DNA from: Alphaproteobacteria bacterium
GTDB lineage: Bacteria > Pseudomonadota > Alphaproteobacteria > Sphingomonadales > Sphingomonadaceae
Length of the DNA: 32,182 nucleotides
Assembly (NCBI GenBank): GCA_003241875.1
Contig: QBLU01000007.1
Span: forward strand, 87,935-120,116
Direction: 5' to 3'
This document shows positions 1 to 32,182 of this stretch, piece by piece; positions within the stretch are counted from its first letter, which is position 1; the number at the start of each line of letters is the position of its first letter. Position numbers and translations under genes: made by a program. The notes below the pieces were generated by a model. It had not been told where the DNA came from, did no database searches, and saw only the letters and a program-made list of their open reading frames with translations.

Positions 1-363
1 GTCGGCTTCGTCGTCGCCGACGATGCGCCAGTCCTGCACGCGGCCGTCGGCGCGCTCGATGCGGACACGGCTGCCGAAGCCCACCGTGCCATCCGCCGGC
101 GCGCCTTCGGCCAGCTGCGCGCTGGCGCGGCGGGCAGACCAATAGCGCAGCTCGCGTGTCGCCACCGCCATGGCGCTGCGATCGGCGCTGATCTCGCCGC
201 CGGCGCGGGCCTCGTCATAGGCGGCGCGGGCTGCCGCCAGCGCCGCGTCGATGGCGGCAAGGCCGGCAGCGGTGACGAGATTGGCATGCGCCGGGACTGG
301 CCGGTCGGGCAGGTTGGCGGCAACCGCCTCGGCATCGGATTCCTTGGTGAAGGCTACGCTCAT
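1..363 (-). CDS. GreA/GreB-family transcription elongation factor, partial (C-terminus beyond the window)
   Basis: The first 121 residues are present; the frame runs off the left edge. It begins MSVAFTKESDAEA and continues with LPDRPVPAHANLVT, then an Ala/Glu-rich helical hairpin (about residues 30-80) and the start of a beta domain (GFGSRVRIERADGRV, then RIVGDDEAD). This matches the roughly 157-residue GreA/GreB-like family of alphaproteobacteria, whose members bind RNA polymerase through the secondary channel. The hairpin tip reads GGEISADRSAM, without the D-L-x-E-N-x-E-Y acidic tip of true GreA, so transcript-cleavage activity is doubtful (inference). The ATG at 363-361 fits the conserved N-terminus. 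It is divergent from the hydrolase gene, with a 44-bp gap. Confidence 0.8.
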   Translation of the reverse strand, partial: MSVAFTKESDAEAVAANLPDRPVPAHANLVTAAGLAAIDAALAAARAAYDEARAGGEISADRSAMAVATRELRYWSARRASAQLAEGAPADGTVGFGSRVRIERADGRVQDWRIVGDDEAD

Positions 364-407
364 GGCAGGGATATGGCGGTGGGGGTGGCGCTTGGCTAGG
401 GTAGGGC

Positions 408-1655
408 ATGATCCGGGCCATCCTGCTGTTGCTGCTTGCCGCGCCGGCGGCTGCCGTGCCGCTTCCCGACCTGGTGGCCGGGCGGACGCTGGCGACGCCG
501 GGTATCGCCGGGCTGGCGGTGGTCGTCGCCGACCGCAAGGGCGTGGTGCGGGCGGAGGCCCTCGGCGACGCCGTGATCGGCGTTCGGCCGCTCGCGGTCG
601 ACACCCCGATGCGGGTGGCGTCGATCTCCAAGGCGGTGGTGGCGATCGGCGTGATGCGGCTGGTCGAACAGCGGCAGCTCGATCTCGACGCCGATGTGTC
701 GCGCTGGCTCGGCTGGCGCTTGCGCAACCCGGCGTTTCCCGACGCTCCGGTGACCTTGCGGCAACTGCTGTCACACACCTCGGGTATCGATGACGCGGCG
801 GGTTATCGCCTGCCGCTCGGCAAGATGCTGCGCGACGAACTGCCGTCGCACTGGTCGGCCGCGCCGCCGGGCACGCGCTTTTCCTATGCCAATTTCAACT
901 ATGGCATCGTCGCGTCGGTCATGGAGGCGGCGACCGGCGAGCGTTTCGACCGGCTGATGATGCGGCTGGTGCTGGCGCCGCTGAAGCTCGACGCCGGTTA
1001 CAACTGGAGCGGCGCTGGTGATGCCGCGGTGGCGCGGGCGGCCGTGTTGTACCGGCGCGGCAAGGACGAGACGGCGATCGACCCGGCTGGACCCTGGGTC
1101 GCGCAGGTCGACGACCTGAACGGCGTGCGCCCGGCCTGCCCGGTGGCCACCGATGGGGCCGCCTGTGACCTCGCTGCCTATCGGCCCGGCACCAACGGGA
1201 CGCTGTTCAGTCCGCAGGGCGGGCTTCGCATCTCGGCGCTGGGATTGGCAACGATCGGCAGGATGCTGCTTAATGACGGCAGCGTCGACGGTGTTCGCAT
1301 CCTGCGTCCGGCATCGGTGCAGACACTGATGACGCCGGTGTGGCGCGAGGGGCAGGGCACGGCCGGCGATACCTACCAGGGCGAGATGCGCTGCTATGGC
1401 CCCGGCCTGCAATGCCTGTCGGGCGAGGCAGGCGCCAGCGACCAGCCCGTCGCCGGCGCCCGCTGGTGGGGGCATTTGGGCGAAGCCTATGGCTTGCTCG
1501 GTGGGCTTTGGGTCGATCGCGAACAGGGCCGGGTGCTGGTCTATCTGATTACCGGCACCGGCGACGATCCGGCCAGGGCGCCGCATCGTTCGGCCTTTTC
1601 CGGTGTCGAGGAAGCGGTGCTGCAGGAACTGGCGGCGACGCCGGCGAGGCGCTAG
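408..1655 (+). CDS. Secreted serine hydrolase, beta-lactamase class C / penicillin-binding fold
   Basis: 415 residues. A short hydrophobic signal peptide (MIRAILLLLLAAPAAA) implies export. The three active-site elements of the class C/esterase EstB fold are visible: S72-I-S-K75 (nucleophile and base), Y160-A-N162, and H356-L-G358 in place of the K-T-G of true beta-lactamases. The family includes esterases, D-amino-acid peptidases and PBP-like proteins; the HxG form is more usual in these than in antibiotic-hydrolysing enzymes. No ampR-like regulator adjoins it, so resistance should not be assumed. Substrate unknown. The ATG at 408 follows AGGG-type bases. Stop at 1653-1655; the VOC gene follows after 30 bp, possibly cotranscribed. 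Confidence 0.85.
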   Translation: MIRAILLLLLAAPAAAVPLPDLVAGRTLATPGIAGLAVVVADRKGVVRAEALGDAVIGVRPLAVDTPMRVASISKAVVAIGVMRLVEQRQLDLDADVSRWLGWRLRNPAFPDAPVTLRQLLSHTSGIDDAAGYRLPLGKMLRDELPSHWSAAPPGTRFSYANFNYGIVASVMEAATGERFDRLMMRLVLAPLKLDAGYNWSGAGDAAVARAAVLYRRGKDETAIDPAGPWVAQVDDLNGVRPACPVATDGAACDLAAYRPGTNGTLFSPQGGLRISALGLATIGRMLLNDGSVDGVRILRPASVQTLMTPVWREGQGTAGDTYQGEMRCYGPGLQCLSGEAGASDQPVAGARWWGHLGEAYGLLGGLWVDREQGRVLVYLITGTGDDPARAPHRSAFSGVEEAVLQELAATPARR

Positions 1656-1685
1656 AAGCGGCACTGATCAAGGGAGGACACGACC

Positions 1686-2075
1686 ATGCTTGGCTATACC
1701 ATGTACGGCACCAACGACCTGCCGCGCGCACTGACGTTCTACGACGCCCTGTTCGGCGCCATCGGAGTCAACCGAATGATGGCGTTCCCGACCGGCGCGG
1801 TGGCCTATGGCGTCGCCTGGGACAAACCGATGTTCGCGATCGGCACCCCCGAGAACGGTGCCCCGGCGACGGTTGGCAACGGTGCGATGATGGCGATCGT
1901 CCTCGATGAACGCGCCAAGGTCGATGCGCTGCATGCGGCGGCGCTGGCGGCGGGCGGCAGCGACGAGGGCGCGCCGGGCGTGCGGGGCGAGGAGGGCGAT
2001 CAGGCCTTTTACGGCGCCTATTTCCGCGACCTTGACGGCAACAAGTTCTGCGGATTCCGGGTCGGCCCAGCCTGA
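1686..2075 (+). CDS. VOC-superfamily (glyoxalase/bleomycin-resistance fold) protein
   Basis: 129 residues. It begins MLGYTMYGTNDLPRALTFYD, the usual first beta-alpha unit of a VOC domain, and ends AYFRDLDGNKFCGFRVGPA, the usual last strand with D-x-D-G-N-K. One VOC module normally dimerises around a metal. The family spans lyases, dioxygenases and binding proteins, so the substrate cannot be read from sequence. An AGGA Shine-Dalgarno (agggaggacacgacc) precedes the ATG. It is in line with the upstream hydrolase and almost abuts the downstream squalene/phytoene-synthase-like frame, which is already open in another phase before this stop. Confidence 0.85.
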   Translation: MLGYTMYGTNDLPRALTFYDALFGAIGVNRMMAFPTGAVAYGVAWDKPMFAIGTPENGAPATVGNGAMMAIVLDERAKVDALHAAALAAGGSDEGAPGVRGEEGDQAFYGAYFRDLDGNKFCGFRVGPA

Positions 2076-2149
2076 CACACTCCCGCCTGACCGATTTCGA
2101 CCTGGTTTCCGCCGATGTCCGGACGCGCGACCGCGACCGGTACCTGAGC

Positions 2150-2701
2150 GTGCTCTATGCGCCTGCGGCGGTCCGCCCGGCGCTGATGGCGCTGCACGGC
2201 CTCGACCTGGAGCTTGGCCAGGTCGTCGCCGGCACCAGCGATGCGATGATCGGCCAGATCCGGCTGGCGTGGTGGCGCGAGGCACTGGCCGCGCTCGACA
2301 CCACGCCGCCGCCGGCGCAGCCGCTGCTGCAGTTGATCGCCGCCGAGGTGCTGCCGCGCGGGCTGGCCGGGGCGACGCTGGCCGGGCTGGAGGACCGCTG
2401 GGCCGGGCTGATCGACAGCGACGACGTGCCGATGGCGCATATCGAGGGTGGTGGCGACCTGTTCGGCTGGGCGGCGCAACTGCTCGGCGGTGATGTCGGG
2501 CTCGGGCGCCGGCTCGGCCTGGCCTGGGCGAGCGGCGAGGCTTTCGTCGGCGCGGTGCCGACGCCGCTGCGGCCGCTGCTCGGGCTGGCGCGGCTGGCGG
2601 CGCGCGACGCGGCGCGGGCACGGGCTGCCCAGCCGCAGGAACCGCGCGGCAGCACCGGGCGGCAGTTGCGGCTGCTGGCGGCGATTGCCTTTGGCCGCTG
2701 A
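2150..2701 (+). CDS. Squalene/phytoene synthase-family protein, short NDUFAF6-like form
   Basis: 183 residues from the first standard start (GTG 2150), but the frame is open from 2036. The residues just before it (RTRDRDRYLS) look like the conserved DRDRY element of the family, so translation probably begins further upstream; only CTG codons (2048, 2072, 2087) are available there. The hallmark IRLAWWREAL lies at about residues 38-47, as in mitochondrial NDUFAF6 and its bacterial relatives. The Asp-rich DxxxD motifs that bind farnesyl or geranylgeranyl diphosphate are not seen (GLDLELGQVV occupies the first site), and the protein is shorter than a true phytoene synthase. An isoprenoid-condensing role is therefore unlikely. 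NDUFAF6 is a complex I assembly factor; nuoG-N lie 5 kb away, but a functional link is inference. Confidence 0.75.
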   Translation: MLYAPAAVRPALMALHGLDLELGQVVAGTSDAMIGQIRLAWWREALAALDTTPPPAQPLLQLIAAEVLPRGLAGATLAGLEDRWAGLIDSDDVPMAHIEGGGDLFGWAAQLLGGDVGLGRRLGLAWASGEAFVGAVPTPLRPLLGLARLAARDAARARAAQPQEPRGSTGRQLRLLAAIAFGR

Positions 2702-2737
2702 ACCCGGCAAATTCGTTGCGGGTACCGAAAGGACAGG

Positions 2738-3196
2738 ATGATGCGGCGCGCGCTGGCGCTGGGAGTGGCACTGCTGGCGCTGGTCGCCGCCGGGTTCCTG
2801 TGGACCCGCGACCGGCCGGTGGCGCTGGCGTCGCTGCCGCCGCCGCCCGCCGCCGAGGACAGCGACAGCGAGGCCGAGCCTACCGGGCTGATCGCGCCGC
2901 GCAGCGACGTGACCCCTGCCGAGCGCGAGGCCCGGCGCTTTGCCCGCGTCGACAAGGACCGTGACGATCGCGTCAGTCGCGACGAGTATCTGGCGACACG
3001 AAAAAAGGCCTATGCCCGGCTCGACAGCAACGGCGATGGCCGCGTCAGCTTCGAGGAATATGCGGCGAGGACGGTGGAAAAATTCGCCCGCGCCGACCGC
3101 GACGGCGACGGCGCGCTGGCGGCGCCGGAGTTCGCGACCACGGCGGCAAAGCGCAAGCCGAAGCCGGCGTGCCGGTGCCCGTCCGGCGTGGGGTGA
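2738..3196 (+). CDS. EF-hand calcium-binding protein with N-terminal membrane anchor or signal
   Basis: 152 residues. A hydrophobic N-terminus (residues 5-22) without a clear AxA cleavage site suggests export or inner-membrane tethering. A Pro/acidic linker follows. Three EF-hand loops are visible: D72-x-D74-x-D76 to E83 (Asp77 replaces the usual Gly), D96-x-N98-x-D100-G to E107, and D120-x-D122-x-D124-G to E131. The tail is basic and ends with a C-R-C motif. Small periplasmic EF-hand proteins are common in sphingomonads; calcium sensing or buffering is inferred from the loops. GAAAGGA precedes the ATG. It converges on the minus-strand membrane-protein gene with a 14-bp gap. Confidence 0.85.
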   Translation: MMRRALALGVALLALVAAGFLWTRDRPVALASLPPPPAAEDSDSEAEPTGLIAPRSDVTPAEREARRFARVDKDRDDRVSRDEYLATRKKAYARLDSNGDGRVSFEEYAARTVEKFARADRDGDGALAAPEFATTAAKRKPKPACRCPSGVG

Positions 3197-3210
3197 CGTT
3201 GCCCGGTTGA

Positions 3211-4215
3211 TCAGCCCGCGACGCGGGGTATGGCCCGGTCGATCGCGGCTGCCGCGGCCCAGGCCAGGCCGTGGCTGACGAGGTGCAGCGCGCCCTGTGC
3301 CGCCAGCAGGGCGGCAATGGCGGTCGATGCATCGCCGGCCAGGCTGACGGCGATGCCGGCGAACAGGATCTCCTTGTTCGGCAGCGGCATCCGCGTCATC
3401 ACCATTCGCAGCGCGCCGAGCTGCACCCAGGTGATCGCTGCGACCGCCGGCAGGGCAACGACCCAGCTGGCGACCAGCAGCGCCTGTGATCCCAGCACGC
3501 GCAGCAGGTGCCACCAGAAGGCACGGACATTGGCGCCGACCGGCAGGCTGAACGCCCGGCCGCGATTGAGCAGGATCAGCAGCGACAGGCTGACCAGCAG
3601 CGCGAAACCGATGCCGACGCGCCGGACCAGCGCCGGATCGAGCCCGGCATCGATCACCGTGTCGGCGCCGAGCAGCAGCGCCAAGCCGAGCATCAGCAAT
3701 GTCGACAGGTTGCCGGCGAGGCCCGAGGTGATGGCAACGTCCTTGATCGCTGCGATCGGCTGCGCGGCGGGATCGACCCCGGGGCCGTCGCCGCGACCGG
3801 CCAACTGCGCCGCCGGGTTGGCCGGATCGATGGCGACATCCAGCCGTGCCGAGGCCCAGACCATCAGATAGCCATCGCCGGCATAGCTGAACAGCGCCTC
3901 GTTCATCACGCGGCGTTTGAGGAAGACGGCGATGTCGCGCGCCTGCAGGCGCCACCAGTGCCGAAAAATCTGCCAGTCGATCAGCGGCTGCAGCAGGTAG
4001 GAGCCGATGAACAGCGACCAGAACAGCGCGCTCGCCGGCAGCGCGGCGACCAGCGGCTGCCAGCCGATGCGGACGATGGCACGAACCAGCACGAACAGGA
4101 TGACGGCCGAGGCGGCAAGGCTGACCCCGCGCTGGACGCGCTTGCCGCGCGGTGAGCCCCACCAGGCCCGCGCCGCCTTGATGCCGTGACCAAGGCGGGT
4201 CAGGCGGCCATCCAT
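3211..4215 (-). CDS. Multi-pass integral membrane protein, flippase-like
   Basis: 334 residues, starting [12 protein letters not shown] basic N-terminus is followed by about eight hydrophobic segments, the first [19 protein letters not shown], and a loop [20 protein letters not shown]. The layout resembles the lysylphosphatidylglycerol-synthase transmembrane/flippase-like family (UPF0104-type), but no diagnostic residue lets me name a substrate. The chosen ATG (4215-4213) overlaps the last 16 bases of trmFO, which suggests translational coupling. The same frame stays open upstream through trmFO, but that part is antisense-like, low-complexity sequence and is not part of the gene. Confidence 0.7.
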
Positions 4216-5534
4216 AGCGCCAGATCGGTGCGCGCCCGCGCGACAAGCGCCGGCTTGCGCTGGTCCTTTGAAGACGGCGGCGGTAGCAGGGGTGGGAACA
4301 GGCCGAAATTGATGTTCATCGGCTGGAATGACTTGGCGTCGGCGCCGCCGGTGATGTGGCTGAGCAGCGCGCCGAGCGCGGTTGTCGGCGGCGGTGGCAC
4401 CGGCTCGCGGCCCTGGCGCTCCGCGACGGCGAACCGTGCCGCGACCAAGCCTATCGCTGCGCTTTCGACATAGCCTTCGCATCCGGTGATCTGGCCGGCA
4501 AAGCGCAGCCGCGGGTCGGCCTTGAGGCGCAGCACCGGGTCGAGCAGCACCGGCGACTTGATGAAGGTGTTGCGGTGCAGCCCGCCGAGTCGGGCGAATT
4601 CGGCGCGTTCGAGGCCGGGGATCATGCGGAACACCCGCACCTGTTCGGCATGCTTCATCTTCGTCTGGAAGCCGACCATGTTCCACAGCGTGCCGAGCGC
4701 ATTGTCCTGCCTCAGCTGGACGACGGCCCAGGCACGGCGGCCGGTGCGCGGGTTGGTCAGGCCGACGGGTTTCATCGGGCCGAAACGCGGGGTGTTGCGG
4801 CCGCGCTCGACCATCACCTCGATCGGCATGCAGCCGTCGAAATAGGGGGTGTTGGCCTCCCAATCCTTGAAATCGGCCTTTTCGGCGGCGAGCATCGCAT
4901 CGACGAAGGCGTTGTACTGGTCCTTGTCGAGCGGGCAGTTGAGGTAATCCTGGGTGTCGCCGTTCTCGTTGGGGCGATCCCAGCGCGACTGCGCCCAGCA
5001 GATGTCCATGTCGATCGAATCGCGGTGGATGACGGGTGCGATGGCATCGAAAAAGGCGAGGCTGTCCTGACCGGTGAGGTCGCGGATGGCCTCTGCCAGC
5101 GGCGTCGCCGTCAGCGGGCCGGTGGCGATGATGACATTGTCCCATTCGGCTGGCGGCAGGCCGGCGATCATTTCGCGGCGGATGCTGATCAGCGGCTCGG
5201 CCTCGATCGCCGCGGTGACGCCGGCAGCGAACTGGTCGCGGTCGACGGCGAGGGCGGAGCCGGCCGGCACCCGCGCCTTGTCGGCCTCGCGCATGATGAG
5301 GCTGCCGAGCGCCCGCATTTCCTGGTGGATCAGCCCGACGGCATTGTTGTCGGGGTCGTCGCTGCGAAAGCTGTTGGAGCAGACGAGCTCGGCGAGTTGG
5401 TCGGTGTGATGCGCATCGGTGCCGTGGGGCCCGCGCATTTCGTGCAGGATCACCGGCACCCCGGCGCGGGCGGCCTGCCACGCGGCCTCGGAACCGGCGA
5501 GGCCGCCGCCGATGATGTGGATTGGGCTGGTCAT
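4200..5534 (-). CDS. trmFO: Methylenetetrahydrofolate-tRNA-(uracil-5-)-methyltransferase TrmFO
   Basis: 444 residues, the normal family length. TrmFO makes ribothymidine at position 54 of the tRNA T-loop, using methylene-THF as carbon donor and FADH2 as reductant. The N-terminus [18 protein letters not shown] carries the FAD-binding GxGxxG. The family's conserved cysteines are visible in V51-C52-S-N-S and N199-C200-P-L, corresponding to the two catalytic or structural cysteines studied in Bacillus TrmFO. The C-terminal part has the usual TGCEGYVES and NINFGLFPP elements. It is cytoplasmic. The downstream membrane-protein gene overlaps its 3' end, and the metalloprotease gene lies 60 bp upstream behind a strong hairpin. 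Confidence 0.96.
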
Positions 5535-5553
5535 GCCGCGTCTATGGCGGCAT

Positions 5554-5582
5554 GGGGCCGGCGCCGCAACCGGGCCGGCCCC
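5554..5582 (-). terminator. Strong hairpin between metalloprotease gene and trmFO, possible terminator
   Basis: A perfect 9-bp inverted repeat (GGGGCCGGC 5554-5562, GCCGGCCCC 5574-5582) with an 11-nt loop lies in the 60-bp gap. There is no T-run on either side, so it is not a classic intrinsic terminator. It could attenuate read-through from the PEPxxWA metalloprotease into trmFO or protect an mRNA 3' end. Confidence 0.4.
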
Positions 5583-5594
5583 TGATGCCCGTGC

Positions 5595-6410
5595 TCAGGC
5601 TGCGACGGTGCGCCGCCGCCGCTGCATGGCACCGACGAGCCCGAAGCCGGCGATGAGCAGCGCCCAGCTCTCCGGTTCCGGCACCGCAGCCAGCATGTTG
5701 ATCTCGTCGCCGGATATCGAGAGCCCGGCGCCGGCCAGCATCTTGGGCTTGGTGTGGCTGAGCTGGTTGCCGGCCGGGATGGCATAGTTGGCATCCAGCG
5801 CGGCAATGTCGGTGAAGCTCACCATCGTGTTGGCGAGCGGCCCGTTGGTGCCCTTCAGGCCCGAAGGATCATTGGTGTAATCCATGCAGGTGCCCTTGTT
5901 GGCGTCGGTCCGCGCCGAGTTGTTGTGGTCGAGCCCGAGGCTGTGGCCCATCTCGTGGCAGATCGTCATGTCGCGCCACGCGTCGGTGCCATAGCCGCCG
6001 GCGGCGAGATAGTAATCGTTGAGGCGCACCGTCGCCTGAACGATGAAGCCGCCCGACGTCCAGACGTTGGTATAGCCCAGCCAGCCGTTCTTGCCGTAGT
6101 TGCCGTTGCAGATCTGGATGGAACCATAGCTCGGGCCACAGGCCGAGGTCGTCGCCTTGCCGGGCGCCGCCACCAGGTCGATGTAGGCCGCCTGCGACCA
6201 CTGCGCGAGGACGTTGTCGAGTTCCCCGACCCAAAAGCCTTTCAGATTGTTGCCGACGGTGATCTGCAGCGGGCCGGAACGTGCCCAGCGATAGTTGTTC
6301 CAGGATTGCACCAGCGCCGAAGCCGGTGTGGCCGAGACGAGCATGGCCATGGCGGCCAGGCAAAGTCCAGGCAGCCGCCGCGAGGCGGTTTTTGCATTGA
6401 TGGATGTCAT
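5595..6410 (-). CDS. PEPxxWA-CTERM metalloprotease, metzincin-like
   Basis: 271 residues. A signal peptide (residues 1-32, ending ATPASA) precedes a mature domain with the zinc motif H152-E-M-G-H156-S-L-G159-L-D-H162 and a likely Met-turn at C175-M176-D177, which together mark a matrixin/metzincin-type zinc peptidase. The tail is a PEPxxWA-CTERM sorting signal: P244-E-P-E-S-W-A250, a hydrophobic helix, then QRRRR. Such tails direct processing by an exosortase-type enzyme, not encoded here, so the protein is probably displayed on the surface or released by cleavage. The start has a G-rich Shine-Dalgarno (cggggga). It is divergent from another PEPxxWA gene across a 398-bp regulatory region. The protein target is unknown. 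Confidence 0.88.
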   Translation of the reverse strand: MTSINAKTASRRLPGLCLAAMAMLVSATPASALVQSWNNYRWARSGPLQITVGNNLKGFWVGELDNVLAQWSQAAYIDLVAAPGKATTSACGPSYGSIQICNGNYGKNGWLGYTNVWTSGGFIVQATVRLNDYYLAAGGYGTDAWRDMTICHEMGHSLGLDHNNSARTDANKGTCMDYTNDPSGLKGTNGPLANTMVSFTDIAALDANYAIPAGNQLSHTKPKMLAGAGLSISGDEINMLAAVPEPESWALLIAGFGLVGAMQRRRRTVAA

Positions 6411-6435
6411 GTCAGTCCCCCGTTTCGCGCAGCCA

Positions 6436-6452
6436 GCCGACCAAATGTCGGC
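6436..6452 (-). promoter_or_regulatory. Hairpin in the 5' leader of the metalloprotease gene
   Basis: GCCGAC (6436-6441) and GTCGGC (6447-6452) form a 6-bp stem with a 5-nt loop, 26-42 bases upstream of the GTG/ATG region of the leftward gene. It lies just before the ribosome-binding site and could affect mRNA stability. No match to a known riboswitch was seen. Confidence 0.35.
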
Positions 6453-6581
6453 ACTCCCCCCGGAGCTGGTCTGCAGGCGAATACCTGCCAGCCTATGCTT
6501 AGTGAAATCTTAAAAAGAACGTTTCGGCTTCAAATAAACCGCGATTTCGCGCCTAAACGCGATGAAGCGAATATCATAACG

Positions 6582-6591
6582 GATACGTATC
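6582..6591. promoter_or_regulatory. Palindrome GATACGTATC, copy 1 (candidate operator or enhancer)
   Basis: A perfect 10-bp palindrome, identical to copy 2 located 49 bp to the right. It lies about 190 bp upstream of the predicted start of the rightward transcript, a distance typical of sigma-54 activator sites. It could also act on the leftward gene. Confidence 0.5.
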
Positions 6592-6630
6592 GAAGTTGAT
6601 TGCCTGTCGGCGTCGGCACAAGAACGTATT

Positions 6631-6640
6631 GATACGTATC
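6631..6640. promoter_or_regulatory. Palindrome GATACGTATC, copy 2, with outer inverted arms
   Basis: A second perfect copy. It is flanked by GAACG (6622-6626) and CGTTC (6646-6650), which form an outer inverted repeat offset by half a base from the inner centre. ACGTAT also recurs at 6624 and 6634, one helical turn apart. This looks like a dimer or tetramer binding site rather than chance. Confidence 0.5.
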
Positions 6641-6752
6641 GTATGCGTTCCGACTCGGTTTTCGGTCAGACAGTTTCGAAAGTGTAAGCCAAATTTAACA
6701 CTGTTTCGCCTCCATAAGATTTGAACACACTGGAATCGCGGAATTTTAGTCT

Positions 6753-6769
6753 TTGGCATGAAGCTTGCA
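6753..6769 (+). promoter_or_regulatory. Sigma-54 (RpoN) -24/-12 promoter of the PEPxxWA anchor-protein gene
   Basis: The sequence TTGGCATGAAGCTTGCA matches the consensus YTGGCACG-N4-TTGCW with a single change (C to T in the -24 box). GG at 6755-6756 and GC at 6767-6768 are separated by exactly 10 bases, the diagnostic spacing. Transcription would start near 6780, about 29 bases before the ATG. Confidence 0.75.
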
Positions 6770-6808
6770 TCGTTTCCGTTGCGGGGGGCCGCTTCGGAGT
6801 AGTGTTAC

Positions 6809-7477
6809 ATGAAAGCCCTCGTCACCATCCTCGCCATGACAGGCGCCCTGGCCTTTGCCGCCCCGGCGTCTGCCGTCACCCTCATCAACGGTAGCTTCGA
6901 GCTGAGCGGCAATCCCAATGCCGGTCCCCGCGGCTATACCGAAGTGTCGCCTGGCAGCCTCGAAATCCTCGGCTGGACCGTCGGCGGCGCTGGTGTCGAC
7001 CTCGTCGGCAGCAACTATTGGGATGCCTCGGACGGCATCCAGTCCGTCGACCTGTCGCGCCGCGGCGCCGGCAGCATCTCGCAGAGCTTTGCGACCGTCG
7101 TCGGTGTCACCTACCTCGTCACCTTCGACCTTTCGGGCAATCCGTTCGGCGGTGTCGACGACAAGATCACCGTGATCTCCTTCAGCGGTAACGACCCGGT
7201 GGAGCAGGTCTATTCGGTGAGCGCGGCCAATTCGCCGACCAACATGCTGTGGGAAACCTATGGTTTCTCCTTCACCGCGTCGGCGCTGACCAGCACGCTG
7301 ACCTTCACCAGCGCGGAAGGCAACCGCTTTGGTCCGGCGCTCGACAACGTCGCGATCACCGGCGACGATGGTGCGGGTGCGACCATCCCGGAACCGTCGA
7401 CCTGGGCGATGCTGGTCATCGGCTTCGGCCTTGTCGGCGTGGCGCGTCGTCGCCGCGCGACGGCGGTCGCTGCCTGA
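6809..7477 (+). CDS. PEPxxWA-CTERM choice-of-anchor C (DUF642-like) surface protein
   Basis: 222 residues. A signal peptide (residues 1-22, ending APASA) is followed by the NGSFE start motif (NGSFELSGNPNAGP), the GW of the first strand, and ...SVDLSRRGAGSISQSF, all typical of the choice-of-anchor C/DUF642 beta-sandwich thought to bind carbohydrate. The C-terminus is P194-E-P-S-T-W-A200, a hydrophobic helix and ARRRR, a PEPxxWA-CTERM sorting signal. It is probably an exported surface or matrix protein handled by an exosortase encoded elsewhere. It has its own sigma-54-type promoter and its own terminator, so it is a one-gene unit, divergent from the metalloprotease. Confidence 0.88.
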   Translation: MKALVTILAMTGALAFAAPASAVTLINGSFELSGNPNAGPRGYTEVSPGSLEILGWTVGGAGVDLVGSNYWDASDGIQSVDLSRRGAGSISQSFATVVGVTYLVTFDLSGNPFGGVDDKITVISFSGNDPVEQVYSVSAANSPTNMLWETYGFSFTASALTSTLTFTSAEGNRFGPALDNVAITGDDGAGATIPEPSTWAMLVIGFGLVGVARRRRATAVAA

Positions 7478-7503
7478 CATCTGGCGGGCTCGAACAGGGG
7501 GAA

Positions 7504-7535
7504 GGCCCGGGACTTGTCCCGGGCCTTTCTTGTTT
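7504..7535 (+). terminator. Intrinsic terminator after the choice-of-anchor gene
   Basis: GGCCCGGGA (7504-7512) pairs with TCCCGGGCC (7517-7525) around a CTTG tetraloop, the stem extending by two A-T pairs, followed by TTTCTTGTTT. It lies 27 bases after the stop codon and separates the PEPxxWA gene from the nuo operon. Confidence 0.9.
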
Positions 7536-7539
7536 CCGG

Positions 7540-7555
7540 CTGGCACGAAACCGGC
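7540..7555 (+). promoter_or_regulatory. Weak sigma-54-like element upstream of nuoG
   Basis: CTGGCACG (7540-7547) is a perfect -24 box, and GG (7542-7543) and GC (7554-7555) are 10 bases apart. The -12 box reads CGGC rather than TTGC, so function is uncertain. No convincing sigma-70 promoter was found in the 254-bp gap before nuoG. Confidence 0.25.
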
Positions 7556-7662
7556 CCTGAAAGCGGCCGCCAGCTGCCGCACTGCCTTCCCATCGCGCGC
7601 TGCCCTCGCTATAGCCGCCGCGACGCGCGGATTCGACCGCGCCTGACCCAGTTGGATTGATC

Positions 7663-7728
7663 ATGGCGAGCCGCTTCGCTGCCCTTGTTCCCGCCTGCAC
7701 CGGCTTCGTTCTTGCGGGAGCCCGCTGA
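7663..7728 (+). CDS. Possible 21-residue leader ORF before nuoG
   Basis: ATG at 7663 to TGA at 7726-7728 encodes MASRFAALVPACTGFVLAGAR. The stop lies three bases before the nuoG ATG, and the nuoG Shine-Dalgarno (GGGAG 7716-7720) is inside it, so translation could be coupled. It has a hydrophobic core with one Cys. It may be chance, a leader peptide, or a remnant of the small gene often found before nuoG. No homologue recognised. Confidence 0.25.
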   Translation: MASRFAALVPACTGFVLAGAR

Positions 7729-7731
7729 GCC

Positions 7732-9729
7732 ATGCCCCGGCTGATCGTCGATGGCATCGAAGTCGAGGTTCCGGCCGGCGCGACCGTGCTGCAGGCCTGT
7801 GAGGCCGCCGGCGTCGAAGTGCCGCGTTTCTGCTACCATGAGCGGCTGAGCATCGCCGGCAATTGCCGCATGTGCCTCGTCGAGATGGAAAAGGCACCGA
7901 AACCCGTCGCCAGCTGTGCCATGCCCGCCGCCGACGGGCAGGTCGTGATGACGACGACGCCCAAGGTGAAGAAGGCGCGCGAAGGGGTGATGGAGTTCCT
8001 GCTCATCAACCATCCGCTCGATTGCCCGATCTGCGACCAGGGCGGCGAATGCGACCTGCAGGACCAGAGCCTGGCCTATGGCAAGGGCTACACGCGCTAT
8101 CAGGAGAACAAGCGCGCGGTCACCGAAAAGTTCATGGGGCCGCTGGTCAAGACCGCGATGACCCGGTGCATCCATTGCACCCGCTGCGTGCGTTTTGCCG
8201 AGGAAATCGCCGGCGTCGAGGAGATCGGCGCCATCGGTCGCGGCGAGAACATGCAGATCACCACCTATCTCGAAAAGGCGGTGACCAGCGAGGTTTCGGG
8301 TAACATCATCGACCTGTGCCCGGTCGGCGCGCTGACGTCGAAGCCCTATGCCTTTCAGGCGCGGCCGTGGGAGCTGAAAAAGACCGACGGCATCGATGTG
8401 ATGGATGCGCTCGGCTCGAACATCGTCTTCGGCAGCCGCGGCCCCGCCGTGATGCGGGTAACGCCGCGCATCAACGACGACGTCAATGAGGAGTGGCTGT
8501 CGGATAAGGCGCGCTTTGCCTGTGACGGTCTGTCGGAGCGCCGACTCGATCGCCCCTATGTGCGGGTCGGCGGCAAGCTGAAGGCAGCGACCTGGGCCGA
8601 AGCCTTTGCCGCCATCAAGACCGGCCTTGACGGGCTGTCGGGTGACGCCATCGCCGGCATCGTCGGCGACCTGGCGGCGGTCGAGGACATGGTGGCGCTG
8701 AAGGACCTGCTGGCGACGTTGGGCTCGACGCTGATCGAAAGCCGGCAGGACGGCGCGCAGTTCGGTACCGCGGCGCGCGGCGACTATCTGTTCAATTCGG
8801 GACTTGCCGGCATCGAGGACGCCGATGTCGTGCTGCTGGTCGGCACCGATCCGCGGCGCGAGGCGCCGTTGCTCAACGTGCGGCTGCGCAAGAAGGCGTC
8901 GCGCGGCCTGTCGAAAGTGTTCGGCATCGGGCCGGCGGTCGACCTGACCTACAAGGTTTCGTGGCTCGGTGACGACGCTGCGCTGCTCGGCAGCGTGCCG
9001 GCGGCGCTGGCGGAGGCATTGGGCGAGGCCGAGCGGCCGGCGATCATCGTCGGCATGGGCGCGCTGCGGACGCCGGGGCTGTACGCGGCGGCGCGGGCGC
9101 TCGCTGCGAAGTATGCGGTGGTCCGCGAGGTCTGGAACGGTTGGAACCTGCTCCACACCGCAGCGGCACGGGTCGGCGCGCTCGACCTGGGGTTGAGCGT
9201 CGATGGCGGTGTCGCGGCCTTGGCCGATGCGAGGGCGCTGTTCCTGCTCGGTGCCGATGAATGCGACATGGGAGCCGATGCCTTCACCGTCTATATCGGC
9301 ACGCATGGCGATCGCGGCGTCCGGCACGCCGATGTCATCCTGCCGGCGGCTGCCTATGCCGAAAAGGCTGCGACCTGGGTGAACCTGGAAGGGCGGGCCC
9401 AGCGCGGGCTGCGCGCCGTGTTCCCGCCGGGCGAGGCCCGCGAGGACTGGACGATCTTCCGCGCGCTGTCGTCGGTGCTCGGCACGCCGCTGGCCTATGA
9501 CGACTTGCGGGCGCTGCGGGCGCGGATTGCCGCCGAATGGCCGCATCTGGCCGGGGGCGAAGCCACGGCGGCGACGCTGTCCGACCCCGGCACGGCCGCC
9601 GCGCCATCGGGGCCGCTGCGCCTTGCCATCGATAACTACTATCTGACCAATCCGATCGCCCGCTCCAGCCACACGATGGCGGAGTGCGTCGAACAGATCC
9701 TCGCTCCGCTGCCGGAGGCGGCGGAATGA
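7732..9729 (+). CDS. nuoG: NADH-quinone oxidoreductase subunit G
   Basis: 665 residues. This is the iron-sulfur subunit of the peripheral arm of complex I, passing electrons from the FMN end toward quinone. The N-terminal 2Fe-2S ferredoxin domain carries C34, C45, C48 and C62. Next come the His/Cys-ligated 4Fe-4S motif H94-x3-C98-x2-C101-x5-C107 and the CIHCTRC...DLCPVGAL motif. The rest is a molybdopterin-oxidoreductase-like domain without cofactor role, as usual. The start is ATG 7732 with GGGAG 11 bases upstream. It is the first nuo gene here; nuoE/F, its normal upstream partners, are absent. The stop overlaps the nuoH start (ATGA). Confidence 0.97.
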
Positions 9730-10802
9730 CGTTCACCGGCTGGTTCCAGTCCCATCTCGGCGACGGCCTCGGCTGGTTCGTCGGCACGACCGTGCTGATC
9801 CTGGCGATCGTGCTGCCGGTGATGGTCGGGGTTGCCATGGCGGTCTATGCCGATCGCAAGATCTGGGCGGCGATGCAGATGCGGCGCGGGCCCAACGTTG
9901 TCGGGCCGTTCGGGCTGCTGCAGACCTTTGCCGACGCCGCCAAGCTGTTCCTGAAGGAAACCATCATCCCGTCCGGCGCCAGCCGCGAGGTGTTCCTTAT
10001 CGCGCCGATGATCAGCTTCGTGCTGGCGCTCGCGATCTGGGCGGTGATGCCGTTCGACGCCGGGCTGGTGCTAGCCGATCTCAATGTCGGGTTGCTCTAT
10101 GTCTTCGCGGTCTCGTCGATGGGTGTCTATGGCATCATCATGTCGGGCTGGGCGTCGAATTCGAAATACCCGTTCCTTGGCGGGCTTCGCTCGGCGGCGC
10201 AGATGGTCAGTTATGAAGTCTCGATGGGCTTCATCCTCGTCGCCGTGATGCTGTACGCCCAAAGCCTCAACCTCAGCGACATCGTCATGGCGCAAAAGGG
10301 CAATGTGCTCGGATTTCTGAACGGCAACGTCTTCAATCCGCTGCTGTTTCCGATGGCGATCATGTTCTTCATAACCGCGCTTGCCGAAACCAACCGGCCG
10401 CCGTTCGATCTGCCCGAGGCCGAGGCGGAACTCGTCGCCGGTTACCAGGTCGAATATTCGTCGATGAGCTTCGCGCTGTTCTTCCTCGGCGAGTATGCGA
10501 ACATCCTGTTCATGTGCGCGCTGATCCCGGTGCTGTTCCTCGGCGGCTGGCTGCCGCCGCTCGACTGGGCGCCGCTCTACTACATCCCGGGCTTCGTCTG
10601 GATGCTGTCGAAGATGGCGTTCATGTTCTTCTGCTTCGCCTGGGTGAAGGCGGCTGTCCCGCGCTACCGCTATGACCAGCTGATGCGGCTGGGCTGGAAG
10701 GTATTCCTGCCGCTGTCGCTGTTTTGGGTGGTCGTCGTGTCGGGCTGGCTGATGTTCTTCACCGACAAATTTGCCACCGTTCCGGGGAGCGTCACGCTGT
10801 GA
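9726..10802 (+). CDS. nuoH: NADH-quinone oxidoreductase subunit H
   Basis: 358 residues, about eight membrane helices. NuoH (ND1) forms the quinone-binding channel at the junction of the two arms of complex I. Typical signatures are [23 protein letters not shown] near residues 39-61 and the acidic loop [26 protein letters not shown] near residues 222-247. The ATG at 9726 overlaps the nuoG stop by four bases, indicating coupled translation; a GGAGGCGG Shine-Dalgarno precedes it. The nuoI start in turn overlaps its TGA. Confidence 0.97.
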
Positions 10803-11287
10803 CTGCAATCTTCCGCGCCGCCAAGTCGCTGTTGCTGCTAGAATTCATCGGCGGGCTCGGCCTGACCTTGAAGTATTTCTTCAAGCCGAAGCTGACCCTC
10901 AACTACCCTTACGAAAAGGGGCCGCTGTCGCCGCGTTTCCGTGGTGAGCATGCGCTGCGCCGCTATCCCAATGGCGAGGAACGCTGCATCGCCTGCAAGC
11001 TGTGCGAAGCGGTCTGCCCCGCCCTGGCGATCACCATCGAGGCTGAACCCCGCGAGGATGGCAGCCGCCGCACCACGCGCTACGACCTCGACATGACCAA
11101 GTGCATCTTTTGTGGCCTGTGCCAGGAAGCCTGCCCGGTCGATGCCATCGTCGAGACGCCCAACCTCGAATACTCAGTCGAGACTCGCGAGGAACTGATC
11201 TACGACAAGGCCAAGCTGCTCGCCAACGGCGACAAATGGGAACGCGCCATCGCCGCGAACCTTGCGGCAGACGCCCCGTGGCGGTAA
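10799..11287 (+). CDS. nuoI: NADH-quinone oxidoreductase subunit I
   Basis: 162 residues, the usual length. It carries the two 4Fe-4S clusters (N6a/N6b) leading to the terminal cluster: [12 protein letters not shown] and [12 protein letters not shown]. The N-terminal amphipathic region ([20 protein letters not shown]) packs on the membrane arm. The GTG start at 10799 overlaps the nuoH TGA by four bases. A 61-bp gap with a hairpin follows before nuoJ, the only sizeable gap inside the nuo block. Confidence 0.97.
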
Positions 11288-11300
11288 CCCGGCGGCGCTT

Positions 11301-11329
11301 CGCGGCGGCTGACTGCCGCGCCACTTTTC
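11301..11329 (+). promoter_or_regulatory. Intra-operon hairpin with T-run between nuoI and nuoJ
   Basis: CGCGGC (11301-11306) pairs with GCCGCG (11315-11320) around an 8-nt loop, with more GC-rich pairing possible on both sides, and is followed by CCACTTTTC. It may be a partial terminator, an RNA-processing site or a 3'-end stabiliser that sets peripheral-arm versus membrane-arm transcript levels. Confidence 0.35.
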
Positions 11330-11348
11330 ACGCCGTCCGGAATATCCT

Positions 11349-11966
11349 GTGACCGTTGCCGTCTTTTCCTTCTACCTGTTCGCCGTGGTGCTGATCACCG
11401 CCGCCGTGCTGGTGATCACGTCCAAGAACCCGGTGCATTCGGTGCTCTGGCTGATCGTCTGCTTCTTCAACGCCGGCGGGCTGTTCATCCTGCTCGGCGC
11501 CGAATTCCTCGCGATGCTGCTGGTCATCGTCTATGTCGGTGCCGTTGCGGTGCTGTTCCTGTTTGTCGTGATGATGCTCGACATCGATTTCGCCACCTTG
11601 CGACGCGGTTTCCTTAGCTATCTGCCGCTTGGGCTTGTCGTCGCCGGCGTCATCCTCGGCGAGGTGCTGTTCGCGGTCGGCAGTTGGGTCCCCGGGCGCG
11701 GCGTGATGATGTTCGATGAACTGGTATCGGCCCCCGACGGCATGACCAACACGCAATGGATCGGCTCGGTGCTTTACACGCGCTATCTGTTCGTCTTCCA
11801 GGCGGCGGGGCTGGTGCTGCTGGTGTCGATGATCGGCGCCATTGTGCTGACCCATCGCCAGCGCGTCGGCACCAAGCGGCAGAACATTGGTCAGCAGGTC
11901 GCGCGGACGCCCGCCAACGCGGTGCACCCGGCGCAGCCCGGCATCGGCCAGGGGATCGACCTGTGA
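11349..11966 (+). CDS. nuoJ: NADH-quinone oxidoreductase subunit J
   Basis: 205 residues with five predicted membrane helices (ND6 homologue), part of the proton-channel link in the membrane arm of complex I. The conserved pi-bulge region [21 protein letters not shown] is visible near residues 57-77. The GTG start at 11349 is the first suitable codon after the 61-bp gap. The soluble C-terminal tail (about residues 175-205, [19 protein letters not shown]) is typical of alphaproteobacterial NuoJ. Its TGA overlaps the nuoK GTG. Confidence 0.95.
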
Positions 11967-12268
11967 TCGGGCTTTCGCACTATCTCGTCGTGTCGGCGGC
12001 GCTGTTCGTGCTGGGGGTGCTCGGCATCTTCATCAATCGCAAGAACGTCATCATCATCCTGATGTCGATCGAGCTGATCCTGCTCGCGGTGAACATCAAT
12101 TTCGTCGCGTTTTCGGCCTATCTTCATCAGGTTCACGGCCAGATCTTCGCGATGTTCGTGCTGACCGTGGCGGCGGGCGAGGCGGCGATCGGCCTCGCCA
12201 TTCTTGTCATCTATTTCCGTAATCGCGGTACCATCGCGGTCGACGACGCCGACATGATGAAGGGCTGA
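11963..12268 (+). CDS. nuoK: NADH-quinone oxidoreductase subunit K
   Basis: 101 residues, three membrane helices (ND4L homologue). The family's conserved membrane glutamates are visible in [15 protein letters not shown] and [11 protein letters not shown], which serve in the proton path between NuoH and the antiporter-like subunits. The start is GTG 11963, overlapping the nuoJ stop by four bases. nuoL follows after 5 bp. Confidence 0.96.
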
Positions 12269-12273
12269 GCCAA

Positions 12274-14325
12274 GTGATTCAGCTTCTCGTCTTCCTGCCG
12301 CTCATCACGGCGCTTGTCGCCGGGCTCGGCGGCCGCGCCATCGGGCATGTGCCGGCCAAGATCATCACCACCGGCGGCCTGTTCCTCAGCGCGGCCCTGT
12401 CGTGGGTGGTGTTCTCGCAATTCTGGCTGTCGGGCGCGCCGGCGACCGTGGTGCCGGTGCTCGACTGGATCCAGTCGGGCGATCTCGACGTCCGCTGGGC
12501 CTTCAAGGTCGATACGCTGACCGCGGTCATGCTCGTCGTCGTGACCACCGTGTCGGCGCTCGTCCACCTCTACAGCTGGGGCTATATGGAGGAAGACCCG
12601 TCGCAATCGCGGTTCTTCGCCTATCTGTCGCTGTTCACCTTCGCCATGCTGATGCTGGTGACGGCCGACAACCTCGTCCAGATGTTCTTCGGCTGGGAAG
12701 GGGTTGGGCTCGCATCCTACCTGCTCATCGGGTTCTGGTACCACAAGCCGAGCGCCAACGCCGCCGCCATCAAGGCGTTCGTCGTCAACCGCGTCGGCGA
12801 CTTCGGCTTTTCGCTCGGTATCTTCGGCACCTTCCTGGTCTTCGGCACGGTGTCGATCGATGCCATCCTGGCCGCTGTGCCGAGCCATGCCGGGCAGACC
12901 TTCTCGTTCCTCGGCCAGACCGTCGACGTGATGACCTGCCTGTGCCTGCTGCTGTTCGTCGGCGCGATGGGCAAATCGGCACAATTGGGCCTGCACACTT
13001 GGCTGCCTGACGCCATGGAAGGGCCGACGCCGGTGTCGGCGCTGATCCATGCCGCGACGATGGTCACCGCCGGCGTGTTCATGGTCTGTCGCCTGTCGCC
13101 GATGTTCGAGGCCAGCCTGACGGCGCAGGCTGTGGTGACCTACGTTGGTGCCGCCACGGCGCTGTTTGCGGCGTCCGTCGCGCTCGTGCAGACCGACATC
13201 AAGCGCGTCATCGCCTATTCGACCTGTTCGCAGCTCGGCTACATGTTCTTTGCCGCCGGCTCGGGGGCCTATGGCGCGGCGATGTTCCACCTGTTCACCC
13301 ACGCCTTCTTCAAGGCGTTGTTGTTCCTTGGTGCCGGCTCGGTCATCCATGCCATGCACCATGAACAGGACATGCGTTTCTACGGCGGCCTTCGGAAGCA
13401 CATCCCGATCACCTTTGCGCTGATGACCGTCGGCACGCTGGCGCTGACCGGCTTCTTCTTCACCGCCGGCTATTATTCCAAGGATGCGATCCTGGAGGCG
13501 GCATTCGCCAGCGGCACCAGCCATGGCCAGTTCGCCTTTGTCGTCGGCGCATTCGTGGCGCTGCTGACCAGTTTCTATTCCTGGCGACTGGTGTTCCTGA
13601 CCTTCTACGGCGAACCGCGCTGGGCGGCGTCGGAGCATATCCAGCACGCGCTGCATCACGGCCATCACGATACAGAGGACAGCACCGACAGCGGGCTGGA
13701 GCACGACCATGCCCCGGTCGCCCACAGCGCCCCGCATGGCACCGGTGGCTATCACCCGCATGAAAGTCCCGCGTCGATGCTCATCCCGCTGTTCGTGCTT
13801 GGCGCCGGCGCGCTTTGGGCGGGCTGGCTGTGGCATGAAAGCTTTGTCGGCGCCGAGCACGGTGCCGCGTTCTGGCGCGGCAGCCTCGCCTTCCGCGAAG
13901 AGCTGATGCACGCCATGCACGAGGTGCCGGCCTGGGTGGTGTGGACGCCGTCGGTGGCGTTTTTCCTGGGGCTGCTCGGCGCCTGGTTCGCCTATCTGCG
14001 GTCGCCGCAACTGCCGGCGCGGGCAGCGGGTGCCATCCCGGCGCTCTATGCCTTCCTCACCCACAAATGGTATTTCGATGAGCTGTACGACGCCATTGTC
14101 GTGCGGCCGTCGTTCGCCATCGGCCGTTTCCTGTGGGTGCGCGGTGACCAGCAGACCATCGACCGCTTCGGCCCCGATGGCGCCGCGGCGGTGGTCGCGG
14201 GCGGCGCTCGCGCGGCGGGGCGCTTCCAGTCGGGCTATGTCTATTCCTATGCGCTTGTCATGTTGACCGGCCTTGCCGCCGCGGCGGCCTGGTTCTCCAT
14301 CGGCACCGACGTGGGGGGCCAGTGA
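12274..14325 (+). CDS. nuoL: NADH-quinone oxidoreductase subunit L
   Basis: 683 residues. This is the distal antiporter-like proton-pumping subunit (ND5), with about 16 helices and the long C-terminal lateral helix. Signatures: [18 protein letters not shown] and the [27 protein letters not shown] channel motif. A hydrophilic loop at residues 454-499 has 12 histidines in 46 residues (for example HALHHGHHD), ending YHPHESP. The GTG start at 12274 lies 5 bp after nuoK. The last bases overlap the nuoM start. Confidence 0.97.
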
Positions 14326-15902
14326 TGCCCATCCTGTCGATCATGATCCTGGCGCCGGTGCTGTCGGCGGTGCTGCTCGTCGCCTTGCCGGGCATGGATG
14401 CGCGACGGGCGCGGATCATTGCCCTTGTGACAACAGTGGTGGAGTTCGCGCTCGGACTGATCATGTGGTCGGGGTATGAAAATGCCGCCGCCGGCTTCCA
14501 GTTCGTCGAGAAGCTGCCGCTGTTTGCGCCCTATCTCGACTGGCACCTGGGCATCGACGGGATCGCGCTGATGCTGATCCTGCTCAGCGTCTTCCTGATG
14601 CCGTTGTGCATCCTGGCGTCGTGGGAGAGCGTGAAGACCCGCGTGCCCGAATATATGGCGGCGTTCCTGATCATGGAATCGCTGATGATCGGCACTTTTG
14701 CGGCGCGCGACATCTTCCTGTTCTACCTGTTCTTCGAGGCCGGCCTGATCCCGATGTTCCTGATCATCGGCATCTGGGGCGGGGCGCGGCGCATCTATGC
14801 CTCGTACAAGTTCTTCCTCTACACGCTGCTCGGCTCGGTGCTGATGCTCGTCGGTATGCTTTACATGGTGGGAGAGGCCGGCAGCACCGATATCGGCGTG
14901 CTGTCGCGGTGGAATTTCACGCCCGAGGCGCAATTCTGGCTGTTCCTGGCGTTTTTTGCCTCGTTCGCGGTCAAGATGCCGATGTGGCCGGTGCACACCT
15001 GGCTGCCCGATGCCCACGTCGAGGCGCCGACCGCTGGTTCGGTCATCCTTGCCGGCGTGCTGCTGAAGCTTGGCGGCTATGGCTTCGTGCGGTTCAGCTT
15101 GCCGATGTTCCCCGATGCCTCGGCGCAGCTGATCTGGCTGGTGCTGGCGCTGTCGATGGTCGCGGTTGTCTACACGTCCCTGGTGGCGCTGGTGCAGAAC
15201 GACATGAAGAAGCTGATCGCCTATTCGTCGGTCGCGCACATGGCATTCGTGACCGCCGGCCTGTTTGCGCTCAACACCCAGGGCATCGAGGGCAGCCTCG
15301 TCATGATGCTCAGCCATGGCCTGGTCTCGGGCGCACTCTTCCTGTGCGTCGGCGTCGTCTATGACCGGCTGCACACCCGCGAGATCGGCCGCTATGGCGG
15401 GCTCGCCGACACCATGCCGCGCTATGCGCTGCTGCTGCTGTTCTTCACCATGGCCAGCGTCGGCCTGCCGGCAACGAGCGGCTTCGTCGCCGAATTCCTG
15501 GTGCTGCTCGGCCTGTACCAGACATCGACCTGGGCAACGTTCGTGATGACGACCGGCATCATCCTCGGCGCGGCCTATATGCTGTGGCTTTATCGCCGCA
15601 TCGCCTTTGGCAGCGCTGCCGGCGACGACACCCGCGCCATGCCCGACCTGAGCGTGCGCGAGATCGCCATCCTGCTGCCGATCACCGCCGCTGTGCTGTG
15701 GATGGGCATCTATCCCAAAAGCTTCCAGGCACCGATGAAGCCCGCCATCGCCAGCATCGTCGCCCGGCTTGATGGCCGTGAAATGGCGACGCTGCCGACG
15801 CGGATGACGCTGACGCCGGGGTTGCCGGTCAACCTGCTGCCACCTGCGGCGAAGGCCGCCTTCGACATGCCGATGGCGGCCGAGCCCGAGACGCACCGAT
15901 GA
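14325..15902 (+). CDS. nuoM: NADH-quinone oxidoreductase subunit M
   Basis: 525 residues, about 14 helices (ND4 homologue), a proton-pumping antiporter-like subunit. It has YLFFEAGLIPMFLIIGIWGG and the Lys-containing channel motif VKMPMWPVHTWLPDAHVEAP, followed by the AGVLLKLGGYG helix. A G-rich Shine-Dalgarno (GGGGGG) lies about 8 bases before the ATG at 14325. A GTG directly before it (14322) would add one residue and cannot be excluded. The stop overlaps the nuoN start (ATGA). Confidence 0.97.
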   Translation: MPILSIMILAPVLSAVLLVALPGMDARRARIIALVTTVVEFALGLIMWSGYENAAAGFQFVEKLPLFAPYLDWHLGIDGIALMLILLSVFLMPLCILASWESVKTRVPEYMAAFLIMESLMIGTFAARDIFLFYLFFEAGLIPMFLIIGIWGGARRIYASYKFFLYTLLGSVLMLVGMLYMVGEAGSTDIGVLSRWNFTPEAQFWLFLAFFASFAVKMPMWPVHTWLPDAHVEAPTAGSVILAGVLLKLGGYGFVRFSLPMFPDASAQLIWLVLALSMVAVVYTSLVALVQNDMKKLIAYSSVAHMAFVTAGLFALNTQGIEGSLVMMLSHGLVSGALFLCVGVVYDRLHTREIGRYGGLADTMPRYALLLLFFTMASVGLPATSGFVAEFLVLLGLYQTSTWATFVMTTGIILGAAYMLWLYRRIAFGSAAGDDTRAMPDLSVREIAILLPITAAVLWMGIYPKSFQAPMKPAIASIVARLDGREMATLPTRMTLTPGLPVNLLPPAAKAAFDMPMAAEPETHR

Positions 15903-17362
15903 ACCCGACCTTTGCCTCCATCGCCATCGCCGGGCCGGAAGCCGTGCTGACCGCCGGCAGCCTGCTGGCGTTGATGCTCGGCACCTATGGCGGCGGCGAT
16001 CGCGCTCTGAAGGGCCTGACCTGGGTCTGCGTGCTGATCCTTGGCATCGCCGGGCTGACATTGCTAGACGATCCGGCCACCCGGCAATATGCCTTTGACG
16101 GCCTGTATGTCGCCGATGGCTTTTCGGCGTTCCTGAAGGTTTTGATCCTCGGCTCCGCCGCGGCGTCGATGCTGCTGGCGCTGCCCTATCTGGCCGACGT
16201 GAAGACCGGGCGTTTCGAATATCCGGTGCTGCTGATGCTGGCGACGCTCGGCATGTGCATGATGGTCAGCGCCAACGACATGCTGTCGCTCTACATCGGC
16301 CTCGAACTGACCAGCTTGGCGTCCTATGTGCTTGCCGCCTTCCATCGCGGCGAAGCACGGTCGTCCGAGGCCGGCCTCAAATATTTCGTTCTCGGCGCGC
16401 TGGCCTCGGGCATCCTGCTCTACGGGATCACCCTGGTTTACGGCTTTGCCGGCTCGACCGGCTTCCCGGTGATGCACGCGGTGCTCGGCGCGCAGGCGGA
16501 GCGGTCGCTGGGCGTGCTGGTCGGGCTGGTGTTCATCGTCGCCGGCCTCGCCTTCAAGATCTCGGCAGTGCCGTTCCACATGTGGACGCCCGATGTCTAC
16601 GAAGGCGCGCCGACGCCGGTCGCCGCCTTCTTCTCGGCAGCACCCAAGGCGGCAGCGCTCGGCCTGCTGGTGCGCGTCCTTGTCGGCGCCTTCGGCCCGA
16701 TGCAGGTCGATTGGCAGCAGATCGTCATCTTCCTCAGCGTCGCCTCGATGGGCCTAGGCGCGGTCGGGGCCATTGGCCAGACCAACGTCAAGCGGCTGCT
16801 CGCTTATTCGTCGATCGCCAACATCGGCTTTGCGCTGGTAGGGTTGGCCGCGGCGACGCCCCAGGGTATCGAGGCGCTGCTGTTCTACACCGCCGTCTAT
16901 CTGGCGATGACGCTCGGCAGCTTCCTCGTCGTCCTTCAGCTGCGCCGCGCCGACGGGGCGCCGGTGGAACTGCTCAGCGACCTCAGCGGGCTGTCGAAGG
17001 TGCGGCCAGGCCTTGCCGCGGCATTGGCAATCTTCATGTTCAGCCTCGCCGGCATCCCGCCGCTGCTGGGTTTCTGGCCCAAGTTCGCGGTGTTCCAGGC
17101 GGCAGTCGGCGCCGGCCTGGTGCCGCTGGCGATCATCGGGTTCATCACCTCGGTGGTGGCCGCCTATTATTACCTGCGGCTCGTCAAGGTCATGTATTTC
17201 GATGATGCCGGCGTCGCGGTGGTCAGCGATGGCGGCCGTACCAATGGCGCGATGATCGCCGCGGCGGCGCTGTTCTGCTCGCCGATCGGCATGCTGGCGA
17301 TCACGCCGCTGGTGGCGGCGGCCGGGCGTGCCGCCGCCGCGCTGTACGTGATCACCGGTTGA
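15899..17362 (+). CDS. nuoN: NADH-quinone oxidoreductase subunit N
   Basis: 487 residues, about 14 helices (ND2 homologue), the third antiporter-like subunit of complex I. Signatures: LELTSLASYVLAAF and FKISAVPFHMWTPDVYEGAPTPV, carrying the conserved channel residues. The ATG at 15899 overlaps the nuoM TGA by four bases. The last bases (ggttga) overlap a TTG start for birA, so the operon continues into cofactor genes. Confidence 0.97.
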   Translation: MNPTFASIAIAGPEAVLTAGSLLALMLGTYGGGDRALKGLTWVCVLILGIAGLTLLDDPATRQYAFDGLYVADGFSAFLKVLILGSAAASMLLALPYLADVKTGRFEYPVLLMLATLGMCMMVSANDMLSLYIGLELTSLASYVLAAFHRGEARSSEAGLKYFVLGALASGILLYGITLVYGFAGSTGFPVMHAVLGAQAERSLGVLVGLVFIVAGLAFKISAVPFHMWTPDVYEGAPTPVAAFFSAAPKAAALGLLVRVLVGAFGPMQVDWQQIVIFLSVASMGLGAVGAIGQTNVKRLLAYSSIANIGFALVGLAAATPQGIEALLFYTAVYLAMTLGSFLVVLQLRRADGAPVELLSDLSGLSKVRPGLAAALAIFMFSLAGIPPLLGFWPKFAVFQAAVGAGLVPLAIIGFITSVVAAYYYLRLVKVMYFDDAGVAVVSDGGRTNGAMIAAAALFCSPIGMLAITPLVAAAGRAAAALYVITG

Positions 17363-18051
17363 TCGCGCCGGACTTCACCCACCTTGCCGAGGTGGGATCG
17401 ACCAACGACTGGCTGCTCGCCCGCGCCGCGGAGCTGCCCGACAACCACTGGGTGCTTGCCGATCGCCAGACCGCCGGCCGTGGCCGCCGCGGCCGCGCCT
17501 GGGGCGATGGCGCCGGCAATTTGATGGCATCGGTGCTGGTGAAGGCGGAAGGCCCGGTGCAGCAATTGTCGTTCGTTGGCGCGCTCGCGCTGCACGCGGC
17601 ACTGGGGCAGGGGGCGCGCATTCGCTTGAAATGGCCCAACGACTTGCTGCTCGATGGCGTCAAGCTGTCGGGTATCCTGCTCGAGCGCAGCGGCGATGCG
17701 CTGGTCATCGGCTTCGGCGCTAATCTTGCCACCTTTCCGGAAGGGACCGACCGCCCGGCGACATCGCTGGCCGCCGCTGGGTTGCCGGTACCTGCGCCCG
17801 CGGCGGTGCTGGCGGCGTTGATGACCGCTTTTGCCCAGGTTCGTGCGCTGTGGGCGGCGCAGGGCTTTGAGCCGATTCGCAGCCGCTGGCTGGCGCACGC
17901 CGCCGGAGTCGGTGACCGTATTGCTGCCCGCCTGGGCGACACGACGTTGGAAGGCCGCTTCGAGGGGCTGGCACCCGATGGCGCGCTGGCGCTGCGGCTC
18001 GACGACGGCAGCCTGCGCCCGGTGCACGCCGGCGAAGTGTTCGCGCTTTAG
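17359..18051 (+). CDS. birA: Biotin-[acetyl-CoA carboxylase] ligase (short BirA, no DNA-binding domain)
   Basis: 230 residues. It activates biotin with ATP and attaches it to the carrier lysine of biotin-dependent carboxylases. The catalytic loop G40-R-G-R-R-G-R46 and the segment RLKWPNDLLLDGVKLSGILLE (about residues 90-111) are present, as is a short C-terminal SH3-like domain. There is no N-terminal winged helix, so it is not a repressor, unlike E. coli BirA. The TTG start overlaps the nuoN TGA; this is the only start that keeps the conserved LAEVGSTND element. Cytoplasmic. coaX follows after 13 bp. Confidence 0.93.
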   Translation: MIAPDFTHLAEVGSTNDWLLARAAELPDNHWVLADRQTAGRGRRGRAWGDGAGNLMASVLVKAEGPVQQLSFVGALALHAALGQGARIRLKWPNDLLLDGVKLSGILLERSGDALVIGFGANLATFPEGTDRPATSLAAAGLPVPAPAAVLAALMTAFAQVRALWAAQGFEPIRSRWLAHAAGVGDRIAARLGDTTLEGRFEGLAPDGALALRLDDGSLRPVHAGEVFAL

Positions 18052-18064
18052 GGGGAGGGGGCTC

Positions 18065-18847
18065 ATGCTGCTCGCCATCGACGTCGGCAACACCAATATC
18101 GTCTTTGCCATTTGCGAAGGCGACGAGATCAAGTGGCGTTGGCGGATCAGCACCGATGGCCAACGCACCGCCGATGAATATGCCGTCTGGCTGCACCAGT
18201 TGATGCAGTTGGAGGGGGTCGAACGCGGGCTGATCGACGCCGCCATCATCGCCACCGTGGTGCCGCCGACGCTGTTCAACCTGCAGCGCCTGTGCCGCAA
18301 GTATTTCAACGTCGAGCCATTGGTCGTTGCCATCGGCGGTATCAACCTCGGCCTCCGCATCGACATGCCGAACCCGGCCGAGGTCGGCGCCGACCGGTTG
18401 GTCAACGCCGTCGCCGCCCATGCCGCCCACCCGGGCAACCTCATCGTTGTCGATTTCGGCACTGCCACCACGTTCGATGTCGTGTCTGCCGACGGGGCCT
18501 ATCAGGGCGGCGTCATTGCGCCGGGTATCAACCTCAGCATGGACGCGCTCTACCAGGCGGCCGCCAAGCTGCCGCGTATCGCGGTGGAGCCGCCCGGCGG
18601 CAATCTCGGCGTGATCGGCAAGGGCACCGTCCATGCCATGCAGTCCGGGGTGTTCTGGGGCTATGTCGGCCTCATTGAAGGTCTGGTGCGACGCATTACA
18701 TCGGAGATCAACGGTGCCGTGACGGTGATCGCCACCGGCGGTCTTGCCACATTGTTCAATCGCCATACTTCCGCCATCGATAGCGTCGATGGCGACCTGA
18801 CAATTCGCGGTTTGATCCGCATTCATGCCCTCAACCAGGGCCAATAA
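18065..18847 (+). CDS. coaX: Type III pantothenate kinase
   Basis: 260 residues, the usual length. It phosphorylates pantothenate, the first step of coenzyme A synthesis; the type III enzyme is not feedback-inhibited by CoA and needs a monovalent cation. ASKHA-fold motifs are visible: the phosphate loop AIDVGNTN (D6, N9), G108-A-D-R111, and D130-F-G-T-A-T135, followed by GGVIAPGI. A GGGGGAGGGGG Shine-Dalgarno precedes ATG 18065. It sits between birA and rnj, an arrangement conserved in sphingomonads. Confidence 0.96.
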   Translation: MLLAIDVGNTNIVFAICEGDEIKWRWRISTDGQRTADEYAVWLHQLMQLEGVERGLIDAAIIATVVPPTLFNLQRLCRKYFNVEPLVVAIGGINLGLRIDMPNPAEVGADRLVNAVAAHAAHPGNLIVVDFGTATTFDVVSADGAYQGGVIAPGINLSMDALYQAAAKLPRIAVEPPGGNLGVIGKGTVHAMQSGVFWGYVGLIEGLVRRITSEINGAVTVIATGGLATLFNRHTSAIDSVDGDLTIRGLIRIHALNQGQ

Positions 18848-18872
18848 CACAACAGAAAAGACTTTTGATTAG

Positions 18873-20519
18873 ATGAAACCGGGTAAAGAACTGATTTTCC
18901 TGCCATTGGGCGGGTCGGGCGAGATTGGCATGAACGTCAATCTTTATGGCTGCAACGGCAAATGGGTGATGGTCGATCTCGGCATGACCTTTGCCGATCC
19001 GTCCTATCCCGGCGTCGAACTGGTGCTGCCGGACCTGAGCTTCATCGAGGATCGCGCCGCCGACCTGCTCGGTATCGTGCTGACCCATGGCCATGAAGAC
19101 CATATCGGCGCCATTCCCTATCTCGCCAACGACCTCGGCGTGCCGCTTTATGCGACGCCGTTCACCGCCGGCCTGATCGCCAAGAAGCTCGAGGAGGAGG
19201 GGCTGACCAAGGAGGTCAAGCTCAACATCATCCCCATGGGCGGCACGCTGCAGCTCTGCGATTTCGGCTTTCGCTATGTCGCGCTGGCGCACTCGATTCC
19301 GGAAGGGAACGCGCTTGTCATCGACACGCCCTATGGCCGGATTTTCCACACCGGCGACTGGAAGCTCGACGACGGCCCGCTGCTCGGCAGCCCGGCCTCG
19401 GCAGCGCAGCTGACCGCGATCGGCGACAGCGGCGTCCTCGCCATGGTCGGCGATTCCACCAACGTCTTCAATGAAAAGGCGTCGGGCAGCGAGACCGATG
19501 TGCGCGAGGGCCTGCTGAAGGTTGTCAAGGCGCGCAAGAAAGGTCGTGTCGTTGTCACCACCTTTGCCTCAAACGCCGCGCGCCTGGCAACTCTCGGCTG
19601 GGTCGCCAAGGAAACCGGCCGCCACCTGGTGCTCGCCGGCCGCTCGATGGACCGCATCACCCAGGTCGCCAAGGCCACCGGCTATCTGAAGGACATGCCG
19701 CCGACGCTGTCGTGGAACGATGCCGCCAACATGGACCCGTCCAAGCTGCTGATCCTGTGCACCGGTGCGCAAGGCGAGCCGATGGCGGCGCTGAGCCGCA
19801 TCGCCGATGGCTCGCACCCGGTGCTGAAACTGGAGCCGGGCGACCTCGTCGTCTATTCGTCAAAGCAGATTCCCGGCAACGAACTCGCCATCGGCCGCGT
19901 CCAGAACGCGCTGGCCACGCGCGGCATCGAGGTCATCACCGAGAAGCAGGCGCACGTCCATGTGTCGGGCCATCCCGGCCGGCCCGAGCTGGAGGCCATG
20001 TACGACTGGATCCGCCCCGAAATCGCCATTCCCGTGCATGGCGAGCGCCGTCACATGGAAGCGCACGCCGCCCTGGCGCTGGCCAATGGCGTGCCCCGCG
20101 CGATGGTGCCGATCAACGGTAGCGCAATCCGGCTGGCACCGAATGGCCCCAAGCTGCTCGGCCATGAAAAGGCCGGACGGCTGGTGCTCGACGGCGACGT
20201 CATCCTGCCCGCCAATGGCGCGACAATCGTCGAGCGTCGGCGCCTGATGATGAGCGGCCATATGGGCGTGACCGTCGTGCTGTCGCGCGATGGCAAGGTC
20301 GCCGCCGATCCGGCGATTACCGCCCAGGGCGTGCCGGTGGAGGAGGACAAGGCGGATTTCCTGTCGCAATGCGCCAACGCCGCCCGCGCCGCCGCCACCA
20401 AGGGCGATTCGCGCCAGACCGAGAAATATGCCGAGGCCATTCGCCTCGCCGTCCGCAAGGTGGCGCGCGAATGGACCGGCAAGAAGCCGGTGACCGATGT
20501 GCAGGTGGTGCGGTTGTAG
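18873..20519 (+). CDS. rnj: Ribonuclease J
   Basis: 548 residues. RNase J is a metallo-beta-lactamase/beta-CASP nuclease with 5'-3' exonuclease and endonuclease activity on RNA, used in rRNA maturation and mRNA decay. The metal-binding motif is T71-H72-G-H74-E-D76-H77; further motifs are FHTGDWKLDD, the beta-CASP segment near GDSTN, and the late histidine in HVSGHPGRPE. Start ATG 18873 (MKPGKELIFLPLGG) follows an A-rich leader with only a weak Shine-Dalgarno (agaaaaga). It is separated from coaX by 25 bp and is probably cotranscribed with it. Confidence 0.96.
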   Translation: MKPGKELIFLPLGGSGEIGMNVNLYGCNGKWVMVDLGMTFADPSYPGVELVLPDLSFIEDRAADLLGIVLTHGHEDHIGAIPYLANDLGVPLYATPFTAGLIAKKLEEEGLTKEVKLNIIPMGGTLQLCDFGFRYVALAHSIPEGNALVIDTPYGRIFHTGDWKLDDGPLLGSPASAAQLTAIGDSGVLAMVGDSTNVFNEKASGSETDVREGLLKVVKARKKGRVVVTTFASNAARLATLGWVAKETGRHLVLAGRSMDRITQVAKATGYLKDMPPTLSWNDAANMDPSKLLILCTGAQGEPMAALSRIADGSHPVLKLEPGDLVVYSSKQIPGNELAIGRVQNALATRGIEVITEKQAHVHVSGHPGRPELEAMYDWIRPEIAIPVHGERRHMEAHAALALANGVPRAMVPINGSAIRLAPNGPKLLGHEKAGRLVLDGDVILPANGATIVERRRLMMSGHMGVTVVLSRDGKVAADPAITAQGVPVEEDKADFLSQCANAARAAATKGDSRQTEKYAEAIRLAVRKVAREWTGKKPVTDVQVVRL

Positions 20520-20543
20520 CGGCGCGATGACCGGGATGCTGCC

Positions 20544-20831
20544 ATGAAACCGGCCTCCGCCATCGCGATCTACCTGCTGTTCTGGACGCTGACGCTGTTC
20601 GCGGTGCTGCCGTTCGGCGTCCGCACCACCCGTGAAAGCGGCGCCGAGCCGGTGCCGGGCCAGGCCGAATCGGCGCCGCACAATCCGATGCTGGGCAAGA
20701 AGCTGATGTGGACAACGGTCGTGGCAACGGTGTTGTTTGCGCTGTTCTATGCCAATTATGTCCAGGGTTGGATTCTGTTCGAGGATATTCCGGGCTGGAA
20801 GGACAGCGGCCCTTATCGCCCGGCAAGCTGA
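20544..20831 (+). CDS. DUF1467 family two-helix membrane protein
   Basis: 95 residues. Two membrane helices (about residues 6-26 and 54-77) flank a hydrophilic loop with the conserved LPFGVRTTRESG motif; the C-terminus is short and polar. This matches DUF1467, a small alphaproteobacterial family of unknown function usually found next to rnj or CDS of this operon. It lies 24 bp after rnj and is the last gene of the nuo-birA-coaX-rnj run. Its 3' end overlaps the 3' end of the convergent TrpF-like gene by 19 bases, with no visible terminator. Confidence 0.85.
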   Translation: MKPASAIAIYLLFWTLTLFAVLPFGVRTTRESGAEPVPGQAESAPHNPMLGKKLMWTTVVATVLFALFYANYVQGWILFEDIPGWKDSGPYRPAS

Positions 20832-21481
20832 TCGGCGGCGCGCACCGCTGACACGAATGCTGCCAGCTTGGCCATGTCGAGCGTCCTATCGCTGCGGATC
20901 CCCGAACATAGATCGACGCCGAACGGCTTCACCCGGGCGATGGCCGTGCCGACATTGGCCGCGGTGAGCCCGCCCGCCAGGAAGACCGGGTGCGGGCTGG
21001 CTGCGACGAAGGCGGCGCTGATAGTCCAGTCATGGACGTCGCCGGTGCCACCCAGTGTCGGGATGGCCGCGCCGGGCTTGCCCGAATCAAGCAGGAAGGC
21101 GTGGACGTGCGGGGCATAGGCGGGGATCAGGTCGAGTGCCTCGCCGCCTTCGACATGGATGACCTGCACCCGGCGGGTATGCGGCAGCAATGACGCCAGC
21201 CGCGCCGATTGGGCCGCATCGATATGACTGACGATCTGCACGACGGGGACGCCGGTGCGGCGGACATGATCGGCAATCGCCGCCGCGTCGGTTTCGCTGG
21301 TCAGCAGGAAAGCGGCGACCGGCGGCGGCACCGCGGCGGCAATTTCGGCGATCAGTGCGTCGGAGATCGGCCCCGGCCCCGAGGGCATGGCGCCGACGAG
21401 GCCGACAGCATCGGCCCCGGCGGCGACGGCGGCCCGCATTTCCGCCACCGACGCCATGCAGCACGTCTTGATACGGGTCAT
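20813..21481 (-). CDS. TrpF-like (phosphoribosylanthranilate isomerase family) protein, divergent
   Basis: 222 residues of the TrpF beta/alpha-barrel type: MTRIKTCCMAS at the start, then HAFLLDSGKP, L-G-G-T-G (residues 133-137), HDW, FLAGGLTAANV and GVDLCSGIRS in order. TrpF isomerises phosphoribosylanthranilate in tryptophan synthesis. The catalytic Cys7 and Asp122 are kept, but the motif K-I-C-G becomes K-T-C-C, the substrate-binding S-P-R becomes S-G-P-G (residues 34-37), and the QLHG histidine is lost (QIVS). No trpA/trpB adjoins it. It could be a weak TrpF or a paralog with another sugar-phosphate substrate. The ATG at 21481 lies 11 bp after the coiled-coil gene. Confidence 0.75.
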   Translation of the reverse strand: MTRIKTCCMASVAEMRAAVAAGADAVGLVGAMPSGPGPISDALIAEIAAAVPPPVAAFLLTSETDAAAIADHVRRTGVPVVQIVSHIDAAQSARLASLLPHTRRVQVIHVEGGEALDLIPAYAPHVHAFLLDSGKPGAAIPTLGGTGDVHDWTISAAFVAASPHPVFLAGGLTAANVGTAIARVKPFGVDLCSGIRSDRTLDMAKLAAFVSAVRAADQLAGR

Positions 21482-21492
21482 TGCCGGACGCG

Positions 21493-23634
21493 TTACTGGA
21501 AGCGATCGGCAGCCTGGGCCAGTGCGACGTAGAGCCGGCCGACGTTCGAGGACAGCAGCGCCACCGACAGCGACTTGCCCTCGCGGTCGGGGAGCACATG
21601 GCTGATAAGCTTTTCGAATTCCTCGATGTAATGCGTCGCCTTGACCCGGAATTCGGGGTCATGGTGGAAATGCCGTTCGACGGCACGCTGGCCATTGGCG
21701 TCGAGGTGCTCGGCGACGCGGCGGGCAAAGATGCTGCGGTCGCCCTTCATGTAGCTGTCCCAGGCGTTGTCTTCGATCTCGAACGACAGCAGTCCGGCGA
21801 TGTCGATGGCCTCGGCGTGCATAGCGTCGATCAGCTCGCTCGACCGCCGGGCGAGTGTGTTGCGTTCCTTGACCTCGAAGCGGGTGTCGACTTCGTCGAT
21901 CCGCTGCTCGACCTTGGCGACGGTCTCAGTGAGCCCGAGCAGCCGCTGGGTGATGCGATCCGATGCGGCCTGGGCGGCCGCAGCGACCCGCTCGTGCATG
22001 GTTTCGACCTCGGCGAGCTGGGCCCGGATCGGCACGCCGAACGCCAGCTCGGCGCGGCTGCTGCCGACCTGGTCGAGTGCTGCCTCGGCTTCGGCGACGA
22101 CGTTGGTCAACGTTTCGCGCATCGTGCCGGCGGTCTGGTTGGCGATGTCGCGGACGCGGCCGAACACTTCGATCAGCTGGGTCGATGCCGCGAGCGAGGC
22201 GCTGCCGGTATGGGTCTCGATGTCGGCGAGCGCGGTGCGGGCCAGCGACAGGTCTTCGCCGAGCTTGGTCGCCGCGGTATCGAGCGCATTGCGCGCCGCC
22301 TCGAGCTGGGCCTGGGCCGCGGCGATGCTGTCGCCGCCGCTGCGCAGTGGCAGCGACAGCTGGTCGGCGCGCTCGTGCAGGTCGCCGAGGCGCAGCGCCA
22401 TGTCGTCGATCTGCGGCAGGGCCGCAGGCAGCGCGCTCTGCAGCGAGCCGAGCGTGCCCTCCACCGTCAGCCCGATGGCCGCCAGTCGCGATTCGACCGT
22501 CGCCAGCGCCTCTTCGGTCACGCCGATCGGGTCGCCGAGCTGGTGTATCGCCTCGCGTGCCTCGACCATCCGGGCGGCGATGCCTTCGAGCGCGTTGCTG
22601 CCGGTTGTCGCCGAATTGCCGAGCTTGGCATCGAGCACGGTGAAGCTGCGGCTGATCTCCTCGATCATCGCGTTGAAGCGTGCCGACTGGTCATCGAGCT
22701 CGCCGCCGAGCTGGCCGGTGGTGCCAAGCAGATTCTGGAGCCTCTCCCCGATCTGGCGAGCAGCCTCGCCGCCGATATGGTCGAGCGTGACGCGGGCTTG
22801 GTCGACACTTGCCAGCATGGCGTTGGTCTGCGCGTGGACACCGTCGCGGGTGGCGTCCATGGCGGCGGTGGTCCGTGCAAAGGCAGCGTCGACGCCGTCG
22901 ACGAGCTGCGCCAGCGGGGCCGCAACGGCTGCCTGGGCGGTGGTCGAGGCTGTCCCGATGGCGGTGAGGGCGGCGACGGTTTCCGCGGTCGTAGCCCGGG
23001 CCTGGGCTTCGGCGGCGGCGGCTTGATCGTGTAACGCCGTCAGCATGCGCTCGGCTTCGGCAATCTGCTTGTGCAGCCCGGCTTCGGACGCGGCGAGCAT
23101 CGCGGTCAGGCGTTCGGCCTCGGTAACGGCAGCGGGGGTGGCATCGGCCAGCGAAACCGTCGCGTCGCGGGTGTGGGCGGTCGCTTCGGTCAGCTTCATG
23201 CTTGCGGCCTCGAGCGCTCCGACGGCGCCAAGCAGGGTTTCATGCTGGCGCTCGACCGGCCCGGCAATGGCATCGAGGCGGGCGGTCAACGCCGACAGCC
23301 GATCCTCCAGCATGACGAGGGCATTAGCGCTGCGGTCGGTGCGCTGCTCGGCGAGCAGGGCATGGCGCGCCATCAGCTCGGTGCGCTGCGCATTGGCGCC
23401 GCTGCGGTCGCGCAGCTGCCCGGCGACGAGCCAGATTACCGCCAGCGGGGCAGCGAGGATCATGGCTGCCGAGGCGGCGTTCGCAGCCGCGAGCAGCGCT
23501 GCCGATGGCGGGCCGCCCGTCACCAGCGGTGCCAGCGCCAGCGCCGCCAGACAGAGCCAGACGACGCCCGCGACGATGGCCACGACCATCGGCCAGCGCC
23601 GGGATTGCGGCAGTTCCAGATTGTCTTCCATCAT
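21493..23634 (-). CDS. Large two-TM coiled-coil membrane protein of unknown function
   Basis: 713 residues. Two membrane helices (about 17-38 and 52-75, the second VIWLVAGQ) are followed by about 500 residues of Ala/Thr/Glu-rich helical sequence with dense heptad-like spacing. A more globular C-terminal 120 residues begins LARRSSELIDAMHAEAIDIAG and includes SYMKGDRSIFARRVAEHLD and HHDPEFRVKATHYIEEF. The pattern resembles bacterial scaffolds or polarity factors; I recognise no catalytic motif and no methyl-accepting domain. The ATG at 23634 overlaps the stop of the upstream CDP-alcohol transferase (ATGA), giving coupled translation; a GGGGG stretch touches this ATG, so the next ATG (23631) may be used instead. 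Confidence 0.75.
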   Translation of the reverse strand: MMEDNLELPQSRRWPMVVAIVAGVVWLCLAALALAPLVTGGPPSAALLAAANAASAAMILAAPLAVIWLVAGQLRDRSGANAQRTELMARHALLAEQRTDRSANALVMLEDRLSALTARLDAIAGPVERQHETLLGAVGALEAASMKLTEATAHTRDATVSLADATPAAVTEAERLTAMLAASEAGLHKQIAEAERMLTALHDQAAAAEAQARATTAETVAALTAIGTASTTAQAAVAAPLAQLVDGVDAAFARTTAAMDATRDGVHAQTNAMLASVDQARVTLDHIGGEAARQIGERLQNLLGTTGQLGGELDDQSARFNAMIEEISRSFTVLDAKLGNSATTGSNALEGIAARMVEAREAIHQLGDPIGVTEEALATVESRLAAIGLTVEGTLGSLQSALPAALPQIDDMALRLGDLHERADQLSLPLRSGGDSIAAAQAQLEAARNALDTAATKLGEDLSLARTALADIETHTGSASLAASTQLIEVFGRVRDIANQTAGTMRETLTNVVAEAEAALDQVGSSRAELAFGVPIRAQLAEVETMHERVAAAAQAASDRITQRLLGLTETVAKVEQRIDEVDTRFEVKERNTLARRSSELIDAMHAEAIDIAGLLSFEIEDNAWDSYMKGDRSIFARRVAEHLDANGQRAVERHFHHDPEFRVKATHYIEEFEKLISHVLPDREGKSLSVALLSSNVGRLYVALAQAADRFQ

Positions 23635-24476
23635 CCCCCGACGTGGCCGTGCCGAACCGGCATTGACGGATGCAGGGTAAGCGCGGATTCGCAGCGCCGC
23701 AACTGCCATGCCAACGCCAGCGCCAGCAGCGTCAGGACGGCGATTTCCCAGTACCAGTAAAGCAGCGGATTGCCGGCGAGGCAGGCCAGCGCAATGGCGA
23801 TGGTGCGGTTGTTCGCCGACAGCACGCACAGGCGCCGCACCAGCGGCGCGGTCTCGGCCAGATAACGCGGCAGCAGGCCGGGGTCGGCGGCGAGCGTCAC
23901 ATCGACCTCACGGGCGCCGCTGCCCAGCTTTTGCTCGACGCGGTTGTACAGGCCCTCGATGCCCATGCCGGAGGGTGGTCGTGCCTCGGTGCAGAAGACG
24001 CCGCGGGCGCGGCGCTTCCAGGCTTCGCGCTCGCCTTCGTACCAGGCCGACTGCACCGCGTGGCAGGCACCCGAGACCAGTGCCAACGCCAGCACCCAGG
24101 GCCAATCGGCGAACGACAGCGCGATCGGCAGCAGGACGAATACAAAGGCGAGATAATCGCACAGCCCGTCGATGACCCGGCCGAGCGGGCTGGTCTTGCC
24201 GCTGGCCCGCGCCAGCTTGCCGTCGAGCCCGTCCATGATGTGCCAACCGACCATCAGCAGGAAGCCCGCGACGACGTACAGCGGCTGCTGCCAGTGCCAA
24301 TAGCACCAGCCGGCGGCGGCGCCGAACCCCATGCCGGTGAAGGAAACCGTGTTGGGATGGATGCCCAGGCGCAGCGCCAGCGGCAGCAGCTGATCGGCAA
24401 GCGGATGCACCACCCACAGGTTGGTCGGGTCCTCGATGACGGCCGGTCGGGCGATGTTCTGGGTCAAATCGATCAC
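23631..24476 (-). CDS. CDP-alcohol phosphatidyltransferase family protein (canonical motif)
   Basis: 281 residues. Multi-pass membrane enzyme with the full family motif: D82-G-L-D85-G-K-L-A-R90, eight residues, G99-x3-D103-x3-D107. Such enzymes join an alcohol phosphate or alcohol to a CDP-activated lipid or CDP-inositol. An N-terminal soluble stretch (residues 1-25) precedes HPLADQLLPLALRLGIHPNTVS, the usual entry to the first helix; a soluble insert lies at about residues 145-185. The start is GTG 24476, the first start after an in-frame stop, with no clear Shine-Dalgarno. It is divergent from a second CDP-alcohol transferase and the inositol-phosphate synthase operon, so an inositol-linked product is a reasonable inference. 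Confidence 0.85.
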   Translation of the reverse strand: MIDLTQNIARPAVIEDPTNLWVVHPLADQLLPLALRLGIHPNTVSFTGMGFGAAAGWCYWHWQQPLYVVAGFLLMVGWHIMDGLDGKLARASGKTSPLGRVIDGLCDYLAFVFVLLPIALSFADWPWVLALALVSGACHAVQSAWYEGEREAWKRRARGVFCTEARPPSGMGIEGLYNRVEQKLGSGAREVDVTLAADPGLLPRYLAETAPLVRRLCVLSANNRTIAIALACLAGNPLLYWYWEIAVLTLLALALAWQLRRCESALTLHPSMPVRHGHVGG

Positions 24477-24504
24477 GACACTGCGCTAATCGCCACAGTG
24501 CAGC

Positions 24505-24535
24505 CTTGGCAAGCGCCACTGCAACGCCCTATGAG
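24505..24535. promoter_or_regulatory. Divergent promoter region with shared CTTG-G-CAAG element
   Basis: In the 85-bp gap, CTTG (24505-24508), G, CAAG (24510-24513) form an odd palindrome. Rightward it supplies a -35-like TTGGCA (24506-24511) with an 18-nt spacer to TATGAG (24530-24535). Leftward it supplies TTGCCA with a weak -10. The two gene sets may be co-regulated. Confidence 0.35.
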
Positions 24536-24561
24536 GCACGCCGCACAGGCAATGGGGTGTA

Positions 24562-25860
24562 ATGCGTACGGTAGGCCTTTTATTTCCACCTGCTGAAACA
24601 CCGGCTTCGCTGATTGTCGGCGGTATTTCGATCCTGGAACGCCAAGCGCGGCAATTGCGCCGTGCCGGGATCGATGTGCTTTTTGCTGTGGATGTTGTCC
24701 CTTTGACACAGTTGCCGGTCGGCGTGACGCCGGTGGCCGCGGCAGCGCTGTTCGAGCATGTCGAGCCCGGCGACCGGGTCACCGCACTGGCCGCGGGTCT
24801 GATCATCGACGAACGGGCCATCGCGGCCGTGCTGGCGGCGCCGTCGCCGGCCGTGCTGGTGTGCGCGGCCGATGTGGAAGGCGCGCAAGGCGTCGAGCGG
24901 CTCGATGCGCTGACCTTTGCCTGCGGCGTGCTGACGCTGTCAGGGACCGCCCTGCGCACGTTGGCGGCGCGGCTGGGCGAATGGGACCTGGCATCGGTGA
25001 TGACCCGGGCCGTCGCCGGCGACCCTGCGGCGACTCGCATCGCGTTTTCGGACCTGCCCATCTATGCGCCCAATCGCCGACGCGAGATCGCACTGGTATG
25101 GGCGCGTCCGGACACGCCGGAGGCGGCCCGTTCGGTCGGCGAGACGTTGATCGCTGCCTCGCAAAAGGGCTGCCTCGACTGGCCGGCGCGCTTCCTCCAC
25201 CCGCTGCCCGAAAACCTGCTGGTGCGGCTGCTGGCACCGACTCGGGTCACGCCGAACATGGTAACGGTTTTCACCGGCGTCGTCGGGGTTGCGGCCGGCG
25301 TGGCGTTCGCCACCGGCTGGCTGTGGACCGGCCTCATCCTGGCGCTTGTAACCGGGCCGCTCGACGGGGTCGATGGCAAGCTGGCACGGACGCGGGTCGA
25401 ATTTTCGAAATGGGGTGACCTCGAGCACCTTATCGACAAGTTGTTGGAATATGGCTGGTATCTTGCGGTGGCCTGGCACTTCGCGCAGACGCGTGCGTCG
25501 ATGCTGGCGTTCGCCATTGCCGCCTTGATCATCCTGCCGGCCATCGTCGAAGCGGTGCAGGGCGAATTCTTCCGGCGCATCACCGGCATCCAGCTCGATG
25601 ACGCCGGTACAGTCGAACGGCGCCTTCGGTTGTTCGCCGGCCGTCGCAACACCTTTTTGTGGACCTGGGTGCCATTTGCCGCATTCGGCCTCTGGTTTGA
25701 AGGTTTTGTGAGTATTGCAGTTTATAGCGTTGCCACGACTGGCATCGCACAATGGCGTTTTTACAAGAGGTTATCCCAGTACGGTCGCCAGCACGGCGAT
25801 CGGATCGCCGCAAACTACCAGGCGACCTCCTACACCTTCTTGCCCCGGACGGGCGCGTAG
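24562..25860 (+). CDS. CDP-alcohol phosphatidyltransferase with nucleotidyltransferase-like N-terminal domain
   Basis: 432 residues. The first 190 residues (GGISILERQARQLRRAGID, VLVCAADV) resemble a Rossmann-type nucleotidyltransferase without the GxGTR signature. The C-terminal half is a multi-pass CDP-alcohol transferase: D268-G-V-D271-G272-K-L-A275-R276, eight residues, G285. The usual Asp pair then falls on H289 and K293, while E288 and D292 lie one residue early. This two-domain plan resembles IPCT-DIPPS, the bifunctional di-myo-inositol-phosphate enzyme of archaea. The ATG at 24562 has a GGGG upstream. It leads the operon with inositol-3-phosphate synthase, 70 bp downstream. Product not known. 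Confidence 0.8.
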   Translation: MRTVGLLFPPAETPASLIVGGISILERQARQLRRAGIDVLFAVDVVPLTQLPVGVTPVAAAALFEHVEPGDRVTALAAGLIIDERAIAAVLAAPSPAVLVCAADVEGAQGVERLDALTFACGVLTLSGTALRTLAARLGEWDLASVMTRAVAGDPAATRIAFSDLPIYAPNRRREIALVWARPDTPEAARSVGETLIAASQKGCLDWPARFLHPLPENLLVRLLAPTRVTPNMVTVFTGVVGVAAGVAFATGWLWTGLILALVTGPLDGVDGKLARTRVEFSKWGDLEHLIDKLLEYGWYLAVAWHFAQTRASMLAFAIAALIILPAIVEAVQGEFFRRITGIQLDDAGTVERRLRLFAGRRNTFLWTWVPFAAFGLWFEGFVSIAVYSVATTGIAQWRFYKRLSQYGRQHGDRIAANYQATSYTFLPRTGA

Positions 25861-25930
25861 TCTAACTGCAACAAACAAAGCTGGGGTCCGCGGCTGATGA
25901 ATCGTGCCGCCCGAAAAGGAACTTTCAACC

Positions 25931-27031
25931 ATGTCGTCCATTCCCGTCGCCATCGTCGGCGTTGGCAATTGTGCATCTTCGCTCGTTCAGGGCCTGTCGT
26001 ATTACTCGAATGGCGGCTCCAACGACGAACAGGGCCTGATGCATTGGGACTTGGCCGGCTATCGGCCCAAGGACATTGAAATCGTTGCAGCCTGGGACGT
26101 CGACGCGCGCAAGGTCGGCAAGGACGTCGGCGAAGCTATCTTTGCCAAGCCCAACTGCACCGCAGTGTTCTGTGACCATGTCGGCAAGACCGGCGCGATC
26201 GTGTCGATGGGCCGCGTCCTCGATGGCGCTTCAGATCATATGAACGCCTATCACGAAGATCGGCGCTTCGTCGTGGCCGACCTGCCGCAGGCCACCAAGG
26301 CGTCGGTCGTCGAGGAACTGAAGCGCTCGGGCGCCCAGGTGATGACCAACTACCTGCCCGTCGGCAGCCAGGAAGCCACCGAATTCTATGCCGATGCCGC
26401 GATCACCGCGGGCGTCGCCTTCGTCAACAACATCCCGGTCTTCATTGCGTCGAATCCGGAGTGGGCCGAGCGTTTCCGCGCGGCCGGCGTCCCCATTCTG
26501 GGTGACGACATCAAGGCGCAGCTGGGCGCCACCATCGTCCACCGCACGCTGACCGACCTGTTCGCCAAGCGCGGCGTGACGCTCGATCGCACCTATCAGC
26601 TCAACACCGGTGGCAACACCGACTTCCTCAACATGACGAACAAGGATCGGCTGGCTTCAAAGAAGAAGTCGAAGACCGAGGCTGTCCAGTCGGTGGCGCA
26701 CATCCGCCTCGACGACGACAACATCCATGTCGGCCCGTCCGATTATGTGGCCTGGCAGAACGACAACAAGGTCTGCTTCCTGCGCATGGAAGGCCGCATG
26801 TTCGGCGGCGTGCCGCTCAACCTCGAGCTGCGCCTGTCGGTCGAGGACAGCCCGAACAGTGCCGGTGTCGCCATCGACATGATCCGTTGCGCAAAGGTCG
26901 CCCTCGATCGCAAGATCGGCGGCCCGATCCTCACGCCGTCGTCATACTTCTGCAAGCATCCGCCGGTCCAGGTGACCGACGACGAGGCCTATGCCGCGCT
27001 GGAAGAATTCATCGCTGGCACCGTCAACTAA
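25931..27031 (+). CDS. ino1: Inositol-3-phosphate synthase
   Basis: 366 residues, the short bacterial/archaeal form (eukaryotic enzymes exceed 500). It converts glucose 6-phosphate to inositol phosphate by an NAD-dependent oxidation-aldol-reduction. The NAD motif G10-V-G-N-C-A-S is at the N-terminus; further signatures are LPVGSQEATEFYADAA, GDDIKAQLGATI, and LNTGGNTDFLNM with a following KKKSKTEAV, which carries catalytic lysines of the family. The ATG at 25931 (MSSIPVAIVG) has AAAAGGA about 11 bases upstream; a GTG at 25904 is less likely. It lies inside the inositol locus, between an activating enzyme and a CDP-alcohol transferase. Confidence 0.93.
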   Translation: MSSIPVAIVGVGNCASSLVQGLSYYSNGGSNDEQGLMHWDLAGYRPKDIEIVAAWDVDARKVGKDVGEAIFAKPNCTAVFCDHVGKTGAIVSMGRVLDGASDHMNAYHEDRRFVVADLPQATKASVVEELKRSGAQVMTNYLPVGSQEATEFYADAAITAGVAFVNNIPVFIASNPEWAERFRAAGVPILGDDIKAQLGATIVHRTLTDLFAKRGVTLDRTYQLNTGGNTDFLNMTNKDRLASKKKSKTEAVQSVAHIRLDDDNIHVGPSDYVAWQNDNKVCFLRMEGRMFGGVPLNLELRLSVEDSPNSAGVAIDMIRCAKVALDRKIGGPILTPSSYFCKHPPVQVTDDEAYAALEEFIAGTVN

Positions 27032-27040
27032 TCGGCTCTG

Positions 27041-27070
27041 CGGGGCCGGGAGCGCGCGCTTCCGGCCCCG
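27041..27070 (+). terminator. Strong hairpin between ino1 and the nucleotidyltransferase gene
   Basis: CGGGGCCGG (27041-27049) pairs with CCGGCCCCG (27062-27070), and the inner bases GAGCG/CGCTT extend the stem to about 14 bp with one G-T pair. It is followed by TTCGCT rather than a T-run, and the next ATG lies only 6 bases later. It may attenuate the downstream gene rather than end transcription. Confidence 0.5.
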
Positions 27071-27076
27071 TTCGCT

Positions 27077-27754
27077 ATGCAGGCAATCATCCTCGCGGCC
27101 GGCATGGGCACGCGGCTGCGATCGGTCTCCCCGTCGAAGCCGTTGACGATGGTCGCCGGCCGGCCGCTGATCCACCGCATTCTCGACAATCTGGCGGCCG
27201 CCGGCATCACCCGGCCGCTGGTCATCACCGGCTATCGCGGCGACGAGGTCGCGGCGGCGGTTCATGCCTGGGGCGCCGAGACGCTTCACAACCCCGAATG
27301 GGCGCAACCCAACGGCGTGTCGGTGCTCGCTGCCGCACCGCGGCTCGAGTCCGAGGCGCTGCTGGTCATGGCCGATCATCTGGCCAGCCCCGGCGTCTAT
27401 GCAACGGTTGCGGCCTCCGGCAATCCGCATGCCGGGCTGGTGCTCGGCATCGATCGGCGTCTGGGGCATCCCTGGGCCGACGAGGCGGATGTTACCCGCG
27501 TCGCCACACGGCAGGGCCGCATCGTCGCCATCGGCAAGCAGATCTGCACCTATGACGCGCATGACTGCGGCGTTTTCCTGATCACGCCCGAACTCATGGC
27601 GGCACTGGCGCCGCTGCCGGCGCCCGGGCTGTCGGATGGTGTCAGGGCGCTGGCGGCCACGGGCCGGGCGCTGACGGTGGATATCTCTGCCCACGACTGG
27701 ATCGACATCGACGACCCGCGCGCGTTGGCGCTGGCGGAGGACTGGGTGGGGTAA
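27077..27754 (+). CDS. Nucleotidyltransferase, inositol-phosphate cytidylyltransferase-like
   Basis: 225 residues. The N-terminus has the nucleotide-binding signature A7-A8-G9-M-G-T-R13-L14 followed by K21-P22-L23. VMADHL carries the metal-binding Asp, and the C-terminus HDWIDIDDPRALALAEDW matches the metal/substrate-binding Asp cluster of sugar-nucleotide and IPCT enzymes. IPCT makes CDP-inositol from CTP and inositol 1-phosphate; given the neighbouring inositol-3-phosphate synthase this is the likeliest role, but nucleotide and sugar specificity cannot be read. No Shine-Dalgarno is seen; the ATG directly follows the hairpin at 27041-27070. Converges on the Wzi-like gene with 18 bp between stops. 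Confidence 0.82.
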   Translation: MQAIILAAGMGTRLRSVSPSKPLTMVAGRPLIHRILDNLAAAGITRPLVITGYRGDEVAAAVHAWGAETLHNPEWAQPNGVSVLAAAPRLESEALLVMADHLASPGVYATVAASGNPHAGLVLGIDRRLGHPWADEADVTRVATRQGRIVAIGKQICTYDAHDCGVFLITPELMAALAPLPAPGLSDGVRALAATGRALTVDISAHDWIDIDDPRALALAEDWVG

Positions 27755-27772
27755 CGGCCCGCCCGGCGGCGG

Positions 27773-29344
27773 CTAGAACCGCTGGCGGAACTGCACTTCC
27801 ACCGCCGCCTGGCGATCCCGGAACCCGGGCGTGTTCGGCGAATCGGTTTGCAGGCGTCCCTCGATCCGCACGTCGCCGAACGCCAGCGGCAGCTCGGCAC
27901 CGGCGGTCACGATCGCGAACTTTTCCGCATTGGCCGAAATCCGGTAGCTGACGAGGCCGCGGAGGGCGCCGGTCGGGTCGGTGGCCGGAAACGGCGGATT
28001 GCCGACATTGTTGAAGTTGAGATGCACCGATCGCACCGACCCATACCAGCGCCGATTGCGGGTGTCGGTCACGGCGGCGGAGAATGAAAGGTTGCGGCTG
28101 TCGCCATCGGTCCAATAGCCGATTGGCCGGCCGCGATAGGTAAAACCGTCGAAATACAGACTGTTGTTGTACATGGAGCCGGGATAGGTCGTCTCGCCGC
28201 CGGTCACCGATTCCAGCGGCGTGCCGTTGAACAACGATGCGGCCTGGGTGTCGGCATATTCGACTGTCGCCACCCAGCTGGCGCCCTTCTTGCCCCAGGG
28301 ACCCTGCAGCGTCATGCCGACCTGACGCGAATATTGCTCGAGGATGATGTTGTCGAAATCCTCGGCTTCGGCCTCGACATAGAACTTTGCCGATACCGGC
28401 CCGAACCGCTGGGTATAGCTGATGTCCCAGCCGGCGATCTGGTTGCCGGCCTGTTGCAGGAACGCGGTCGGATCTCCAGGGGTCGGGTTGTCGGCGTTGC
28501 CGAAGCCGATGAAGCTGCTGCTGATCTGCTTCAGTCCGCAGGGCCGTCCGTCGCCGCACAGCATTTGCGCGCGGTTCAGCCCGATCGACAGCCCGCGCGC
28601 CGGTTCGAAGCCGACGCGGGTGCCAAAAGTCAGGATGTTGGCATAGTCGCGGCGCGGGCCATTGAGGACGCCTCCGAAGATTTCGAACTGCACCGGCCCG
28701 AGCCAGCGCAGCACCGGGAAATCGATGCGTTCCGGCACCAGTCGCTTCAAGCCGACCTTGGGAATCGGCCGCGCGCTGTTCGACCAGAGCAGGGCGCCGT
28801 CGTGGCCGGGGCCGAACCATTGCTCGGTATAACCGCCATAGACGGCCCAGTTGCCGAAGCGCACCGCGATCTGTGAAGGCTCGAAATGCAGGTAGCTGTT
28901 GTCCTGGCCGCCGGCGCCGGCGCGATAGCCAACGCCGAGCGCGACACTGACCACGTCGCTGTTGAATTCGACCCGTCCCGAGGCATCGCCCTTGCCGCGC
29001 GCCAGGGTGCCGAAGTCGCGTGCGACCGAAACGTCGTTGGTCGCGCCGAGCCGGATGTCGACGGCCTTGCGCTGCGCCGCCAGGTCACCGAGCCGATCGA
29101 GCCGGTCCACCGCCGCCTTCAGCCACGGATCAAGCGTGCGTCCGTCGTGCGCCTTGTCGAGGCCGGTATCGATCTGTGCCCAGGGCAGCGGCCAGCTGTC
29201 GACCGGCCCATCGATCAGCCCGGCGGCCTTCAGCAGGTCGACGTCCTGGCGCAACTGCCGGTCGCCGACTTCGGCGAAAGGACCGGCCAGCGACGGCGTG
29301 GCAACCAACGCCGCGAGCAGCGATGCCAAGGCAAGAAAACGCAT
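27773..29344 (-). CDS. Capsule assembly Wzi-family outer-membrane beta-barrel protein
   Basis: 523 residues. A signal peptide (residues 1-20, ending PSLAG) is followed by a helical N-terminal segment (LRQDVDLLKAAGLIDGPVDSWPLPW) and then alternating aromatic and polar strands to a C-terminal RQRF, the aromatic end of outer-membrane barrels. The elements SYLHFEPSQIAVRFGNW, YTEQWFGPGHDGALLWSNSARPIP and RIDFPVLRWLGPVQFE are those of the Wzi family, whose E. coli member attaches capsular polysaccharide to the cell surface. No capsule genes are close by, so the ligand is unknown. It lies 31 bp after gltA on the same strand. Confidence 0.85.
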   Translation of the reverse strand: MRFLALASLLAALVATPSLAGPFAEVGDRQLRQDVDLLKAAGLIDGPVDSWPLPWAQIDTGLDKAHDGRTLDPWLKAAVDRLDRLGDLAAQRKAVDIRLGATNDVSVARDFGTLARGKGDASGRVEFNSDVVSVALGVGYRAGAGGQDNSYLHFEPSQIAVRFGNWAVYGGYTEQWFGPGHDGALLWSNSARPIPKVGLKRLVPERIDFPVLRWLGPVQFEIFGGVLNGPRRDYANILTFGTRVGFEPARGLSIGLNRAQMLCGDGRPCGLKQISSSFIGFGNADNPTPGDPTAFLQQAGNQIAGWDISYTQRFGPVSAKFYVEAEAEDFDNIILEQYSRQVGMTLQGPWGKKGASWVATVEYADTQAASLFNGTPLESVTGGETTYPGSMYNNSLYFDGFTYRGRPIGYWTDGDSRNLSFSAAVTDTRNRRWYGSVRSVHLNFNNVGNPPFPATDPTGALRGLVSYRISANAEKFAIVTAGAELPLAFGDVRIEGRLQTDSPNTPGFRDRQAAVEVQFRQRF

Positions 29345-29375
29345 ACACTACTGTCCTCGGTCGTCGCTGTCGGCT

Positions 29376-30662
29376 TCAGGCGCGCTTGTTCAGCGGCACA
29401 TAGTCGCGATGCGTTGGCCCGGTGTAGAGCTGGCGCGGACGGCCGATCTTCTGCTCCGGGTCCTCCATCATCTCGGTCCACTGGGCGATCCAGCCGACGG
29501 TGCGCGAGATGGCGAACAGCACGGTGAACATCGAGGTCGGGAAGCCGATCGCCGACATGACGACGCCCGAATAGAAATCGACGTTTGGATACAGCTTTTT
29601 ATCGATGAAATAAGGGTCGTTGAGGGCGATGTGCTCGAGTTCTCGGGCGACGTCGAAGATGGGATCATCGATGCCGAGCTTGTCGAGGATGGTCTTGGCG
29701 ACGCCGGCCATGACCTTGGCGCGCGGATCGTAGTTCTTGTAGACGCGGTGGCCAAAGCCCATCAGGCGGAACGGGTCGTCCTTGTTCTTGGCCCGGGCGA
29801 TGAATTCGGGAATCCGTTCCGGCCGACCGATCTCGCGCAGCATGTTCAGTGCCGCCTCGTTGGCGCCGCCATGCGCCGGGCCCCACAGGCAGGCGATACC
29901 GGCCGAGATGCAGGCGAACGGGTTGGCCCCCGACGATCCGGCCAGGCGGACGGTCGAGGTCGAGGCGTTCTGTTCATGGTCGGCCTGGAGGATCAGCAGC
30001 TTTTCCATGGCATCCTCGACGACGGGGTCGATGATGTAGGGCTCGGCCGGCACGCCGAAGGTCATGCGCAGGAAGTTGCCGGCGAACGACAGGCTGTTGT
30101 CGGGGTACAGGAACGGCTGGCCGATCGAATATTTGTACGCCATCGCCGCGAGCGTCGGCATCTTGGCAATCAGCCGGTGGCTGGCGATGATGCGCTGCTG
30201 CGGATCGTGGATGTCGGTGGAATCATGGTAGAAGGCCGCCATGGCGCCGACGATGCCGCACATGATCGCCATCGGGTGGGCGTCGCGGCGGAACCCGCGA
30301 TAGAATTGCGCCAGCTGCTCGTGAATCATTGTGTGGCGGGTGATGTTGCGGGTGAAATCGGCGTGCTCGGTTGGGTTGGGCAGGTTGCCGTTCAGCAGCA
30401 GATGCGCGACCTCGAGGAAGCTCGACTGTTCGGCGAGCTGGTCGATCGGATAGCCGCGATAGAGCAGGATGCCGGCATCGCCGTCGATATAGGTAATCTT
30501 TGATTCGCAGGCGGCCGTGCTGGTGAAGCCCGGATCATAGGTGAAGCGCCCGGTCTGGGCGTAAAGTTTGCGAATATCGACAACTTCGGGGCCGACGCTG
30601 CCGGCGAGGACCGGGTAGTTGCCGGTCTTGCCATCGACGGAGAAGGTTGCGGGTTCGGTCAT
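29376..30662 (-). CDS. gltA: Citrate synthase
   Basis: 428 residues, the type II hexameric bacterial form. It condenses oxaloacetate and acetyl-CoA in the TCA cycle. The catalytic triad falls at H264 ([10 protein letters not shown]), H305 ([10 protein letters not shown]) and D362 (PNVDFYSG), the same numbers as in E. coli GltA. The N-terminal beta domain of the NADH-sensitive type is present. Start ATG 30662 ([11 protein letters not shown]). It follows gltX by 12 bp and is probably translated from the same transcript; wzi follows 31 bp later. Confidence 0.97.
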
Positions 30663-30674
30663 TCGGCTTGCCCT

Positions 30675-32093
30675 TTATGCTTCAATCAGTGCGAGGGCGT
30701 CGTCGATGCGCCCCAAGGTTTCGTCGCGGCCCAGCGTTTCCATCACTTCGAACAGGCCCGGCGACTGCGACGACCCGGTGACCGCGGCGCGCAGCGGCTG
30801 CGCGACTTGGCCGAGCTTCAGAGCCGATGTTTCCGCCAAGGCGCGTGCCTGTTCTTCCAGTTGAATTGCCGTCCAGTCGGGGATGGCGGCGAACAGCGCG
30901 CGTGCCGATGCCAGCATTCCCGGTGCCGCCGACGCTAGCAGCTTGCTCGCGCCATCGTCCATCGGAATTGGGCGACTGCGAAGATAGAACACCGAGCCTG
31001 TGGCCAGATCATTGATATTGTTGGCGCGCTTCTTCAGTTCGGGCATGCTGCGCTGCAAGATGGCGCGATCGGTATCGTTGAGGTCGCGGCCCAGCGCCTG
31101 CGCCACGCGGCTGTCGATCAAGGCAACCAGCCGGGCATCGTCGGCCGCGCGGATGTAGTGGCCGTTGATGTTTTCCAGCTTCTTCATGTCGAATCGGGCC
31201 GGGCCACGGCCGACGCCGGCAAGGTCGAACCATGCGATCGCCTGCGCTCGGCTGATGAATTCGTCGTCGCCATGGCCCCAGCCGAGGCGCAGCAGATAGT
31301 TCTCCACGGCCTCGGGGAGCATGCCGAGCTGGTCGCGATACTCGTTGACGCCGAGAGCGCCGTGCCGCTTCGACAGCTTGGCGCCATCGCTGCCGTGGAT
31401 CAGCGGGATATGGGCATACAGCGGCTCGGGCCACTGCATCGCGCGGATCAGCGCTAGCTGGCGAAAGGCGTTGTTGAGGTGGTCATCGCCGCGGATGACG
31501 TGCGTCACCCCCATGTCGTGATCGTCGACGACGACGGCGAGCATGTAGGTCGGCGTGCCGTCGGAGCGCAGCAGCACCATGTCGTCGAGCTCGGCATTGG
31601 CGACCGTCACTGACCCCTGGACGAGGTCGTCAATGGTCACGCTGCCTTCCTGCGGTGCCTTCAGCCGGATGACGTAGGGCAAGTCGTTCGGCCAGTCGCT
31701 GCGATCGCGCCAACGCCCATCATAGCGCAGCGGCTGCTTGGCGGCGCGCTGGGCGGCGCGCATTTCCTCCAACTCGGCTGCGGTGGCATAGCAGCGATAG
31801 GCGTGGCCGTTGGCGAGCAGTTGGTGGGCGACCTCGGCATGGCGGGCGGCGCGAGCAAACTGGTAAACGACGTCGCTGTCCCATTCGAAATCGAGCCAGC
31901 CGAGGCCATCGAGAATGGCGGCAATGGCCGGTTCGGTCGAGCGGGCGCGGTCGGTATCCTCGATACGCAGTCGGAATTCGCCGCCGTGGGCCCGCGCGAA
32001 CAGATAGTTGAACAGTGCCGTGCGGGCGCCGCCGATGTGGAGGTAGCCCGTCGGCGACGGGGCGAAACGGGTAACGACTTTGCTTGCGCCCAT
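30675..32093 (-). CDS. gltX: Glutamate-tRNA ligase
   Basis: 472 residues, the usual length. Class Ib aminoacyl-tRNA synthetase that charges tRNA-Glu and, in alphaproteobacteria with GatCAB, often tRNA-Gln as well (family knowledge). The ATP-binding HIGH-like motif is APSPTGYLHIGGAR near residue 15 and the KMSKS-like motif is AKLSKRHGALGV. The ATG at 32093 has GGA about 10 bases upstream; a TTG at 32108 would add five residues but has no Shine-Dalgarno. First gene of the gltX-gltA-wzi run. Confidence 0.96.
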   Translation of the reverse strand: MGASKVVTRFAPSPTGYLHIGGARTALFNYLFARAHGGEFRLRIEDTDRARSTEPAIAAILDGLGWLDFEWDSDVVYQFARAARHAEVAHQLLANGHAYRCYATAAELEEMRAAQRAAKQPLRYDGRWRDRSDWPNDLPYVIRLKAPQEGSVTIDDLVQGSVTVANAELDDMVLLRSDGTPTYMLAVVVDDHDMGVTHVIRGDDHLNNAFRQLALIRAMQWPEPLYAHIPLIHGSDGAKLSKRHGALGVNEYRDQLGMLPEAVENYLLRLGWGHGDDEFISRAQAIAWFDLAGVGRGPARFDMKKLENINGHYIRAADDARLVALIDSRVAQALGRDLNDTDRAILQRSMPELKKRANNINDLATGSVFYLRSRPIPMDDGASKLLASAAPGMLASARALFAAIPDWTAIQLEEQARALAETSALKLGQVAQPLRAAVTGSSQSPGLFEVMETLGRDETLGRIDDALALIEA

Positions 32094-32182
32094 CTGGTTA
32101 TTGTCCAATGGTAATGAAGGGTGTTCGGAGGTTGATCGGGGGCGGATTGCGGGGGCAATACGGCAATGGCGGGGCCATATGC

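Follow-up and report, generated by a model that had tools for sequence, protein, structure and literature searches.

We propose that a compact gene group in a 32,182-nucleotide stretch of a Sphingomonadaceae contig (QBLU01000007.1, hereafter the window) makes an inositol phospholipid by way of CDP-inositol, most likely inositol phosphoceramide, a reading to which we assign a probability of about 0.57 from sequence comparisons. With slightly less assurance, at odds just better than even, we regard the clade of its CDP-alcohol phosphotransferase P1 as dedicated CDP-inositol:ceramide inositolphosphotransferases, fed by an inositol-3-phosphate synthase (MIPS) and a CTP:inositol-1-phosphate cytidylyltransferase (IPCT), independent of phosphatidylinositol, frequent in Sphingomonadales and embedded among sphingolipid genes in two or more further lineages; such enzymes may explain a phosphatidylinositol (PI)-dihydroceramide-like lipid of Novosphingobium. 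An earlier note on this DNA had suggested an inositol phospholipid, an inositol sphingolipid or an inositol phosphodiester. The sequence evidence narrows this to a lipid, most probably a sphingolipid given the linkage of the genes to serine palmitoyltransferase (SPT), and disfavors the soluble phosphodiester.

The locus and its conserved core

All four ORFs announced by the earlier note were recovered, together with the 85-bp divergent gap and, in IPCT, the AAGMGTRL and HDWIDID motifs. The features are as follows:

23631..24476, minus strand: P1, CDP-alcohol phosphotransferase, 281 aa, PF01066; proposed CDP-inositol:ceramide inositolphosphotransferase
24477..24561, no strand: P1/P2 divergent intergenic region, 85 bp, between P1 and P2-MIPS-IPCT
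24562..25860, plus strand: P2, accessory protein, 432 aa, degenerate IPCT-like domain followed by a CDP-alcohol transferase domain
25931..27031 (ORF opens at 25904), plus strand: MIPS, inositol-3-phosphate synthase, PF01658, match to the solved structure 1gr0
27032..27076, plus strand: spacer between MIPS and IPCT, strong hairpin over 27026-27084 (-34.2 kcal/mol, z -3.4)
27077..27754, plus strand: IPCT, CTP:inositol-1-phosphate cytidylyltransferase, 225 aa, closest to solved IPCTs

Pfam scores were 41.8 bits for P1 and 34.4 bits for P2 (PF01066, cut-off 22), 118.1 bits for MIPS (PF01658, cut-off 27) and 62.4 bits for IPCT (PF12804, cut-off 27). For MIPS, the ATG at 25931 is a better start than 25904 and gives 366 aa. 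A sigma-70 consensus scan of 23500-28000 returned zero matches. In the window, the trio of P1, MIPS and IPCT is flanked by a Wzi-like protein, beside IPCT, and by an ORF without Pfam match; a Pfam scan of 17 window ORFs found neither a HAD hydrolase nor a lipid phosphatase.

The earlier note had called for a survey of gene co-occurrence in relatives. Among 196 genomes of the order, MIPS was found in 71, IPCT in 63 and P1 in 62, leaving out two partial MIPS matches (G174, G192) and IPCT and P1 matches weaker than 1e-20 (for P1, G002). MIPS accompanies IPCT in all 63 IPCT genomes, within 5 kb in 61 of them; IPCT is present in 59 of the 62 P1 genomes, and of the 60 genomes having both P1 and MIPS, 45 have the two no more than 10 kb apart. 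Each pair of the three genes gives a nominal Fisher p below 1e-35, the genomes being related and hence non-independent. Four of the 63 IPCT genomes have no P1 match, including one at 100% completeness (G163), and P1 was found in 93 of 149 sampled Novosphingobium genomes. MIPS, IPCT and P1 form a conserved core whose association is more than chance, and the absence of co-occurrence in relatives, which the earlier note had listed among its refuting outcomes, is not what the survey showed. The four-gene combination of the earlier note is real, but the minimal conserved set comprises three genes, 36 of the 62 P1 carriers having no strong P2 match. In a neighborhood survey of 53 loci, made with greedy ORF calls in which several MIPS and IPCT genes were displaced by antisense ORFs and then re-scored, no gene outside the core was common to more than 14 loci, except for P2 (16). 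Several named Sphingomonas loci contain P1, MIPS and IPCT, the other five profiles searched all being without match.

Regarding P2, its N-terminal domain is a degenerate IPCT-like nucleotidyltransferase (aligned over 13-164; hhalign of residues 1-184 against the IPCT profile, probability 92, E 5.8e-7) in which the AAGxGxR loop is missing, and Foldseek relates the protein to AF2299 (8.5e-12) and to the Archaeoglobus fulgidus IPCT-DIPPS (1.7e-11). Its motif is a variant, D268..D271G..AR276-x8-G285..E288H289..D292K293, with His289 and Lys293 at the last two aspartate positions, although its PF01066 score still exceeds the cut-off; some relatives (L037, L069, L077, L082) have lost more of the motif. 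Hence, of the two different CDP-alcohol phosphatidyltransferases described earlier, both do carry PF01066, but catalysis by P2 is doubtful. Strong P2 matches (E below 1e-30) occur in 26 of the 62 P1 carriers, and this distribution, the missing loop and the motif loss in relatives led us to reject P2 as the key transferase. It should not be dismissed, given that all 26 P2 genomes carry P1 and that intact IPCT fusions with the EH..D variant stand beside MIPS, two of them among the matches listed, on contigs labelled Omnitrophota and Altiarchaeales. P2 may be an optional helper or a second transferase.

Probable supply of CDP-inositol

MIPS matches the solved inositol-3-phosphate synthase 1gr0, presumably the Mycobacterium tuberculosis enzyme, over its full length (residues 11-372, E 3.5e-116); it scores 441 bits against the mycothiol_INO1 equivalog TIGR03450, under the cut-off of 638. 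By homology, it would convert glucose 6-phosphate into inositol 3-phosphate, which is L-inositol 1-phosphate. IPCT is a nucleotidyltransferase with the AAGxGxR loop and lysine and is closest to proven IPCTs: the top three phmmer chains in the PDB (2xme, 4mnd, 4jd0) are all IPCTs, and with the family profile the solved IPCTs score 122, 120 and 101 bits, about 50 bits above other nucleotidyltransferases (next match, 53). Moreover, MIPS and IPCT form a single ORF in two distant genomes (625 aa, L209 in G438; 631 aa, L210 in G202), and IPCT should therefore use the MIPS product. On the strength of homology, adjacency and gene fusion, IPCT is assigned to inositol 1-phosphate, from which it would form CDP-inositol with CTP. 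The CDP-inositol route put forward in the earlier note is thereby well supported, by the closeness of IPCT to solved IPCTs, the two MIPS fusions and the short distance between the two genes, at most 5 kb in 61 of the 63 IPCT genomes.

P1 and the choice of acceptor

P1 has the complete CDP-alcohol phosphotransferase motif DxxDGxxARx8GxxxDxxxD, as D82xxD85GxxA89R90...G99xxxD103xxxD107, and an alignment of 40 members contains 16 invariant positions, the motif residues among them. With its AlphaFold model (pLDDT 91), Foldseek ranks 1-27 (probability at least 0.69) are all CDP-alcohol transferases, a weak structural comparison with solved enzymes in which no match falls under E 0.001 and TM-scores are 0.25-0.51. 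In the tree, P1 forms its own clade (support 98/98), the DIPPS fusions standing apart (96/91) and P1 falling outside them; the LDSxLDRY signature that marks PIPS-like and DIPPS proteins is also missing from it. With a profile, its best PDB match is AF2299, ahead of CEPT1 and then mycobacterial PgsA1, so that sequence alone would fit more than one donor. Regarding the acceptor, the residue following the last motif aspartate is arginine or lysine in PIPS-like proteins, DIPPS and PgsA, families known to act on a phosphate-ester acceptor, and is neither in PssA, CEPT1 and P1, from which we read an unphosphorylated acceptor, by a rule of our own with few sequences behind it.

The link to ceramide comes from outside the order. 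In 385 genomes of the class (the share lying outside the order is not given), the P1 profile exceeded 300 bits in the window genome and in two genomes from outside the order, G546 and G438, all the rest scoring at most 80.5. These two have SPT at 53% and 49% identity, respectively, compared with 4 of 40 other class genomes in which an SPT match of at least 47% identity was found; part of this linkage analysis covered 21 of the 42 genomes compared. In G546, about 13 kb hold SPT, an acyl-carrier protein, LptF/G, P1, IPCT, MIPS, an acyl-AMP ligase, GNAT and a fatty-acid hydroxylase. In G438, the MIPS-IPCT ORF is separated from SPT by 2 kb that include a fatty-acid hydroxylase. Its P1, on a separate contig, adjoins genes for the N-terminal part of an SPT, for an epimerase and for an acyl-AMP ligase. 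The link thus consists of two draft genomes inspected after P1 was found there, and spans two contigs in G438. The window genome has its own SPT (match to the serine palmitoyltransferase 2x8u, E 7.8e-210), and the genes that come next encode an epimerase and an AMP-binding enzyme. SPT presence within the order was rejected as evidence: it is near-universal there (190 of 196 genomes) and so discriminates nothing, P1 carriers being if anything slightly poorer (57 of 62 versus 133 of 134 others). Five P1 carriers have no SPT match, four of them at 53-74% completeness and the fifth, G014, at 97%. Where SPT and MIPS share a contig, at least 60 kb separates them in the 10 genomes compared.

From the SPT linkage, we infer that the membrane enzyme P1 would use CDP-inositol to attach phosphoinositol to the free ceramide hydroxyl and release CMP, by analogy with the Kennedy-pathway choline/ethanolamine phosphotransferases. 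The ceramide would be supplied by the organism's own SPT gene group, which lies at another place in its genome. Some relatives have a flippase-like protein or an MMPL-type transporter next to the trio, and such a protein could carry the lipid outwards.

The main rival shares the CDP-inositol route and gives P1 diacylglycerol as acceptor, making phosphatidylinositol by a bacterial Kennedy-type pathway, as proposed for Bacteroides vulgatus; we consider it clearly less probable than ceramide, yet well ahead of the others. Choline/ethanolamine phosphotransferases, which are the sole PDB matches of P1 in a single-sequence search, use diacylglycerol, and G014 (97% complete, 6% contamination, 800 contigs) has the trio without an SPT match. 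PMC9246714 also proposes CDP-inositol and diacylglycerol for the alternative Bacteroidetes cluster. Against this, trio genes adjoin an SPT in both G546 and G438, the P1 carriers from outside the order, and the Novosphingobium acidiphilum lipid is described as resembling PI-dihydroceramide (PMC9246714).

It is improbable that P1 is a PIP synthase working on CDP-diacylglycerol and inositol phosphate, with IPCT serving a separate product. Its nearest curated NCBI models are indeed phosphatidyl- and archaetidylinositol-phosphate synthases, whose substrates are a CDP-lipid and inositol phosphate; NCBIfam PIPSynth and archin_ph_syn both match 40 of 40 P1 members at E of at most 0.001, and PIP synthases are among the top Foldseek matches. 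The window P1, however, stays far under both cut-offs (33 bits where 170 are required, and 55 where 180 are), its separate clade and missing signature argue otherwise, no lipid phosphatase was seen among the 17 ORFs scanned, and the presence of IPCT in 59 of 62 P1 genomes would be left unexplained. Even less probable is the transfer of phosphoinositol to an envelope glycan or glycolipid: the Wzi-like neighbor, a Polysacc_synt (flippase) match under the cut-off in 14 of 53 loci, an MMPL transporter in 8 of 53 and glycosyltransferases in several would fit, but nothing outside the core recurs in over 14 loci, P2 (16) excepted, and several named Sphingomonas loci are reduced to the trio among the profiles searched. 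As for di-myo-inositol phosphate or another soluble phosphodiester, as in hyperthermophiles, the combination of MIPS, IPCT and a CDP-alcohol transferase is its gene set and P2 has the IPCT-DIPPS architecture, but P1 lies outside the DIPPS clade and is linked to SPT, and P2, with H and K at its third and fourth aspartates, is strong in only 26 of 62 P1 carriers, making this the least likely reading.

Related systems and biological significance

The closest gene set belongs to Bacteroides vulgatus and Prevotella, for which PMC9246714 describes a putative, itself unproven, alternative cluster for inositol lipids. There, MIPS stands together with a CDP-alcohol phosphotransferase and with an NTP transferase for which CDP-inositol synthesis is proposed, and the proposal includes no PIP intermediate; the likeness is one of gene content, and that cluster differs by an adjacent HAD hydrolase, which the window trio lacks, and by its proposed acceptor, diacylglycerol instead of ceramide. 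The same paper reports an inositol-like (PI-dihydroceramide-like) sphingolipid in N. acidiphilum, genes not known, and no homology there to either Bacteroidetes cluster (PMC9246714), so the trio could be missing there too. In the alphaproteobacterium Caulobacter, the CPG2 pathway enzyme CpgD is, like IPCT, a COG1213 cytidylyltransferase forming a CDP-headgroup for an anionic sphingolipid, the headgroup being glycerate (CDP-glycerate) rather than inositol and the use of CDP-glycerate by CpgA being a proposal (PMC12275187). The IPCTs of A. fulgidus (IPCT/DIPPS; 2xme, 4mnd) and Thermotoga maritima (4jd0) belong to the same cytidylyltransferase family and form CDP-inositol; the window differs in that its IPCT stands alone and its P1 is of a separate clade without LDSxLDR, the A. 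fulgidus fusion architecture being kept in P2 with a decayed IPCT domain. CEPT1/CPT1 of the Kennedy pathway, like P1, join a CDP-alcohol donor and a lipid hydroxyl, and the DGLCD of P1 resembles DHGCD of CEPT1, although the sequence match is weak (E 6e-5) and their donor alcohol is choline or ethanolamine, where inositol, with ceramide as acceptor, is proposed for P1. Finally, fungal AUR1-type inositol phosphoceramide synthases share the proposed product class of P1, but have another fold and take the headgroup from phosphatidylinositol, whereas the donor here would be CDP-inositol.

Among the titles and abstract openings listed from the open-license literature, we found no characterized CDP-inositol route for Sphingomonadales, in agreement with the earlier note. 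Inositol lipids are regarded as comparatively uncommon among bacteria (PMC9246714). Should P1 have the proposed activity, 62 of 196 sampled genomes of the order and 93 of 149 sampled Novosphingobium genomes would encode an inositol lipid transferase. Sphingomonads have sphingolipids in place of LPS, and a charged headgroup would therefore matter for their outer membrane. The trio provides candidates for the genes behind a lipid that had been reported with none assigned to it and, if the proposal is true, P1 would be an enzyme making inositol phosphoceramide straight from a nucleotide donor.

Gene layout and the probable step to CDP-inositol

The four open reading frames claimed by an earlier note are present where it had placed them, as confirmed by an open reading frame check, and their classes have been assigned by Pfam as follows:

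P1, minus strand: CDP-alcohol phosphotransferase of 281 residues
P2, MIPS and IPCT, in that order, divergent from P1 across 85 bp: a 432-residue protein with IPCT-like and CDP-alcohol transferase domains, inositol-3-phosphate synthase, and a putative CTP:inositol-1-phosphate cytidylyltransferase

The ATG at 25931, preceded by AAAGGAAC, is the likelier MIPS start. From the sequence, the P1 stop codon overlaps (ATGA) the start of the next minus-strand frame, a long one without Pfam match (21493-23634), which also adjoins P1 in two surveyed loci (L044 and L076) and is a possible coupled partner of P1. A highly stable hairpin lacking a T-run occupies the MIPS-IPCT spacer directly before the IPCT start (27032-27076; for 27026-27084, -34 kcal/mol, z -3.4). 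Elsewhere in the window, a PEP-CTERM protein with a metallopeptidase-like stretch is encoded at 5595-6410 (minus strand).

The best three PDB chains for the window IPCT (2xme, 4mnd and 4jd0) are all IPCTs, and the family profile places solved IPCTs about 50 bits above other nucleotidyltransferases. In two alphaproteobacteria of different families, G438 (L209:3427-5304) and G202 (L210:2240-4135), MIPS and IPCT lie within one open reading frame and, since MIPS is the preceding enzyme, these fusions are strong indirect evidence that the IPCT would take an inositol phosphate. The CDP-inositol route advanced in the earlier note is likely, with a probability that we place at about 0.9. Such a route has been proposed, without proof, for Bacteroides vulgatus and Prevotella (PMC9246714). 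A related cytidylyltransferase, CpgD of Caulobacter, serves a sphingolipid headgroup (PMC12275187). Among the titles and abstract openings listed for open-licence papers, none assigned such genes in sphingomonads.

A conserved three-gene core

A common sample of 196 Sphingomonadales genomes was searched with each of the four proteins, and MIPS was found in 71, IPCT in 63, P1 in 62 and the complete trio (MIPS, IPCT and P1) in 59. MIPS is present in all 63 IPCT genomes, at less than 5 kb in 61. Of the 60 genomes with both P1 and MIPS, 45 have the two no more than 10 kb apart. Exceptions are P1 without IPCT in three genomes (G009, G078, G104), IPCT without P1 in four (G042, G048, G075, G163) and MIPS without IPCT in eight. 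Co-occurrence of the four genes thus holds for the trio but not for P2, of which strong matches (E <1e-30) occur in only 26 of the 196 genomes, all 26 with P1: the conserved core is MIPS, IPCT and P1.

Named genomes scanned with a Novosphingobium MIPS profile yielded at least 80 loci. Among the matches listed, 38 have a MIPS identity of at least 70% (L090-L125, L133, L157), and 36 of these have P1 and IPCT matches, the two exceptions being L114, where the contig starts partway through MIPS, and L133, without P1 match. Among these high-identity loci are those of N. percolationis, N. sediminis, N. pokkalii, S. adhaesiva, S. mucosissima, S. phyllosphaerae and Croceibacterium xixiisoli. Kordiimonas marina (L146) and L147 each hold a complete trio. 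The remaining 40 listed MIPS loci gave no P1 match above 60 bits; near MIPS, 10 of them have an IPCT-DIPPS fusion (DIPPS being the CDP-alcohol part of archaeal fusions), 2 a variant-motif fusion and 6 a short protein resembling PIP synthase (PIPS-like). P1 is present in 93 of 149 genomes of Novosphingobium, a genus of the same family as the window genome (the source assembly).

A different MIPS context, devoid of IPCT and P1, was observed in seven sphingomonad genomes (L036, L039, L041, L043, L045, L046, L047), with glycosyltransferases, epimerases, a methyltransferase and oxidoreductases as neighbours; it probably leads to a different inositol product.

The CDP-alcohol transferases

The catalytic motif of P1 is complete and invariant across 40 aligned members. 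Its structure model (pLDDT 91) retrieved CDP-alcohol transferases at ranks 1-27 of a fold search (E of at least 0.005, TM-scores 0.25-0.51). In a tree, P1 forms a single clade (98/98) separate from DIPPS fusions, from PIPS-like proteins and from the two other CDP-alcohol enzymes of the window genome, taken by motif for PgsA and PssA. Aspartates 3 and 4 of P1 lie in DGLCDY, the CEPT1 counterpart being DHGCDS; LDSxLDR is found in PIPS-like and DIPPS proteins and LDPIADK in the PgsA-like protein. Following a rule of our own drawn from few sequences, this context is read as suggesting an unphosphorylated acceptor. This reading is weakened because the NCBI models for PIP synthase and archaetidylinositol-phosphate synthase match, weakly, 40 of 40 P1 members, and because AF2299 ranks first among solved structures in the P1 profile search, before CEPT1 and mycobacterial PgsA1.

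Regarding P2, an hhalign comparison with the IPCT profile aligns residues 13-164 (probability 92, E 5.8e-7), which lack the nucleotide loop. The P2 model (pLDDT 90) matches AF2299 and the A. fulgidus IPCT-DIPPS. Its motif is D..DG..AR...G..EH..DK. In two IPCT fusions adjoining MIPS (L134:5585-6958 and L145:1561-2934), the IPCT part is intact and the same EH..D stands where CDP-alcohol transferases normally have D...D. P2 is hence predicted to be a fusion protein with a decayed IPCT part, the decay having perhaps followed takeover by the separate IPCT gene. Of the 53 loci surveyed, 7, from Novosphingobium and its allies, have near P1, in place of P2, a different two-part CDP-alcohol protein, c16, which keeps all four motif aspartates.

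The acceptor and sphingolipid genes

As serine palmitoyltransferase (SPT) is nearly universal within the order (190 of 196 genomes), carriers outside it were examined. Among 385 alphaproteobacterial genomes, only G546, G438 and the window genome have P1-profile matches above 300 bits, the others listed reaching at most 80.5 bits. SPT identity is 53% in G546 and 49% in G438; among 40 other genomes of the class it is at least 47% in four (G233, G231, G221, G220) and at most 38% in the rest. G202, with its MIPS-IPCT fusion, has a CDP-alcohol enzyme of another kind, which scores 79 bits to P1, and an SPT match of only 35%. The two P1 clusters, from different families, contain:

G546, about 13 kb: SPT, acyl-carrier protein, one open reading frame, LptF/G, P1, IPCT, MIPS; also glycosyltransferase-like protein, acyl-AMP ligase, GNAT, fatty-acid hydroxylase
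G438, contig one: MIPS-IPCT frame, one open reading frame, fatty-acid hydroxylase, SPT
G438, second contig: P1, N-terminal third of an SPT, epimerase, AMP-binding enzyme, two LptF/G proteins

The LptF/LptG paralogues adjoining P1 in both (L196:7383-8804, L197:4879-7142) are possibly lipid exporters.

An acceptor other than ceramide would agree with observations within the order, where 5 of 62 P1 carriers lack an SPT match and MIPS of the trio lies at least 60 kb from SPT in the 10 genomes compared, both of which weaken the case for ceramide. One of the genomes without an SPT match, G014 (L066; 97% complete, 6% contamination), has MIPS, IPCT, P1 and P2; the missing match may be due to a gap, to contamination, or to use of a different acceptor in that lineage. 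N. acidiphilum is reported to make a PI-dihydroceramide-like lipid despite showing no homology to either of the Bacteroidetes clusters considered in that study (PMC9246714).

In the window genome, genes for an epimerase and an AMP-binding enzyme come after SPT (PDB 2x8u, E 7.8e-210). These three genes resemble known bacterial ceramide genes. We infer all steps of the pathway from sequence: its product is probably a lipid, and ceramide is somewhat favoured as the acceptor of P1, the strongest reason being that P1 clusters twice with sphingolipid genes.
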